DNA of 64,000 nucleotides from Sphingopyxis sp. H053 (lineage in GTDB: Bacteria; Pseudomonadota; Alphaproteobacteria; Sphingomonadales; Sphingomonadaceae): assembly GCF_001468225.1 (NCBI RefSeq), contig NZ_LNRU01000003.1, positions 248,001-312,000 on the forward strand, in the 5' to 3' direction. Both the position numbers and the translations under genes were made by a program. Position 1 is the stretch's first letter. The number at the start of each line of letters is the position of its first letter. This document shows, piece by piece, positions 1-64,000 of the stretch. A model generated the notes under the pieces. The model was not told the origin of the DNA. It was given only the letters and a program-made list of their open reading frames with translations, and did no database searches.

Positions 1-1419
1 ATGAAGGGTCGCGCAACCATAGTCCTCGATAGCGGGAAAACCTTGGCAAAGCTGAGCCTTTGGTCCGCCGATGGCGTGATGATCGAACGCCGCGTCCACG
101 CCAATGCGCGCATCGAAACGAGCGCCTATCTCGCGCTCGACGCCGCGGGGATCGAAGCGTGGGTCGCCGAGGCGCTGCGCGATTTCGCCAGGCTGGCCGA
201 TGTCGGCGCGATCATCCCCGTCGGGCACGGCGCCGCGGCGGCGATCATCCGCGGCGGCCGCCTCGCCTGCCCGCCGCTCGACTATGAAGATGCGATGCCC
301 GCGAACCTGCGCGCGCGCTATGACGCCGAGCGCGACGCCTTTTCGGACAGCGGCTCGCCTTGCCTTCCCGATGGCCTGAACCTCGGCGCGCAGATCTTCC
401 GGCTCGAGGCGCTCGATCCTGACCTTGCGCGCGCAACGCAAATCCTGCCGTGGGCGCAATATTGGAGCTGGCTGCTGAGCGGGGTCGCAGCGTCGGAATT
501 GACGAGCCTTGGCTGCCACACCGATCTCTGGAACCCGCTGACCGGCACGGCTTCGGCGCTTGCTGAACGCCGCGGATGGGCCGCGCGGCTCGCGCCGCTT
601 CGCCGTGCCGGCGATGTGCTCGGCACGCTGACGCCTGCATGGGTCCAGCGCACCGGCCTTCCCGCCGATACCGAAGTCCATTGCGGGCTGCACGATTCGA
701 ACGCGGCGCTGCTCGCGGCGCGCGGCTTTGCCGAGATTGCCGAAGAGGAATCGACGGTGCTGTCGACGGGCACCTGGTTCGTTGCGATGCGATCGCCCAA
801 GGACGCCGCGTCGATCGATATAAGCGGCCTCGACGAGGCGCGCGACTGCCTGATCAATGTCGATGCGTTCGGCAAACCGATCCCGTCGGCGCGCTTCATG
901 GGCGGGCGCGAGATCGAGACGCTGATCGGGCTCGACACGCGGCAGATCGATATCGCGCCCGACCAGCCCGCGCTGCTCGCGGCGCTTCCCGACGTGCTGG
1001 CAAGCGGCGCGATGGTGTTGCCGACCTTCGCGCCGGGCTTCGGCCCCTTCGCGCACGGACGCGGGCGGTGGATCGCCAGGCCCGACGATCACGCCGCACG
1101 CCGCGCCGCGGTGTCGCTCTATGCCGCGCTGGTCACCGACGCGTCGCTGGGCCTGATCGGCACCCGCGAACGGCTGCTGATCGAAGGGCGCTTTGCCGAG
1201 GGTCAGGTTTTCGTGCGCGCGCTCGCGGCGCTGCGGCCTGACCTGCGCATCTATATCGGCAAGGCGCACAACGATGTGTCCTATGGTGCGCTCCGCCTGA
1301 TCGATGCCGCGCTGCCGCCGGCCGAACCGCTCGAACTGGTGGCGCCGCTCGACGTCGACCTCGCGCCCTATCGCGATCGTTGGCGGCGCGAAGCCGAACG
1401 GGTGGAAGAAGCCGCGTGA
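1..1419 (+). CDS. FGGY-family carbohydrate kinase, probably rhamnulokinase-like
   Basis: ATP-dependent sugar kinase of the FGGY family, 472 aa if the ATG at base 1 is the true start, which the window edge does not allow me to judge. The N-terminal phosphate-binding segment ([13 protein letters not shown], about residues 9-21), a GLHDSN segment near 229 and STGTW near 255 match the two-lobed FGGY fold. It is followed with a 4-base overlap by lldD and then a RhaT-type symporter, so phosphorylation of a rhamnose-derived ketose is the likely job. This is inference from context; fuculokinase or another sugar specificity is possible. Confidence 0.8.
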
Positions 1420-2558
1420 GACCTGCTTCGATCGGCGATTATCGCGAAGCCGCGCGGCGGCGGCTGCCGCTTTTCCTCTTCGAATATTTCGACGGCGGTT
1501 CCTATGCCGAGCGCACTTTGCGCGCGAATATCGAGGATCTGCAGGATATTTCGCTCCGCCAGCGGGTGCTGAACGACGTCTCGGCGATCGACCTGTCGAC
1601 CAGCCTGTTCGGCCAGCAACTCGCGATGCCGGTTGCGCTCGGCCCGATCGGCCTCGCCGGGATGGCGGCGCGGCGCGGCGAGGTGCAGGCGGCGCGCGCG
1701 GCGGCAGCGAAGGGCGTGCCGTTTACGCTGTCGACCGTTTCGGCCTGCTCCCTCGCCGAGGTCGCGCGGGGCTCGCCGACGCCCTTCTGGTTCCAGCTCT
1801 ATATGGTGCGCGACCGCGGCTTCATGCGGGCGCTGCTTGACGAGGCGAGTGCCGCGTGCTGCCCGGTGCTGGTGTTTACCGTCGATATGCCGCTCCCCGG
1901 CGCGCGCTATCGCGACGTTCGCTCGGGGCTTTCGGGCGCGGCAAACTGGCGCGGACAGGCGCGGCGCGTCGGTCAGGCCATGGCCCGCCCCGGCTGGGCA
2001 TGGGACGTGGGGCTCAACGGCCGGCCGCACCAGCTCGGCAATGTCGCGCCGCTTCTCGGGCCGAAATCGGGGCTCGAGGATTTCCTCGGCTGGATGAAGG
2101 ATAATTTCGATCCGGGCGTGACGTGGGCCGACCTCGATTTCGTGCGCTCGCACTGGAAAGGGCCGATCGTCGTCAAGGGCATTCTCGACGCCGACGACGC
2201 GCGCCGCGCTGCGGAGGCCGGGGTCGACGGGATCATCGTGTCGAACCATGGCGGGCGCCAACTCGACGGGGTGCCGTCGGTCGCGCGTGCGCTGCCCGCG
2301 ATCGCCGATGCGGTCGGCGACCGGCTGACGGTGCTGGCCGACGGCGGGGTACGATCGGGGCTCGACGTCGTGCGCATGCTCGCGCTCGGAGCGCGAGGCG
2401 TGCTGCTCGGCCGCGCATGGGCGTTTGCGCTGGCCGCGGACGGCGAACGCGGCGTGCGTCATGTGCTCGACCTGATCGAGGCCGAAATGCGCGTCGCGAT
2501 GGCGCTTACCGGGGTGACCGGGGTGGACAGGATCGGGCCGGAGACATTAGCCGCCTGA
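1416..2558 (+). CDS. lldD: L-lactate dehydrogenase (FMN-dependent, LldD type)
   Basis: Oxidises L-lactate to pyruvate with FMN and feeds electrons to the respiratory chain at the membrane. The product resembles E. coli LldD from end to end: N-terminal [20 protein letters not shown], the substrate/FMN region [13 protein letters not shown], and the catalytic His in [11 protein letters not shown] (about residue 278). I chose the GTG at 1416, which overlaps the kinase stop as GTGA and gives 380 aa, the family size; an upstream in-frame ATG at 1380 lies deep inside the kinase gene. Together with a RhaT-like transporter it fits the final step when rhamnose breakdown goes through L-lactaldehyde and L-lactate. 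Confidence 0.92.
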
Positions 2559-2580
2559 TGAGGACGAGGGGAGAAAGAGG

Positions 2581-3642
2581 ATGGATGCGAACCCGCTGCT
2601 CGGCGTGTTCTTTCACTGGCTCGGCGGGCTGTCGTCGGCGAGCTTCTATGTGCCGTACAAGCGCATCCGCGCCTGGTCGTGGGAGATTTTCTGGATCACC
2701 GGCGGCATCTTCTCGTGGCTCCTCGCGCCCTGGCTGTTCGCGTCGATCCAGACGCATGACCTGATCGGCGTGCTCAGCCGCACGCCCGGCGATATCTGGT
2801 TCTGGTGCTGGTTCTGGGGCGCGATGTGGGGGCTTGGCGGGCTGACCTTCGGGCTCACGATGCGCTACCTCGGCCTCTCGCTCGGCATGGCTGTGGCGCT
2901 CGGACTGACGACGGTGATCGGCACGATGGGACCGCCGATCTTTCGCGGCACCTTGGGCGAGCTGTTCGCGACGAGCAGCGGGCAGACGGTGTTCCTCGGC
3001 ATCGCGATCACGCTTGTAGGGATTGTCATTGTCGCGCAGGCGGGGCGGCGCAAGGAACGCGAGATGGGCGCGACGATCGCCGAGGCCGACAAGTCCGAGT
3101 TCAACCTGCGCAAAGGCCTCGCGATCGCGGTCTTCTCGGGCATCATGTCGGGCTGTTTCGCCTGGGGACTCGACGCCGGCGCGCCGATCCGCGAGCTGAC
3201 GCTCAAGGCCGGGACCGATCCGCTATGGCAGGGGCTGCCCGTGCTCTGCGTCGTGCTGCTCGGCGGGCTGACGACCAACCTGATCTGGTGCGGCATATTG
3301 ATCGCGCGCAACCGCAGCGTGCGCCAGTTCGCCGGCGAGGCCGCGCCCGGCGCGACCGAAAGGCCGCCGCTCGCGCTCAACTATGGCCTCGCCGCGCTCG
3401 GCGGCACGCTCTGGTATTTCCAGTTCTTTTTCTACACGATGGGCGAAAGCCAGATGGGGCGCTTCGGCTTTTCGAGCTGGACGCTCCACATGGCGAGCAT
3501 CATCCTTTTCTCGACGCTCTGGGGCTTCGCGCTCAAGGAATGGGCGCCCGCGGGCCAGCGCACGCGCGCGCTGGTGTGGCTGGGGATCGCGGTGCTCATG
3601 ACCTCGACCGTCGTGATCGGGCTCGGCAACAGCCTCGCGTAG
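2581..3642 (+). CDS. rhaT: L-rhamnose/proton symporter, RhaT family
   Basis: Inner-membrane sugar permease of 353 aa with about ten hydrophobic helices. The N-terminal stretch LLGVFFHWLGGLSSASFYVPYKRIRAWSWE and the internal GLTTVIGTMGPPIF segment are characteristic of RhaT. It lies 22 bp after lldD, so it should be cotranscribed with the kinase and lldD. Outer-membrane entry would need a TonB receptor, probably upstream of this window. Specificity for L-rhamnose is inferred from the family. Confidence 0.88.
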   Translation: MDANPLLGVFFHWLGGLSSASFYVPYKRIRAWSWEIFWITGGIFSWLLAPWLFASIQTHDLIGVLSRTPGDIWFWCWFWGAMWGLGGLTFGLTMRYLGLSLGMAVALGLTTVIGTMGPPIFRGTLGELFATSSGQTVFLGIAITLVGIVIVAQAGRRKEREMGATIAEADKSEFNLRKGLAIAVFSGIMSGCFAWGLDAGAPIRELTLKAGTDPLWQGLPVLCVVLLGGLTTNLIWCGILIARNRSVRQFAGEAAPGATERPPLALNYGLAALGGTLWYFQFFFYTMGESQMGRFGFSSWTLHMASIILFSTLWGFALKEWAPAGQRTRALVWLGIAVLMTSTVVIGLGNSLA

Positions 3643-3646
3643 CGTT

Positions 3647-4270
3647 CTAGGCAGGCGTGGTGGCGAGTTCGCCGCGCGCCTGCCGGAACACCTCGACGCT
3701 GCCCCAGATCGCGAGCGCGGCCATGATCGCCGCGACGGCGAGGTCGGGCCAGCTGCGCCCCGTGCCGAACACACCGAGCGCGGCGCCCATCACCGCGATA
3801 TTGCCGATCGCGTCGTTGCGCGAGCAGATCCACACCGAACGCATGTTCGCATCGCCGGTGCGGTAGCGATAGAGCATCAGCGCGACCGCGACATTGGCGG
3901 CGAGCGCAAGCGCCCCGATCAGCCCCATCGTCTCGGCATGCGGCGCCGATCCGGTAATGAACCCCCAGACCGCCGACCCGAACACCCACAGGCCAAAGAC
4001 GAGCATCGTCCCCGCCTTCAGCAACGCGGCGCGCGCGCGCCAGGCGAGCGCCATGCCCGCGACGCCGAGGCTGATCGCATAATTGGCACTGTCGCCAAGG
4101 AAATCGAGCGCATCGGCCTGCAGCGCGCGCGAATCCGCCGCGACGCCCGCGACGATTTCGACGCCGAACATCGCCGCGTTGATGATGAGCGCGATCCAAA
4201 GGATACGCCGCCATGTGGGGTCATTGAGTGCGGTCTTGCCGCTTTTGCCGGCACAGCATTGATCGGCCAC
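3647..4270 (-). CDS. Cation diffusion facilitator (CDF) family transporter, short form
   Basis: Inner-membrane metal/proton antiporter of 207 aa with six hydrophobic segments and no C-terminal cytoplasmic metal-sensing domain. Helix II carries the CDF acidic motif ADALDFLGD and helix V carries NDAIGN, both positions that bind the transported metal. The N-terminus is cysteine-rich (DQCCAGK). The GTG start at 4270 has AGGAG about 8 nt upstream. It is divergent from the MerR regulator and has a MerR-type promoter, so it is probably induced by Zn, Cd or Co. The exact metal cannot be read from the sequence. Confidence 0.85.
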   Translation of the reverse strand: MADQCCAGKSGKTALNDPTWRRILWIALIINAAMFGVEIVAGVAADSRALQADALDFLGDSANYAISLGVAGMALAWRARAALLKAGTMLVFGLWVFGSAVWGFITGSAPHAETMGLIGALALAANVAVALMLYRYRTGDANMRSVWICSRNDAIGNIAVMGAALGVFGTGRSWPDLAVAAIMAALAIWGSVEVFRQARGELATTPA

Positions 4271-4304
4271 GTCGAAAGCTCCTGTTATCTTCGAGTCGGC
4301 ACCC

Positions 4305-4335
4305 TATATGCACCCCGTAGCAACTACAGGGTCAA
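4305..4335 (-). promoter_or_regulatory. MerR-type promoter/operator of the CDF gene
   Basis: On the minus strand TTGACC (4335-4330) and CATATA (4310-4305) are separated by 19 bp, the over-long spacer typical of MerR-controlled promoters. An imperfect dyad, ACCCYGTAG..CTACRGGGT, fills the spacer (4312-4332). The -35 hexamer ends only 3 bp before the merR start codon, so the regulator probably also represses its own synthesis. Confidence 0.8.
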
Positions 4336-4338
4336 GCG

Positions 4339-4749
4339 ATGAAAATCGGCGAACTGTCGCGGGCGACCGGGACCAATATCGAAACCATCCGCTATTACGA
4401 GCGCATCGGGCTGCTTCCCGCGCCGGATCGCACCGCGGCGAATTACCGCAGCTATGGCGATGCGCACCGGTCGCGGCTGAGCTTCGTGCGCCATTCGCGC
4501 GATCTGGGCTTCACGATCGAGGAGATCCGGTCGCTCCTCGATCTGTCGGACGATCCGGCGCGCGACTGCAGCGAGGCCGACCGGATCGCTACGCGGCATC
4601 TGGAACAGGTCGAGGAAAAGATCGCGCAGCTTACGCTGCTTCGCGATGAGCTCACGCGCATCGTCGGGCGCTGCCGCGGGGGTGTTGCCGCCGATTGCCG
4701 CGTGATCGAGGCGCTCGGCGACCATAGCCACTGCGAAAGCGCGCACTGA
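4339..4749 (+). CDS. MerR family metal-responsive regulator (CadR/PbrR/ZntR-like)
   Basis: Transcription activator of 136 aa. The N-terminal winged helix (KIGELSRATGTNIETIRYYERIGLL) is textbook MerR. A long dimerisation helix follows, then cysteines at about 75, 112 and 119 and a C-terminal HSHCESAH tail, the pattern of cadmium/lead/zinc sensors such as CadR. It is divergent from the CDF transporter and should twist the 19-bp-spacer promoter between them when metal binds. No good Shine-Dalgarno sequence is visible before the ATG, because the operator occupies that space. Metal identity remains open. Confidence 0.88.
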   Translation: MKIGELSRATGTNIETIRYYERIGLLPAPDRTAANYRSYGDAHRSRLSFVRHSRDLGFTIEEIRSLLDLSDDPARDCSEADRIATRHLEQVEEKIAQLTLLRDELTRIVGRCRGGVAADCRVIEALGDHSHCESAH

Positions 4750-4768
4750 TTTGGGGAATAAGGTGGGA

Positions 4769-4822
4769 CGATTCTGTTGCCCGGCTCGTCCCCAGCCGCT
4801 GGTATCCGATTCTGTTGCCCGG
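4769..4822 (+). repeat. 16-bp direct repeat downstream of the tmRNA tag
   Basis: CGATTCTGTTGCCCGG occurs at 4769-4784 and again at 4807-4822. The second copy abuts a perfect palindrome, CGGTTCGGTCCGAACCG (4820-4836). The pair lies just past the tag end of ssrA, where the coding RNA must be processed or terminated. Confidence 0.85.
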
Positions 4823-4839
4823 TTCGGTCCGAACCGCGT

Positions 4840-5118
4840 TCTATTTGTCTAACCTTAGGCCGTGAGGCTTATCGGTTAGGCAGCCAGAGCGAGTGCTTCG
4901 TTATCGTTAGCACCTATTGGTTTTGAGCCTTGAACGGGTTACTCAGCCCGGGCAAAAATATCGTCTTTGAACACACGTCGATCCTGGTTCGGCCCCGTCA
5001 GAAACCCGCGCGCCCATCAAAGAAACGCGGGTTTGTGGTGGAGCCGCCGGGTACTGCCCCCGGGTCCGCTGTGTCTATTCCACGACACCATTTATCACCA
5101 TAGCCGGCCGAAACCGGC
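4840..5118 (-). ncRNA. ssrA: tmRNA (ssrA), circularly permuted two-piece form
   Basis: Rescues stalled ribosomes. Read on the minus strand, the acceptor piece comes first and ends in GGCTCCACCA with encoded CCA at 5036. A spacer of about 39 nt (5035-4997) contains a CG-rich hairpin. The coding piece starts GGGGCCGAACCAGGATCGAC at 4996. GGGGCCG pairs with CGGCTCC, including the G3-U pair recognised by alanyl-tRNA synthetase. The tag reading frame at 4911-4876 encodes ANDNEALALAA followed by TAA. This gene order is the alphaproteobacterial permutation. The 5' end is estimated from the promoter; the 3' end (between about 4840 and 4785) is not fixed. Confidence 0.93.
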
Positions 5119-5124
5119 ACGAGT

Positions 5125-5153
5125 GATATAGGGTGCCCGCGCGCCGATGGAAA
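5125..5153 (-). promoter_or_regulatory. Putative promoter of ssrA
   Basis: On the minus strand TTTCCA (5153-5148) and TATATC (5130-5125) are separated by 17 bp and sit just before the acceptor piece, placing the start near 5118. Both hexamers match the sigma-70 consensus at 4 of 6 positions. Confidence 0.5.
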
Positions 5154-5182
5154 GGGCGCGCGTGCAATTCATCGCGGATAGG

Positions 5183-5605
5183 TCACGCCTTCTTTCTCAG
5201 CTCGTCGCGGATTTCGGTAAGGATATCAATCTCGGTCGGGCCGGCAGGCGTCTCCTCGGCCGGCTTGATGAATTTGGCCGCCTGCCGCACCAGCAGAAAC
5301 ACCACGAAGGCGAGCAGGATGAAATTGATCACCGCGGTGACGAAGCTGCCGAGCGCCATCACATTCGCGCCGGTCGCCTTCGCCGCGGCCAGCGTCATGC
5401 CCGCGGCCACCTTGTCGCCGCCCGACAGCACCAGATACTGGTTGGTGAAATCGACCCCGCCGCCAGTGACGAAGCCGATGAAGGGCATCAGCACATCGTC
5501 GGTCAGCGACTTGACGATCGTCCCGAACGCCGCGCCGATAATGACGCCGACGGCCAGCCCCATCACATTGCCCTGGTTCAGGAATGCCTTGAAATCCTTG
5601 ATCAT
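5183..5605 (-). CDS. mscL: Large-conductance mechanosensitive channel MscL
   Basis: Homopentameric inner-membrane channel that opens under membrane tension and releases solutes during osmotic downshock. The 140-aa product has the conserved N-terminal amphipathic helix and TM1 (MIKDFKAFLNQGNVMGLAVGVIIGAAF), a periplasmic loop, TM2 (FVTAVINFILLAFVVFLLV) and a charged C-terminal helix. Length is normal for the family. It stands alone, convergent with no neighbour; ssrA follows on the same strand with its own promoter. Confidence 0.97.
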   Translation of the reverse strand: MIKDFKAFLNQGNVMGLAVGVIIGAAFGTIVKSLTDDVLMPFIGFVTGGGVDFTNQYLVLSGGDKVAAGMTLAAAKATGANVMALGSFVTAVINFILLAFVVFLLVRQAAKFIKPAEETPAGPTEIDILTEIRDELRKKA

Positions 5606-5747
5606 GTACCAACCCCTTTGGTCGCTGCGCCTGTCATTCCAGACTGCATGACACGATTATCCGCGTCAATGATTGCGGGGTGCGAAGCGTCTTACTATAT
5701 TAAACCAGTTGGCGCGGCGCCCTGCCGCGCGGAGGGAGTGTCCGACC

Positions 5748-6344
5748 ATGACTTTGCGTTCCGCCCGTTGGTTGATTGTGCCCGTTGCCGCGATGTCGCT
5801 GTCCGCTTGCGGCATCAACAGCGTTCCCACCAAGGAAGAAGCCGCCAAAGCCAAGTGGGCGAACGTCGAAGCCGCGTATCAGCGCCGCGCCGACCTGATC
5901 CCCAATCTCGTCGAAACCGCCAAGGGTGCCTCGCAGATCGAGCAGTCGACGCTCGAAGGCGTGATCCAGGCGCGCGCCTCGGCGACGCAGGTCAAGCTCA
6001 GCACCGACGACCTCGAAGATCCCGCGAAGGTGCAGGCGTTCCAGCAAGCGCAGGGCAATGTGTCCGGCGCGCTCGGCCGCCTTCTTGCCACGGTAGAAGC
6101 CTACCCCGACCTCAAGAGCCAGGCGCGCTTCGCCGACCTGATGACCCAGCTTGAGGGCACCGAAAACCGGATCAACGTGTCGGTTCAGGATTATAATGGC
6201 GCGGTGCAGGATTATAACACGACGATCCGCACCTTCCCCGACATCATCGGCGCCAAGATCGTCCATGGCGCGCAGCCGATGACCCCCTACAAGGCGATCA
6301 CGCCCAACGCCAACCAGGCGCCGAAGGTCGATTTCGGCAAATAA
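5748..6344 (+). CDS. lemA: LemA family lipoprotein
   Basis: Envelope protein of 198 aa with mostly helical predicted fold. The signal sequence ends in a lipobox (MSLSAC, Cys about residue 21), so it should be lipid-anchored. The segment KWANVEAAYQRRADLIPNLVETAKG is the LemA hallmark. The ATG at 5748 follows a GGAGGGAG ribosome site; an in-frame extension to 5673 lacks one and would bury the signal peptide. It is the first gene of a three-gene operon with two TPM-domain genes. The molecular role of LemA is not established. Confidence 0.92.
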   Translation: MTLRSARWLIVPVAAMSLSACGINSVPTKEEAAKAKWANVEAAYQRRADLIPNLVETAKGASQIEQSTLEGVIQARASATQVKLSTDDLEDPAKVQAFQQAQGNVSGALGRLLATVEAYPDLKSQARFADLMTQLEGTENRINVSVQDYNGAVQDYNTTIRTFPDIIGAKIVHGAQPMTPYKAITPNANQAPKVDFGK

Positions 6345-6345
6345 G

Positions 6346-7065
6346 GTGGCCCTGACCGCCCTTTTGCGTCCACTGGTAACAGCGGCCCTGACCGGGCTGC
6401 TGGTACTGGCGGGACCCGCCGCCGCGCAGACCTTTCCCAAGCTCGCGGGCAATCCGGTCGTCGATCAGGCTGACATCATCCCGGCGGCCGAGGAAGCGGC
6501 GCTCAACACGCAGCTCCTCGAACTCGAGAAGACGACGGGGCACCAGCTTGTCGTCGCGACGGTCAGCGACCTCGAAGGCAATGATGTTTCGGAATATGGC
6601 TACAAGCTGGGCCGCGCCTGGGGGATCGGCGACGAAGCGAAGGACGACGGCGTCGTTTTCCTGATCGCGCCGAACGAGCGGCGGATGAATATCGCGGTGG
6701 GCCTCGGGCTCGAACCGGTGCTGACCGACGCGCTGTCGGGGCGGATCATCCGCGACGTTGTGACGCCCAAGTTCAAGGCGGGCGACATGCCGGGTGGCAT
6801 CCAGGACGGCGTCAATGCGATCGCGCAGCAGATCCAGCTGCCGCCCGAGGAGGCCGCGGCACGGGCGAAAGCAGCGGATTCCGCCGAACGCGACCGCGCC
6901 GACGACGGCAATTTCGGCGGACTTTTCTTCGTCGGCTTCATCATCCTGATCTTCTTCGTCCTGCCGATGCTCTCGCGCCTCGGGCGGCGGGGCAAGAAGC
7001 GGGGCAAGGGCCGGCCATGGGATGCGCCGATCATCATCTGGGGCGGCGCCTCGGGCGGCTGGTAG
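6346..7065 (+). CDS. TPM domain-containing membrane protein (YgcG-like)
   Basis: The GTG start is 1 base after the lemA stop, so the two are cotranslated. The 239-aa product has a signal peptide (to about AQTFPK), then a TPM domain (VVDQADIIPAAEEAALNTQL through GIQDGVNAIAQQI, roughly 35-160), a linker, one transmembrane helix (LFFVGFIILIFFVLPML) and a short basic, Gly-rich tail. TPM proteins next to LemA are a recurring envelope pair of unknown biochemical role; phosphatase activity was reported for a distant plant member and should not be assumed here. Confidence 0.88.
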   Translation: MALTALLRPLVTAALTGLLVLAGPAAAQTFPKLAGNPVVDQADIIPAAEEAALNTQLLELEKTTGHQLVVATVSDLEGNDVSEYGYKLGRAWGIGDEAKDDGVVFLIAPNERRMNIAVGLGLEPVLTDALSGRIIRDVVTPKFKAGDMPGGIQDGVNAIAQQIQLPPEEAAARAKAADSAERDRADDGNFGGLFFVGFIILIFFVLPMLSRLGRRGKKRGKGRPWDAPIIIWGGASGGW

Positions 7066-7077
7066 GGGACGCAGGAT

Positions 7078-7764
7078 ATGCCACATAAAGTCAGCCATGT
7101 GAGCGAGGCCGATCACGACATCGTGACCGCGGCGGTCGCCGCGGCCGAGGCGCACACCAGCGGTGAGATCGTCACTGTCGTTGCGGCGAAGTCGAACGAT
7201 TATGACGATGTCGCGCTCGTCTGGGCGAGCGTCATCGCGTTCATCGCGATGTCGGTGATCGCGCTGTTCCCCGAATTCTACCGCGGCCTGTACGACCGCC
7301 TGACCGGCGGCTGGGGGCACGATCTCACCGCCAATCAGTGGCTTGGAACGGTGATTGCCGTGGGCGTGCTCAAATGGATCGGCATGTGGCTGATATTGCT
7401 GTGGCGCCCGCTCCGGATGGCGCTGACCCCTCGCGCGATCAAGGCGCAGCGCGTCCGCGCCCGCGCGATCGACCTGTTCAAGGTCGGGACCGAGGCCAAG
7501 ACGCTCGGCCGCACCGGCGTCCTCCTCTACCTCAGCCTGAAAGAGCATCGCGCCGACATCGTCGCCGACGAAGCGATCGCCGCAAAGGTCACCCCCGAAA
7601 TCTGGGGCAATGCGATGGCCGCGCTGATCGAGCGCGTGCGCGTCGGCAAGCCCGGCGAAGGCATGGCCGAGGCGGTGCGCCAGATGGGCATCGTGCTCGC
7701 GCAGCATTTCCCCAAGGGCGATGAAAATCCCAACGAACTTCCCGACCGCCTGATCGAGATTTAA
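7078..7764 (+). CDS. Second TPM domain membrane protein
   Basis: Product of 228 aa, 12 bp after the preceding TPM gene. A short N-terminal stretch (VSEADHDIVTAAVAAAEAHTSGEIV) resembles the start of the TPM fold, followed by two hydrophobic helices (about 42-62 and 90-110) and a C-terminal soluble part (IKAQRVRARAIDLFKVGTEAKTLGRTGVLLYLSLKEHRADIVAD) typical of the partner that accompanies LemA and the first TPM protein. The three are likely one envelope complex; function unknown. Confidence 0.85.
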   Translation: MPHKVSHVSEADHDIVTAAVAAAEAHTSGEIVTVVAAKSNDYDDVALVWASVIAFIAMSVIALFPEFYRGLYDRLTGGWGHDLTANQWLGTVIAVGVLKWIGMWLILLWRPLRMALTPRAIKAQRVRARAIDLFKVGTEAKTLGRTGVLLYLSLKEHRADIVADEAIAAKVTPEIWGNAMAALIERVRVGKPGEGMAEAVRQMGIVLAQHFPKGDENPNELPDRLIEI

Positions 7765-7773
7765 TCCCATCGT

Positions 7774-7861
7774 CATTGTGAGGGCCGAAGGCCCGTGGCA
7801 ATCCAGAGCGGTGCAAGGCCGCTCTGGATTGCTTCCCCCGGCCTTCGCCGGGGTCACAATG
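7774..7861. repeat. Palindromic intergenic element with CATTGTGA ends
   Basis: An 88-bp element is bounded by inverted CATTGTGA (7774-7781) and TCACAATG (7854-7861). In its centre lies a long hairpin, GCAATCCAGAGCGG paired with CCGCTCTGGATTGC (about 7798-7832). It fills the gap between the TPM operon and the NUDIX gene and may act as terminator or mRNA end. This kind of element is commonly dispersed in sphingomonad genomes. Confidence 0.8.
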
Positions 7862-7876
7862 AAGATAAGGACAGAT

Positions 7877-8425
7877 ATGACCCGCCCCTCCCCCGACGCC
7901 CCCATCGAGACGCGATGGGAAGGCCGCTTCATCTCCGTCAAGCAGCAGGGGACGTGGGAATATGTCTCGCGCGCCCGCGGCATCCACGCCGCGGTGATCC
8001 TCGCGATCGACGAGGATAGCGACGGGCGTCACGTCATATTGGTCGAACAATATCGCGTGCCGCTGAAGGTGAATTGCCTTGAGCTACCCGCGGGGCTGGT
8101 CGGCGACGACACCGCCGGCGAGGCATCGGAGATCGCGGCGCAGCGCGAACTCGAAGAAGAGACCGGCTATCGCGCCGACCATTGGCGTGTCGTCGGCGAA
8201 TTCTACAGCTCGCCGGGCATGGTCAGCGAAAGCTTCACCTTGCTGATCGCGACCGGATTGACGAAGATAAGCGAAGGCGGCGGGGTCGATGGGGAGGATA
8301 TCATCGTCCACCGTGTCCCGCTGGACAGTGTCGCCGATTTCGTCGCGGCAAAGCGCGCCGAAGGCTGCGGGATCGATGTACGCGTCGCGATGCTGCTGGC
8401 GGGCGGATTGCTGGGGAACCTCTAA
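7877..8425 (+). CDS. NUDIX hydrolase (ADP-ribose pyrophosphatase-like)
   Basis: Hydrolyses a nucleoside diphosphate linked to another moiety; ADP-ribose is the likely substrate by resemblance. The NUDIX box is complete, from the Gly in LVGDDTAGE to RELEEETGY (around residues 76-98). The chosen ATG at 7877 has AAGGA 5 nt upstream and gives 182 aa; an alternative ATG at 7859 lies on the end of the preceding palindromic repeat. Cytoplasmic, apparently a single-gene unit. Confidence 0.85.
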   Translation: MTRPSPDAPIETRWEGRFISVKQQGTWEYVSRARGIHAAVILAIDEDSDGRHVILVEQYRVPLKVNCLELPAGLVGDDTAGEASEIAAQRELEEETGYRADHWRVVGEFYSSPGMVSESFTLLIATGLTKISEGGGVDGEDIIVHRVPLDSVADFVAAKRAEGCGIDVRVAMLLAGGLLGNL

Positions 8426-8428
8426 CCC

Positions 8429-8508
8429 GTTCGTGTCGAGCGAAGTCGAGACACCCCTCAGCCTTGCGCTACCCCGAGGGGCATCTCGACTTCGCTCGAT
8501 GCGAGCGG
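8429..8508. repeat. Palindromic repeat, TCGAGCGAAGTCGAGA family, copy 1
   Basis: An 80-bp near-palindrome with arms TGTCGAGCGAAGTCGAGACA and CATCTCGACTTCGCTCGATG. A second, inverted copy with roughly 90 percent identity lies at 36691-36771. It sits between convergent nudix and rhomboid genes and could terminate both. Confidence 0.88.
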
Positions 8509-8522
8509 AATTTTAGGACCCG

Positions 8523-9164
8523 CTATCTCGCCCCGAAACGCCAGCGGAGCAGCGGGCGCGCAAGCAGCAATCCGGCAAGGAACCCGCCGACATGCGCCCA
8601 GATCGCGACCGCGCCAAAACCGCCGCCGCCGGCGAAACCAAGCAGCAGCTGAAGCCCGATCCACGCCGCGGCGAGCCATAAAGCGCGCACCCAATGCCCC
8701 GGGATCGGTCCGATCGCGGGCGCCTGCGAGCGGCTGAAGATCAGCGCGTACACCGCGATCAGCGCCGAGATCGCGCCGCTGGCGCCGATCATCGGCACCG
8801 CCGACTGCGGGTCGGAAAGAAATTGCGCGAGCGCGCCGCCATAAGCGCCGGCGAGCAGCACCACCGCCATCGCCTTCGCCCCGAGCGGAGCTTCGAGCTG
8901 GCGCCCGATGAACAGTAGCACGATGACATTGAAGACGATGTGCAGCACCCCGCCGTGCAGCAGGGCCGACGTCAGCGGGGTCAGGATGAAGGGCACCATC
9001 GTCCCCGGCGGAAGGATCAGCTCGTTGCCGAAACGCGCAGGGATAAACCCCGCGCGCACGATCGCGTCGACCTGAAATCCCGTGATCGACAGCAGGACAA
9101 AGACGATGACGCAGACGAGCGCATAGCCCGTGACCAGCGGCGCTTCGTGCGGCTTCATCGTCAA
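8523..9164 (-). CDS. Rhomboid family intramembrane serine protease
   Basis: Cleaves transmembrane substrates within the bilayer. The 213-aa, six-helix product has the expected active site: H75 and N79 in HIVFN on one helix, the nucleophile S129 in GASG and H191 in WAHVGG. All catalytic positions are present, so it should be active. It has a truncated minimal rhomboid core without an extra cytoplasmic domain. It lies just downstream of greA on the same strand. Substrate unknown. Confidence 0.93.
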   Translation of the reverse strand: MTMKPHEAPLVTGYALVCVIVFVLLSITGFQVDAIVRAGFIPARFGNELILPPGTMVPFILTPLTSALLHGGVLHIVFNVIVLLFIGRQLEAPLGAKAMAVVLLAGAYGGALAQFLSDPQSAVPMIGASGAISALIAVYALIFSRSQAPAIGPIPGHWVRALWLAAAWIGLQLLLGFAGGGGFGAVAIWAHVGGFLAGLLLARPLLRWRFGAR

Positions 9165-9171
9165 AAACCCA

Positions 9172-9648
9172 TCAGATGAATTCGATTTTCTTCACCAGAT
9201 AATATTTGTCGCCCGCGGGCACGGTGACTTCGATCTCGTCGTCGACGCGGCGGCCGATCAGCGCGCGGCCAAGCGGCGAATTATAGCTGATCTTGCCATC
9301 CTTCGCGTCGGCTTCGGCCTGACCCACGATCTGGTAACGGATCGGCTTGTCGTCCTCGTCGGCGAGCGTGACGGTCGCGCCGAACACGATGCGGTCGCCC
9401 GACAGCATCGTCGGGTCGATCACCTGCGCGCGCGAAAGCTTGTCTTCGAGGTCGCCGATCGTCGCTTCGACCTGCCCCTGACGTTCCTTCGCGGCGTGAT
9501 ATTCGGCATTTTCCGAAAGGTCGCCATGCGCGCGCGCTTCCTCGATCGCATCGACGATCAGCGGTCGCTCGGCTTTGAGCGCGGTGAGCTGCGTGCTCAG
9601 CTTCTCATAGCCTTCTGCCAGCATCGGCACCTTTTCAACGCTTGCCAT
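9172..9648 (-). CDS. greA: Transcription elongation factor GreA
   Basis: Rescues backtracked RNA polymerase by stimulating transcript cleavage through the secondary channel. The N-terminal coiled coil carries the acidic tip [13 protein letters not shown], and the C-terminal FKBP-like domain ends [22 protein letters not shown]. Length is 158 aa, normal. I chose the ATG at 9648 (MASVEKVPM) because it has ACAGGA just upstream; an in-frame extension to 9669 is less likely. It is 95 bp downstream of carB on the same strand, an arrangement seen in other alphaproteobacteria. Confidence 0.96.
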
Positions 9649-9743
9649 TATCCTGTTGTCCTTCGTCAATAATCCAGCGCCAGCGAAGTTTCGCCGGGCG
9701 GCTGCGCCGCTGATCCGTCAATGTCGGGGGGTGGAGCGGTGGT

Positions 9744-13063
<3,320 letters not shown>

Positions 13064-13064
<1 letters not shown>

Positions 13065-13327
13065 TATACGAGCTCAATTCCAAATTTCGTTATCGCGTCG
13101 CGGACGCATTTTTCTTTTGCTTCGTCGAGTGGTGGCAGCAGCACTGGGCCGACGACGGTGATTTTTGCGGCGGTCGGGCTTAGAGCCTTCAAATGATAGC
13201 CATCGAGACCGCCACATTGGACTTCAATTCGATCAAGCTGAGCTTGCAGTTCTTCTTCGGAAGAAAAAGTGCTTCCAGGCCCGCACCCCGCGAGAAAAAG
13301 CAAGCAAAGTGGAGCAATAAGCCTCAC
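13064..13327 (-). CDS. Small lipoprotein between carA and carB
   Basis: Product of 87 aa with a type II signal sequence, [15 protein letters not shown], lipidated at Cys15. The mature part has two further cysteines (VQCGG and EKC) and no recognised domain. The start codon overlaps the carA stop by 4 bases (ATGA) and the stop overlaps the carB start by 1 base (TAATG), so all three genes form a translationally coupled operon. Normal codon use and the tight overlaps argue that it is real. I do not recognise a family; why an exported lipoprotein should be stitched between two cytoplasmic subunits is unexplained. Confidence 0.8.
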
Positions 13328-14496
13328 TTCAGCCCGCCCACGAACTTCTCAAACAGGTAAAAGCTGTCCTGCGGCCCCGGACTCGCCTCGGGATGATACT
13401 GCACCGAGAATGCGTTCTTGCCCGTGATCGCGATGCCGCAGTTCGATCCGTCGAACAGGCTCTTGTGCGTCTCGACCACGCCGGCGGGCAGCGTCGAGGC
13501 GTCGACCGCGAAGCCGTGGTTCATGCTGGTGATCTCGACCACGCCGTCTTCGGCACGCTGCACCGGATGGTTCGCGCCGCGGTGGCCCTGATGCATCTTA
13601 ACGGTCTTGGCGCCCGCCGCGATGCCCAGCATCTGGTGACCGAGGCAGATACCGAAGATCGGCACGTCGCGCTCGAGCAGCCCCTGGATCACCGGCACCG
13701 CATAATCGCCCGTCGCCGCGGGGTCGCCGGGGCCGTTCGACAGGAACACGCCCGCGGGCTTGTGCCCCAGCACCTCGTCGAGGCTCGCGGTCGCGGGGAC
13801 CACGGTGACGCGCGCGCCGGCTTTGACGAGATTGCGGAATATATTGTCCTTCGCGCCATAGTCGATCGCGACGACATGCGGGCGTTCGCCGTCGTCCTCG
13901 GTCGCATAGCCATGCCCCAGCGTCCACGCGCCGCCGGTCCAGTCGCCGGTGTCGGTGCGGCTGACCGTTTTCGCAAGGTCCATGCCCTCGAGCCCTGCCC
14001 AGCCGCTCGCCATGGCGAGCAGCTCGTCGATATCGAACTTGCCGTCGGGGCTGTGCGCGATGACGCCGTTCGGCGCACCCGCATCGCGGATGCGGCGCGT
14101 CAGCGCGCGCGTGTCGATGCCCGCAAGCCCGATGACGCCCTGTTCGATCATCCATTCGGGGAGCGTCTGCACACTGCGGAAGTTGCTCGGCAGCGTCGGC
14201 AGCTCGCGCGTGATGCAGCCAAGCGCGCCGTGCACGCCGCGCTCCATATCCTCGGGGTTCGCGCCGACATTGCCGATATGCGGGAAGGTGAAAGTGACGA
14301 TCTGCCCCGCATAGCTGGGGTCGGTCAGGATTTCCTGATAGCCCGTCATCGACGTGTTGAAACAAATCTCGCCCACCGCGGCGCCCGCAGCGCCATAGCC
14401 GACGCCCCACAGGATCGTGCCATCGGCAAGGACGAGGACGCCAGTCGCGCCAGATGGCTGGCTTTTGGGCGCGGCAGAGGGGTTGGCAGGTGCCAT
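13324..14496 (-). CDS. carA: Carbamoyl-phosphate synthase small subunit (glutaminase)
   Basis: Releases ammonia from glutamine for CarB. The 390-aa product has the N-terminal small domain (GVLVLADGTILWGVGYGA) and a C-terminal class I glutamine amidotransferase domain with the nucleophile in GICLGHQMLG and the His/Glu pair in YHPEASPG. N-terminal residues 1-15 are a low-complexity extension; starting at the ATG 14496 is supported by no better internal start. It is the first gene of carA-lipoprotein-carB and diverges from yqeY with 131 bp between them. Confidence 0.97.
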   Translation of the reverse strand: MAPANPSAAPKSQPSGATGVLVLADGTILWGVGYGAAGAAVGEICFNTSMTGYQEILTDPSYAGQIVTFTFPHIGNVGANPEDMERGVHGALGCITRELPTLPSNFRSVQTLPEWMIEQGVIGLAGIDTRALTRRIRDAGAPNGVIAHSPDGKFDIDELLAMASGWAGLEGMDLAKTVSRTDTGDWTGGAWTLGHGYATEDDGERPHVVAIDYGAKDNIFRNLVKAGARVTVVPATASLDEVLGHKPAGVFLSNGPGDPAATGDYAVPVIQGLLERDVPIFGICLGHQMLGIAAGAKTVKMHQGHRGANHPVQRAEDGVVEITSMNHGFAVDASTLPAGVVETHKSLFDGSNCGIAITGKNAFSVQYHPEASPGPQDSFYLFEKFVGGLK

Positions 14497-14627
14497 TCAA
14501 CATGCTCCGGACGGGGGGCTAAACGGCCGACCAAGTAGGAGGCAAAAAAGTGATTCACAAGCTATCGGATTAGGAAACTTCTCGCTAGAGAGGGCCTTTC
14601 CGAAATTTGCAGCGCATGGGGACACGC

Positions 14628-15080
14628 ATGATTCGTGACGACATCAAGGCTGCGCAGGTCGCCGCGATGAAAGCCGGCGACAAGGCGCGGCTCGGCACCA
14701 TCCGGCTGATGCTGGCCAAGATCAAGGACAGGGACATCGAGCTCCGCACCGGCACCGCGCCGGCCGACGACGACGTGCTCGTCACCGACGTGCTCCAGAA
14801 AATGGTCAAGCAGCGCCGCGAATCGATCACCATGTTCGAACAGGGCGGCCGTCAGGAGCTCGCCGACATCGAGGCGAGCGAAGTCGCCGTGATCGAGGAC
14901 TTCCTGCCCGCGCAGCTGAGCGACGATGACGCGGCGGCGGCGATCAAGGCGATCGTGGTGGAGCTGGGTGCCGAGAGCCTGAAGGATATGGGCAAGGTTA
15001 TGGCGGCGGTGAAGGACCGGCTTGGGAGCCAACTCGATATGAGCAAGGCGAGCGGGTGGGTTAAGGCGGCTTTGAGCTGA
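14628..15080 (+). CDS. GatB/YqeY domain protein
   Basis: Cytoplasmic protein of 150 aa related to the tRNA-binding tail domain of GatB. It begins MIRDDIKAAQVAAMKAGDKARLGTIRLMLAKIK and ends LGSQLDMSKASGWVKAALS, both typical of stand-alone YqeY. The ATG at 14628 has GGGGA 7 nt upstream; an in-frame ATG 21 nt earlier is less well placed. It commonly precedes dnaG and rpoD in alphaproteobacteria; here a nuclease gene with inverted repeats separates them. Role not established, perhaps tRNA-linked. Confidence 0.9.
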   Translation: MIRDDIKAAQVAAMKAGDKARLGTIRLMLAKIKDRDIELRTGTAPADDDVLVTDVLQKMVKQRRESITMFEQGGRQELADIEASEVAVIEDFLPAQLSDDDAAAAIKAIVVELGAESLKDMGKVMAAVKDRLGSQLDMSKASGWVKAALS

Positions 15081-15099
15081 TCAACTAGCGGCGCTGGCC

Positions 15100-15131
15100 A
15101 CCCCTAACCCCTCCCGCAAGCAGGCGGGGGA
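15100..15131. repeat. Diverged copy of the CCCCTCCCGC palindromic repeat
   Basis: Reads CCCCTAACCCCTCCCGCAAG then CAGGCGGGGG, an imperfect member of the same family as the 36-bp repeats at 15153 and 15552, in the opposite orientation to the 15153 copy. With that copy it forms an inverted pair like the one at 34464-34566. Confidence 0.75.
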
Positions 15132-15152
15132 TTGACGAGCGCGATCTAACCT

Positions 15153-15188
15153 CTCCCCTCCCGCTTGCGGGAGGGGTCGGGGGTGGGC
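15153..15188. repeat. Left 36-bp inverted repeat of the DUF559 unit
   Basis: Perfect reverse complement of 15552-15587. The repeat carries an internal hairpin, CCCCTCCCGC paired with GCGGGAGGGG, followed by a GTCGGGGGTGGGC arm. It ends 10 bp before the DUF559 start codon. Confidence 0.95.
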
Positions 15189-15198
15189 ATACCGACCT

Positions 15199-15591
15199 AT
15201 GATGGACGGACAGTTTCAGCCCCGCGACACGTCGCGTGCAAGGGAGTTGCGCAATGCCGCTACTCCGGCGGAGCGGGCACTATGGCGCTGCCTGTCCGGC
15301 CGAAAAATCGGCGGCTGGAAATTCAGCCGACAGATGCCTGTCGGACCCTATTTCGCCGACTTTCTTTGCCGCGAAGCGCAACTGATAGTCGAACTCGATG
15401 GATACTCGCACGACATGCGCCAAGCCTATGACCAGCATCGGGATCATTGGCTTACAGAAAACGGGTTTCGAGTCCTTCGTTTCACGAACAGTGACGTGAT
15501 GGCGAACGTCGAAGGCGTCGTGAGCGAGATCGAACGCACTCTTGCCCTGCCGCCCACCCCCGACCCCTCCCGCAAGCGGGAGGGGAGTTAA
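15199..15591 (+). CDS. DUF559 domain endonuclease-like protein inside inverted repeats
   Basis: Product of 130 aa of the DUF559 family, related to very-short-patch-repair nucleases with a PD-(D/E)XK-like fold. Visible landmarks are TPAERALWRCLSGRKIGGWKFSRQ, the catalytic strand ADFLCREAQLIVELDG (Asp, then ExD) and a C-terminal HWLTENGFRVLRFTNSDV. The last 13 residues (PPTPDPSRKREGS) are encoded by the right-hand 36-bp repeat. It interrupts the yqeY-dnaG spacing. Biochemical activity of this family is not established; the catalytic residues look intact. An AUG at 15202 is an equal start candidate. Confidence 0.85.
   Translation: MMDGQFQPRDTSRARELRNAATPAERALWRCLSGRKIGGWKFSRQMPVGPYFADFLCREAQLIVELDGYSHDMRQAYDQHRDHWLTENGFRVLRFTNSDVMANVEGVVSEIERTLALPPTPDPSRKREGS
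15552..15587. repeat. Right 36-bp inverted repeat of the DUF559 unit
   Basis: Exact reverse complement of 15153-15188. It encodes the C-terminus of the DUF559 protein, and its GGGAGGGGAG end is the ribosome binding site of dnaG, 4 bases before the GTG start at 15592. Confidence 0.95.
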
Positions 15592-17481
15592 GTGAGCCTT
15601 ACCCCGCAATGGCTGGACGAACTGCGCTCGCGCGTGACGCTGTCGACGCTCATCGGGCGGACGGTGAAGGTCACGCGCGCGGGTCGCGAGTATAAGGCGT
15701 GCTGTCCCTTCCATAACGAGAAGACCCCCAGCTTCACGATCAACGACGAGAAGGGCTTCTACCACTGCTTCGGCTGCAGCGCGCATGGCGACGCGATCCG
15801 CTGGATGACCGACCAGCGCGGCCTCAGCTTCATGGACGCGGTGAAGGAGCTTGCCGCCGAGGCCGGGATGGAGGTCCCCGCCGCCGATCCGCGCGCCGCG
15901 AAAAAGGCCGAAGAGGCGGCCAGCCTGCGCGATGTCGTACAGGGCGCGGCCGATTGGTTCACGCAACAGCTCGGCAGCAGCAACGGTGCGCCGGCGCGTG
16001 AATATCTGACGAAACGCGGCATTTCGGACGCCACGCGCAAGGCCTTCGGCTTCGGCCTCGCCCCCGAGAGCCGGAGTGCACTGAAAGAGGCGCTCAAGAA
16101 ATTCCCGACTGCGATGCTCGTCGAATCGGGGATGCTCATCGCGGTCGACGACAAGGAACCCTACGACCGCTTCCGCGGCCGGCTGATGATCCCGATCCGC
16201 GACGCGCGCGGACGCGTGATTGCGTTCGGCGGACGCATATTGGGCGATGGCGAACCCAAATATCTGAACTCGCCCGACACGCCTTTGTTCGACAAGGGCC
16301 GCGTCCTCTACAACCTCGACAAAGCGAGCCCGGCGTCGCGGCAGACGAACCGGATTATCGTCGTCGAAGGCTATATGGACGTGATCGCACTCGCCGAAGC
16401 GGGGATCGCCGACGCCGTCGCGCCGCTCGGCACCGCGCTGACCGAAGCGCAGCTTGGGCTGATCTGGCGGATGGTGCCGGTGCCGGTGCTATGCTTCGAC
16501 GGCGATGCCGCGGGGCAGAAGGCGGCGATGCGCGCCGCGATGCGCGCGCTGCCCCTGCTCCGCCCGGGCTTCAGCCTTGCCTTCGCAACGCTGCCGGCGG
16601 GGCAGGATCCCGACGATATCGTCCGTGCACGCGGTGCGGAGGGGTTCAACGCGATCCTGAGCGAAACGCAGCCGCTCGTCGAGCGCCTCTGGGCGCATGA
16701 GGTCGCGGCGGGGCCGCTCGCGACCCCCGAGGAACGCGCCGCGCTCAAGACGCGCCTCCTCGCGCACGCCGATGCGATCGAGGACGCCGACGTCCGCCAC
16801 CATTATCGCGAGGCGTTCCGCGAGCGGCTCGATCTGCTGTTCGCGCGCAAGCAGCCCGAGCGCGCGCAGCGCCAGCCGTGGACGCCGAACCCGCCGCGTG
16901 GAGGCGGCAATCGCCGCTTCGGCCCCGACCCGCGCTTGCAACCTCCGGCCGACGAGACGCGTTCCATCGGACAGGCCGGGATTTCGGCGCCTTATGTCGC
17001 GGCGTTGATCGGCGGATTGCTGCGTTACCCCGAAGCGCTCAGGCGCAACGAGGAGGCGCTGACGCGGCTGCCGGTGAGCGATTCAGGCGACGCCGAACTG
17101 CTCGGCGTAATGCTTGACAGCGCAATGCGTCAGGAAGGGCTTGATTGCGAGGGGTTGCTTGCCATATTGGAGCCAATGAAAGTGTATAATAGGGCGATGA
17201 CATTGCTCAGAGCCGACGGAATGCACTTCTCGTTCAATCGCAGGCTGGAAAGCAAGGAAGAGGCCGCAGCGGCGCGGGAAACGGCGCTTCGCGACCTTGA
17301 CGAATATATCGGCGTGCTGGTGACCCAGCCCGAAATCCGGGAGCGGCTTGCCGAAGCCACCGCGGATTTCCAGCGCACGATGGACGACGAAGGATTCGCG
17401 CGGCAGCAGAAGCTGTCCGCCATGGATAAAGAATTGACCCGCCGCCTGGCTGCGCTGTCCGAAGACAGCAACCAGAGCTGA
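15592..17481 (+). CDS. dnaG: DNA primase
   Basis: Synthesises RNA primers at the replication fork. The 629-aa product has the N-terminal CHC2 zinc ribbon (C38, H41, C59, C62), a TOPRIM catalytic core ([12 protein letters not shown] near 257 and [12 protein letters not shown] near 303) and a C-terminal DnaB-binding helical domain. The GTG start immediately follows the DUF559 stop and uses the purine-rich end of the inverted repeat as Shine-Dalgarno sequence. rpoD follows 29 bp downstream, so replication and transcription initiation factors share a transcript, the classic macromolecular-synthesis arrangement. Confidence 0.97.
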
Positions 17482-17510
17482 ACGATTACGCCCTTAGGCA
17501 GGAACCACGA

Positions 17511-19535
17511 ATGGCCACCAAAAGCACCGCCGACACCGATACCGACACCGACAGCCCGCTGATCGACCTCAACGAGGCCGACGTCAAAAAGCTGATCGCG
17601 CGCGGCAAGAAGCGCGGTTACCTGACCTATGACGAGCTGAATGCGGCGCTGCCGCAGGACGAGATGTCGTCCGAGCAGATCGAGGATATCATGTCGGCGA
17701 TCTCCGACATGGGCATCAACATCGTCGAAAGCGACGAGGATGTGCAGGAAGAGGCCGACCAGGAGCCCGACGACGAAGTCGACGTCAGCGCCGGGACCGG
17801 TTCGGTTTCGAACCCCGCGATCGAAAAGAAGAAGGAAACGGTCGATCGCACCGACGATCCCGTTCGCATGTACCTGCGCGAAATGGGCGCGGTCGAGCTG
17901 CTCAGCCGCGAAGGCGAAATCGCGATCGCGAAGCGCATCGAGGCGGGCCGCGACACGATGATCCTCGGGCTTTGCGAAAGCCCGCTGACCTTCAACGCGA
18001 TCATCGACTGGTCGACCGCGCTGAACAATGGCGACATGCAGCTGCGCGAGATCGTCGACCTCGAAGCGATGCTGTCGAAGGACCCGGCGCCCGAGAATCT
18101 TGAGGAAGAAGGCGCCGACGACAACGGCGAAATCAGTGAGAAGACCGCCGGCGTTTCGTTCAAGGACGAGGACGAGGTCGAGGAAGAACCCGCGGCCGAC
18201 GGCGACGACGAGGATGGCGAAGGCTCGTCGGGCAAGCGCGAAAGCTTCGAAGAGGATGAGGAAGACAACACTCTCAGCCTCGCGGCGATGGAAGAGCTGC
18301 TGAAGCCCGACGCGCTCGAAAAGTTCGCGAACATCACCAAGAGCTTCAAGGCCTTCTCGAAGCTGCAGGAAGCGCGCCTCGAAGCGCTCTCGGGCGGCGA
18401 GGAATTCCCCGCGGCGTCGGAAAAGAAGTACCACAAGCTGCGCGAGGAACTCACCGCGCAGGTCGAGAGCGTGCAGTTCCACGGCACCAAGATCGAATAT
18501 CTCGTCGACCAGCTCTACAGCTATAACCGCCGCCTGACCGCACTCGGCGGCCAGATGCTGCGCCTGGCCGAGCGCCACAAGGTGCCGCGCAAGTCGTTCC
18601 TCGACAATTATGTCGGGCGCGAGCTCGAAGAAAACTGGATCGAGAGCGTCAGCGGGCTCGACAAGAAATGGGCCGCCTTCGCCGAGAATGAAGCCGGTGC
18701 GGTCGACCGCATCCGCATCGAGATCAGCGAAATCGCGCAAGCCGCGGGCATGAGCCTGACCGAATTCCGCCGCGTCGTGAACATGGTCCAGAAGGGCGAG
18801 CGCGAAGCGCGCATCGCCAAGAAGGAAATGGTCGAGGCGAACCTGCGCCTCGTGATTTCGATCGCGAAGAAGTACACGAACCGCGGCCTGCAATTCCTCG
18901 ACCTGATCCAGGAAGGCAATATCGGCCTGATGAAGGCGGTCGACAAGTTCGAGTATCGCCGCGGCTACAAATTCTCGACCTATGCGACCTGGTGGATTCG
19001 TCAGGCGATCACCCGCTCGATCGCCGACCAGGCGCGCACGATCCGCATCCCGGTCCATATGATCGAGACGATCAACAAGCTGGTCCGGTGCAGCCGCCAG
19101 TTCCTCCACGAGAGCGGCCGCGAGCCGACCCCGGAGGAAATGGCCGAGCGTCTGTCGATGCCGCTCGAAAAGGTCCGCAAGGTGATGAAGATCGCCAAGG
19201 AGCCGATCAGCCTCGAGACGCCGATCGGCGACGAGGAAGACAGCCACCTCGGCGATTTCATCGAGGACAAAAATGCGGTCATTCCCGTCGACGCCGCGGT
19301 GCAGTCGAACCTCAAGGAAACGGTCACGCGAGTTCTGGCGTCGCTTACGCCGCGTGAGGAGCGCGTGCTTCGCATGCGCTTCGGCATCGGGATGAACACC
19401 GATCACACGCTGGAGGAAGTCGGCCAGCAGTTCAGCGTGACGCGCGAACGCATCCGCCAGATCGAGGCGAAGGCGCTCCGCAAGCTGAAGCACCCGTCGC
19501 GCAGCCGCAAGATGCGCAGCTTCCTCGACCAGTAA
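17511..19535 (+). CDS. rpoD: RNA polymerase sigma factor RpoD (sigma-70)
   Basis: Principal housekeeping sigma factor, 674 aa. Region 1.1 is near the start ([32 protein letters not shown]), a long acidic non-conserved region covers about 195-255, region 2 contains [20 protein letters not shown] and the -10-melting [14 protein letters not shown], and region 4 ends with the helix-turn-helix [20 protein letters not shown]. The gene is cotranscribed with dnaG and is followed by a Rho-independent terminator. Confidence 0.98.
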
Positions 19536-19558
19536 GGCCGAAGACGGCGAAATTTGAG

Positions 19559-19587
19559 GGGCGGTCCGGTGACGGGCCGCCCCTTTT
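19559..19587 (+). terminator. Rho-independent terminator of dnaG-rpoD
   Basis: GGGCGGTCC and GGGCCGCCC form a 9-bp stem with a six-base loop, followed by CTTTT, 23 bp after the rpoD stop codon. Confidence 0.85.
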
Positions 19588-19631
19588 CCATGCCTTTGCG
19601 AGATTGGAAGCCGTCGTTGCTTCACCTCCTT

Positions 19632-19723
19632 CGTCATCCCGGACTTGATCCGGGATCCCGCTTTTTGAGCCATCGACTGGCTTCGACTTCAAGCTGGACC
19701 CCGGATCAAGTCCGGGGTGACGA
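19632..19723. repeat. Inverted-repeat element with TCATCCCGGACTTGATCCGG ends
   Basis: A 92-bp element with imperfect terminal inverted repeats (about 25 bp each; the right arm reads CCCCGGATCAAGTCCGGGGT). It lies in the 520-bp stretch between rpoD and the PspC-like gene. Similar motifs recur in many alphaproteobacterial genomes. The rest of that stretch (19724-19983) holds an AT-rich tract near 19780-19820 and no convincing gene. Confidence 0.8.
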
Positions 19724-19983
19724 TGATTGATAAGTCCCTTCAGGTTGAGACCAGCCACGCCCAAATGCTGCGCTGCACAATTTTTTTTGCTCCTTGATCT
19801 TTAAATCTTCATATTTGCCCACCAGATAGCGCTCGTTACGCGATGCGGGGGCTTCATCAGCCGTTCAGGCGCCACCCATCAAATGGCAATCATTCCCACA
19901 AGATGGGATTGATTCACGATCCAGAGCAGGCCGCCCAACGCGGCTGATATAAAAAAGCTCGGAAATCTGGGGCTCGCAAAAAT

Positions 19984-19998
19984 TGGCACGACCTTTGC
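19984..19998 (+). promoter_or_regulatory. Sigma-54 (-24/-12) promoter of the PspC-like gene
   Basis: TGGCACGACCTTTGC matches the sigma-54 consensus TGGCACG-N4-TTGC exactly, with GG and GC 12 bp apart. It places the transcript start about 45 bp before the ATG at 20056. An enhancer-binding activator such as PspF would be required; its binding sites could not be identified. Confidence 0.82.
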
Positions 19999-20055
19999 GA
20001 TGCATTCGGCATCGGCGCGGGGCAGTGCCTGCAGCCAAAGGGAAAGACAAAAAAG

Positions 20056-20346
20056 ATGGAAAACGAAACCACCAACCTCTTCCGCCGCCGCGATACCTTC
20101 TTCGGTATCTGCGAGGCCGTTGGCCAGGATTTTGGCTTCAACCCGCTGTGGCTGCGCCTCGCCTTCGTCGCGCCGCTCTTCTTCTTCCCGGTCCAGACCT
20201 TCATCGGCTATTTCGCCCTTGGCCTGGTCGTCCTTGCATCGCGCCTGATCTTCCCGGCCAAAGCGGCGGTCCAGCCCGCGCCGAACGCGATCGACGTCGC
20301 CGCGCCGCAGGCTGAAAAAGCCGGGGAACTCGCCCTCGCAGCTTAA
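20056..20346 (+). CDS. PspC domain-containing membrane protein
   Basis: Product of 96 aa. Residues 10-70 follow the PspC domain pattern (FFGICEAVGQDFGFNPLWLRLAFV, then a hydrophobic helix to about residue 66), the phage-shock envelope-stress module that senses membrane damage. The C-terminal 30 residues are Ala/Pro-rich and variable. GGAAAG lies 9 nt upstream of the ATG. It is preceded by a near-perfect sigma-54 promoter and followed by a strong terminator, so it is an independent single-gene unit; no pspA, pspB or pspF is in the window. Confidence 0.8.
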   Translation: MENETTNLFRRRDTFFGICEAVGQDFGFNPLWLRLAFVAPLFFFPVQTFIGYFALGLVVLASRLIFPAKAAVQPAPNAIDVAAPQAEKAGELALAA

Positions 20347-20421
20347 GCGGAACGGCCGGACGCTCTCTCCCTCCAAGTCCGGCCAACCCCGTCCTTTATG
20401 GCGTCCACTGGCGCCATAGAT

Positions 20422-20468
20422 GGGACCGGCAAGCTTCTCCCCGGGGCTTGCCGGTCCCTTTGCTTTTT
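20422..20468 (+). terminator. Rho-independent terminator after the PspC-like gene
   Basis: A perfect 13-bp stem (GGGACCGGCAAGC with GCTTGCCGGTCCC), an 11-base loop, then TTTGCTTTTT. Confidence 0.9.
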
Positions 20469-20644
20469 GTTCCCGATTGCCTTGATCCCCGAGCGCTTTT
20501 GTCCCCGGCTGGAACAGACATGGGCAAATCGGGGGCAAATCAATCGCCGCGCATAAACGCGTCGTTTACGACGTTGATCTATGACCGATCGCTGTAATTC
20601 CATTGGCTTGGGCTCCGGCGCCCCGCCACAGCGAGGATCAAGCC

Positions 20645-21316
20645 TTGAGCCAGTCGCCCCAGCCCAAAGCACAGACGCGCGGCGTCGCCGAATTGCTCGA
20701 TGCGCTGGTCGCCAGCGACGGCACCGGCGCGCATCCGCACGTCCGCTCGGGCGCACTGTCGAGCGGGCCCGAAGCGATGCGCAACCTCGCCGACGCGGTG
20801 CATTTTCTCTGCCTGCTCCACGGCCGTTATCCGGGCGTGATCGACAATGCCGCGCGCAAGGCGGTCGACCCCGCGTCGCGCCGGTGGATGGGCGAAGCGG
20901 CCGACGCTTTCGTTCAGGAACGCGCCTTCCTGACCAAGATCGCCTCGGCGGTCGGCCCGGTGCCGAGCACCCAGGGGCAGGCGCAGTGCGAGGCCGCGGT
21001 CGCCGCGCAGCGCAAGGCGATCGACATGCTCGCCGAGTCGGACCGCCACGGCTGCGCGCTGGGCGCCGCGATCGCGCTGACGCTCGACTGGCGGACGATC
21101 CGCGTCCTGCTCGACATCAGCGCGCTGCGGCTCGACCTCAGCCCACCGACCTGCACCCTCCCCGACCTCCGCGACACCGCGCGGCTCGCGGCCACGGTCG
21201 CCGATACCCCAGCGGTCGAGCGCGCAATGGTGTTCGGTGCGCAGCAGCTGATCACCCAGCACAGCGGCCTGTGGGACCTGATGGCCGCGCGCGCCGCGAG
21301 CCGGGCGCATCCGTAA
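20645..21316 (+). CDS. Conserved hypothetical protein, helical
   Basis: Product of 223 aa, probably cytoplasmic, Ala-rich and predicted mostly helical, with no signal peptide, membrane helix or motif that I recognise. I chose the TTG at 20645 because GAGGA stands 7 nt upstream; the in-frame ATG at 20603 has no ribosome site. Codon use is that of the host chromosome, and the frame is free of repeats until the downstream palindromic element. Likely sphingomonad-specific; function unknown. The neighbouring moxR gene has its own operator, so there is no strong operon link. Confidence 0.7.
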   Translation: MSQSPQPKAQTRGVAELLDALVASDGTGAHPHVRSGALSSGPEAMRNLADAVHFLCLLHGRYPGVIDNAARKAVDPASRRWMGEAADAFVQERAFLTKIASAVGPVPSTQGQAQCEAAVAAQRKAIDMLAESDRHGCALGAAIALTLDWRTIRVLLDISALRLDLSPPTCTLPDLRDTARLAATVADTPAVERAMVFGAQQLITQHSGLWDLMAARAASRAHP

Positions 21317-21321
21317 AATTT

Positions 21322-21451
21322 GATCCTCCCTGTGCCGCAGGCATGAGGAGGGGGAACGCTCGCGAAGCGAGTGGTGGAGGGGCCGGCGCCATAGCCCCTC
21401 CGTCAGCGCTTCGCGCTGCCACCTCCCCATCGCTACGCGACAGGGAGGACC
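21322..21451. repeat. Long palindromic repeat, left copy flanking moxR
   Basis: About 130 bp beginning GATCCTCCCTGT and ending ACAGGGAGGAC, with internal CGCTTCGCG hairpins. It is homologous to the reverse complement of 22378-22514, so the two copies flank moxR as inverted repeats. Confidence 0.9.
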
Positions 21452-21497
21452 CCACACCCGGCACGCTTGCACCCTCCCCCTCGCCCCGCTATGCCAG

Positions 21498-21515
21498 CTT
21501 GACGTTCACGTTAAG
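21498..21515. promoter_or_regulatory. Palindromic operator in front of moxR (LiuR-like)
   Basis: CTTGACGTTCACGTTAAG, an 18-bp dyad centred on ACGTTCACGT, ends 12 bp before the moxR ATG. It closely matches the palindrome at 25121-25138. It resembles the published LiuR consensus (TTTACGTNNACGTAAA), a MerR-family site; regulator identity is inferred. Confidence 0.65.
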
Positions 21516-21526
21516 GGAAAGAGCCG

Positions 21527-22372
21527 ATGCGTTTCGAAGGCACCAGCGCCTATATCGCCACCGACGACCTGAAGGTCGCGGTCAACGCCGCGACCTTGCT
21601 GCGCCGCCCCTTGCTCGTGAAGGGCGAACCCGGCACCGGCAAGACCGTGCTCGCCGAGGAAATCGCCAAGGCCTTCGACGCGCCGCTGATCACCTGGAAC
21701 ATCAAGTCGACCACCAAGGCGCAGCAGGGCCTGTACGAATATGACGCGGTCGCGCGCCTGCGCGACGGCCAGCTCGGCGAAGAGCGCGTCCACGACATCC
21801 GCAACTATATCCGCAAGGGCAAATTGTGGGAGGCATTCACGTCGCCCAAGCTCCCCGTGCTGCTGATCGACGAGATCGACAAGGCCGACATCGAATTCCC
21901 GAACGACCTGCTCCAGGAACTCGATCGCATGGCCTTCCATGTCTATGAGACCGACGAGACGGTGACCGCGAAGGAACGCCCGATCGTCGTCATCACCTCG
22001 AACAATGAAAAGGAACTGCCCGACGCCTTCCTGCGCCGCTGTTTCTTCCACTATATCAAATTCCCCGACCGCGACACGATGGCCGAAATCGTCGAAGTCC
22101 ATTTCCCCGGCATCCAGAAGACGCTGGTCAGCCGCGCGATGGATATCTTCTACGAGGTTCGCGACGTCCCGGGCCTCAAGAAAAAGCCGTCGACGAGCGA
22201 GCTGATCGACTGGCTGAAGCTGCTGCTCAACGAGGATATGCCGCTCGAGGTCCTGCAGAACCGCGACGTCGGCAAGGCGATCCCGCCGCTCCATGGCGCA
22301 TTGCTCAAGAATGAGCAGGATGTCATGCTGTTCGAAAAGCTGGCGTTTATGGCGCGCCGTCAGGGTAGCTGA
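21527..22372 (+). CDS. MoxR family AAA+ ATPase
   Basis: Chaperone-like ATPase of 281 aa that usually works with a von Willebrand factor A partner to mature or insert cofactors into client enzymes. Walker A is GEPGTGKTV (about 34-42), Walker B is VLLIDEIDKAD (about 113-123), and the sensor/arginine-finger region includes ITSNNEKELPDAFLRRC. AGGGAAAG precedes the ATG. Its likely partner, the CoxE-like VWA protein, is at 25177 behind a matching palindrome but separated by two unrelated genes. Client unknown. Confidence 0.92.
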   Translation: MRFEGTSAYIATDDLKVAVNAATLLRRPLLVKGEPGTGKTVLAEEIAKAFDAPLITWNIKSTTKAQQGLYEYDAVARLRDGQLGEERVHDIRNYIRKGKLWEAFTSPKLPVLLIDEIDKADIEFPNDLLQELDRMAFHVYETDETVTAKERPIVVITSNNEKELPDAFLRRCFFHYIKFPDRDTMAEIVEVHFPGIQKTLVSRAMDIFYEVRDVPGLKKKPSTSELIDWLKLLLNEDMPLEVLQNRDVGKAIPPLHGALLKNEQDVMLFEKLAFMARRQGS

Positions 22373-22377
22373 TTCTT

Positions 22378-22514
22378 GTCCTCCCTGTGGCGAAGCCATG
22401 GGGAGGTGGCAGCGCGAAGCGCTGACGGAGGGGCCAATGGCGCACCGTCGCGGCCCCTCCACCATCCGCTTCGCGGACGGTCCCCCTCCCCATCGCTTCG
22501 CGACAGGGAGGATC
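22378..22514. repeat. Long palindromic repeat, right copy flanking moxR
   Basis: About 137 bp, inverted relative to 21322-21451 and sharing most of its length, including GGAGGTGGCAGCGCGAAGCG. It separates the convergent moxR and chemotaxis receptor genes. Confidence 0.9.
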
Positions 22515-22517
22515 TAA

Positions 22518-23915
22518 TTAAAGCTGATACGCCACCTCGACGTCGCCCCAGCGGCGGCCGTTGATGATCGCGGGCATATAGACGTTGCGCACGGTCACAT
22601 AATTGATGCCGTCGCCTTCCTGCCGATAGACCGTCATGAAAAAGGGCGCGGTGCTGCGCTTCGCCGCGGCGTCAACCCCGTCATAGAGGATGCGGCCGTT
22701 GCGGCAATGCGCGGTGTCATGCTCAAGTTCGCCGGTCGGCGCGCGCGAGCATTCGGTGATATGCGTCGGCAGGAAGCCGTTCATGTCGCCCGCCGACGAC
22801 ATCTTGATCTCGGGATGCTGCGCCACGATGCGGTCGAACAGCGGGCGCCAGTGCGCGTCGGCCCAGTCGCAGAGTGACGTGCGAAAGCGTTCAGGGTTCG
22901 AATTCGGCACGCGCACATAATCGGTGTCGAACAGCTGCTCCATCGACAGTTCGCCATGTGCGACCGCGCGTTCGGCCAGCCCGACGAATTCGTCGCGCAC
23001 CTTCGCCGCCAGGGCGACGATCGCCGAATCCTGAGGGGATACGCCCGCCGAGATCACCGCGTTGAACATACGGTTCGACACATGCTCCATCGACAGGATC
23101 GAATCGCGCGTGCCGACCAAAGTCGAACTGTTATCGCGCACCGAGGTGACGACGCCGTCGAGCGCCTCGCGCACCTTCGCGCCATTCGCATGCACCATCG
23201 CGCTCGATTGCGCGATACGGTCGCTCTGGTCGTCGAGCAGCGCGACGAGGTGCGTCGCATCGTGCAGCGCGTCGGTGATCGTTTCGAACTGGGCCTCGGC
23301 GCGGCTCGACTGTTCGACCCCCGACTGGATTTCGGTCACGAGCCCGCTCGCTTCGGCGGCGAGGCTGCCGATGCTACGGCGGATTTCATCGGTCGCGCCG
23401 CGCGTGTTCTGCGCCAGTTTCTTCACCTCGGCGGCGACGACGGCGAAGGTGCGCCCGGCATCGCCGGCGCGCTCGGCCTCGATCGCGGCATTGAGCGCCA
23501 GCATGTTCGTGGTCTTGGCGATCTGTTCGATCGACTGGCTGACCTGCTGCACCTGTTCCATCACCGCGGCGAAATTGGTGACATGTGTGCCAAGCCGCGC
23601 GACAAGGTCGATCACCGAACGGAATTCGGAGACCGCGGCGTTGACGCGCTCGGCGCCGGTGTCGAGCTGTTCGCACGCGCGCGCCGAGAGCAATTTAGCC
23701 TCGTCGGTCGAATCGGCGATCTGGCGCTGGTCGGCCTCGAGGCTGACGACATATTCCTCGAGCCGGCCGAGTTCGGCGATCTGGCGATCCATCTGGTCGG
23801 TCGCCCGCTCGATGCGGCCCGCGGCGTCGCTGCACCCAACGGCCAGCTCGCCGCAGTCGCTTGCGACCGACTGGTCGAGTATCTGCGCCGCCGGATTGAT
23901 CGGATCATATTTCAT
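22518..23915 (-). CDS. Soluble methyl-accepting chemotaxis protein
   Basis: Product of 465 aa with no transmembrane segment, hence a cytoplasmic receptor. The signalling tip is clear (ALNAAIEAERAGDAGRTFAVVAAEVKKLAQNT, about 150-181), within a long coiled coil (40-285). The C-terminal 150 residues form a sensor-like domain (DWADAHWRPLFDRIVAQHPEIKM to RNVYMPAIINGRRWGDVEVAYQL) that I do not assign; similar C-terminal regions occur in other soluble chemoreceptors. I chose the ATG at 23915; a TTG at 23960 would add 15 residues. No che genes are nearby. Confidence 0.85.
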   Translation of the reverse strand: MKYDPINPAAQILDQSVASDCGELAVGCSDAAGRIERATDQMDRQIAELGRLEEYVVSLEADQRQIADSTDEAKLLSARACEQLDTGAERVNAAVSEFRSVIDLVARLGTHVTNFAAVMEQVQQVSQSIEQIAKTTNMLALNAAIEAERAGDAGRTFAVVAAEVKKLAQNTRGATDEIRRSIGSLAAEASGLVTEIQSGVEQSSRAEAQFETITDALHDATHLVALLDDQSDRIAQSSAMVHANGAKVREALDGVVTSVRDNSSTLVGTRDSILSMEHVSNRMFNAVISAGVSPQDSAIVALAAKVRDEFVGLAERAVAHGELSMEQLFDTDYVRVPNSNPERFRTSLCDWADAHWRPLFDRIVAQHPEIKMSSAGDMNGFLPTHITECSRAPTGELEHDTAHCRNGRILYDGVDAAAKRSTAPFFMTVYRQEGDGINYVTVRNVYMPAIINGRRWGDVEVAYQL

Positions 23916-24075
23916 TGGCTTGCCCACGTCCCTGAATGATCGAGGAGATATGGCGGACAATGGTTAACGCGGCGTCAATTTCGCGGCCCGATCGCGGGAT
24001 CGAAGGCGCATTGCACACCGCCCGGCGACGCGTTACGCCTTCGGACGGGCTGTTGGGGAATACGGGGGGAATATC

Positions 24076-25089
24076 ATGCGTCTTTGGCCGGTTCTGGCGG
24101 CGGTCGCCGCAATATCCGCGCTGCCCGCAGGGGCGCAGGAAATGGTCGGCGGACATCGCATCATCCGTACCGCGGACCCCGCAATCTGGTCGGGCAGCGA
24201 AACGAGCGGGCCGATCACCCATATCGCGACGGGCACCGTCTTTTCCGAAAGCATCGACGGCTTTCAGCGCACCAGCCTTATGGCGGTCGACAATGGCAAT
24301 GACGTCATGCTGCATTATCGGCTGAAGCGCGAAGCGGCCTCGACCGAGATTTCGGCGTTCCTGTTCCAGCGTGGCGATCTTGCCGAGCATCGGCTGAAGG
24401 GGGCGATTGCCTCGCTCGGCCATGGCCGCGACGTGATGACATTTCTGTGGGCCGATGGCCCCTTCGATATCGAAGCACCGCAGAAGCTGCGGGGCTTCAA
24501 GGCCACCTACAAGGTCGGCATCGGCGGCGACACCCTGCTCGAATATCTCTATTTCATCGAATTGGGGAAATGGACCGCGAAAGTGCGAGCGACGCTCCCG
24601 GCATCGAAGGTACCCGCCGAGGAGGGCCAGATCGACGCCTTCGTCCGCGCGCTTCCCTGGGCATCGATCCTCGCCGCGAACGGCGCCTGCAACGGTTCGG
24701 CCTGCGACGGTGAGCAGGCAATGCCCTTCAACAACCATATGGCAGAGATGTTCCTGACGAAGATCGTCGCGAGCGGTCAGGGCAAGGCGTTGCTGGGCGA
24801 TGCGGCGGAGCCCATTTATGCGCGCGAAGCGGGCGGTAAACGCTGGACGCTCTATCCGCTCGACGAAAAGATAGCACCGTTGTTCGCGGAGGCATTCGGC
24901 CGGATTTCCGCGCGCGCGCCGCTTTATAGCCTGTCGTGGTCGGCGAAGAAGGAAAGCGGCGTCGTCCGCTTCTTTGCTGGCAAACCCAACGAAGAAGCAT
25001 TCGCCGCGACGGTCGACGGCCTCGTCGCGCATCCCGAGACATCGGCCTTCATCGCGCCGGCCGATGCGGCCGCCTACGCGCCCGATTGA
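24076..25089 (+). CDS. Secreted hypothetical protein
   Basis: Product of 337 aa with an N-terminal Sec signal peptide (MRLWPVLAAVAAISALPAGAQ), so periplasmic or outer-surface. The mature part alternates predicted beta strands and short helices and includes two nearby cysteines (NGACNGSACDGEQ, about 213-222) that could form a disulfide. No known domain recognised. It stands between the chemoreceptor and the VWA gene; the VWA gene has its own palindrome downstream of this stop. Function unknown. Confidence 0.75.
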   Translation: MRLWPVLAAVAAISALPAGAQEMVGGHRIIRTADPAIWSGSETSGPITHIATGTVFSESIDGFQRTSLMAVDNGNDVMLHYRLKREAASTEISAFLFQRGDLAEHRLKGAIASLGHGRDVMTFLWADGPFDIEAPQKLRGFKATYKVGIGGDTLLEYLYFIELGKWTAKVRATLPASKVPAEEGQIDAFVRALPWASILAANGACNGSACDGEQAMPFNNHMAEMFLTKIVASGQGKALLGDAAEPIYAREAGGKRWTLYPLDEKIAPLFAEAFGRISARAPLYSLSWSAKKESGVVRFFAGKPNEEAFAATVDGLVAHPETSAFIAPADAAAYAPD

Positions 25090-25120
25090 GGTTCGGGCCG
25101 ATATTCATCGGCGGGGACAG

Positions 25121-25138
25121 CTTTACGTTCACGTAAAG
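25121..25138. promoter_or_regulatory. Palindromic operator in front of the VWA gene (LiuR-like)
   Basis: CTTTACGTTCACGTAAAG is a 7-bp-arm dyad with central TTCA, 38 bp before the ATG at 25177. It shares the central ACGTTCACGT and the overall layout with the moxR palindrome at 21498-21515. Confidence 0.68.
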
Positions 25139-25176
25139 TGATTGCACGCGCCGCGCGAACGCGATACGCCTACCCC

Positions 25177-26355
25177 ATGTTTTTCGGCTTTCTCGACGAG
25201 CTTCGCGCCGCGGGCATTCCCGCCAGCCTGAAAGAGCATCTGATGCTGCTGGAGGCGCTCGACCGCGAGGTGATCGACCGCAGCCCCGAGCAATTCTATT
25301 ATCTGTCCCGCGCGATTTACGTGAAGGACGAGGGCCTGCTCGACCGCTTCGATCAGGTGTTCAACAAGGTCTTCAAGGGCATCATCTCCGACTATGGCCA
25401 GAACCCCGTCGACGTCCCCGCCGACTGGCTGAAAGCGGTTGCCGAGAAATTCCTGACGCCCGAGGAAATGGCCGCGATCGAGTCGCTCGGCGACTGGGAC
25501 AAGATCATGGAGACGCTAAAGGAGCGGCTCGAAGAACAGCAGAAGCGCCACGAAGGCGGCAGCAAGTGGATCGGCACCGGCGGCACCTCGCCCTTCGGCA
25601 ATTCGGGTTACAACCCCGAGGGCGTGCGGATCGGCGGCGAGAGCAAGCACAAGCGCGCGCTCAAAGTCTGGGAAAAGCGCGAGTTCCAGAATCTCGACAA
25701 CACCAAGGAGCTCGGCACCCGCAACATCAAGATCGCGCTTCGCCGCCTGCGCAAGTTCGCGCGCGAGGGCGCGGCCGACGAGCTCGACATTCCGGGCACG
25801 ATCGACGGCACCGCGCGGCAGGGCTGGCTCGACATCAAGATGCGCCCCGAACGGCGCAATGCGGTCAAACTGCTGCTCTTCCTCGACGTCGGCGGATCGA
25901 TGGACCCGTTCATCAAGCTCTGCGAGGAATTGTTCAGCGCCGCGACGACCGAATTCAAGAATCTCGAATTCTTCTATTTCCACAACTGCCCGTACGAAGG
26001 CGTGTGGAAGGATAACAAGCGCCGCTGGTCCGAACGCCATCAGATGTGGGATATCCTCCACAAATATGGCCATGATTATAAAGTGATCTTCGTCGGCGAC
26101 GCGTCGATGAGCGCTTATGAGATCACCCATCCGGGCGGCAGCGTCGAACATTTCAACGAGGAATCGGGCGCGGTCTGGCTCCAGCGGATCACCCATGTCT
26201 ATCCGGCCGCGGTGTGGCTGAACCCGGTGCCCGAGGCGCATTGGGGCTACACCCAGTCGGTGAAGCTGATCAAACAGCTGATGAACGACCGCATGTACCC
26301 GCTCAGCCTCGCCGGGCTGGACGATGCGATGCGCGAGCTGACGCGAAAGCATTAG
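25177..26355 (+). CDS. VWA domain protein, CoxE-like
   Basis: Product of 392 aa with a C-terminal von Willebrand factor A domain. The metal-ion adhesion site reads LLFLDVGGSMD (about 234-244), where the first serine of DxSxS is replaced by glycine, a substitution I believe is usual in this CoxE-like subfamily. The N-terminal half (MFFGFLDELRAAGIPASLKEHLMLLEAL) matches the same family. Such proteins pair with MoxR ATPases; the matching operators support coregulation with moxR at 21527. The ATG at 25177 gives the natural N-terminus. Confidence 0.88.
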   Translation: MFFGFLDELRAAGIPASLKEHLMLLEALDREVIDRSPEQFYYLSRAIYVKDEGLLDRFDQVFNKVFKGIISDYGQNPVDVPADWLKAVAEKFLTPEEMAAIESLGDWDKIMETLKERLEEQQKRHEGGSKWIGTGGTSPFGNSGYNPEGVRIGGESKHKRALKVWEKREFQNLDNTKELGTRNIKIALRRLRKFAREGAADELDIPGTIDGTARQGWLDIKMRPERRNAVKLLLFLDVGGSMDPFIKLCEELFSAATTEFKNLEFFYFHNCPYEGVWKDNKRRWSERHQMWDILHKYGHDYKVIFVGDASMSAYEITHPGGSVEHFNEESGAVWLQRITHVYPAAVWLNPVPEAHWGYTQSVKLIKQLMNDRMYPLSLAGLDDAMRELTRKH

Positions 26356-26387
26356 CAAGAGCTTTGCAGCGCTACAGCGCTACAGGG

Positions 26388-26416
26388 TTGACAGCGCCCT
26401 CCAGCAGCGGCATATC
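26388..26416 (+). promoter_or_regulatory. Predicted sigma-70 promoter of the orphan gene at 26437
   Basis: TTGACA (26388-26393), a 17-bp spacer and CATATC (26411-26416). A full AAGGAGG ribosome site follows at 26425-26431, 5 nt before the ATG. An overlapping repeat, AGCGCTACAGCGCTACA, lies just upstream. Confidence 0.6.
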
Positions 26417-26436
26417 GGTCGTGCAAGGAGGCAATC

Positions 26437-26976
26437 ATGCACACTCACACCTTTTCATCGGCCACATTCCTGCGCCTTCAGGAGCATGCCAAGCCGTTTG
26501 TCGATTCTATCGATGACGTTGTCGAGCGGGCACTGGACGCGTTGGAAAAAATATCTGCGCCGCCAGAAAAGCTCAAAGATTCTGACACCTTGACCTTTGA
26601 TCCAATCAAAGCACCTAGCTTGAAATATACGACGTTAAAGTCTGCTTCCGTAAACGGAGAGGTGTTTAAGTCTCATTTTTTTTGGAATTCGGTCCTCGAA
26701 GCTGTGATTTGCGAGGCCGCAAAAGGCGGAGCTAGCGCTGGAGAAATTTCATCTTCTATGCAAACACCTACAGCGCAACATGCTTCAGATGGCCCAGGAT
26801 ACAAATTTATTCCAGAAGCGGGGATATCGTTTCAGCAACTGAACAGCGATCGGGCGTGGGCAGAAACTGCCCGAGTGGCTCGCAAATTTGGTGTGAACGT
26901 AAAGGTACAGTGGTTTTGGCAGGACAAACCACAGGCGTTTGCCCCCGAGAAAGTCGGCGAAATGGAAGTCGTATAG
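26437..26976 (+). CDS. Orphan hypothetical protein, AT-richer than its surroundings
   Basis: Product of 179 aa. Residues 1-38 (FSSATFLRLQEHAKPFVDSIDDVVERALDALEK) look like a short strand plus two helices of a ribbon-helix-helix-like or similar small domain. The C-terminal part has the pattern YKFIPEAGISFQQL, then AWxxxARxARKFGVNVKVQWFW and a PEKVGEM end, which I recall from other small uncharacterised bacterial proteins but cannot name. Base composition is clearly lower in GC than the flanking genes, with A/T-ending codons common, suggesting horizontal acquisition. The ribosome site is perfect. Function unknown. Confidence 0.72.
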   Translation: MHTHTFSSATFLRLQEHAKPFVDSIDDVVERALDALEKISAPPEKLKDSDTLTFDPIKAPSLKYTTLKSASVNGEVFKSHFFWNSVLEAVICEAAKGGASAGEISSSMQTPTAQHASDGPGYKFIPEAGISFQQLNSDRAWAETARVARKFGVNVKVQWFWQDKPQAFAPEKVGEMEVV

Positions 26977-27076
26977 TCGCACTCACCAGCCGCCGTGGAA
27001 AATACTGGCCGTCTCGAAGAGCGTCGCCTAGGCGCCTGAGAGATACACACCGTAAATTCCGATCTAAGGTGACTTT

Positions 27077-27883
27077 ATGATCGACCTCCCCCTCGTCACC
27101 ATCCTGCTCCTCACCGGCTTCATCAACCTGATCGGTGCGCTCGCCTATGCCGCGCGCATCGCCGGGGTCCGCACGCGGCGCATCGCGATGTCGTTCGCGC
27201 TGTTCAACATCCTCGTGCTCTTCTCGCGCACCTCGAACAGCTTCCTCGGCCCTTTCCTCGCCAAGCGCATCGAGACGCGCATCCACGACGGCAGCGGAGC
27301 CCAGCTCTTCATCGACATGCAGCTCGTGCTCGCGGCGGCGAGCGTCGCGACGTTGATCGGCATCCTGCTGGTGCCCACCGGGCAGCGGATGTTCGCCGCG
27401 GCGATCGGCTGGTATCAGAACAACCGATCGACGACGAAGCTTGCGCTCAAGGCCGCGAGCCCGAGTGGCCTGCGCACATTGGGCCGCTCGCTGACCCTCC
27501 CCAGCCTGTCGCACCTCAAGAGCTGGCGCATGCCCAAGGGGATTGGCTGGGGCGTCCTCATCGCGAACTGCCTCGCGCAATCCTTGCTCGCGGTCGGCGT
27601 CGTCGCGTCGCTTTACGCCGGCTATCTCGCTCCCGAATTTCGCGTCACCGCGTCGCAGCTCTCGGCGCTGATCAACGGCTTTGCGACGATCCTCCTGTTT
27701 GCCTTCATCGACCCGCAATTGTCGGTAATGACCGACGATGCGGTCGAGGGCAAAGTCGACGAGGCCGATTTCCGCCGCGCGATCACGCTGATCTCGCTGA
27801 GCCGCCTCGCGGGCACGGTCCTGGCACAGGCGCTGCTGCTGCCCGCCGCGCTGCTGATCGCTTACGTCGCCGTGCATGTCTGA
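27077..27883 (+). CDS. amj: Lipid II flippase, Amj family (DUF2837)
   Basis: Inner-membrane protein of 268 aa with about seven helices. The N-terminus (INLIGALAYAARIAGVRTRRIAMSFALFNILVLFSRTSNSF) closely follows the Amj/YdaH pattern, a flippase for the peptidoglycan precursor lipid II that is an alternative to MurJ in Bacillus subtilis. The role here is by family. The downstream DUF817 gene overlaps it by 8 bp, so the two are cotranslated. Confidence 0.85.
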   Translation: MIDLPLVTILLLTGFINLIGALAYAARIAGVRTRRIAMSFALFNILVLFSRTSNSFLGPFLAKRIETRIHDGSGAQLFIDMQLVLAAASVATLIGILLVPTGQRMFAAAIGWYQNNRSTTKLALKAASPSGLRTLGRSLTLPSLSHLKSWRMPKGIGWGVLIANCLAQSLLAVGVVASLYAGYLAPEFRVTASQLSALINGFATILLFAFIDPQLSVMTDDAVEGKVDEADFRRAITLISLSRLAGTVLAQALLLPAALLIAYVAVHV

Positions 27884-28724
27884 CACGCAGCGCGGCCACA
27901 GCCGCTTCCATGCCGTACGAGCGCGGCTGGAGGCGTTGGCGGTCACACCGGGGCCGCGCGGCTGGTTTCTCGAATTTCTCGTCTTCGGCTTCAAGCAGGG
28001 ATGGGCATGCCTGTTCGGCGCGCTGATGCTTGCGCTGCTGCTCGGCACGCATCTTTTCTGGCCCGACGATGCGCCGCTCCACCGCTATGACGCGATCACG
28101 ATCGGCGCCGTGCTGATCCAGCTCGGCATGCTCGCCTTCCGGCTCGAGACGCCGAAGGAAGCGCTCGTCATCCTGATCTTCCACATCGTCGGCACGGTGA
28201 TGGAATTGTTCAAGACCGCCGCGGGGTCGTGGCAATATCCCGAGGCGAGCCTGCTCCACATCGGCGCCGTCCCGCTCTTTTCGGGCTTCATGTATGCCGC
28301 GGTCGGCAGCTATATCGCGCGCGTCTGGCGCATCTTCGATTTCCGCTATTCAGGCTATCCACCCGCGTGGGCGAGCTATGCGCTGGCGGCGGCGATCTAC
28401 GTCAATTTCTTCGCGCACCATTGGGTATACGACATCCGCTGGTTCCTTTTCGCCGCGACCGCGCTGCTATTCTGGCGCTGTCAGGTGTGGTTCCGCCCGC
28501 TCCACATCCACCGCCGCATGCCGCTGCTCGTCGGCTGGGGGCTCGTCGCTTTGTTCATCTGGTTCGCCGAAAATATCGGCACCTTCGCGCGCGCCTGGAC
28601 CTATCCGAGCCAGAACGACGGCTGGCACATGGTCGGCGTCGAAAAGCTCGGCAGCTGGTATCTGCTGATGATCATTTCGTTCGTGCTCGTCAGCCTCGTC
28701 CAGCGGCCGAGGGCGCCCGATTAA
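27876..28724 (+). CDS. DUF817 family membrane protein
   Basis: Integral membrane protein of 282 aa with about eight helices. It carries the family signature FGFKQGWACLFGALML and the run KTAAGSWQYPE ... GAVPLFSGFMYAAVGSYIARVWR. The family function is unknown. It overlaps the Amj gene by 8 bp and its stop overlaps the convergent M24 peptidase gene by 4 bp. Being coupled to a lipid II flippase hints at an envelope or lipid-linked role, but this is only context. Confidence 0.87.
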   Translation: MSDTQRGHSRFHAVRARLEALAVTPGPRGWFLEFLVFGFKQGWACLFGALMLALLLGTHLFWPDDAPLHRYDAITIGAVLIQLGMLAFRLETPKEALVILIFHIVGTVMELFKTAAGSWQYPEASLLHIGAVPLFSGFMYAAVGSYIARVWRIFDFRYSGYPPAWASYALAAAIYVNFFAHHWVYDIRWFLFAATALLFWRCQVWFRPLHIHRRMPLLVGWGLVALFIWFAENIGTFARAWTYPSQNDGWHMVGVEKLGSWYLLMIISFVLVSLVQRPRAPD

Positions 28725-29968
28725 CCGAACGGCTTGTCGATCGACGGCGGCGGCTCGCTGAACCACTTGGGTCCGCTGTCGGTCATATAGAAACAGTCCT
28801 CGAGCCGGATGCCGAACTCGCCGGGGATATAGATGCCGGGCTCGTTCGAGAAACACATGCCGGGCGCGAGCTTTGTCGTCTCGCCGCGCACCAGATTGAC
28901 CGGCTCGTGCCCGTCGAGGCCAATGCCATGGCCGGTGCGGTGCGAGGTGCCTGGCAGCTTGTAGCCGGGGCCCCAGCCGAGGCTCTCATAATAGGCGCGC
29001 ACCGCGTCATCGACCTGGCCCGCGGGCGTGCCGAGCTTTGCCGCGGCGAAGGCGACGTCCTGTCCCTTGCGCATCTGGTCCCATACCTGCCGCTGGCGCG
29101 CGCTCGCCTTGCCGTAAACGAAGCTGCGCGAGATGTCGGATTGATAGCCGTGCACGGTCGCGCCGCAGTCCATCAGCACGACCTCGCCGTTCTTCACCGC
29201 CTGCGGCTTGCCCGACCCGTGCGGATAGGCACTCGCCTCGCCGAGCAGGATCAGCTCGAACTCGCTCTTGCCGCCAAGCGCGATGGTCGCGGCCTTCATG
29301 ATCGCCCCGATGTCGGACGGCGTCATCCCCGCCTCGACGCGCGGCGCGGTGTGGCGATAGGCGGCGAGCGTGATGTCGGCGGCGATCTGCATCAGCGCGA
29401 TTTCGGCGGGCGACTTGTGCATCCGGCACCCGCGCACGACGGGCGCGCCGTTGACGACGGTCGCCTGCGGCATCGCTTTCTCAAGGCCGTCGACGGCGAA
29501 ATAGCGCACCGTTTCCTCGACGCCGATCTTGCCCTTCGTCAGTCCGCGCTTGCCGAGCCAGGCGGCGACCGCGGCGAGCGGATTCTCATCCTCGTTCCAC
29601 GTCAGCACCTCGGCCTCGATCCCAAGGCTTTCGCGCACCGACGGTTCTTCGAAAAAGGGCGTGACGATCGCGACCTCACCCTCGCGCGTCAGCACCGCAG
29701 CGGTCAGCCGCTCGCTGCGCCACCATTCGACCCCGGTGAAATAGATGAGGCTCGACCCCGGCTCGATCAACAGCGCGCCGATGTCGTTCGCGCGCATCAG
29801 CTCTTTCGCCTTGGCGATCCGTGCCATGCGCTCGGCCTTGCCGATCGGCACCGCCTTGGCGGCGAGATTGGGGAGACCGGCGGTATCGGCGGCGAACGCC
29901 GGCGCGGGCAAAGTCGCCGCCAGTCCGCCGATCGCCGCGGTGCCCAGAAATTGCCGTCGCTGCATCAT
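28721..29968 (-). CDS. Tat-exported M24 family metallopeptidase (Xaa-Pro type)
   Basis: Product of 415 aa with a twin-arginine signal (MMQRRQFLGTAAIGGLAATLPAPAFA), hence exported folded to the periplasm. The pita-bread C-terminal domain has all dinuclear metal ligands: the two Asp in MDCGATVHGYQSDISR, His in RTGHGIGLDGHE, Glu in SNEPGIYIPGE and Glu in IRLEDCF. The N-terminal creatinase-like domain covers about 40-180. It should cleave peptides N-terminal to proline. It is the last gene of the operon starting at 32748, 13 bp after the lipoprotein gene. Confidence 0.9.
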   Translation of the reverse strand: MMQRRQFLGTAAIGGLAATLPAPAFAADTAGLPNLAAKAVPIGKAERMARIAKAKELMRANDIGALLIEPGSSLIYFTGVEWWRSERLTAAVLTREGEVAIVTPFFEEPSVRESLGIEAEVLTWNEDENPLAAVAAWLGKRGLTKGKIGVEETVRYFAVDGLEKAMPQATVVNGAPVVRGCRMHKSPAEIALMQIAADITLAAYRHTAPRVEAGMTPSDIGAIMKAATIALGGKSEFELILLGEASAYPHGSGKPQAVKNGEVVLMDCGATVHGYQSDISRSFVYGKASARQRQVWDQMRKGQDVAFAAAKLGTPAGQVDDAVRAYYESLGWGPGYKLPGTSHRTGHGIGLDGHEPVNLVRGETTKLAPGMCFSNEPGIYIPGEFGIRLEDCFYMTDSGPKWFSEPPPSIDKPFG

Positions 29969-29981
29969 TGCTTTCTCTCCG

Positions 29982-30986
29982 TCAGTTTCGGGGCGTCATG
30001 GGTATACTTAAGGGCGGCGGCAATTTTTCATTGATGCGCTGCATCTCTTCGCTGCGGCGATCACTATATTGCCTCATCAGGTCTTGGCAGAACCGCCGGG
30101 CGGTCTGTGTCCCGAGCAGGCCCGGCTCTGCCACGATATCGGCCCATGACAGTCCATCAGCAACGCACATCAGGTCTTGGAAGTCCCGCGCGTAAATTAC
30201 GTCAGAAAAATAGGCAAACAATCGTCCGCGCCGCGTAGCAACGACCGATGCGGTCTCGTTATCCTCGATCAACGGTATCGCCCACGTCACACCATCCCCG
30301 GCTTTCATCATCTTCGCCGACGCCGCGACGGCATCGTAGGGCCGATATGCCGAGCCTTTCGGCCGAACTTCCCGGATCAGCGTAACGCTGACCTCGCCTG
30401 CCGAGACCTTGTCTTCGACGATATAGTCCGGCCTTGCCTTGCGGCTTTTCCACTCATCCAGCAGGGCCAACTGGTCGGCCGGCGGCAGCTTGCAATCGAG
30501 GTCCGGCATATACATGCGCGCCCAGACGAACCCCGGCGCGATCGGCCCGTCCGGAAGCCGGTCCCATCGCATTTCCATTCGGCACACATCGATCTTGTCC
30601 TTCCGCTCGACCCGGCCATTATTGTAATCGTCGAGCGATACATAATGGCCATAAGGCACGGCGTAAAACACACCCTTGCGGGGTGTCACGGCGCCAATGA
30701 TGGTCCGCGGGCGCGCAGGGTTGGCAGGAAAAACGGTATAAACGCCGACATGAGGCTGATATTTTTTGTCGCGCGCTTCTTCTGCTGCCCATTTCCGCAG
30801 CAGGCCGACGACATCACGATGGGACTGCTTCAGACGCTCGATATCGGTCCCGCCGGGGAACGGCAGCGTAATGATTTCACGCTCGACAAAGGATGCTGCT
30901 GACGGCTCGGCCGCGCAGCTTGCGATCGGGAACACAAGGGCAATGCTGATCGCAGCCGTCAAGCTTTGCCGCCAGATCGTCAGCAT
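29982..30986 (-). CDS. Putative lipoprotein of unknown function
   Basis: Product of 334 aa. The signal sequence ends in FPIASC (Cys24), a plausible lipobox. The mature part is mixed alpha/beta with several cysteines (VCRMEM, LDCKLPP, LMCVAD, FCQDL) and no domain I recognise. The ATG at 30986 has GAGGGG about 7 nt upstream. It starts 11 bp after the DUF1343 stop and is followed 13 bp later by the M24 peptidase, so it is part of a four-gene envelope/peptidase operon. Confidence 0.75.
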   Translation of the reverse strand: MLTIWRQSLTAAISIALVFPIASCAAEPSAASFVEREIITLPFPGGTDIERLKQSHRDVVGLLRKWAAEEARDKKYQPHVGVYTVFPANPARPRTIIGAVTPRKGVFYAVPYGHYVSLDDYNNGRVERKDKIDVCRMEMRWDRLPDGPIAPGFVWARMYMPDLDCKLPPADQLALLDEWKSRKARPDYIVEDKVSAGEVSVTLIREVRPKGSAYRPYDAVAASAKMMKAGDGVTWAIPLIEDNETASVVATRRGRLFAYFSDVIYARDFQDLMCVADGLSWADIVAEPGLLGTQTARRFCQDLMRQYSDRRSEEMQRINEKLPPPLSIPMTPRN

Positions 30987-30997
30987 TTGTTCGCCCC

Positions 30998-32203
30998 TCA
31001 ATAAATCAGCAAATCCGCGATTTCCGCGCGCCACGCCGCCTCGTCGGGCAGCGCCAGCGCGTCGAGATCGCCCGCATCTGCACCCGCATCGTCGACCCAC
31101 TCGCGCAGGCCCGGTCCGCCGTTGATCACATCGATCGCGAGCACATCGTCGGTATACTCATATTTGAAATCCTTGCCGCGCCAGATCGGATAGTCGGGAT
31201 AGAGGCTGCGGATCGCCTTGAAGCCCAATGCCTGCACGCGCCACGGCTGGAATGCGGCATCGTCGTACCACGGCCCGTCGGCATGGATATGCACGCCGCT
31301 GTTGAGGTGGCCGACATGCTTGTGAAAGGTCGGCTGGAACCAGATATCGCGCAGCTTGCACCCGCCGAGCCATTGCGGCGCGAGGCGCTGCATTTCGGCG
31401 ATCACCGCCTTGGCGTCGATGTCGGGCGCGCCGAACAGTTCGAGCGGACGCGTCGTCCCCCGGCCCTCGCTCAAAGTCGCCCCTTCGACCATCACCGTGC
31501 CGGCATAGGCGCGCGCCATGTTGACGTTCGCGGCGTTCGGACTCGGGTTGATCCACACGCGGCCCTCCGGCCAGCCGAAGCCCGGACCTTTCGGGTCCCA
31601 TCCCTCCATCTCGATCACGCGATAATCGACATCGAGCCCGAAGTGGCGGATAAACCAGTGCCCGATCTCGCCCATCGTGAGGCCGTGGCGCATCACCATC
31701 GGTCCCGCGCCGACGAAGCTTTCCCAGCCGGGCAGAAGCCGCGTGCCCTCGACCGGACGCCCGGCCGGATTGGGCCGGTCGAGCACCCACACCGCCTTGC
31801 CATGCTGCGCCGCGGCCTCGAGGATGTAGAGCAGGGTCGTGACATAGGTGTAGATGCGGCAGCCGAGATCCTGCAGGTCGACCAGCATCACGTCGAAGGT
31901 GTGCATCGACTGCCCCGACGGCCGGCGCACTTCGCCATAGAGGCTGAACACCGGCATGCCATAGGTCGGATCGGTGAAGTCGGGCGACTCCATCATATTG
32001 TCCTGAAGGTCGCCGCGAACGCCATGCTGCGGCCCGAACACCGCGGTGATGTCGAGCCCCGAAGCGACGAGTGCGTCGACGCTGTGCGTCAGGTCGGCGG
32101 TGACCGACGCCGGGTGCGCGAGCAGCGCAACGCGCTTTCCTTCGAGCGGTTTGCGAAGCGCCGGATCGGCGAGCAGGCGGTCGATACCGAAGTGAACAGT
32201 CAT
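30998..32203 (-). CDS. DUF1343 family, NamZ-like exo-beta-N-acetylmuramidase
   Basis: Product of 401 aa of the family that includes B. subtilis NamZ, which removes terminal N-acetylmuramic acid from peptidoglycan fragments. Landmarks are GKRVALLAHPASV, TAVFGPQHGVRGD, MLVDLQDLGCRIYTYV and the Asn-rich WINPSPNAANVNMARAYAGTVMVEGATLSEGRGTTRPLE. The ATG at 32203 overlaps the preceding DOMON gene stop by 4 bases. No signal peptide is visible, so it would act in the cytoplasm on recycled muropeptides. Substrate inferred from the family. Confidence 0.87.
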   Translation of the reverse strand: MTVHFGIDRLLADPALRKPLEGKRVALLAHPASVTADLTHSVDALVASGLDITAVFGPQHGVRGDLQDNMMESPDFTDPTYGMPVFSLYGEVRRPSGQSMHTFDVMLVDLQDLGCRIYTYVTTLLYILEAAAQHGKAVWVLDRPNPAGRPVEGTRLLPGWESFVGAGPMVMRHGLTMGEIGHWFIRHFGLDVDYRVIEMEGWDPKGPGFGWPEGRVWINPSPNAANVNMARAYAGTVMVEGATLSEGRGTTRPLELFGAPDIDAKAVIAEMQRLAPQWLGGCKLRDIWFQPTFHKHVGHLNSGVHIHADGPWYDDAAFQPWRVQALGFKAIRSLYPDYPIWRGKDFKYEYTDDVLAIDVINGGPGLREWVDDAGADAGDLDALALPDEAAWRAEIADLLIY

Positions 32204-32748
32204 GCCGCGTCGGGTGCCCCAAGCGTGAGCGCAAAGCAATCGGGATGATGGAAGTCGGGCTTGCCCGGCGGGTGCGCGAGCGCCCAATAGCTTTTGGTGC
32301 CGTCGAGCTCCTCGATCACCGCCGACAGCGCCAATTTTGCGCCATTATCGGGAAAAATGCCGGGCTCGACGCGCAGCGCATAGCTTTGATCGCCCTTCTC
32401 CGCCGCCATTTCCCATGGCGCGAGATCGTCCGTGCGGAGAAGCGAGCGATAATCGTCGAACTGGTAGCAGGCCCAGCGGCCGTCGGGCGAATAGTTGAAC
32501 TCGGTATAATCGGGCTCGCCCTCTTCGGTCAGGAATGCCTCGAAGCAAGTGCTTTCCCAAAGGCCATCGGTCGCGCTGTCGGCGATCACGAGTTCGCCCT
32601 GTCCGTCGGGCAGCACCAGCGCGGCGATCGCACCGTCGACGATGAAGCGCAGCGCAAAACCGTCCTCGAACGACAGCGAGACCTCGACCGCGACGGCGCG
32701 CACGGCCTTTCCCGGGGTGCCGGGGTGACAGATCAATTCCCTGCGCAT
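32200..32748 (-). CDS. DOMON-like domain protein
   Basis: Product of 182 aa, beta-rich and soluble, with no signal peptide. The segment [41 protein letters not shown] matches DOMON-like domains, which bind heme or sugars in other proteins. It is the first gene of the operon with DUF1343, the lipoprotein and M24 peptidase, and is divergent from tyrS over only about 40 bp. The start could also be an ATG at 32757. Confidence 0.75.
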
Positions 32749-32789
32749 GCTATCCAAATATCAAACCCCATGCTAAGCGCCCGCCCGCT

Positions 32790-34016
32790 ATGACCAGTTA
32801 CAAATCCGACCTGCTGCGCCTGCTCGACGAGCGAGGCTATATCCATCAGACGACCGACGCGGAAGGGCTCGATGCGCTCGCCGCCAAACAAGTCGTCCCG
32901 GGATATATCGGCTTCGACGCGACGGCGCCCAGCCTGCATGTCGGCAGCCTCGTCCAGATCATGATGCTGCGCCGCCTGCAACAGACGGGGCACAAGCCCG
33001 TCGTGCTGATGGGCGGCGGGACGACGCGGATCGGCGACCCCACGGGCCGCGACGAAAGCCGCAAGATGCTGTCGGACGAAACGATCGCGGCGAACATCGC
33101 GTCGATCTTCAGCATCTTTCAGCAATTCCTCAGCTTCGGCGACGGGCCGACCGACGCGGTGATGGTCGACAATCAGGACTGGCTCGGCCAGCTCGGCTAT
33201 ATCGAGCTGCTGCAGGAAGTCGGCACACACTTCACGATCAACCGCATGATGACCTTCGATTCGGTCAAGCTACGGCTCGAGCGCGAACAGCCGATGACCT
33301 TCCTCGAATTCAACTATATGATCCTGCAGGGCTATGATTTCCGCCACCTGTCGAAGGACATGAATGTCCGTCTGCAAATGGGCGGATCGGATCAGTGGGG
33401 CAATATCGTCAACGGCATGGAGCTGGGCCGCCGGATGGATGGCGCCGACCTTTACGGCCTGACGACTCCGCTGCTGACCACCGCGGCGGGCGCCAAAATG
33501 GGCAAAACCGCCGCCGGCGCGGTGTGGCTTAATCCCGAACAGCTGTCCCATTTTGACTATTGGCAATATTGGCGCAACTGCGACGACCGCGACGTCGGCA
33601 AGTTCCTCAAGCTCTTCACCGACCTGCCGCTCGACGAGATCGCGCGGCTCGAAGCGCTCGAGGGCGCGGAGATCAACGAGGCCAAGAAGATCCTCGCGAA
33701 CGAAGCGACCGCGATGTGCCGCGGCGCCGACGCCGCGAAAGCCGCCGCCGAGACCGCGACGCAAACCTTTGAAAAGGGGCAGATCGGCGGCGACCTTCCG
33801 CAAGCCGTCGCGCCCGCCGAGGGGATCAGCGTCGTCGATGCGCTGCGCGAACTGGGCTTCGCCGGCTCGAACAAAGAGGCACGCCGCAAGCTCGACGAGG
33901 GCGCGGTGAAGGTTGACGGCGCGGTCGTTCGCGACCCGCAGCACCTGATCCAGCCCGGTGCGAACCCCGTTCCGCTCAGCCTCGGGTCAAAAAAACATGG
34001 CCTTGTGACCCGGTAA
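32790..34016 (+). CDS. tyrS: Tyrosyl-tRNA synthetase
   Basis: Charges tRNA-Tyr. The 408-aa class I enzyme has the HIGH-like motif in PSLHVGSL (about 48-55), tyrosine-binding residues in YDFRHLS and [12 protein letters not shown], the KMSKS-like loop KMGKTAAG (about 237-244) and a C-terminal S4 RNA-binding domain ([30 protein letters not shown]). Full length for the TyrRS class found in proteobacteria. It is divergent from the DOMON operon and is followed by a PilZ gene. Confidence 0.97.
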
Positions 34017-34063
34017 CGCGCACAGACGCATTTACGACTTCTTCAGCAATCGGATGGATCGTC

Positions 34064-34432
34064 ATGGCCAAATCAACAAGGTCCACGAATATGCGCAAGA
34101 TTGACACGAGCAAGGCCCATTATGTCGGCCTCGACCAGCGGATCGCTCCGCGTAGCGACGTCTATTGCCGCCTCCCCTTCGTCATGCCCGACGGACGGCA
34201 GGAAATGTGCACCTGCGTCAACATCAGCGCCGACGGTATGCTGATGCGCTTCGAACGCGGACTGGAGATCGGCGATCTCGTCGTTTTCCGCATGCCGATC
34301 ATCGGCCGCACCTCGGCGAAGGTCGTCTGGTCGCTCGCCGGCAAGACCGGTGTGCAGTTCGACAAGTCGATCTCGGTCGAAGATTATCTGCCGATGATCC
34401 GCGCCATGGGTGCACGGGGCGACGTCAACTAA
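34064..34432 (+). CDS. PilZ domain protein (putative c-di-GMP receptor)
   Basis: Product of 122 aa, essentially a single PilZ domain. Both c-di-GMP-binding motifs are present: RIAPR (RxxxR, about 27-31) and NISADG (D/NxSxxG, about 52-57). It should therefore bind cyclic di-GMP and act through a partner protein. An in-frame ATG at 34091 is an alternative start. It stands alone after tyrS, followed by inverted palindromic repeats. Another c-di-GMP gene, the EAL protein at 40659, is in the window but not linked. Confidence 0.85.
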   Translation: MAKSTRSTNMRKIDTSKAHYVGLDQRIAPRSDVYCRLPFVMPDGRQEMCTCVNISADGMLMRFERGLEIGDLVVFRMPIIGRTSAKVVWSLAGKTGVQFDKSISVEDYLPMIRAMGARGDVN

Positions 34433-34463
34433 GAACATTGCAAGCAGCGGGACGTTCTTCCCC

Positions 34464-34566
34464 CCCCCTCCCGCTTGCGGGAGGGGTCGGGGGAGGGTCT
34501 GTCTATGCAAACTGCCGACGGTGGAAGGACATGCCCTCCCCTAACCCCTCCCGCAAGCGGGAGGGG
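34464..34566. repeat. Inverted pair of CCCCTCCCGC palindromic repeats without a gene between
   Basis: Two copies of the same family as the 36-bp repeats flanking DUF559, at 34464-34498 and 34532-34566, inverted and separated by 33 bp. They lie between the convergent PilZ and recG genes. This is the empty counterpart of the DUF559 unit. Confidence 0.88.
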
Positions 34567-34571
34567 GACTA

Positions 34572-36638
34572 TCAACCACTCCGCAGCAGCGGCACCGCCG
34601 CGTCGCGCTCGAACAGATAGAGGCAGAGCCGCACCGCTTCCGCGCGCGCGCCATCCATCCCGCCGTCGCGTTCGACGAACAGCCGCGCGTCGTCGTGCGC
34701 GACGGGCAGCAGCCGCACCAGTTGTTCGGGGGTTGCCAGCCGGTAGTCGGCATCGCCCGACTGTTTGAGCCCGAGCAGTTCGCCGCCGCCGCGCAGCTCG
34801 AGATCCTTTTCGGCAATCACGAAACCGTCGTTCGTATCGCGCATCAACGCGAGCCGCTCGCGCGCGGTTTCGGACAGATTTTGCGAGCGCAGCAACAGGC
34901 ACACCGATTTCGCGGTGCCGCGCCCGACGCGGCCACGCAGCTGATGGAGCTGCGCGAGCCCGAAATTCTCGGCATGCTCGACGATCATCAGGCTGGCGGC
35001 GGGCACATCGACCCCCACCTCGATCACCGTCGTCGCGACGAGCACCCCGATCTCGCCCGCCTGGAAACGCGCCATGACGGCATCCTTTTCGGGCCCCTTC
35101 ATCCTCCCATGGACGAGTCCGACGCGATGCTCGCCGAGCCGCGCGCGCAGCAGGGCGGCGCGCTCCTCGGCCGCCGCGAGTTCGCTGACCTCGCTCTCGG
35201 CGACGAGCGGACACACCCAATAGGCCTGCGCGCCGCTCGCGAGATGGCGGTCGAGGCCGTCGACGACGTCGTCGAGCCGGTCGAGCGAAATGACGCGCGT
35301 ATCGACCGGGGTGCGCCCCGGCGGCATCTCGTCGATCTGTGACACGTCCATCTCGCCATGATTTGCGAGCTGCAGCGTGCGCGGGATCGGGGTTGCGGTC
35401 ATTACCAGCAGATGCGGCGGGCGCGCCGCCTTTTGGGTGAGCATCAGCCGCTGCGCGACGCCGAAACGATGCTGCTCGTCGACGACGACGAGCGCGAGAT
35501 CCTTGTAGGTCACCGCCTGCTGGAAAATCGCGTGGGTGCCGACGAGGATATCGATGCTGCCGTCGGCCAGCCCCATCAAAGTCGATTCTCGCGCCTTGCC
35601 CTTGTCCCGCCCGGTGAGGATCGCAAGATTCACCGGCAGGCCGCCGAGCATCCGCTGCAAGGTCGCAAAATGCTGGCGCGCGAGGATTTCGGTCGGCGCG
35701 AGCAGCGCCGCCTGCGTCCCCGCCTCGACCGCCGCGAGCATCGCGCGCAGCGCGACGAGCGTCTTGCCCGACCCGACATCGCCCTGCAGCATGCGCAGCA
35801 TCGGCGTGTCCTGCGCCATGTCGCCGGCGATCTCGCGCCCGACGCGCTCCTGCGCGCCGGTGAGCCCAAAGGGCAGCTTCAGCGCATCGGTCAGCCTGCC
35901 ATCGCCGACGATCGGGCGGCCTTTGCGCGTCCTGAGGCCTTGGCGGATCAGCATCAGCGCGACCTGGCTTGCGAAAATCTCGTCATAGGCGAGCCGGTCG
36001 CGCGCCGCCTCGTCGCGCGGGCTCGCGTGCGCACGCTCCATCGCTTCTCGCCACGCGGGCCAATTCCGGCTGGCAAGCAAGGCCGTGTCGATCCATTCGG
36101 CGAGTTCGGGCCGTCGTTCGAGCGCGACCTGCCCCAGCTGCGACAGCCGCGCGTTGGTGAGGCCCTCTGTCAATGGATAGACGGGCTCGTGCTCGGCGAT
36201 GCCCGCCTCGTCGCCCGGCTCGACGACCTGATCAGGATGCACGATCTGACGCATCTCGCCATAAAGGTCGAGCCGGCCCGACACCCGGCGCTTCTCGCCC
36301 AGGGGAAAGAGCTTGCGCGCCAGCCCCGACGTGCGCCCGAAATAGACGAGGCGGACATGATCGCCCGCATCGTCGAACGCCTCGACCCCGAACGGCGCGC
36401 GCGGGCTACGGCCGGCGCGGTAATCCTGCGCGGTCAGCTCGACGATGATCGTCTGCCCCGCCTGCGCCTGATCGAGCCGATCGACCGGAAAGCGCGAGAT
36501 CAATCCCGTCGGCAAATGGAACAGCACATCGACGACGCGCTCCAGCCCCAGCCGCGTCAGCGGCTTGGCAAGCTGCGGCCCGACGCCTTTCAAGTCGGTG
36601 AGCGCGGCAAAGAGCGGATTGAGTATCTCGGGTCGCAT
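34572..36638 (-). CDS. recG: ATP-dependent DNA helicase RecG
   Basis: Remodels stalled replication forks and branched recombination intermediates. The 688-aa product has the N-terminal wedge domain, helicase motifs Walker A GDVGSGKTLVA (about 292-302), DEQH box VVVDEQHRFGVAQR, motif [11 protein letters not shown], and motifs [37 protein letters not shown]. Complete for the family. It is a minus-strand single-gene unit, divergent from sdhE-mfd. Confidence 0.97.
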   Translation of the reverse strand: MRPEILNPLFAALTDLKGVGPQLAKPLTRLGLERVVDVLFHLPTGLISRFPVDRLDQAQAGQTIIVELTAQDYRAGRSPRAPFGVEAFDDAGDHVRLVYFGRTSGLARKLFPLGEKRRVSGRLDLYGEMRQIVHPDQVVEPGDEAGIAEHEPVYPLTEGLTNARLSQLGQVALERRPELAEWIDTALLASRNWPAWREAMERAHASPRDEAARDRLAYDEIFASQVALMLIRQGLRTRKGRPIVGDGRLTDALKLPFGLTGAQERVGREIAGDMAQDTPMLRMLQGDVGSGKTLVALRAMLAAVEAGTQAALLAPTEILARQHFATLQRMLGGLPVNLAILTGRDKGKARESTLMGLADGSIDILVGTHAIFQQAVTYKDLALVVVDEQHRFGVAQRLMLTQKAARPPHLLVMTATPIPRTLQLANHGEMDVSQIDEMPPGRTPVDTRVISLDRLDDVVDGLDRHLASGAQAYWVCPLVAESEVSELAAAEERAALLRARLGEHRVGLVHGRMKGPEKDAVMARFQAGEIGVLVATTVIEVGVDVPAASLMIVEHAENFGLAQLHQLRGRVGRGTAKSVCLLLRSQNLSETARERLALMRDTNDGFVIAEKDLELRGGGELLGLKQSGDADYRLATPEQLVRLLPVAHDDARLFVERDGGMDGARAEAVRLCLYLFERDAAVPLLRSG

Positions 36639-36690
36639 GGCTAGGGCGTGTCTAAACCTGAACCCTTCATCTTGCCCAGCCCTTCATCTC

Positions 36691-36771
36691 CGTTCGCATC
36701 GAGCGAAGTCGAGATGCCCATCGGAGTAGCGCAAGGCCGATGGGTGTCTCGACTTCGCTCGACACGAACGG
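36691..36771. repeat. Palindromic repeat, TCGAGCGAAGTCGAGA family, copy 2
   Basis: Inverted relative to 8429-8508, with roughly 90 percent identity by eye over 80 bp. It lies between divergent recG and sdhE, so it cannot be a terminator for both and may separate their promoters. Confidence 0.9.
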
Positions 36772-36822
36772 AACGGGATGAAGTTCGTTGATGCCACTTT
36801 CGACCGTTCTAAAAGGCCCGCC

Positions 36823-37083
36823 ATGCAAGACCGCCTCAAACGCCTGAAATTCCGTGCCTGGCACCGCGGCACGCGCGAGGCCGATTATATGATCGGCGGC
36901 TTCTTCGACCGCTACTCGGCCGAATGGAGCGAAGCGGAACTCAGCTGGTACGAAGCCGTTGTCGAGGAAGACGACGTCGACATCATGGCGTGGGCGCTCG
37001 GCACGGGCCAGCCGCCCGCGCATCTCGACCGACCGGAGATGATCGCCGCGATGCGCCGCCTGGACTATATCCCGCTGCCATGA
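36823..37083 (+). CDS. sdhE: Succinate dehydrogenase assembly factor SdhE (FAD assembly)
   Basis: Small cytoplasmic protein of 86 aa that helps attach FAD covalently to the SdhA flavoprotein. The hallmark RGTRE (RGxxE, about 14-18) is present, followed by the helical-bundle core DYMIGGFFDRYSAEWSEAELSWYEAVVEEDDVDIMAW. The ATG at 36823 has AAAGG upstream. The stop overlaps the mfd start by 4 bases (ATGA). Pairing of sdhE with mfd or recG is common in alphaproteobacteria; the functional link is unclear. Confidence 0.93.
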   Translation: MQDRLKRLKFRAWHRGTREADYMIGGFFDRYSAEWSEAELSWYEAVVEEDDVDIMAWALGTGQPPAHLDRPEMIAAMRRLDYIPLP

Positions 37084-40000
37084 CGATGCCCGCCGCCGAC
37101 ATTTTTGCCGCGATCGGATCGGCGTCGGCGCCGCTGACGTTGGCGCGCGCGGCCGACGGCTTCCTGCCGCTGCTGCTCGCCGATCTGGCGCGGGCGAGCG
37201 ACAAAAGGCTCGTCTATGTCGCGACCGACGATACCGCGATGCAGGCGATCGCCGACGCCGCGCCCTTCTTTGCGCCCGACCTGATCGTCCATCGCTTTCC
37301 GGCATGGGATTGCCTTCCCTACGACCGCGCGGGGCCGTCGATGCGCGTCAGCGCCGACCGGCTTGCGACGCTGTCCGCGCTGCAACAGCCCGCCAAGCGC
37401 GGCGAACTGATCCTCACCACCGTCGCCGCTATCACCCAGCGCACGCTGACGCCTTTCCGCATCCGCCAGCTCGCGACGACGCTCGCCGCGGGGCAGCGGA
37501 TCGACCGCGATGCGCTCGCCGAACTGCTCGTGTCGAACGGCTTCAGCCGCGTCGACACGGTCGCCGACCAGGGCGAGTTTGCGGTGCGCGGCGGTATCCT
37601 CGACCTGTTCCCCGCGGGCGAGGAGACGGGACTGCGCGTCGATTTCTTCGGCGACGAGATCGAGAGCATCCGCCGCTTCGACCCCGCCGACCAGCGCAGC
37701 CTTGGTCCCGCCAAGGCGCTGCAACTGCTCCCCGCGTCCGAAACGCTGCTCGACGAGGCGACGATCAAGCGTTTCCGCTCGGCGTATCGCGACCTGTTCG
37801 GCGGGCAGTCGACGGGCGATCCGCTCTATCAGGCGGTGAGCGACGGGCGCCGGCAGGCGGGCATGGACCATTGGCTGCCGCTGTTCGAGGAACGGCTGGC
37901 GACGCTGTTCGATCATATCGATCCCGCGACCCCCGTGCTGCGCGGCCACCGCACCGAGGCGACCGCCGAAACACGCTTTGCCGCGATCGCCGACTATCAC
38001 GCCAACCGCGTCGCCGCCGAGCGCGAATCGCCGGGCAGCTATCGCCCGCTAGCCCCCGAGACGCTGTATCTGACCGAAGAGGAATGGGCTGGAGCCTCGT
38101 CGGACCGGCCGATCCATATCGTCACGCCCTTCGACGTCCCGCCTGCCGCGACCATCGTCGATCTCGAAACCTTCGCCGCGCGCGATTTCACGCCCGAACG
38201 CACCGCCGATCTCAACGTCTACGACAAGGTCGCCGACCACCTGTCCGACGAACGCCGCAAGGGCCGGCGCACGATTATCGCGAGCTATTCGGGCGGTGCG
38301 CGCGAGCGTCTGTCCGGGCTGCTGCGTGACCATGGCGTCACCTCGCTCGCGCCAGCGGACAGTTGGCAGGATGCGCTCGGCACGGCCTCGGCCGAAAGTG
38401 GCGGCGCGACTGCCATGGTCGTCCTTCCGCTCGATCATGGCTTCGCGAGCGACGCGGTCAGCCTGCTGACCGAACAGGATATTCTCGGCGAACGCCTCGT
38501 CCGCCGTCAGAAACGCCGCAAGAGCGCCGACGCCTTCCTCGCCGAACTCGCGACGCTCAGCGTCGGCGACCTTGTCGTCCACCTCGACCACGGCATCGGG
38601 CGCTACGAGGGACTGACCCAGATCCCCGTCGGGAGCAGCCCGCACGATTGCGTCGCGCTCACCTATTCGGGCGGCGACAAGCTCTACGTCCCGGTAGAAA
38701 ATCTCGACGTCCTCTCGCGCTACGGCGGCGAGAGCGATGGCGTCGGCCTCGACAAGCTGGGCGGCGAGGCATGGCAGCGCCGCAAGGCGCGGATGAAGGA
38801 GCGCATCCGCGAAATCGCGGGCGAGCTGCTCGCGACCGCGGCGCAGCGCGCGCTACGCTCGGGCGAATTGCTCGCGCAGGACGCCGCCTATCCCGCCTTT
38901 GCCGACCGCTTCCCCTATCAGGAAACCGACGATCAGGACCGCGCGATCGGCGACGTGCTCGCCGACATGGCGTCGGGCCGCCCGATGGACCGGCTCGTCT
39001 GCGGCGATGTCGGGTTCGGCAAGACCGAGGTTGCGCTCCGCGCCGCGTTCGTCGCGGCGATGGCGGGGGTGCAGGTCGCGGTGGTCGTGCCGACGACGTT
39101 GCTCGCGCGCCAGCATTACACCAATTTCTCCGAGCGCTTCAAAGGCTTCCCGGTCAACATCGGCCGCCTCTCGCGCCTCGTTCCGGCGGGTGAAGCGCAG
39201 AAGACGCGCGACGGACTCGAAAGCGGTCATATCGACATCGTCGTCGGCACCCATGCGGTGATCGCCAAATCGGTCGAGTTCAAGAATCTCGGCCTCGTCA
39301 TCGTCGACGAGGAACAGCGCTTCGGCGTCGTTCACAAGGAACGGCTGAAGCAGCTCAAGACCGACGTCCATGTCCTGACCCTCACCGCGACCCCGATCCC
39401 GCGCACGTTGCAGATGGCGATGTCGGGTTTGCGCGAACTCAGCGTGATCCAGACGCCGCCGGTCGATCGCCTCGCCGTGCGCACCTATGTTGCCCCCTGG
39501 GACGCTGTGGTGCTCCGCGAAGCGTTGCTGCGCGAGCATGACCGCGGCGGGCAGAGCTTCTTTGTCGTGCCGCGGATCAAGGACCTGCCCGACATCGAGG
39601 AATTTTTGCGCAACCGGGTGCCCGAAATCAAATATGTCGTCGCCCACGGCCAGATGACCCCGACCGAGGTCGAGGACCGGATGAGCGCCTTCTACGACCG
39701 CAAATATGATGTGCTGCTGTCGACGACGATCGTCGAAAGCGGGCTCGACATTCCGAGCGCCAACACGCTGATCATCCACCGCGCCGACCGCTTCGGCCTC
39801 GCGCAGCTGTATCAGCTGCGCGGGCGTGTCGGGCGGGCAAAAACGCGCGCCTATGCCTATCTCACGACCCCCGAGCATGGCGCGATCACCGACACCGCCG
39901 AAAAGCGGCTCAAGCTGCTCGGCGATCTCGACACCCTCGGCGCGGGCTTCCAGCTCGCGAGCCACGATCTCGACATTCGCGGCGCGGGCAATCTCGTCGG

Positions 40001-40574
40001 CGACGAACAGTCGGGGCATATTCGCGAGGTCGGCTTCGAACTCTACCAGTCGATGCTCGAAGAGGCGATTTTGGTCGCCAAGGCCGAAGGCGCCGGCAAG
40101 CTGCCACCGCGCGAAGCCCTGTCGCCCACGATCACCGTCGACGCGCCGATCCTGATCCCCGAGGATTATGTTCCCGACCTGCCGCTGCGCATGGCGCTCT
40201 ATCGCCGCCTCAACGATGCCGTCGATCGCCCGGCGCTCGACGCCTTCGCGGCCGAGATGATCGATCGCTTCGGCCCGCTTCCGCCCGAGACCGCGAACCT
40301 CGTCCAGCTGATGGAGATCAAGGCGAACGCCAAGCTCGCGGGCATCGCCAAGCTCGACGTGGGCACCAAGGGCGCGCTCGTCAGCTTCCACGGCGACCAG
40401 TTCGCCAACGTCCCGGGGCTGATCGCCTATGTCGAACGGCTCAAGGGCCGCGCGCGCATCCGCCCCGACAACAAGCTGTCGATCAGCGGCGATTGGGTCA
40501 GCATCGGCGCACGCCTCAACGGCGCGCTGCAGCTATCGAAAGGTTTGGGGAAATTGGCGAGACAAGTGGCTTGA
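37080..40574 (+). CDS. mfd: Transcription-repair coupling factor Mfd
   Basis: Removes stalled RNA polymerase from lesions and recruits UvrA. From the ATG at 37080 the product has 1164 aa. An N-terminal UvrB-like region is followed by the RNA-polymerase interaction domain ([23 protein letters not shown]), RecG-like translocase motifs ([42 protein letters not shown]) and a TRG motif with [17 protein letters not shown], then a C-terminal D7 domain ([16 protein letters not shown] onward). Complete. Translationally coupled to sdhE. Confidence 0.97.
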
Positions 40575-40575
40575 T

Positions 40576-40653
40576 CGTCGCCCCTGCGGAGGCAGGGGCC
40601 GCTGGCAACCTTGCGCCAAGCCGGTAGCGGCCCCTGCCTTCGCAGGGGCGACG
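40576..40653. repeat. Inverted repeat element after mfd
   Basis: CGTCGCCCCTGC at the left and GCAGGGGCGACG at the right, with further pairing inside (GGCAGGGGCCGCT with AGCGGCCCCTGCC). It lies between the convergent mfd and EAL genes and probably serves as transcription end for either. Confidence 0.88.
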
Positions 40654-40658
40654 TGTTT

Positions 40659-41858
40659 CTATGCTTCCATCAACGCCAGCAACTGATCCGCCGGCACCGG
40701 CCCCGACTTCAAAAATCCCTGCCAGGTCGCAACCCCCAACTCGGTCAATCGGGCGAGCTGGCGCTCATTCTCGATCCCCTCGGCGACCACCAGCAGCCCC
40801 AGCGCGCGCGCAAGGTCGACGATCGCGCGCACGACGATGCGGTCGCGGTCGCTGCCGTCGATCGTGCGGGTAAAGCCGCTGTCGATCTTGAGATAATCGA
40901 TCGGCAGCCGCGCGAGCAGCGACAGGCTGGAATAGCCGGTGCCGAAATCGTCGATCGCGACCGCGACGCCCAGCGCACGGATCTGCGCCAGCTGGTCGGC
41001 GGCGCTCGCGGGGTCGCTCAGCATCGCCTGTTCGGTCAGTTCGAGCGTCAGCCGGTCGGGATCTATCTTCGCCGCCTTTGCCATCGCAGCGAAGCGGCCG
41101 GCAAATTCGGGGTCGCCGAGATCGGCGGCGGTGATGTTGAGCGACACGCGCAGCTTCGCGAGCGCCTTGGGCCACGCCGCCATTTCGGCGAGCGCAACGC
41201 GGTGCGCATGTTCGGTAAGCTCGCATTCGAGCCGTGCCGCGCGCGCCGCGGTCACCAGCGGCCCGGCGCCGAGCAGGCCGAGTTCGGGATGCTGCCAGCG
41301 CAGCAACGCCTCGACCCCGGTCATCTCGCCCGTCGCGACGTCATATTGCGGCTGGTAATGGATCACGACCTCATTCTGCGACAGCGCGGCGTGGACCATC
41401 ACGCCGTCGCGGGCAGACGCCGGCCGCGCCAGCTGATCGCACGCAGAACGCAATTGCTCGGCGACCGAATCATCGCGCGTGATCAGCGCCGCCGCGATGC
41501 GGATCGACAGGCGGCCGTTCGGATCGCCGACGATCGGTTCGGCCAGCGCGACGTGGAGCGCGCGCTCCTGCGCGCGGAGAGCGCCGAGCGACATCGGTGT
41601 CGACGGGACGATCAGGAAGCGCGGGCCGTCGAGCCGGTCGACGCACGAACCCTGCCCGAATTCGTCGCTCGCGAAATTTTCGAGCCGCCGCCCGATCTCG
41701 TCGAGCACCGAATCGCCCGTTGCCGTGCCCGCACTGTTGTTGATGCGCGCCATCTGGTCGACCTGGACCAGGATGACGCCCGCGTCGGCATCATAGCGCG
41801 TGTGCAGGGCTTCGAGTTTGCGGGCGCAGGCGGAAAGGGAGTCGGACAGGCGATTCAT
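40659..41858 (-). CDS. EAL domain phosphodiesterase with degenerate GGDEF domain
   Basis: Product of 399 aa. Residues 1-150 are a GGDEF-like fold whose active-site loop reads RLDGPRFL instead of GGDEF, so it cannot make c-di-GMP. Residues 155-395 are an EAL domain with all catalytic and metal positions visible: GVEALLRW, the Asn in NITAADL, ELTEQAM, IDDFGTGYSSL, LKID and VAEGIEN. It probably degrades c-di-GMP. No membrane segment or sensory input domain is present. It is divergent from moaA and convergent with mfd. Confidence 0.9.
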   Translation of the reverse strand: MNRLSDSLSACARKLEALHTRYDADAGVILVQVDQMARINNSAGTATGDSVLDEIGRRLENFASDEFGQGSCVDRLDGPRFLIVPSTPMSLGALRAQERALHVALAEPIVGDPNGRLSIRIAAALITRDDSVAEQLRSACDQLARPASARDGVMVHAALSQNEVVIHYQPQYDVATGEMTGVEALLRWQHPELGLLGAGPLVTAARAARLECELTEHAHRVALAEMAAWPKALAKLRVSLNITAADLGDPEFAGRFAAMAKAAKIDPDRLTLELTEQAMLSDPASAADQLAQIRALGVAVAIDDFGTGYSSLSLLARLPIDYLKIDSGFTRTIDGSDRDRIVVRAIVDLARALGLLVVAEGIENERQLARLTELGVATWQGFLKSGPVPADQLLALMEA

Positions 41859-41917
41859 CGCATTCCTCTAGCAGGCTTTGCTTGCCAAGTTCCTGCCTTT
41901 TGCATCAATATAGGTAC

Positions 41918-42934
41918 GTGGCTGCCACATTTTCCCATAGCGCCGCGCCCGCGGCGCCGCTCATCGACGGACACGGCCGTCGGATCAGCTATTTACGGCT
42001 TTCGGTCACCGATCGCTGCGACCTGCGCTGCCGTTATTGCATGGCCGAGGACATGACCTTCCTGCCCAAATCGGCGGTGCTCAGCATAGAGGAAATGGGC
42101 GAAATCGCCGAGCGCTTCGTTGCGCGGGGCATCCGCCGCATCCGCCTGACCGGCGGCGAGCCGCTGGTGCGGCGCGGGATCGACACGCTCGCGATGCGAT
42201 TGGGGGCGATGATCGGCGACGGCCTCGACGAACTGACGCTCACCACCAACGCGATGCGGCTCGCCGAGCATGCGCCGATGCTGGCCGCGGCGGGGGTGCG
42301 CCGCATCAATGTCAGTCTCGACACGCTCGACCCCGCCGCCTTTCATCATATCACCCGCGTTGGCGACCTTGCCGTCGCGCTGCGCGGGATCGATGCGGCG
42401 CGCGCCGCCGGACTGGCGGTCAAGGTCAACATGGTCGCGCTCGCCGGGCTCAACGAAGACCAACTCGTCCCGATGCTCGATTATTGCGCCGCGACCGGCT
42501 GCGACCTCACGCTGATCGAAACGATGCCGCTCGGCGAGGTCGAGGGCGACCGCAGCGATCATTATATCCCGCTTCACCATTTCATTGCGCCGCTTCGCGA
42601 AGCGCGCGCCATCTATCCGGTCGACAAGCGCACAGGCGGCCCCGCGCGCTATTTCGCGGTCGAGGGCAGTCCGGTGACGCTCGGGCTGATCACCCCGCTC
42701 AGCGACAATTTCTGCGCGACGTGCAACCGCATCCGCCTGACCGTCGAGGGGCGCGTCTATATGTGCCTTGGCCAGGACGATCATGTCGACCTGCGCACCG
42801 CCTTGCGCGACGGCGGCGACGTCGATGGGTTGATTGATGCCGCTTTGGCTGGCAAACCCCGCGCGCATGACTTTCATATCGATGGAAAGTCCAAACCGGC
42901 GGTCGCGCGTCATATGAGTGCAACGGGCGGCTGA
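41918..42934 (+). CDS. moaA: GTP 3',8-cyclase MoaA (molybdopterin synthesis)
   Basis: Radical-SAM enzyme for the first step of molybdenum cofactor synthesis. It has both iron-sulfur cluster sites: CDLRCRYC for the SAM cluster and NFCATCN followed by C 14 residues later for the second. Also LTGGEPLVR and the C-terminal GG needed for catalysis (SATGG). I chose the GTG at 41918, giving 338 aa; an in-frame TTG at 41882 would add 12 residues, and the start is uncertain. No other moa/moe gene is next to it. Confidence 0.92.
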   Translation: MAATFSHSAAPAAPLIDGHGRRISYLRLSVTDRCDLRCRYCMAEDMTFLPKSAVLSIEEMGEIAERFVARGIRRIRLTGGEPLVRRGIDTLAMRLGAMIGDGLDELTLTTNAMRLAEHAPMLAAAGVRRINVSLDTLDPAAFHHITRVGDLAVALRGIDAARAAGLAVKVNMVALAGLNEDQLVPMLDYCAATGCDLTLIETMPLGEVEGDRSDHYIPLHHFIAPLREARAIYPVDKRTGGPARYFAVEGSPVTLGLITPLSDNFCATCNRIRLTVEGRVYMCLGQDDHVDLRTALRDGGDVDGLIDAALAGKPRAHDFHIDGKSKPAVARHMSATGG

Positions 42935-42964
42935 CAGGCAGCCCGCTAGGGGAACCGGACCAAT

Positions 42965-43735
42965 ATGCATCGCAAGATCGCGCTCGTCGCATCGAACGCG
43001 CCCGCCGCCATGGAAGCGGAAGCCGAACTGCGCCCGCTCTACGACTTCGTCGAGCTGGGCGAGGCCGACCTGCTGATCGCGCTCGGCGGCGACGGTTTCC
43101 TCCTCCACATGCTGCACCAGTTGCTCGATCAGCGCCGTAGCATGCCCGTTTTCGGCATGAACCGCGGCACGATCGGGTTCCTGATGAACGAGTTCCGGAT
43201 CGAGGGTCTGGTCGACCGGCTCGCCGCGGCGCGCCCCTTCCTGATCCATCCGCTGTCGGGCGACATCACGACGATCAGCGGCGAGCGCCACATCCTGCCC
43301 GCGATTAACGAGATTTCGCTGCTGCGCGAAACGCGTCAGGCGGCGAAGCTCGAGGTGATGATCAACGAAAAGACGATGCTCGAGGAACTGGCGTGCGACG
43401 GCGTGCTCGTGTCGACCCCCGCGGGATCGACCGCCTATAACCTCAGCGCCAACGGCCCCATCCTGCCGCTCGAATCCGAAATGCTCGCGCTGACGCCGAT
43501 CAGCCCCTTCCGCCCCCGCCGCTGGCGCGGTGCGCTCGTCCCCGAATCGACGAGCATCCGCTTCAACGTCCGCGAGGCCGCGAAGCGCCCGGTCAGCGCG
43601 GTTGCCGACCAGCGCGAGATCCGCGACGTGAAGACGGTTTTGGTCACCACCGACCGCAGCCGGCCGCTGACTTTGCTGTTCGATCCCGACCAGGGCCTCG
43701 ACGAACGCATCGCGATGGAACAATTTATCGTCTGA
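42965..43735 (+). CDS. nadK: NAD kinase
   Basis: Phosphorylates NAD to NADP. The 256-aa product has the ATP-binding ALGGDGFLLHML motif (GGDG, about 41-44), the catalytic NE/D region MNRGTIGFLMNEF and the conserved glycine-rich DGVLVSTPAGSTAYNLSANGPI. Normal length for the proteobacterial enzyme. It starts 30 bp after moaA and may be cotranscribed. It is followed by tRNA-Asn. Confidence 0.95.
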   Translation: MHRKIALVASNAPAAMEAEAELRPLYDFVELGEADLLIALGGDGFLLHMLHQLLDQRRSMPVFGMNRGTIGFLMNEFRIEGLVDRLAAARPFLIHPLSGDITTISGERHILPAINEISLLRETRQAAKLEVMINEKTMLEELACDGVLVSTPAGSTAYNLSANGPILPLESEMLALTPISPFRPRRWRGALVPESTSIRFNVREAAKRPVSAVADQREIRDVKTVLVTTDRSRPLTLLFDPDQGLDERIAMEQFIV

Positions 43736-43818
43736 GAGTCATAAAAGGCCATAAAAGCCCCTTGATAAAGTTGTCGGTTGGCGGCAAAGGGGCCGCCTTG
43801 TCCGCTTCGGCGGCGTGT

Positions 43819-43893
43819 TCCTCGGTAGCTCAGCGGTAGAGCAATCGACTGTTAATCGATCGGTCGTAGGTTCGAATCCTACCCGGGGAGCCA
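43819..43893 (+). tRNA. tRNA-Asn (anticodon GTT)
   Basis: Full cloverleaf: acceptor TCCTCGG pairs with CCGGGGA, D arm GCTCAGCGGTAGAGC, anticodon loop CTGTTAA with anticodon GTT, T arm GTAGGTTCGAATCCTAC, discriminator G and encoded CCA at 43891-43893. It decodes AAC and AAU. Confidence 0.97.
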
Positions 43894-44114
43894 TTTCTTT
43901 CCAGACATACGAAAGCCTACGCCAAAGCACTCTTGCTTTGCGCGACGTTCGCCGACAGCCCCCCGTACTCCGGGGCAGCGATGAAAAGAGCCTCAACTCT
44001 TATCGCAGAGCAAAATATCGTAGGTCGCCTCCGCACCGTAAGGGAAAATCGACTTCGCATAACCGCCAGCGCGCCTGCGATTTCGGCCCGCCGGGAAAAA
44101 AGCGGCGCGGCCAA
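43894..44114. other. Region after tRNA-Asn with no supported gene
   Basis: 221 bp between the tRNA and the convergent aspartyl protease gene. Short open frames exist on both strands (for example 43933-44121 plus) but lack ribosome sites and recognisable content. No integrase, attachment-site duplication or terminator is evident. Confidence 0.5.
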
Positions 44115-45233
44115 TCAATAATAGTCCTCGAGAACCAATTCCACGTCGTCTTTGGCAAGCATCGAGAGCGCATAGCGTGTCCCTGGCGGCCGCTTGCCGA
44201 GATTGCGGTGGCTCTGGACGCTGCCCGGGCCGACCTGCTCGTCGTTGATTGCGATAATGCTGTCTCCTTCATGGAGGCCTGCTTTTGCTGCCGGGCTGTC
44301 TTTGGCCACGTGGATGACTTGCAGGTGATCGCCCGCGTGAAGCACGCTGAGCCCGGACGCGTCTCGCACAAATGGCCTCTTCGATCGGCTTGCCCGAACC
44401 AGCTGCATCCGGGCGCGCCCGAAAGCCAGACGACAACGAAAGCGCATGAGAAGCGGAAGGCCCATTATCATGGGCGCAGCGAAACGCCAGACGGGTGGAA
44501 CCGCGAAGGGCACGTCATGGAGAACGACGTCGCCCACACGCAAGCTTTCCAAACGGCCGAGCTGGCTGATAGCGACGCCTTCGACCCCGAGGCTTGCGCT
44601 GGAACCTCGCCTCATGCCGCCGAACAGATCATTTGCCTCGGCATATTCGGGGTCGACGTAGAGCGGCGTCGAGCAGCCCAGATCGATGATCGCTGCGGCC
44701 TCCAAACCCTCCTTCGGCGAGATGGTGGTGCAGAACAGCCCGTCGGCCGTCTGCACCACCGGCAGCCAGTGATTTATGTTACCGCCGCCATTGGTCCAAA
44801 ACCGGAGCGCGGCCCGATCGGGGTCTATCTCGACCATGTTGCGCGCAAAGAATTCTTGCCCGAGCACCAGTTCGATCGACATTCGTGCCGCGCGCGCCAT
44901 CGGTGCCAGATCGAGTATCAAGGCTGACGTCGTGAGCAAATGCTCGGCGCCAGCCTCGATGCGTAACGGTCCGGTCACTCTGGCTACGGTCTCTCGTGTG
45001 AGCGCCGTAACGCGATGATCCCGCACGCCATGCAGCCGATGGCGAGCCGCAAAGCCAGCATCCACCGCGGAGCGGGTGGCGCCGCTGTCAAGAACCGCTC
45101 TCGTTTCGACGCCGCGGATCTTAACCGGGAGAGTCAGCAACGAATCCTCCCCGTTCCCGCATGCGACCCATTTTCCAGGGGGTGCCTCGCCTCCTCGCTC
45201 CGGTACGGCACGCGCTGGCGAGGCACCGATCAT
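44115..45233 (-). CDS. Retropepsin-like aspartyl protease with PDZ domain
   Basis: Product of 372 aa with two retropepsin-like halves and a C-terminal PDZ domain. The first active-site motif is AVLDSGATRSAV (about 46-57) and the second is AIIDLGCSTPLYV (about 186-198), giving the two aspartates in one chain. The PDZ part covers about 285-370 (GLSVLHAGDHLQVIHVAKDSPAAKAGLHEGDSIIAIND). No convincing signal peptide is visible, so location is uncertain. The ATG overlaps the SulP gene stop by 4 bases, and with carbonic anhydrase the three form one operon. Substrate unknown. Confidence 0.82.
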   Translation of the reverse strand: MIGASPARAVPERGGEAPPGKWVACGNGEDSLLTLPVKIRGVETRAVLDSGATRSAVDAGFAARHRLHGVRDHRVTALTRETVARVTGPLRIEAGAEHLLTTSALILDLAPMARAARMSIELVLGQEFFARNMVEIDPDRAALRFWTNGGGNINHWLPVVQTADGLFCTTISPKEGLEAAAIIDLGCSTPLYVDPEYAEANDLFGGMRRGSSASLGVEGVAISQLGRLESLRVGDVVLHDVPFAVPPVWRFAAPMIMGLPLLMRFRCRLAFGRARMQLVRASRSKRPFVRDASGLSVLHAGDHLQVIHVAKDSPAAKAGLHEGDSIIAINDEQVGPGSVQSHRNLGKRPPGTRYALSMLAKDDVELVLEDYY

Positions 45234-46744
45234 GCCGCGGCCGCCAGTCGTTCGAGCCTTCCCGTTGCACCCTCGAGTTCGACAATGAGGCCGGAGCTAC
45301 GCCGCCGCTTGATCCACTCTTCGAGCATTTCGGCGCAGGTATGGTCGATGTGCTTCAGCCGTTCGACATTGAGTTTCAGTCGTCCCGCCGCCGGGAGGTC
45401 ATCCAGGAGCGCGGTCAGCTTGGGCAGCGCAACGAAGGTCGCTGTGCCGTCGAGCACGATCTCCCGCGTCTCACCCTCTTGCCGCTGATCGGTGCGCAGC
45501 CGCAGCCTCCGGACGTGCGGCGCGAGTTCGAGCGTCGACAGCGCCAGACCCACGAGCACGCCGGTCAGCAGATCGGTCGTCACGACCATCAGGAACGTGC
45601 CCGCCCAGATCAGCGCGGGAAGCGGGCCATAGCGGTCGAACAGATGCCTTACATGATCGAGGCTGACGAGCTTGACGCCGGTGACGACGAGGACACCGGC
45701 AAGCGCCGCCATCGGGATTTCGCGCAGAAGCCAGGGCAGCAGCGCGACGAACCCGAGGATCCACACACCGTGCAGGATCGTCGAAAGCCGCGTGACGCCG
45801 CCAGCCTGCACATTGGCCGAGCTGCGCACGATCACGCCGGTCATCGGAAGCGCGCCAGCGACGCCGCAGAGCAGATTGCCGATACCTTGCGCGCGCAGTT
45901 CCTTGTTGTAGTTTGTCCGCACGCCGTCGTGCATCCGATCCACCGCCGCTGCGGAGAGCAATGTCTCGGCGCTTGCGATAAAGGCGATCGCAACCGCCGT
46001 GGCGATCAGCGTGGGCTCGGCAAAACGCTGCAGCATGCCCGCATCGGGTAGAGCAATCGCGCCGACGATCGATTGCGGAACATCGACGCGGATAACTTCG
46101 AGCCCGAAACCATAGGCGACCAGAGTGGCAGCCACCACGCCAATGAGTGCGCCGGGCACGAGGCGCAGGCTCTGCGGACGCACGCGTTCCCACCCGAGCA
46201 TCGCCGCTATCGTCAGCACGCCCACAGCGAAGGCGGCCAGCGCTCCGCCACCGGGCGTGAGCCCAAGGATGCGGCCGGGCATCGCCACGAGATTGTCGAT
46301 CCCACCGGGAAGCGGCTTGGCATCGAACAGAACATGGAATTGGCCGAGCACGATCAACAGGCCAATGCCAGCGAGCATTCCGTGAACGACGGCGGGCGAG
46401 ATTGCGCGAAACCAGCCGCCGAGCCGGAAAACGCCGGCCGCGATCTGGATGAGCCCAGCAAGAACGAGGATAGGACCAAGGGCCGAAAGCCCCTGGTCAC
46501 GAACGATTTCGAAGACGATAACGGCCAGTCCGGCCGCCGGCCCGCTCACCTGAAGCGGAGATCCGGCAAGCGCACCGACGACAATACCGCCGATAATTCC
46601 GGTTATCAGCCCTTTCTCGGGCGGCACTCCCGAGGCGATCGCGATCCCCATGCACAATGGCATCGCAACCAGAAAGACGACGATCGACGCGGTCAAATCG
46701 CGCGAAAAGGTCTTGCCGAGTGACGGCACGGCGACGTTCATCAC
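45230..46744 (-). CDS. SulP family anion transporter, probably bicarbonate
   Basis: Inner-membrane transporter of 504 aa with about twelve helices (IVVFLVAMPLCMGIAIASGVPPEKGLITGIIGGIVVGALAGSPLQVSGPAAGL is the SulP signature) and a short C-terminal STAS domain (about 410-500). It overlaps carbonic anhydrase by 4 bases upstream and the aspartyl protease downstream. Pairing of SulP with beta-carbonic anhydrase in proteobacteria suggests bicarbonate uptake coupled to CO2/bicarbonate conversion; sulfate is the alternative substrate. Confidence 0.88.
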   Translation of the reverse strand: MMNVAVPSLGKTFSRDLTASIVVFLVAMPLCMGIAIASGVPPEKGLITGIIGGIVVGALAGSPLQVSGPAAGLAVIVFEIVRDQGLSALGPILVLAGLIQIAAGVFRLGGWFRAISPAVVHGMLAGIGLLIVLGQFHVLFDAKPLPGGIDNLVAMPGRILGLTPGGGALAAFAVGVLTIAAMLGWERVRPQSLRLVPGALIGVVAATLVAYGFGLEVIRVDVPQSIVGAIALPDAGMLQRFAEPTLIATAVAIAFIASAETLLSAAAVDRMHDGVRTNYNKELRAQGIGNLLCGVAGALPMTGVIVRSSANVQAGGVTRLSTILHGVWILGFVALLPWLLREIPMAALAGVLVVTGVKLVSLDHVRHLFDRYGPLPALIWAGTFLMVVTTDLLTGVLVGLALSTLELAPHVRRLRLRTDQRQEGETREIVLDGTATFVALPKLTALLDDLPAAGRLKLNVERLKHIDHTCAEMLEEWIKRRRSSGLIVELEGATGRLERLAAAA

Positions 46745-47427
46745 ACCGCTTCCGCGAAATCGGCGGCGCGCCGCGAGGCATGCGGCAGAGCGACGGGCAG
46801 CGGAGCGTCCTCGCGCAGCGGCATGAAACGGCCGGTCGCTCCATCCAGGCCGAGTATGCAGCCGGCATGAATATCGACGAACCAGCCGTGCAGCGCGATT
46901 TCCCCGCGCGCGAGACCCGCCGCCACCGCGGGATGCGTGCGCAGATGGGCAAGCTGGATGACCACATTTTCGAGCGAGACCGCGCGGATCCGCTGGATGT
47001 CGTTCATCGCCGGATAACTATCGGTCACAACCTTGTGCGCGGCGTGCGAATGACGCAGCCATGCCGCGACATTCGGCATGCTACTCAGGTCCTGATTGAC
47101 GGCCAGCGCCTTCATCGCGCCGCAATCCGAGTGCCCGCACACGATGATGTCTCGAACGCCAAGCGCGGCGACCGCATATTCGACGGTCGAAGAGACACCG
47201 CCATTTTGCGTGGCGAAGGGAGGCACGATGTTGCCCGCGTTGCGGCACACGAACAGATCGCCAGGCTCGGCCTGCATGATATGCTCCGGGACGATGCGCG
47301 AGTCCGCGCAGGATATCATCAGCGCCTTCGGACTTTGTCCGTCGCTGGCGAGACGTCCATAGAGTGTGCTTTGATTGGGAAAAGTTTGCTTTTCGAAAGA
47401 AAAGACGCGACCGATCAGCTCGTTCAC
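46741..47427 (-). CDS. Beta-class carbonic anhydrase
   Basis: Interconverts CO2 and bicarbonate with a catalytic zinc. The 228-aa cytoplasmic enzyme has the ligands C40 and the D42/R44 dyad in SCADSR, and H98 and C101 in CGHSDCG. Length is normal. It is the first gene of the three-gene operon with SulP and the aspartyl protease. Upstream, at 47513-47552, lie two tandem copies of the motif also found before the adjacent response regulator. Confidence 0.95.
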   Translation of the reverse strand: MNELIGRVFSFEKQTFPNQSTLYGRLASDGQSPKALMISCADSRIVPEHIMQAEPGDLFVCRNAGNIVPPFATQNGGVSSTVEYAVAALGVRDIIVCGHSDCGAMKALAVNQDLSSMPNVAAWLRHSHAAHKVVTDSYPAMNDIQRIRAVSLENVVIQLAHLRTHPAVAAGLARGEIALHGWFVDIHAGCILGLDGATGRFMPLREDAPLPVALPHASRRAADFAEAV

Positions 47428-47512
47428 CGAGGGGACTCCTTGATTGGCGCCGAAGGGAGAGGCGGCGCGAACCCGGAGTTAGGCCCCGAACTTTGCTGCG
47501 ACGCAGCAATTG

Positions 47513-47552
47513 TGTAAGCAAATGTTTCCGCTTGTAAGGAAGTGTTTCCGCC
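47513..47552 (+). promoter_or_regulatory. Tandem motif upstream of carbonic anhydrase (response-regulator box)
   Basis: Two 20-bp units, TGTAAGCAAATGTTTCCGCT and TGTAAGGAAGTGTTTCCGCC, directly repeated with 20-bp period; each unit is itself two 10-bp halves. 10-bp phasing of direct half-sites is typical of OmpR-family regulators. The boxes are 86-125 bp upstream of the carbonic anhydrase start codon. Confidence 0.75.
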
Positions 47553-47555
47553 CGC

Positions 47556-48869
47556 TCAGCCTAGCGGAATATCAATCTCGGCGCGCAGCCCGCCTGTTGG
47601 CCGGTTCGACAGACGCAGCATGCCGCCCTCCCGGTGCGCAACGCGCCGCGCGATCGGGATTCCCAATCCCAACCCGAGCGTATCGCGGCTCCGCGCAAGG
47701 TCCAGCCGGACGAAGGGTTCGAGCACATGCTCCAGTTCATCTTCGGGAATGCCCGGGCCGTCGTCCTCGACGCAGAGGACGACCCGGCCATCCTCCGTTC
47801 GAATACTGACCTGCGCCCCGCCGGCATATTTGATCGCATTCTCAACGAGATTGGACAGAGCGCGTTTGAGCGCCAACGGACGCACAACGATCTCGAGATG
47901 GTCCGGTCCTTGATAGGCCGCCAGATCGCCCATGTCCGAAGCATCGTCGACGATTGTCGCCGCCAAGACCGCTATGTCCGTCTGTACGGGCTTTTCAGGA
48001 TCGCTGTCGCCGCCATAGAAAGCGAGGAGCGAAGCCACCATCGCTTCCATTTCGCCGACGTCCTTCTCGATCGAAAGGCGCAAAAACGGATCGTCGATTG
48101 CCTCGGTGCGAAGCTGCAACCTTGCGAGCGGCGTGCGCAAGTCGTGGCCGACAGAGGCAAGCGCCTCCGTGCGATCGGTGATCAGCTGATGGATGCGCGC
48201 CTGCATTTCGTTGAAGGCGGCGATCACGCGCCGGATTTCCGATACGCCGACCTCGGGAAGAACCACGGCGTCGCCTTCGCCGATCCGTACCGCGGCGCGC
48301 GCGAGCATTCGCATCGGGGAGAGCACGCGGCGCATGAGCAGTCCGCCGATGAGGATCAGCGCGATCGCGGGCACCAGCGCCAACAGGAACCGGTTGATCC
48401 GCAGCCGCGAGGGATCGACGAGCTGCGTCGCCTTGAACTCCAGCGAGCTTCCGTCGGCAAGCGACAGCTGGCCGGTGACCTTGCCGTTACGTCCCGGCTC
48501 CTTCAGATGCAGGCGCAAATTCTCATGCCCCAGAGCTGGCTCCCATCCGATGATCTGCATGCGCATTTCGTTCAGCGGCGCCGCCATTGGCATGAGCGGG
48601 AGGCTGGTAGGATGCCATTCGACGATGAAGGTTTCGCTCGACAGGCGGGCCGCGAGGGCCGGGCGTTCGCTGCGCGGGCTCGCGTTCAGCAAACGGCTGG
48701 CAGCGGCGAGATGCTCGGCCACGCGGTGCGCCTCATCCTCTTCGACGCGCAACTGCCCCGCTCGCTCGTGAAGGAAGGTGCTGACGGTGAATTCGATCGT
48801 CATCGCCAATAGCAGGATCAGAAAGATCCGCCCGACCAGCCCGAGCGACGGCCGCATGGCGTCGGTCAC
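47556..48869 (-). CDS. Sensor histidine kinase, EnvZ-like architecture
   Basis: Inner-membrane kinase of 437 aa: TM1 (about 10-32), a periplasmic loop of roughly 130 residues, TM2 (about 155-178), a HAMP segment, the phospho-acceptor box SVGHDLRTPLARLQLR, and an ATP-binding domain with NLVENAIKYA (N box), DDGPGIP (G1) and GLGLGI (G2). All motifs intact. The start codon overlaps the response regulator stop by 4 bases. The periplasmic loop suggests an envelope or extracellular signal; identity unknown. Confidence 0.92.
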   Translation of the reverse strand: MTDAMRPSLGLVGRIFLILLLAMTIEFTVSTFLHERAGQLRVEEDEAHRVAEHLAAASRLLNASPRSERPALAARLSSETFIVEWHPTSLPLMPMAAPLNEMRMQIIGWEPALGHENLRLHLKEPGRNGKVTGQLSLADGSSLEFKATQLVDPSRLRINRFLLALVPAIALILIGGLLMRRVLSPMRMLARAAVRIGEGDAVVLPEVGVSEIRRVIAAFNEMQARIHQLITDRTEALASVGHDLRTPLARLQLRTEAIDDPFLRLSIEKDVGEMEAMVASLLAFYGGDSDPEKPVQTDIAVLAATIVDDASDMGDLAAYQGPDHLEIVVRPLALKRALSNLVENAIKYAGGAQVSIRTEDGRVVLCVEDDGPGIPEDELEHVLEPFVRLDLARSRDTLGLGLGIPIARRVAHREGGMLRLSNRPTGGLRAEIDIPLG

Positions 48870-49576
48870 CGACGCGACACTTCGACGTTGAACATATAGC
48901 CGACGCCGCGAACAGTGATGATCGGCGCGCTCGCATCCTTGTGCGAAAGCTTGCGCCGCAAGCGGCTGACCAGCACATCGACGCTGCGATCCGAAGCGTC
49001 GCCGAGCCGCGTTCGCGACAGTTCGATCAACCGTTCACGGGCAATCACACGTTGAGGGTTCTCCAGAAAGCTAGACAACAGATCAAACTCTGCACCCGTC
49101 AACTCGACGATCGCGCCCGTCGGAGAATGCAGCTCGCGCCTCGAAAAATTGACTATCCAGCCAGCAAATTCAGCGACCTGCTGTCCGCCTTTTCCATGCT
49201 GACGGTCCAGACGCCCACGGCGAAGCACGGCACGCACGCGAGCGGTCAGCTCGCGGGTGCTGAATGGCTTGGCGAGATAATCGTCGGCACCCAGTTCGAG
49301 CCCGACGATTCGATCGGTCTCGCCGCCTTTGGCGCTCACGAAGATGATAGGCACTTCGCTCTGCTGGCGAAGCTGACGGCAGAGATCGAGGCCGCTGGTC
49401 CCGGGCAGCATGACGTCGAGCAGCACAAGATCGACGGCCCCGACATCCAGCGCCAGCCACATTTCGGGAGCGGAAGCTGCAGGCCGGACTTGATAGCCAT
49501 TTTGCTGAAGCGCGCGAGCCGTAAGCGTGCGCAAGGCGGGATCGTCCTCAACGATCAAAATTGTGGAGGCAGTCAT
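48866..49576 (-). CDS. OmpR family response regulator
   Basis: DNA-binding response regulator of 236 aa. Receiver domain 5-120 with ILIVEDDPALRTL, the phospho-acceptor Asp in DLVLLDVMLPG and the conserved Lys in DYLAKPFS; then a winged-helix effector (ELTGAEFDLLSSFLENPQRVIARERLI through DVLVSRLRRKL and TVRGVGYMF). The ATG at 49576 is chosen because the domain begins there; open frame extends upstream but carries nothing. It probably binds the TGTAAG..TGTTTCC boxes near its own promoter and upstream of carbonic anhydrase. Confidence 0.92.
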   Translation of the reverse strand: MTASTILIVEDDPALRTLTARALQQNGYQVRPAASAPEMWLALDVGAVDLVLLDVMLPGTSGLDLCRQLRQQSEVPIIFVSAKGGETDRIVGLELGADDYLAKPFSTRELTARVRAVLRRGRLDRQHGKGGQQVAEFAGWIVNFSRRELHSPTGAIVELTGAEFDLLSSFLENPQRVIARERLIELSRTRLGDASDRSVDVLVSRLRRKLSHKDASAPIITVRGVGYMFNVEVSRR

Positions 49577-49963
49577 TGGGAAATATACGCCGTTCGTTCG
49601 TAGTCTCTGGTGATGAAAGCCCGGAGGGCAAATGGTCAGGCGACCCGCCAGCTCCAGATAGGGACGACGCGCCGCCCTTCCAGTGCGCGCGTGGGCGCAG
49701 AAACATTTTCTTACAACATACCCGGCACGCGCCCGTGCTTCGCGACAACGAGATTTGGGCCTGTTGACAAGACAGACGGTCGGCAGCGGGAGAGCAGAGG
49801 CTGCGGAAAAATCCGATCGAGCTGCTTGATGGCTGAGACCACCCGCGCAGTTCAGCAATGTTTCCTTACGTTGGCGACACCTGAGTGCATTGTTCGGCCG
49901 GTATTTGCTCGAGCCATGGCGGCGTCCCCCCGCCGGTTTCATGGTTTTCAAGGAGTTTCACTC
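49577..49963. promoter_or_regulatory. Divergent regulatory region between response regulator and secreted protein
   Basis: 387 bp without a gene. On the minus strand it contains TGTAAGAAAATGTTTCTGCG (49715-49696), facing the response regulator, and on the plus strand a weaker box, CAGCAATGTTTCCTTAC (49853-49869), facing the gene at 49964. Both resemble the tandem boxes at 47513-47552. No further motif is clear. Confidence 0.68.
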
Positions 49964-50584
49964 GTGCGTTTTTCCAGCCTGACCCTTGGCGTGGTCGCAG
50001 TTGTCCTGGCTTCGCCCGCGGTGGCGAACGCGCCCGCGGTGCCGAGACAGCTCGCGAAGATGGATGCGGAAGCGTTCCGCTCCAAAGCCACGATCGACGA
50101 CGACGATCTGGAGTTCGCAACAATTATCTCGACCCGTAACGGTTTTCGCAAAGAACGGCGCTTGAATGGCTCGACCTCGTTCGACAGCCATGTCGAAGCC
50201 CATGTCGACAAGCGCACCGGCGAAACCCGGTTCGAGGTGCACCAGTCCCTGCGCTATTGGGGCTCGCAGCGTCTCTATGATACGGTCCACTTCGCGGATC
50301 GCGATGGCAACCTCGTGGCACAGCGGCTCGATCACGCGCGGCGCGGCGACGACACCATGTGCCCGAACAGCGACTTCAACGGCGATTGCGCGCTGACGAT
50401 GAAGCTGGTCTTCTCGGTCGACGAGACCCAGCTCAGGGCCGCCATGACCCGCGCGGAAGGCTGGGATCTCAAATTCAAGGGGCGGCCGAATGGCCGAGAT
50501 GACCTCCGGATCCGGATCGTTCCGGCCGAGATCGAAGGGCTCTTGCTTGCCGTCGACGACTATCGCGCGACGTTGTCGGCTTAG
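49964..50584 (+). CDS. Secreted hypothetical protein near the two-component system
   Basis: Product of 206 aa. From the GTG at 49964 (AAGGAG 9 nt upstream) there is a clean Sec signal peptide (VRFSSLTLGVVAVVLASPAVANA). The mature part includes an acidic patch (IDDDDLEFATI), a beta-rich middle (HVEAHVDKRTGETRFEVHQSLRYWG) and two cysteines (MCPNSDFNGDCAL) likely disulfide-linked. No domain recognised. A weak copy of the response-regulator motif lies about 100 bp upstream, so it may be a regulon member. Confidence 0.72.
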   Translation: MRFSSLTLGVVAVVLASPAVANAPAVPRQLAKMDAEAFRSKATIDDDDLEFATIISTRNGFRKERRLNGSTSFDSHVEAHVDKRTGETRFEVHQSLRYWGSQRLYDTVHFADRDGNLVAQRLDHARRGDDTMCPNSDFNGDCALTMKLVFSVDETQLRAAMTRAEGWDLKFKGRPNGRDDLRIRIVPAEIEGLLLAVDDYRATLSA

Positions 50585-50642
50585 GTCAGCGATTGATCGG
50601 CAAGCCAATCCCTCCACCGCACGGGCGTTCCGCCGAATAAGA

Positions 50643-51212
50643 TTAACTCGGCAGCGCTTCCCGCGAAGTTGTCACTTCGTGCGCACTTCGCGATTGCCCT
50701 CTGTCGATCTGCTTGGGGTGAGGAATGATTCGCCGACTGTCTTGAAGCTCGGGATCGGCGGAAGCGAGATTGTCGATCACATGGAGCAGCAGCCGCCTGA
50801 GGGTCTCGACTTCGGCATCCGATAAATTTTGGGTGGCAAGCGCCTGGATTTTGGCGGTCCTCGGCATGAGCAGCTTTTCCAGACGCCTGGCATGCGGAGT
50901 CAGATGAACCAGTATTTCACGCCGGTCGCGGCGGTTGACGGCGCGGCGCACCAAACCCGCCCGTTCCAGCGCCCGGAGCGTAACCGCAGTCGTCGCATCG
51001 CGCATCGCGAGCCGGCGGCTGAGTTCGCGCTGACTGATCCCGTCGTCTCTCCAAAGTTGGCGGAGGAACGTCCATTGACCCGAGGATATGTCATATTCGC
51101 GGGTGTGCTGCTCGCGTAGCCGGGAAAAGGAGCGGAAGATCAGGCGAGCGAGATAGCCGAGGCTGTCATCAAAAGCCCAGTAATTCCCGGCAGGCAGCCG
51201 CTCGCTCATCAT
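50643..51212 (-). CDS. MarR family transcriptional regulator (downstream of flavin reductase)
   Basis: Winged-helix repressor-type protein of 189 aa. The DNA-binding part reads ISQRELSRRLAMRDATTAVTLRALERAGLVRRAVNRRDRREILVHLT (about 60-108), the MarR wing included. A C-terminal tail of about 40 residues is longer than usual. The start overlaps the flavin reductase stop by 4 bases, so the two are cotranslated. Likely senses an aromatic or lipophilic ligand related to the cluster; target sites not identified with confidence. Confidence 0.87.
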   Translation of the reverse strand: MMSERLPAGNYWAFDDSLGYLARLIFRSFSRLREQHTREYDISSGQWTFLRQLWRDDGISQRELSRRLAMRDATTAVTLRALERAGLVRRAVNRRDRREILVHLTPHARRLEKLLMPRTAKIQALATQNLSDAEVETLRRLLLHVIDNLASADPELQDSRRIIPHPKQIDRGQSRSAHEVTTSREALPS

Positions 51213-51799
51213 TTCCCTTCGACCGCTTCGTGGCGGACCGCACCTGCCACCGTGTCGACCAGTTCATCCAGCAGGGTCCGAAGGAGGGGATCGGCGAGCT
51301 TGCCGGTCGCGTCGAACGCGCGATGGGCGTGCGGCACGCTGAGCTGTTCGGGCACCACCCAGGCGTTCACGGTGGTCAGAATCTGGCGAAGCTGGGACAG
51401 GCCGCGCAACCCTCCGAACGGGCTCGATGACGCCGACAGCAGCGCGAAAGGCTTGCGGCGAAAGGCGCCATAGTGCTGCGCCGCCTCGCCTTCCCCGGGA
51501 CAGGAAATCCAGTCGAGCGCGTTCTTCAGCATCGCGGTGACCGAGCCATTATGCTCGGGGCTCGCGATGATCACGGCGTCATGGCGCCGGAACATCGCCT
51601 TGAGCGCCAACGCCTCGGGCACCTCGTCGATCGACAGCGCTTCGGCGCCGAACAGCGGCAGGCGATAGTCCGCCAGCGACAGGCGCGTCGCGGGCAGCCC
51701 GCGATCGCGCGCCGCCTGCACCGCGCAGCCGATCAGCTTCTCGTTGAGCGAGCCCGGGCGAATGCCCCCGGCGAGCAGCAAGAGTTCGGGCCGCTCCAT
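51209..51799 (-). CDS. NAD(P)H-dependent FMN reductase, flavodoxin fold
   Basis: Product of 196 aa. It belongs to the SsuE/ChrR-like FMN reductase family: LLLAGGIRPGSLNEKLIGCAV at the start (phosphate-binding loop), SPEHNGSVTAMLKNALDWIS in the middle and SSSPFGGLRGLSQLRQIL after. It should reduce free FMN with NAD(P)H. It is 18 bp downstream of a TonB receptor gene and in the same cluster as a flavin-dependent monooxygenase that needs reduced flavin, so it is the candidate reductase component. Quinone or azo reduction are alternatives. Confidence 0.85.
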   Translation of the reverse strand: MERPELLLLAGGIRPGSLNEKLIGCAVQAARDRGLPATRLSLADYRLPLFGAEALSIDEVPEALALKAMFRRHDAVIIASPEHNGSVTAMLKNALDWISCPGEGEAAQHYGAFRRKPFALLSASSSPFGGLRGLSQLRQILTTVNAWVVPEQLSVPHAHRAFDATGKLADPLLRTLLDELVDTVAGAVRHEAVEGK

Positions 51800-51817
51800 C
51801 CTGCCTCGTCCGCGCAA

Positions 51818-54058
51818 TCAGAAGTCGAGCGACAATTGCAGCGTCACCGTCCGCGGCGATCCGACGAGCGCCATGTGGCTGTTGCCGCCAAATACCGGAG
51901 TATTGAATCCCTGGCTGGTGGTGACCTTGTTGGTGAGGTTGCGGCCCACCAGCGCGAGTTCCCATCGGCCGTCTTCGCGGCCCACCGCCAGCCGAGCGTC
52001 ATATTTGGTGAAAGCGGGCTGCGAGTTGAGCGGACTCATGTCGGGCTGGAAGAAGGAACGCGACTGATAATTCGCCGAGACATTGCCGAGCACATACAGG
52101 CTGCCGGACACCGGATATTTGGCCTCGATGAACGCATTGCCCGTCCATTCGGGCGCGCGGACAAGGCGAACCCCTGCCAGATTATTGGTTCGCGGGTTAC
52201 ACGTCGCCGGTGCATTATAGAGGCAGGCGCCGCCCGGATAATCCTTGTAGTGGGCATCCAGATACCCAAAACTGCCGCCGACGCGCCAATGGTCGCCGAG
52301 GCCGATATTCGCGTCCATCTCGACCCCTTGGGCGATCGCCGACGCGGCGTTGCCGGTGATGAAGGCGGTGCCATTATATTCGGACACCTGCAGGTCGGCG
52401 AAATTGGTGCGGAACAGCGCGACGTTGAATTGCCCCTTGCCGCCCAGGAAACGGAATTTCCCGCCGAGCTCCCATGACCTCGCCCGTTCGGAATCATATT
52501 GGAAGGTCGCGACGCCGCTTTGGATGTTGAAAAGGAGCAGCGCATCGTTCGACACGAAACCGCCGCCCTTGGTGCCCGTCGCATAGCTGAGGTACACATA
52601 GGCATCGCGCGAAAATTCGTACCGGATGCGCGCCGAATAGTCCCACAGGCTCTCCTTGCGCGTTTCGGTCAGATCATAGGGCAGATAGGTCGGCGGAAAG
52701 ACGCCGATATTGCTCGAGATCGCGTTGCCCACGCGGCGTTCCTTCGAATAGCGCAGGCTGCCGCTGAGCATGATCCGCTCGCTGACCGGCACCTCGACCG
52801 ACACAAAGGGCGACCAGGATTCGCCGGTCTGGTTGAACTGACGGAGCGACAGGCCGTTGAGCGGGGCGGGAAATCCCGCGCTTGCTGCGTTGAAGGTCGA
52901 CGCCTGCTGGATGTGCAAATCGGTGTCGATATAGGTCAGCCCGGCGATAAAGGCGCCATCGTCGCCGATCGGGTGCTGCGCGCGCACTTCCTGAAACAGC
53001 GAATTGGACTGTTCGGTGATGTCCGATTCCAAAAAGGTCAGCGGACCGTCATAGTCCATATTCACGCCGCCCTTCAGCTCCTGCCAGGCGGTAACCGACG
53101 TAAAGCGCCAGTCGCCGGCATCGAGGTTCATCGTCAGCTGCGCCATCGTCGTTTTGGTGTCGTCATATTCGGGATTGGTCCCCGCGGACGCGCGGCGGAA
53201 CGACGGATATTCGGGGACGTTGGCACCCGAATTGCGCACCTTGTTGCAAAGGAAGCAGCTCGCATCGCCGATATAATTGAACACCAGCGCGCCGCCATCG
53301 ACGCGGTTCGACGAATGCTCGACCTTGACCAGCGCCTCGAAATCGTCGCTCGGCTCCCACAGGATCTGGCCGCGCACCGCTTCATAGCGGGATCCGAATT
53401 CGTCGCGGCCGGTCAGCGTATTTTTCATATAGTCGCCGATCGCGCCGGCGCGTCCGGTCAGGCGAACACTGATCGTGTCCGATACGGGTCCCGACACCGC
53501 GCCGTCGAGGTTCCAGCCGCCTTGCTCGACCTCACCGCTCGCGCGGGCGAAGCCCTCGAACTCGCGCGTCGGGCGGCGCGTGACGACGCTGATCGCACCC
53601 GCGTTGGTATTCTTGCCGAACAGCGCGCCTTGCGGCCCGCGCACGATCTCGACGCGCTGGATATCGAGCAGCGGGTTTTGGAAGGCGCGCGAACGGCTGA
53701 GATAGACCCCGTCGATGAACAGCCCGACCGACTGCTCGAACGACAGATTGCCCGTCCCGGCGCCAAGGCCGCGCATCGTGATCGCGAAATTGCCATTGGT
53801 GCGGTCGATCTGGAGGTTGGGGACGCTATCGGCGACATCGTCGAACAACAGCGTGCCCTTTTCCTCGAGCTGTTTACCACCAACCACCGCGACCGATATC
53901 GGCACTTCCTGCAGCGTCTGCTCGCGGCGGGTCGCGGTGACGATGATCGTCTGGTCATCGCGCGCGCTGGCGCCGTCTGCCGCCGCCTCCTGCGCAAAGG
54001 CCGGTGTTCCGAGGGCGAGCGTCATCGCGCCGCCGCAAAGCAGTGTTTTCATTTTCAT
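51818..54058 (-). CDS. TonB-dependent outer membrane receptor (downstream of sulfatase)
   Basis: Outer-membrane transporter of 746 aa. Signal peptide (MKMKTLLCGGAMTLALGTPAFAQ), a TonB box-like IIVTATRREQT, plug domain (DVADSVPNLQIDRTNGNFAITMRGLG to RVEIVRGPQGALFGKNTNAGAI) and a 22-strand barrel ending in aromatic-terminated LQLSLDF. It is 22 bp downstream of the sulfatase and in an operon with the flavin reductase. It likely imports the sulfated or aromatic substrate of the cluster; siderophore uptake is less likely from context. Confidence 0.92.
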   Translation of the reverse strand: MKMKTLLCGGAMTLALGTPAFAQEAAADGASARDDQTIIVTATRREQTLQEVPISVAVVGGKQLEEKGTLLFDDVADSVPNLQIDRTNGNFAITMRGLGAGTGNLSFEQSVGLFIDGVYLSRSRAFQNPLLDIQRVEIVRGPQGALFGKNTNAGAISVVTRRPTREFEGFARASGEVEQGGWNLDGAVSGPVSDTISVRLTGRAGAIGDYMKNTLTGRDEFGSRYEAVRGQILWEPSDDFEALVKVEHSSNRVDGGALVFNYIGDASCFLCNKVRNSGANVPEYPSFRRASAGTNPEYDDTKTTMAQLTMNLDAGDWRFTSVTAWQELKGGVNMDYDGPLTFLESDITEQSNSLFQEVRAQHPIGDDGAFIAGLTYIDTDLHIQQASTFNAASAGFPAPLNGLSLRQFNQTGESWSPFVSVEVPVSERIMLSGSLRYSKERRVGNAISSNIGVFPPTYLPYDLTETRKESLWDYSARIRYEFSRDAYVYLSYATGTKGGGFVSNDALLLFNIQSGVATFQYDSERARSWELGGKFRFLGGKGQFNVALFRTNFADLQVSEYNGTAFITGNAASAIAQGVEMDANIGLGDHWRVGGSFGYLDAHYKDYPGGACLYNAPATCNPRTNNLAGVRLVRAPEWTGNAFIEAKYPVSGSLYVLGNVSANYQSRSFFQPDMSPLNSQPAFTKYDARLAVGREDGRWELALVGRNLTNKVTTSQGFNTPVFGGNSHMALVGSPRTVTLQLSLDF

Positions 54059-54080
54059 AGTCCCTCTCCCAAGGTGACGG

Positions 54081-55820
54081 TCAGGCGAGTTTCAGCGTCT
54101 CATATTGTGTGGCCGGACCCGGATATTCGGCGCCCTTGTCCTCGCCAACCTCGGCTTCGATCAGCTTGTTGGTCTTGGCATTCAGGCGTTCGATGAGCGA
54201 TTTGTGGGCGTCCGGTCGCCAGGCGAGATTGTCGATCTCGTCGGGGTCGGCCGCCGTGTCATAGAGTTCGAGGTCGTTATGGGCGACGAGGTCGTCCCAG
54301 CGCGCAGGCAAATGATGCTGCGCGGGCGCGAAATAGCGTGCGAATTTGTAGCGGCCGTCGTGGACGCCGCGGTGCAGGCGGCGCAACATCAGGTCGTTTT
54401 CGGGCAGCGGCTTCGTTTCGGCGACGCCCTTCGGCACATCGGGGGCGTTCCACCCGTAGCGCACCGCATAGTTGAAGAGGATCCCGGCCTCGTCACGTCT
54501 TGTCCGCGCGGTGGACGCAGCGATCGCCGCCGACAGGTCGTGACCGGCCAGCTTCGGCTGCATTTCGCGACCCGCCGCTTCGTCGACGCCGGCGAGCGCC
54601 AGCATCGTCGGGACCAGGTCGACCGCGCTGCCGAGCGCGTGGGTCGTGCGCCCGCCGGGAAGGTCGGGGTGGACGACGATCAGCGGGACGCCGACATCCT
54701 CCTTATAGATCGTGCCGCCCTTCTGCCGCATCCCATGCGCGCCGGCGCGTTCGCCATGGTCGGAGGTGAAGAGGATGATCGTATTGTCGAATTGCCCCGA
54801 GGCGACGAGCGCGTCGAACACCGTCTGCATGTGCCGGTCGACGTCGCGGATGCAGTTGAAATAATAATTCTGGTTGCGGCGCCAGACCGCCTCATCCGCG
54901 TGCCGCATCCGGCCGTAGAAGGCGCCCGAACTGGCGTTGATCGCGGCGTGGGCGCGCGGTTTGCGCGACAGGTCGTCGGCATAAAAGCTGCGTGGCAGCG
55001 GGAAATTCCAGTCGCGGCCGTAAACCGGGTCGCCCGGCGCGGCGAGCAGCGGCGCGACAAGGTTCGGCCGCGCGCGCGTCGCCTCGCCCTCGCCGCTCGG
55101 GTCATAGAACATGATGTCGTGCGGATTGACGAAATTGACCGCCATGAACCACGGCGCCGCATCATCGTCGTCGGCAAAGGCACGGAGCTGGCTGGCGGCC
55201 TCGGCGGCGGTCACCCCGTCGCTCATAAAGCCTTCCCACGAAAGCCCCTCGCGCTCGCCGTTGAAATTATAGCCCGAAAAACCAAAGGGCTCGAGAATGT
55301 CGCGCGTGTTGGGAAATATCCCGCCGGCGACGCCGCGCAGGTTCAGTCCCTCGTTGATGTTCGAAAGATGCCATTTGCCCTTGTAGGTCGTGCGATAACC
55401 GGCGCGGCGCAACATCGTCCCGACCGTCGGAATCTGCGGGCTGAGCTCTGGGTGCGGCGGCGAGTTGGGATTGGCATAGACGCCGCTATGCTGCGTGTGC
55501 AGCCCGGTATAGATGTTCGAGCGCGACGGACCGCACGGCGTCGTGTTCACATGGAAGCGATCGAAGAGAATGCCGCGTTCGCGCAACCAGTCGTGCGCGG
55601 GCAGCGGCAGGCCGGCGGGAATGTCGGCGAGCGCCCGTTCCTGGTCGTTGACCACCAAGAGGATGTTCGGGCGGCCGCCGCGCCGCTTCGGGTCCGCCCG
55701 CACCGGCGCGGCGCGTTCGGCGGCGGCAGCCCCCGTCGCGCTCGCGCCCTGCACCGCCGCCAGGGCCGCAGCGCCCCCGGCGAGCAATGTCCGCCGGTCG
55801 ATCTCTCCCGTATCGCGCAT
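54081..55820 (-). CDS. Tat-exported type I sulfatase
   Basis: Hydrolyses sulfate esters in the periplasm. The 579-aa product has a twin-arginine leader (IDRRTLLAGGAAALAAVQGASATG) and the formylglycine motif C96-G-P-S-R100 in TTPCGPSRSNIYTG, to be matured by a formylglycine-generating enzyme not seen here. Other landmarks are NILLVVNDQ, TYKGKWHL and TIILFTSDHGERAGAHG (metal and active-site regions of alkaline-phosphatase-like sulfatases). First gene of sulfatase - TonB receptor - flavin reductase - MarR. Substrate unknown. Confidence 0.92.
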   Translation of the reverse strand: MRDTGEIDRRTLLAGGAAALAAVQGASATGAAAAERAAPVRADPKRRGGRPNILLVVNDQERALADIPAGLPLPAHDWLRERGILFDRFHVNTTPCGPSRSNIYTGLHTQHSGVYANPNSPPHPELSPQIPTVGTMLRRAGYRTTYKGKWHLSNINEGLNLRGVAGGIFPNTRDILEPFGFSGYNFNGEREGLSWEGFMSDGVTAAEAASQLRAFADDDDAAPWFMAVNFVNPHDIMFYDPSGEGEATRARPNLVAPLLAAPGDPVYGRDWNFPLPRSFYADDLSRKPRAHAAINASSGAFYGRMRHADEAVWRRNQNYYFNCIRDVDRHMQTVFDALVASGQFDNTIILFTSDHGERAGAHGMRQKGGTIYKEDVGVPLIVVHPDLPGGRTTHALGSAVDLVPTMLALAGVDEAAGREMQPKLAGHDLSAAIAASTARTRRDEAGILFNYAVRYGWNAPDVPKGVAETKPLPENDLMLRRLHRGVHDGRYKFARYFAPAQHHLPARWDDLVAHNDLELYDTAADPDEIDNLAWRPDAHKSLIERLNAKTNKLIEAEVGEDKGAEYPGPATQYETLKLA

Positions 55821-55853
55821 CCCGTACCTCCCAAAGCCGGTCGTGCCGAAGTT

Positions 55854-55896
55854 TCTTAGTATACTAAGATCATGGCAGGCAAAAAATATTTGTCAA
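55854..55896 (-). promoter_or_regulatory. Promoter and operator of the sulfatase operon
   Basis: On the minus strand TTGACA (55896-55891) is followed, after 17 bp, by a weak -10 at 55873-55868 that touches the palindrome TCTTAGTATACTAAGA (55854-55869). The palindrome is 34 bp before the sulfatase ATG. Its position across the -10/+1 region suggests a repressor site, probably for the MarR protein at 57282. Confidence 0.7.
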
Positions 55897-55922
55897 GTTG
55901 CTTGCGCAAATTTTCGCCGATC

Positions 55923-57203
55923 TCAAAAAACCGGGGTGTTGGGCGGCAAGCCGATCAGGGACCGTCCGAGCAGTTCGGTCGCGCCGTCGAAGTCGTAGAC
56001 GACGTGGCTGGCCATCACGTTGACGTCGCGCAGCGCGCGCTGGAGCGGGCTGCTCGTCATATGCGCGCTCGACCCCGCGCCTTCGACCAGCAGCCGGATC
56101 GCGTCGCGGCACAGATCCATCGCGAGCGCGACCTGTGCGCGGAGCGCGATGCGGTCCTCGTTGCTCACCAGCCCGTCTCCGGCCGCTTCGGTCAGTGCGA
56201 CATTGCGCCGCCCGACCTCGCGCAGGATCATTTCGGCGGTCTGCGTCTTCGCCGCGGCCTCGCCGAGCCGCATATGCGCCGAGGCCTTTTCGTTCTGCTT
56301 GACCGTGGTGCCGAGCATGGTGCGAACCCCGATGCGTTCGCGAAAATGATCGACCGCCGACCGGGCGACGCCGACCGCGCCGATCGCCGCGGTAATCGCG
56401 AGGAAGGGCGTCATCGGCATCCGGTAGATCGGATTGTGCGCGTGGATCTTCGCGCCGGGCGCGCAGCCCATGCGCATTTCGCCCATGTCCATCACGCGAT
56501 GTTCGGGGACGAAAATGTCGTCGCAGCGGATGTCGTTGCTGCCCGTGCCGATCATCCCGTCGACATGCCAGGTGTCGAGCACCTCGACCTCGTCCGCCGG
56601 CAACGCCAGGAAAAGCTGGCGCGGCGGGTTTTCGCCAGGAATCATGCCGGTCACCATCACCCAGTCGGCGTGCATGACGCCCGTGCCCCATTTCCAACGG
56701 CCCGTCAGGCGATAGCCGCCGTCCGCCGGCTCGGCGATACCTGGCGGGTTGGTCGCGCCCGGCGCGATGACATAGGGAAAGTCGCCGCCGAAGGTCTCGT
56801 CCTGCAGCTTTTCGGGGAATTGCGCGAGCATCCAGTTATGCTCGACGCAGAAAGCGGTGACCCAGCCGGTCGAACCGCACCCTTCGGCGATCGGCAGCAT
56901 CGCGTCGATGAAACTGTCGATGTCGAATTCCAGCCCGCCATAGCGCTTGGGAACGAAATGATAGAAGACGCCGGTCTTGCGGATCGCGTCCCACACGGCA
57001 TCGACCGGACGGCGCAGCTGCTCGCATTCGAGCGCGTGCGCGGCGACGAGCGGCTTGAGCGCGGTGGTGCGGCGCACCAGCTCCTCGGGCGTCAGCGCCG
57101 CGAGCTCTTCGCGCGACAGCCAGTCGCCGCCTTTCGGAATCCGGCGATCGGCGAAAGGCTCGGCGGCATCCTCCGCCCGGCGCGTTTGAACGGCGATATT
57201 CAT
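55923..57203 (-). CDS. Acyl-CoA dehydrogenase-fold flavin-dependent monooxygenase
   Basis: Product of 426 aa. It resembles two-component (group D) flavin monooxygenases such as HsaA and HpaB-type hydroxylases more than true acyl-CoA dehydrogenases: GCGSTGWVTAFCVEHNWMLAQFPEK, RLTGRWKWGTGVMHADWVMV, and SSAHMTSSPLQRALRDVNVMASHVVYDFDGATELLGRSLIG. It would use reduced flavin from a separate reductase to hydroxylate an aromatic or similar ring. The ATG at 57203 has AAAGGA upstream; an in-frame ATG at 57272 is inside the promoter region. Substrate not determinable. Confidence 0.85.
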   Translation of the reverse strand: MNIAVQTRRAEDAAEPFADRRIPKGGDWLSREELAALTPEELVRRTTALKPLVAAHALECEQLRRPVDAVWDAIRKTGVFYHFVPKRYGGLEFDIDSFIDAMLPIAEGCGSTGWVTAFCVEHNWMLAQFPEKLQDETFGGDFPYVIAPGATNPPGIAEPADGGYRLTGRWKWGTGVMHADWVMVTGMIPGENPPRQLFLALPADEVEVLDTWHVDGMIGTGSNDIRCDDIFVPEHRVMDMGEMRMGCAPGAKIHAHNPIYRMPMTPFLAITAAIGAVGVARSAVDHFRERIGVRTMLGTTVKQNEKASAHMRLGEAAAKTQTAEMILREVGRRNVALTEAAGDGLVSNEDRIALRAQVALAMDLCRDAIRLLVEGAGSSAHMTSSPLQRALRDVNVMASHVVYDFDGATELLGRSLIGLPPNTPVF

Positions 57204-57244
57204 GACATCCTTTCTCCCGGCAGCCGGAATCGGCTTATGCGGCC

Positions 57245-57291
57245 AGATTAGGCCACCCGGAAATAATGTCAAGAAACTTAACTAAATTGAC
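57245..57291 (-). promoter_or_regulatory. Promoter of the monooxygenase gene with partial operator
   Basis: On the minus strand TTGACA (57272-57267), a 16-bp spacer and TAATCT (57250-57245). Just upstream of the -35 lies TTTAGTTAAG (57286-57277), a contracted relative of the CTTAG-N4-CTAAG palindromes, inside a wider GTCAA..TTGAC dyad (57268-57291). Confidence 0.5.
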
Positions 57292-57764
57292 GAAGGCCGG
57301 GCCGTCGCCGCCTCGGGCCCTTCGAGCGCTTCGGGCGGCACGCGCGGTGGATCGCCCCAGTCCATGCGCATCGCATCGCGAAGGCCGTGATAGGCCGGCA
57401 GGCCGATCCGTTCGACGAGTTTGACTTCGAGATATTGCAACGCCTTCGCGGCGGCGCGGCGGGTGTCGTTCGCCTGTTCGGCGAAACGGACGATCCGCGC
57501 GCGCCGGTCGGCGGGATCGGGGACGAGTTCGACGATGCCGCGCGCCTCGAGCTCGCTGAGCATCAGGCTGATCGCCTGCCGTGTGACGCCGAGATTGCGG
57601 GCGATGCGCGTCGCGCGATGTTCGCCCGCCGATATGTTCGCGATCAACATCGACTGCGCACGGCTGACGTTGGGAATGCCGGCCTCCTTGAGCGCCGCCT
57701 GCAGCGCCTCGTCAAACCAGTAGACGGCGCTCAGCAGGTTCATCATCAGGAACGGGCTATCCAT
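57282..57764 (-). CDS. MarR family transcriptional regulator (between monooxygenase and MFS gene)
   Basis: Winged-helix regulator of 160 aa: dimerisation helix (MMNLLSAVYWFDEALQAALKEAG), then the HTH and wing HRATRIARNLGVTRQAISLMLSELEARGIVELVPDPADRRARIVRF (about 49-93). The C-terminal helix ends near 135; the last 20 residues are Pro/Ala-rich. It sits in the middle of the sulfatase/monooxygenase/MFS/TonB receptor cluster. The repeated CTTAG-N4-CTAAG palindromes at both control points of the cluster are its most likely sites; this is inference. Confidence 0.87.
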   Translation of the reverse strand: MDSPFLMMNLLSAVYWFDEALQAALKEAGIPNVSRAQSMLIANISAGEHRATRIARNLGVTRQAISLMLSELEARGIVELVPDPADRRARIVRFAEQANDTRRAAAKALQYLEVKLVERIGLPAYHGLRDAMRMDWGDPPRVPPEALEGPEAATARPSSI

Positions 57765-57859
57765 CGTCGTCTTCCTTTTGGCCGCGGGGCGGGCCTGTCA
57801 TAAGGTCCGCCACGATCTCCGCGCAATCCGCAGCGGCATGGAGCCCGGTCCGGTCAGGG

Positions 57860-59230
57860 TCAACCGGCGTCCGTCATTTTGGCGAGATCGCGCGCGAAAG
57901 CCGAAAAGCCCGCAGTGAGGATGATCGCCGCGAGCGGCAGCGCGATGCCCGTCACCAGCGCAATCGAATAGCGCAGTGCGCCGTCGTCGCCGAACAGATG
58001 ATCGGTGAGCAAAGCCATCAGCATCGGCCCGAAACCGAGCCCGACAAGGTTGACGACAAAGAAATAGAGCGCGGTGACGCGCGCGCGATATTCGTTCGGC
58101 GTGATGAACTGCAACGCCACCGTTCCGACGCCGTGCATCGTCAGCATCGGAAAGGCGAGCGCGAGCATGACGAAGGCAAGCGTCGCATCCGGCATCAGCG
58201 TCGCCGCGAGCAAGGGCGGCCCGCCAAGCAGGATCGACAGCCGCATCACGCGCAGATGCGCATCGGCGACCCCTTTTGCGAACAGCCGGTCGGCGAGCGT
58301 CCCACCCGCCACCAGCCCCGCCGCGCCGCCTGTTGCCATGATGATACCAAACCACAGGCCGGCTTGCGCCACGTCCATGCCATAGGTGCGCGCGAAGAAG
58401 GTCGGCACCCATGCGATCACACCGTACATGACGAGCCCGATCAGCGACATGCCCGCAAACAGCGCCCCGAGCGCGGCGCGGTGTGCCTTCAGATGCGCGA
58501 GGAAGCCGGGCGCCGCGGCACCCTGCGATCCGGCCTGCACCAGCCCCCGCCGCAGCGGCTCGCGGATCGTCAGGAGCAGCAGGCAGATCAGCAGTCCCGG
58601 CGCCGCGACCCACATGAAGATCGTCCGCCACGCCTCGACCGGGCCGAACAGCGGCAGCTCTATCATCGGCTCCGCGAGCACCGCCTGGACGACAAAGGCG
58701 CCGAGGATCATCGCGACTCCCGAGCCGAGCGGCACACCAATCGAATAGACGGCCATCGCGCGAGCGAGCCGGTCGCGCGGGAAGGTGTCGCTGAGCATCG
58801 AATAGGCGGCGGGCGAAAGCGCCGCTTCGCCGACCCCGACTCCCATGCGCGTGAGAAACAAGGTCGCATAGCTTCCGGCGAAGCCGCACGCTGCGGTCAT
58901 AACGCTCCACAGCGCCACGCCCGACACAATCAGGTTCCGGCGGTTCCACCGGTCGGCGATCCACGCGATCGGAAGGCCTAGCACGGTATAGAAGAGCGCG
59001 AAGGCGAGCCCGATGAGCAGGCTGACTTCGGTATCCGAAATGTTCAGCGCGGCACGGATCGGCGCGACGAGCAGGCTGAGGATCATCCGGTCGACGAAGG
59101 ACAGCGTATAGGCGAGCAGCAGGACGCCGACGACGTACCAGCTATAGGCGGGGCGCGGCCAGCCCGGCTCTGCATCCGCTTCCCCGCCCAGTTCGCCTTG
59201 CGGCGCGCCTGTCGCGATCTCCGTCGCCAT
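57860..59230 (-). CDS. MFS transporter, Spinster-like
   Basis: Inner-membrane transporter of 456 aa with twelve helices. The N-terminal domain (SWYVVGVLLLAYTLSFVDRMILSLLVAPIR through ALFYTVLGLPIAWIADRWNRRNLI) matches Spinster-type MFS proteins common in sphingomonad aromatic or lipid catabolic clusters. The ATG at 59230 has GGAGGACAGG upstream; an in-frame extension to 59383 runs through the operator and is rejected. It shares the 59295-59314 palindrome with the divergent TonB receptor. It probably carries the desulfated product into the cytoplasm. Confidence 0.88.
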   Translation of the reverse strand: MATEIATGAPQGELGGEADAEPGWPRPAYSWYVVGVLLLAYTLSFVDRMILSLLVAPIRAALNISDTEVSLLIGLAFALFYTVLGLPIAWIADRWNRRNLIVSGVALWSVMTAACGFAGSYATLFLTRMGVGVGEAALSPAAYSMLSDTFPRDRLARAMAVYSIGVPLGSGVAMILGAFVVQAVLAEPMIELPLFGPVEAWRTIFMWVAAPGLLICLLLLTIREPLRRGLVQAGSQGAAAPGFLAHLKAHRAALGALFAGMSLIGLVMYGVIAWVPTFFARTYGMDVAQAGLWFGIIMATGGAAGLVAGGTLADRLFAKGVADAHLRVMRLSILLGGPPLLAATLMPDATLAFVMLALAFPMLTMHGVGTVALQFITPNEYRARVTALYFFVVNLVGLGFGPMLMALLTDHLFGDDGALRYSIALVTGIALPLAAIILTAGFSAFARDLAKMTDAG

Positions 59231-59294
59231 CGATCCTGTCCTCCCGATCGCCGCTCGCTCTTGCACCGCAAGCCGGCCTGTTATATAGAAACAG

Positions 59295-59314
59295 TTACTT
59301 AGCAAACTAAGTAA
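59295..59314. promoter_or_regulatory. Palindromic operator between MFS and TonB receptor genes
   Basis: TTACTTAGCAAACTAAGTAA: 8-bp perfect arms around CAAA, sharing the core CTTAG-N4-CTAAG with the sulfatase operator. It lies between the divergent starts at 59230 and 59377; on the minus strand TATATA (59287-59282) forms a plausible -10 for the MFS gene just downstream. Confidence 0.78.
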
Positions 59315-59376
59315 ATTGCCGACCGAGTCAAGCATGATCGGGACGCACGAAAAAACAACGTGTTGGGAGACGCGAT

Positions 59377-61563
59377 ATGACAAATTTCGGAAGGAAGCAG
59401 TCCATCCTCTTCTTGGCCGGCGCGGCGATCGCCGCGCTGCCCGCGGCCTCTGCGGCGCAGGACGCCACCGACGACACGAGCGGCGACATCATCGTCACCG
59501 CGCAGCGACAGGAACAGCGGCTTCAGGACGTCCCGGTCTCGGTCACCGCGTTCGGCGCCGAGCAGCTTCGTGACAACAGCATCGAAACGGTGCAGGACAT
59601 CGCGATCCGCACTCCGGGCCTTGCGGTCAGCGCGGTCGACCCGATCAACACCAACTTCGCGATGCGCGGCATCGGCAGCGCGCCGGGCATCAGCCAGAAC
59701 GCCGGCGGCGATCCCTCGGTCGTCGTCTTCATCGACGGCGTCTATGCGGGACGCGGCGGCACCCCCGACCTCGACGCGCTCGACCTCGAACGCGTCGAGG
59801 TGCTGCGCGGACCGCAGGGCACCTTGTTCGGCAAGAATGCGATCGGCGGCCTCGTCCAGTTCATCAGCCGCAAGCCGACCGATGAGGAAAGCTTCTTTTT
59901 CGAGGGCACCTACGGCAATTACGACCGCGTCGGCGTGATCGCGCGCGGCAATATGGCGCTGACCGATAAGGTGTATCTGTCGGCAGGGCTGTCGCACAAG
60001 CAGCGCGACGGCTTCGAATATAATGAGACGACGGGCAATGACGTCAACGACCTCAACCTGACGACGGGCCGCGTTGCGCTGCGTTTCGTGCCCACCGACA
60101 CGCTCGACATCATCCTTCGCGCCGACATCGCGCGTCAGGACCAGAAGGGCAATCCACGCCACAATAATTGCGACACCAGCTTTCAGGGCGGCATCCATTG
60201 CGTCGGCATCAACCCCGATCCACGCGTCGTGAACGCCTATATCGACGGCGAGGTCAAACGGACGATCCAGACCTATTCGGCCGAAGCTAACCTCGACCTG
60301 CCGTTCGGGACGCTGACCTCGCTCACTGCGCTCCGCAAGGTGAAGTTCAATTTCGTCACCCCCTTCTTCAGCAACCCGGTCAACCCGCCGGCACAGATCG
60401 AATCGACGAGCTTCGGCGAAGAGGACAACAGCCAGTTCAGCCAGGAACTGCGCCTGTCCTTCGACGCATGGGGCGGGCGCCTGAAGGGCCAGACGGGCGT
60501 CTATTTCCTGAAGGAGAATAACGACCGCGTCGAAGGGCAGATTCAGGACTTCCCGAGCCCCGCCAATTCGGGGATCGGCATCTATCCGCAGTCGGTCAAT
60601 GCGCGCAGCGTCGCGATCTTCGGGCAGGTCGATGTCGAGATCGTCCCCTCGCTGACCGCGACGGTGGGCGCGCGCATGACATGGGAGCGCAAGAGCGGCC
60701 GTTTCGCGGGCTTCAAGGCCGACAGCGGACCCGGCCTGCCGCCGCCGCTCGGATCGCTCGCCGGCTATGACGTGACCGGCAAGAAGAGCTGGAAAGCTTT
60801 CACGCCGCGTTTCGCGCTCAACTGGAAGGCGACCGACGACGTGCTGCTCTATGCCTCGGTCGCGCGCGGCTACAAGAGCGGCGGCTTTCAGGGGTTGTCG
60901 GGCACCGCCGCGGGCGCCTCGACTCCTTATGATCCCGAATTCGCCTGGGGCTATGAGGTCGGCGCAAAGACCGATTGGCTCGACCGGCGCCTGCGGCTCA
61001 ACGTCGCGGCGTTCCGTACCGACTATTCGGACCTCCAGGTCTCGCAGCTCGTCCCGCTGTGCTGCGTCGTCGTCAGCAACGCGGCGAAGGCGCGGATCAA
61101 GGGGATCGAGGTCGAAGCCGTCGCGCGGCCGTTCGAGGGATTCCAAATCGACGGCAGCTATGCGTATCTCGATGCGAAGTTCACCGAATATACGATTCCG
61201 GGTCTGAACTATACCGGCAACCAGCTGCCGCGCTCGCCGAAGAACAAGTTCAACATCGGCGGCCAGTTCGAAACCCCTGTCGGCGACCTGTCGGCGAAGC
61301 TGCGCGTCGATTACAGCTGGGTCGACGACGCGTTTTTCGAGGCATCGAATATTCCGCAGCAGCTCTGGCCTTCGCACGATAATCTGGATGCGCGCCTTTC
61401 GCTTTCGGGGCCGGGCGATCGCTGGGAAGTCTCGCTGTGGGGCAAGAATCTGACCGACGAGCTGACGCCGACTTACGTCACCTATTTCGGCCCCTTCCGC
61501 CAGATTCTGACGCCTTACGCGCCGCCGCGCACCTATGGCGTAACGGTCGCATTCAAGATCTGA
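59377..61563 (+). CDS. TonB-dependent outer membrane receptor
   Basis: Outer-membrane transporter of 728 aa: signal peptide (QSILFLAGAAIAALPAASAAQ), TonB box-like DIIVTAQRQEQRLQDVPVSVTA, plug (DIAIRTPGLAVSAVDPINTNFAMRGIG to RVEVLRGPQGTLFGKNAIGGLVQFISRKP) and a barrel ending in YGVTVAFKI. An extracellular disulfide is possible (NCDTSFQGGIHC and the LCCVV segment). It is divergent from the MFS gene over a shared palindrome and is followed by DUF3237. Ligand probably the cluster substrate. Confidence 0.92.
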   Translation: MTNFGRKQSILFLAGAAIAALPAASAAQDATDDTSGDIIVTAQRQEQRLQDVPVSVTAFGAEQLRDNSIETVQDIAIRTPGLAVSAVDPINTNFAMRGIGSAPGISQNAGGDPSVVVFIDGVYAGRGGTPDLDALDLERVEVLRGPQGTLFGKNAIGGLVQFISRKPTDEESFFFEGTYGNYDRVGVIARGNMALTDKVYLSAGLSHKQRDGFEYNETTGNDVNDLNLTTGRVALRFVPTDTLDIILRADIARQDQKGNPRHNNCDTSFQGGIHCVGINPDPRVVNAYIDGEVKRTIQTYSAEANLDLPFGTLTSLTALRKVKFNFVTPFFSNPVNPPAQIESTSFGEEDNSQFSQELRLSFDAWGGRLKGQTGVYFLKENNDRVEGQIQDFPSPANSGIGIYPQSVNARSVAIFGQVDVEIVPSLTATVGARMTWERKSGRFAGFKADSGPGLPPPLGSLAGYDVTGKKSWKAFTPRFALNWKATDDVLLYASVARGYKSGGFQGLSGTAAGASTPYDPEFAWGYEVGAKTDWLDRRLRLNVAAFRTDYSDLQVSQLVPLCCVVVSNAAKARIKGIEVEAVARPFEGFQIDGSYAYLDAKFTEYTIPGLNYTGNQLPRSPKNKFNIGGQFETPVGDLSAKLRVDYSWVDDAFFEASNIPQQLWPSHDNLDARLSLSGPGDRWEVSLWGKNLTDELTPTYVTYFGPFRQILTPYAPPRTYGVTVAFKI

Positions 61564-61630
61564 CCCGCGGGCGCGGCGGCACCCCTTTCGCCGCCGCGCC
61601 CGCTCCCCTGCACTAGAGAGAGGATGACCG

Positions 61631-62101
61631 ATGGAAGAACCCCGTTTCCGCTATCTCTGCTCCTACAAGGCCAGCTTCACCGAGCCGCAGCAGATGATCG
61701 GCAAGGCGCATTTCGGGCGCCGGATGATCGCCGCGCTGACCGGCGGCGAAGTCGAGGGCGAGCGGCTGCACGGCCGCGTGATGCCAAGCGGCGGCGACTG
61801 GGCGACGATCGACGACAATGACACGCTACGGCTCGACGCGCGCATCACGATGGAAACGCACGATGGCGCCTTGATCTATGTCTCCTATCGCGGCGTGCTG
61901 CGCCCGCTGTCGGCCGCGCACAAACATGCGCGGAACGGCGGCCCGCGGACGCCGGAGGAAAAGGCCGAAGTCTATTTCCGCACCACCCCGATGTTCGAGA
62001 CCGGGGACGAGCGCTATCTATGGCTCAACGACATCGTCGCCGTCGGACTCGGCGCCAGCATCGGCGGCGCGGTACGCTACGATGTGTTCGAGCTGCTTTA
62101 A
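61631..62101 (+). CDS. DUF3237 family protein
   Basis: Small beta-rich cytoplasmic protein of 156 aa. It matches DUF3237 at GGEVEGERLHGRVMPSGGDWATIDDNDTLRLDARITMETHDGALIYVSYRGV and the C-terminal YFRTTPMFETGDERYLWLNDIVAVGLG. The family is of unknown function but is often found in aromatic and steroid degradation clusters of sphingomonads and actinobacteria. It follows the TonB receptor by 67 bp and is probably in the same transcript. An ATG at 61624 in another frame is not the start. Confidence 0.87.
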   Translation: MEEPRFRYLCSYKASFTEPQQMIGKAHFGRRMIAALTGGEVEGERLHGRVMPSGGDWATIDDNDTLRLDARITMETHDGALIYVSYRGVLRPLSAAHKHARNGGPRTPEEKAEVYFRTTPMFETGDERYLWLNDIVAVGLGASIGGAVRYDVFELL

Positions 62102-62233
62102 GAGGGTCCGATCGCCGGCGAACTGGACTTCCGGGAGCGCATAGCGGACATCGGAATCGCTCGCAGGAAAACGCAGGCCGCCCCTCTCGGTGTACCCAAT
62201 CGGTTGGCGACCATGGCTCGCCTTCCTCTGGAA
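62102..62233. other. Convergent intergenic gap
   Basis: 132 bp between the convergent DUF3237 and MFS genes. No gene, clear hairpin or repeat was seen. Confidence 0.5.
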
Positions 62234-63463
62234 TCAGGCTTCTATGACCTGGATCCTGCGGCGGAGCAAAAAGAGCCCGCCAGCAAGCATCGCCGTCGGG
62301 ACAAGCATCAGCGTGAACGCGGTGCGCCCGTCGAGATGCGCGAAGATGGCGCCGGTAATGACCGATCCGGTCGTCCCGCCGAGCGCCGAGAAGACGACGA
62401 CGAGCCCCATCAGCGACGGGTGCTGGCGATTGGGCATGGCGCTCAGCATCACCGAGATGATCGTTGGATAGACCGGCGCCAGCGCGATGCCGATCAGCGG
62501 AAAGAGGAAGGCCGCGATCGGCGCGTCGCCCCACCTATGGATCGCCCCGGGGGCGAGGCCGTCGGCAAGCGGCAGCACGAGGATGATCAGCGCCGCAAGC
62601 GATGCGAGGCAGACATTCAGTACCGGATACCAGTCGAAGCGCGCCATGACCGCGCCCGCGCCGAAGCGCCCGATCGCAAGGCACGCAGCGAACAGGCTGG
62701 CCGCCTGCACGCTCATCTGCGCAGGCAAGTGCAGCACCTCGTTGTTGAAGGTCGGCAGCCAGCTCTGGATTCCCTGTTCGATCAGCACGAACAGAAAGGC
62801 GCAGGCGACGAAGACCAGCACCAGCGGCAGCGCCGCGAGCTTGAGCATCGCGACGAACGGTGGCCCCTCGCTTGCGGCCGCTTCTTCGCCCTCATGCGTG
62901 CGATGTTCGTCGACCCGCGCTGTGAGTAACAGCGCGAGCGCCAGTGCCGTAATCGCGCCAAGCACCCAATAGGCGTTCAGCCAGCGGAGGCCGGTCGGGT
63001 CGATGAAGGCGCTGAACACCCAATAGGAGGAGAGAACGCCGACCATGAACATGCCTTCGATCAGGCTGGTCAGGCTGGCGTGCTTTCGCGGGCTGTCGGT
63101 GACGAGGCCGATCATCGAGTAGACGACGACCTTGGCAACCGCAAAGGCCGCGCCGACCATCGCGAAGTGGAGCTGCGCGGCGCCGAAGCTGCCGACCAGC
63201 GGCATGACGATACAGCCGGCGATCGCGAGGATGAGCGCGCCGATCAGCGCGTTGCGAAGGCCAAGACGCGGCAGATAGCTCGCGGTCACGAACGACACGA
63301 CCGCGATCGTGATGTCCTTGAACCCCTCTAGCGTGCTCGCCTGCGGCTTGGTGACATCGAAACTGGAAATCGACTGAAGGATCACGGTCCCGACGCTGTT
63401 GAGCAGCATCGCAAAGGCGACGTAAGTCAGGATCAGTGCTGCGATCAGTCGAGTGCGCGCCAT
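62234..63463 (-). CDS. MFS transporter (FHS/TsgA-like)
   Basis: Inner-membrane transporter of 409 aa with twelve predicted helices and a central cytoplasmic linker (VDEHRTHEGEEAAASEG, about 190-206). Its layout resembles the MFS permeases that accompany TonB receptors in sphingomonad sugar or aromatic uptake loci (IEQGIQSWLPTFNNEVLHLPAQMSVQAASLFAACLAIGRFGAG). It is on the same strand as, and downstream of, the partial TonB receptor, with a terminator hairpin between them. Substrate unknown. Confidence 0.82.
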   Translation of the reverse strand: MARTRLIAALILTYVAFAMLLNSVGTVILQSISSFDVTKPQASTLEGFKDITIAVVSFVTASYLPRLGLRNALIGALILAIAGCIVMPLVGSFGAAQLHFAMVGAAFAVAKVVVYSMIGLVTDSPRKHASLTSLIEGMFMVGVLSSYWVFSAFIDPTGLRWLNAYWVLGAITALALALLLTARVDEHRTHEGEEAAASEGPPFVAMLKLAALPLVLVFVACAFLFVLIEQGIQSWLPTFNNEVLHLPAQMSVQAASLFAACLAIGRFGAGAVMARFDWYPVLNVCLASLAALIILVLPLADGLAPGAIHRWGDAPIAAFLFPLIGIALAPVYPTIISVMLSAMPNRQHPSLMGLVVVFSALGGTTGSVITGAIFAHLDGRTAFTLMLVPTAMLAGGLFLLRRRIQVIEA

Positions 63464-63473
63464 CAGCCGTCCT

Positions 63474-63520
63474 TAGCAGAAAAAAGGGGGGTGGCCGCGA
63501 AGAGGCCGCGGCCACCCAGG
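63474..63520 (-). terminator. Rho-independent terminator after the edge TonB receptor
   Basis: On the minus strand GGGTGGCCGCG and CGCGGCCACCC form a strong stem with a loop of about 6 bases, followed by CCCTTTTTTCT. It lies between the TonB receptor stop and the MFS start, so the MFS gene probably depends on readthrough or its own promoter. Confidence 0.8.
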
Positions 63521-63534
63521 GAGGGATGATCCTT

Positions 63535-64000
63535 TTAGAATTTATACGCGGCGCTGAAGCGGAACGACCGGCCGAGGATCGGGCGCGCGTTGACGACTTC
63601 GCCCCCCGCCTGCCCCAGGGTGCGCGGATCGCCTTCGGTCAGCCCGACCTTGTCGGTCAGATTGTCGGCGGTCACGGCGAACTGCAACGCGTCGTTGACG
63701 TCGACCGTCACCCCCGCATCGATCTTGAAATAATGCGGCAGCGACTGGGTGTTCGCGGTGTCGGAGAAGCGGTCGCCGACATAGCTGAAGGTCGAATAGA
63801 GCGAGACCTTGCTATTATCGCCGAACTCGATGTCGTACGACGGCGTCACGCGCCATTGCCACTTCGGCTGGCGTTGCACGCGATTGCCGCTGAGGTCGAT
63901 CGTCCCGCCGCCCGCGAAGAAATCGCGGTATTTCGCATCGAGCCAGGTGCCCGAGAAGGCGATGGCGAAATTGTCGATCGGACGGATCTGCCCTTCGAGT
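63535..64000 (-). CDS. TonB-dependent receptor, C-terminal fragment cut by window edge
   Basis: The last 154 residues of an outer-membrane receptor; the frame is open from 64000 to the TAA at 63537-63535. It shows alternating beta strands of the barrel (IRPIDNFAIAFSGTWLDAKY, VSLYSTFSYVGDRFSDTAN) and the C-terminal aromatic end SFRFSAAYKF expected for BAM-dependent insertion. The N-terminus and plug are outside the window. It is the third TonB receptor in this cluster and is likely linked to the adjacent MFS permease. Confidence 0.88.
   Translation of the reverse strand, partial: LEGQIRPIDNFAIAFSGTWLDAKYRDFFAGGGTIDLSGNRVQRQPKWQWRVTPSYDIEFGDNSKVSLYSTFSYVGDRFSDTANTQSLPHYFKIDAGVTVDVNDALQFAVTADNLTDKVGLTEGDPRTLGQAGGEVVNARPILGRSFRFSAAYKF

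Follow-up and report, generated by a model that had tools for sequence, protein, structure and literature searches.

What is a nuclease gene doing between two exact inverted repeats in the gap between yqeY and dnaG, and does it have any bearing on the repeats that enclose it? The arrangement lies in a 64,000-nucleotide stretch of the Sphingopyxis sp. H053 genome (contig NZ_LNRU01000003.1, positions 248,001 to 312,000), hereafter the window. A first-pass annotation, made from the letters of the window, had seen in it a possible nuclease-driven repeat element with a REPtron-like layout, which would be new and would belong to sphingomonads. We followed up this reading computationally. The features concerned are listed below in window positions.

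14607..15080, plus strand: putative yqeY, the upstream host gene (an ORF; name from the first-pass annotation; homologue in 56 of 60 genus genomes)
15093..15129, minus strand: solo diverged repeat copy, in the same orientation as the right arm (family D1)
15153..15188, plus strand: left arm, consisting of a hairpin (15155-15176) and an inner purine tail (15177-15188), a candidate third strand of an intrastrand triplex
15199..15591, plus strand: DUF559 nuclease gene, 130 aa, predicted PD-(D/E)XK/Vsr-like fold, with its 3′ end within the right arm
15552..15587, minus strand: right arm, consisting of an inner tail (15552-15563) and a hairpin (15564-15585); exact reverse complement of the left arm
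15592..17481, plus strand: putative dnaG, the downstream host gene (an ORF directly after the element; name from the first-pass annotation; same neighbour in relatives)
34465..34566, no strand assigned: gene-less inverted pair, a REPIN-like copy (hairpins 34465-34486 and 34545-34566, tails inward)

The two arms are perfect inverted repeats (36 nt, 100% complementary, 363 nt apart), and both the ORF list and a profile match place a single gene between them, the DUF559 ORF; no transposase lies between the arms, where DUF559 is the sole ORF. Each arm is itself a hairpin with a perfect 22-nt core, as had been noticed, and the left arm folded as single-stranded DNA gave -11.3 kcal/mol (z -2.09). 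The arm has two parts, the perfect hairpin outside and a purine-rich tail inside; in the window element, the purine stem GGGAGGGG carries the tail GGGGTGGG. The inner 12 nt beside each hairpin behave as a conserved part of the repeat and are a candidate third strand, and the last residues of the DUF559 protein are encoded by the right arm itself; the first-pass annotation held neither point. The stop codon of the ORF follows the right arm immediately, with the dnaG start next to it at 15592. The diverged upstream copy and the gene-less pair that had been pointed out both exist, and the former, mapped at 15093-15129, pairs with the left arm at 86% complementarity (pair I2). The element does split yqeY from dnaG, a short gap being found instead in five of 30 genus genomes.

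Performing a profile search, we identified the window ORF as DUF559 (PF04480, E=9.8e-38). Its nearest named relative is a Sphingopyxis protein that is 89% identical, and the domain is a common one, with a PF04480 match in 112 of 299 Pseudomonadota genomes. Compared with known structures, the A3 profile matched the endonuclease-like protein 3hrl (6.5e-37), the homing endonuclease I-Bth0305I (3r3p, 2.5e-4) and, weakly, Vsr (E 0.62). A Foldseek search with the predicted model (pLDDT 80.5) returned 3hrl (1.7e-7), 3r3p (5.7e-4) and a weak match to Vsr 1vsr (0.26). In an alignment of 33 sequences, D54, E65, D67 and H71 were invariant. As modelled, the window protein has a Vsr/PD-(D/E)XK nuclease core; I-Bth0305I we take to be of the EDxHD family. 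At least one DUF559 member is active in vivo, since the Caulobacter DUF559 protein VsrA is needed for the SOS response of cells that have no cytosine methyltransferase (PMC12907096). Two other roles were considered and rejected: PADLOC gave DUF559 only weak matches to a defence system (DpdF, E 0.018 and 0.001), and, as to phage or plasmid cargo, the relatives in 4 phage and 53 plasmid records were all below 60% identity.

The repeat is not a new one. Judged from their letters, the arms are an intrastrand-triplex motif, with a pyrimidine arm, a loop, a purine arm and an inner purine tail mirroring the purine arm. Such a G/C-rich motif of pyrimidine arm, purine arm and third purine strand, earlier named BoxC or PIT and now TM, was already known from E. 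coli in the 1990s and occurs in more than 260 genomes (PMC4666352). The same paper reports 23 intergenic/dispersed copies in E. coli K-12, five inverted pairs and a stable triplex in vitro (CD/NMR) for the E. coli motif, with no function established; its authors saw no tie between that motif and transposons, phages or plasmids. A base-triple constraint predicts that stem and tail covary, and we observed that they do. The tail perfectly mirrored its own stem in 171 of 302 arms, compared with 236/2853 for swapped stems and 27/300 on the outer side, and stem variants came with matching tails (GGGAGAAGG/GGATGAGGG, GGGGGAAGG/GGATGGGGG and GGGAGAGGG/GGGTGAGGG). We read the tail as a candidate third strand; 131 of the 302 arms are without a perfect one. 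In the loci L007, L019, L001 and L003, an extra hairpin is seen between the stem and the third strand (a bottle-brush form), in gene-less and gene-bearing copies alike.

We checked how the repeat is distributed in the window genome. The 22-nt pattern, with up to 3 mismatches allowed, has 43 copies in the 5.13 Mb, and the reversed control pattern has 0. Nine gene-less pairs with a spacing of 71-95 bp were found, with tails inward in the pairs that were read. Four DUF559 genes were found in this genome and all four lie inside inverted palindromes, which belong to three sequence families. The arms are 36 nt long with 100% complementarity in the window element (L002), 32 nt with 100% in L001, 31 nt with 100% in L003 and 25 nt with 96% in L004; they stand 363-417 nt apart, and DUF559 fills that space. 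In the stem-match lists, the only inverted pairs 250-2000 bp apart were the four that hold DUF559 genes. Each stem kind is also dispersed in the genome as gene-less copies, and the dispersed copies of the L001/L003 kind keep the stem without the inner AGGGGCCC extension.

The enclosure of DUF559 genes by inverted repeats is not peculiar to this genome. Scoring ungapped inverted repeats (+1/-2, 260-nt flanks, threshold at least 16), we find that 75 of 114 DUF559 loci from 299 Pseudomonadota genomes reached the threshold, compared with 1 of 545 control windows set at shifted positions of these loci. These 114 are the best-scoring matches (30 ready, 4 own and 80 fetched), lower-scoring listed ones being left aside; among the matches examined, three were dropped, two for lying at a contig end and one for an internal stop. 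A scan of named genomes gave 62 of 79 usable loci with a score of 16 or more against 0 of 422 shifted windows, taking the best 80 of at least 569 loci; several matches from other phyla in this set come from metagenome-assembled genomes, in which a contig may be misplaced. When the pooled loci were re-scored with ORF-based coordinates (L240 being unusable), 140 of 193 DUF559 loci passed; among neighbouring ORFs 9 of 738 did, and among those shorter than 700 bp, 1 of 412. DUF559 genes are therefore flanked far more often than neighbouring genes, in keeping with what the first-pass annotation had supposed. Of 194 DUF559 genes, 179 had a purine/pyrimidine hairpin no farther than 300 nt away on one side or both (20 of 263 control ORFs), and 128 had one on both sides (2 of the control ORFs). 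Where a 3′ hairpin was present (154 cases), the end of the DUF559 frame fell in it, past it or at most 40 nt before it in 134.

The supposed restriction to sphingomonads was not borne out, because the association recurs in other phyla with other stems. Metagenome-assembled Chloroflexota loci scored 28 (L285) and 20 (L298), and a Fidelibacterota locus scored 19 (L276). On plasmids of Cyanobacteriota and Deinococcota, similar repeats were seen by eye on at least one side of all eight DUF559 loci, weakly so at L377 and L378. The strict hairpin rule called five of these eight, and the inverted-repeat scores were 40 for L380, 47 for L382 and 53 for L384. That rule misses diverged repeats, and the repeats recognised by eye, here and at ycjD below, stand outside the statistics. 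The cyanobacterial plasmid genes L377, L378, L379 and L383 adjoin DUF1156 genes or a BREX PglX gene, and at L377 and L378 DUF559 possibly interrupts a gene. The 53 of 193 DUF559 loci below the two-sided threshold look like scattered losses or degraded ends, because the DUF559 tree shows no clustering of two-sided repeats (44 changes against 46.8 when shuffled).

We then asked whether the dispersed copies follow the nuclease across genomes. We counted the pattern CCCTCYCCCN{2,7}GGGRGAGGG in the 299 Pseudomonadota genomes, calling a DUF559 match strong at E < 1e-10. At least 10 TM copies were present in 49 of 86 genomes with a strong match, in 1 of 26 with a weak match and in 5 of 187 with none. 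Set against all others (6/213), the strong group differs with p 6e-26; kinship is uncorrected in these counts, and the 49 genomes span 18 family codes. The repeats thus gather in genomes that have DUF559, which was the other expectation of the nuclease-driven reading. Of the 86 DUF559 genomes, 37 fall short of 10 copies of this single pattern, 16 of them lacking it altogether; the stems of some families are different ones, for instance CCTTCTCCC in family f10. Five genomes have at least 10 copies without a credible DUF559 (G018, G049, G054, G173 and G215), and the DUF559 search can miss genes, as the E. coli control went unmatched although K-12 has a DUF559 gene. Genome G246 has 144 TM copies and no strong DUF559 match; where G226, a genome that shares its genus code, has a DUF559 gene (L071), it keeps a truncated 3′ remnant of DUF559 with a truncated repeat (L386). 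From this comparison, G246 appears as a genome whose nuclease is gone and whose repeats are left.

The kind of repeat also goes with the kind of protein. On the DUF559 tree (157 labelled loci), stem class changes 49 times; in 200 shuffles the mean was 86.5 and the lowest value 79. Within genomes, DUF559 pairs of the same stem class are more alike than the others (49.7% vs 45.8%; 17 vs 27 pairs from 17 genomes; permutation p 0.0035). These comparisons indicate that the DUF559 protein and its repeat evolve together, the within-genome effect being small and the across-tree result partly a species effect.

RAYT/Y1 was rejected as the mobiliser in this genome and as a correlate in general. PF01797 (Y1) has no match at E<=0.001 in the window genome, and TM copies do not correlate with Y1_Tnp, the RAYT/IS200 domain, across the 299 genomes (28 of 155 with it, 27 of 144 without; p 0.88). 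At the Y1_Tnp loci themselves, none of 21 usable (of 30) had a two-sided repeat of at least 16; these loci are not a fair RAYT benchmark, because the best-scoring matches are probably of IS200 type.

The gap between yqeY and dnaG was surveyed in the best 30 of the 56 genomes with YqeY (among 60 genus genomes; the window genome included), the occupant types being assigned by eye. The window type of DUF559 was present in five, its own genome counted, and a second DUF559 type, whose arm has another tail, in ten. Another ten had a GIY-YIG protein between unrelated palindromes, and in the remaining five the gap was 52 bp long and kept a hairpin remnant. Mapped onto a tree of the yqeY and dnaG flanks, the occupant switches 16 times, as often as with shuffled labels (mean 16.1, minimum 10 in 500 shuffles); this tree is weakly resolved (4 starred branches, one long row, L196), and recombination of the flanks could add changes. 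The sisters L199 and L201, well supported on it, have different occupants. On Deinococcus plasmids of two species, related DUF559 elements (L381 and L382; 98 of 112 residues identical) sit at different junctions of one hpa operon. From the turnover at both places, occupants therefore come and go. The 30 gaps yielded no clean empty site: by eye, the five short ones keep a hairpin remnant. Comparing filled with short gaps by eye, we saw no target-site duplication. Two occupants may be decaying, since the GIY-YIG gene of L189 is apparently frameshifted (46 aa in frame) and the DUF559 copy of L200 possibly so, by eye.

The GIY-YIG protein in this gap matched PF01541 with E 1.4e-15. It was found in L181, L183, L184, L185, L188, L189, L191, L201, L202 and L206, flanked by inverted CCGTTCGTGTCGAGCGAAGTCGAGACA... 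palindromes, and some of its relatives have CTTCGACAAGCTCAGG-like repeats. Two-sided repeats of at least 16 were present at 10 of 28 usable GIY-YIG loci (of 30, L317-L346) and at 0 of 56 controls; L338-L346, nine among the most distant loci fetched, had none. GIY-YIG and its palindromes form a possible second, independent pairing of nuclease and repeat. PADLOC gave no match for the protein, and of its repeat strings only the 12-nt CTCAGGATGAGG matched in the literature, in papers unrelated by title. The window genome (G000) has several matches, for example at C7:333743-333856, to the C-terminal, repeat-encoded part of the GIY-YIG protein alone (~75-79% identity), and among the matches listed, those to the nuclease part are remote (~40%), so that these look like repeats without an evident close nuclease.

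The same association can be followed into E. coli. In K-12, ycjD (NC_000913, 1351407-1351760) is annotated DUF559. An imperfect TM motif overlaps its stop codon, and a full 37-nt TM motif lies 166 nt downstream; the strict hairpin rule calls neither. The 37-nt motif has matches in 5377 of 5426 E. coli genomes, at a median of 19 places. In three genomes of family f43, which are probably enterobacteria, the motif stands in arrays on the 3′ side of DUF559, and a 5′ arm is missing.

Taking these observations together, we favour, as probable though far from settled, an autonomous palindromic-repeat element with DUF559 as its sole gene, in which the nuclease is the partner that spreads TM repeats, much as a RAYT, an unrelated enzyme, does for its REPINs. 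The DUF559 protein would recognise its own repeat when this is extruded as a hairpin or triplex, and would cut or nick there. Repair of the break would copy the repeat to new sites, usually as gene-less pairs or singles and sometimes with the nuclease gene; alternatively, the repair would exchange the occupant of an existing site. The association and the turnover are what was observed, and from these two we infer that the repeats are mobilised and that DUF559 would do the recognising, cutting and copying. A wider reading is that endonuclease-driven, transposase-free mobile palindromic repeats are a general bacterial class, with DUF559 serving BoxC/TM in at least five phyla and GIY-YIG independently serving the CTCGACTTCGCTCGAC- and CTTCGACAAGCTCAGG-type repeats. 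E. coli BoxC would then be the footprint of YcjD, and the triplex its recognition signal. We put this forward tentatively, at slightly less than even confidence.

The nuclease could instead be a homing parasite, in which case something else spreads the repeats, and DUF559 cuts gene-less pairs and is copied into them with the arms as homology. After 3hrl, the nearest fold is that of the homing endonuclease I-Bth0305I; the occupants of the yqeY-dnaG gap swap among DUF559 types, GIY-YIG and short remnants; and GIY-YIG is itself a catalytic family of homing endonucleases. If DUF559 were nothing but a parasite, however, some repeat-bearing genomes should be without it, and TM is rare without DUF559 (5 of 187 genomes with at least 10 copies) and unlinked to Y1_Tnp, so that the candidates tested offer no other spreader. 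We regard homing as unlikely.

Less likely still, replication errors would spread TM, and DUF559 would be kept nearby as a caretaker that resolves replication-blocking hairpins or triplexes. The gene does stand beside a repeat array in the three f43 genomes, TM has been tied to genomic instability in E. coli (PMC4666352), and the requirement for VsrA in the SOS response of Caulobacter without the methyltransferase (PMC12907096) would suit such a role. It leaves unexplained why the gene is enclosed by inverted copies, why one genome has several DUF559 genes with different arms and why the occupant of one site changes; we think it improbable. An ordinary small gene with terminator-like hairpins, or a passenger of a transposase-less transposon, whose repeats have no functional relation to the nuclease, is very improbable: the gene does end in one of the arms, and these are G+C-rich hairpins, but other short ORFs at the same loci show the pattern in only 1 of 412 cases, it recurs in other phyla with other stems, DUF559 fills the 363-417 nt between the arms in all four elements of the genome, and PIT elements are reported to have no terminator activity (PMC4666352).

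The element favoured here, with DUF559 as the spreader, may be set beside known systems. A REPtron consists of a low-copy RAYT (TnpA-REP) gene with REP/REPIN repeats (PMC3116915), and the likeness in layout is real: one low-copy nuclease gene lies between inverted palindromes, gene-less single and paired copies are many, and the repeat correlates with the nuclease lineage. However, the window enzyme is PD-(D/E)XK/Vsr-like (PF04480) by prediction, whereas that of the REPtron is HUH Y1 (PF01797), and the window repeat is a purine/pyrimidine triplex motif. REP palindromes carry a GTAG/CGTC tag at the foot (PMC3733652). Of the 43 copies we checked 15 for such a tag, of either kind and on either strand, no more than 8 nt from the hairpin, and one had it. 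The element is therefore REPtron-like and not a REPtron, because neither the enzyme family nor the repeat tag fits.

Insertion sequences and MITEs have inverted ends and exist in autonomous and gene-less forms. The window element shares the inverted ends and the forms with and without a gene; it differs in having no transposase and in that each end is a hairpin, and by eye no target-site duplication was seen. With I-Bth0305I (3r3p) and Vsr (1cw0/1vsr; a weak match) it shares the nuclease core; unlike in those systems, no intron or intein was seen around the window gene, and the arms are a dispersed repeat. The turnover at yqeY-dnaG would be compatible with a homing endonuclease cutting, and being copied into, an allele without the element. 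VsrA has the same domain as the window protein and a link to DNA damage in vivo, but is read in PMC12907096 as mismatch repair tied to cytosine methyltransferase; the word "inverted" does not occur, and repeats are not discussed, in the available text of that paper.

The BoxC/PIT/TM motif of PMC4666352 agrees with the arms in its stem, loop and mirror third strand, its inverted pairs and its dispersal, and one K-12 copy stands beside ycjD; the difference is that the motif here encloses a gene. The main text of that paper names no protein partner, and DUF559, endonuclease, Vsr and ycjD are absent from it. In the titles and abstract openings of papers containing the word DUF559, with preprints outside the scope, we found no link between DUF559 and a palindromic repeat. 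Both parts were known already; within that literature, the link of DUF559 to TM is apparently new, joining a nuclease to a dispersed palindrome with an enzyme unrelated to RAYT and a different DNA structure.

DUF559 is thus a strong candidate for the enzyme that spreads TM repeats. The link joins a common nuclease domain whose role was unexplained with repeats that were orphans, and makes both testable together in E. coli K-12. If true, it would add a transposase-free class to repeat systems of the RAYT/REPIN kind, and it may be a case of a non-B DNA structure kept by selection as a substrate.
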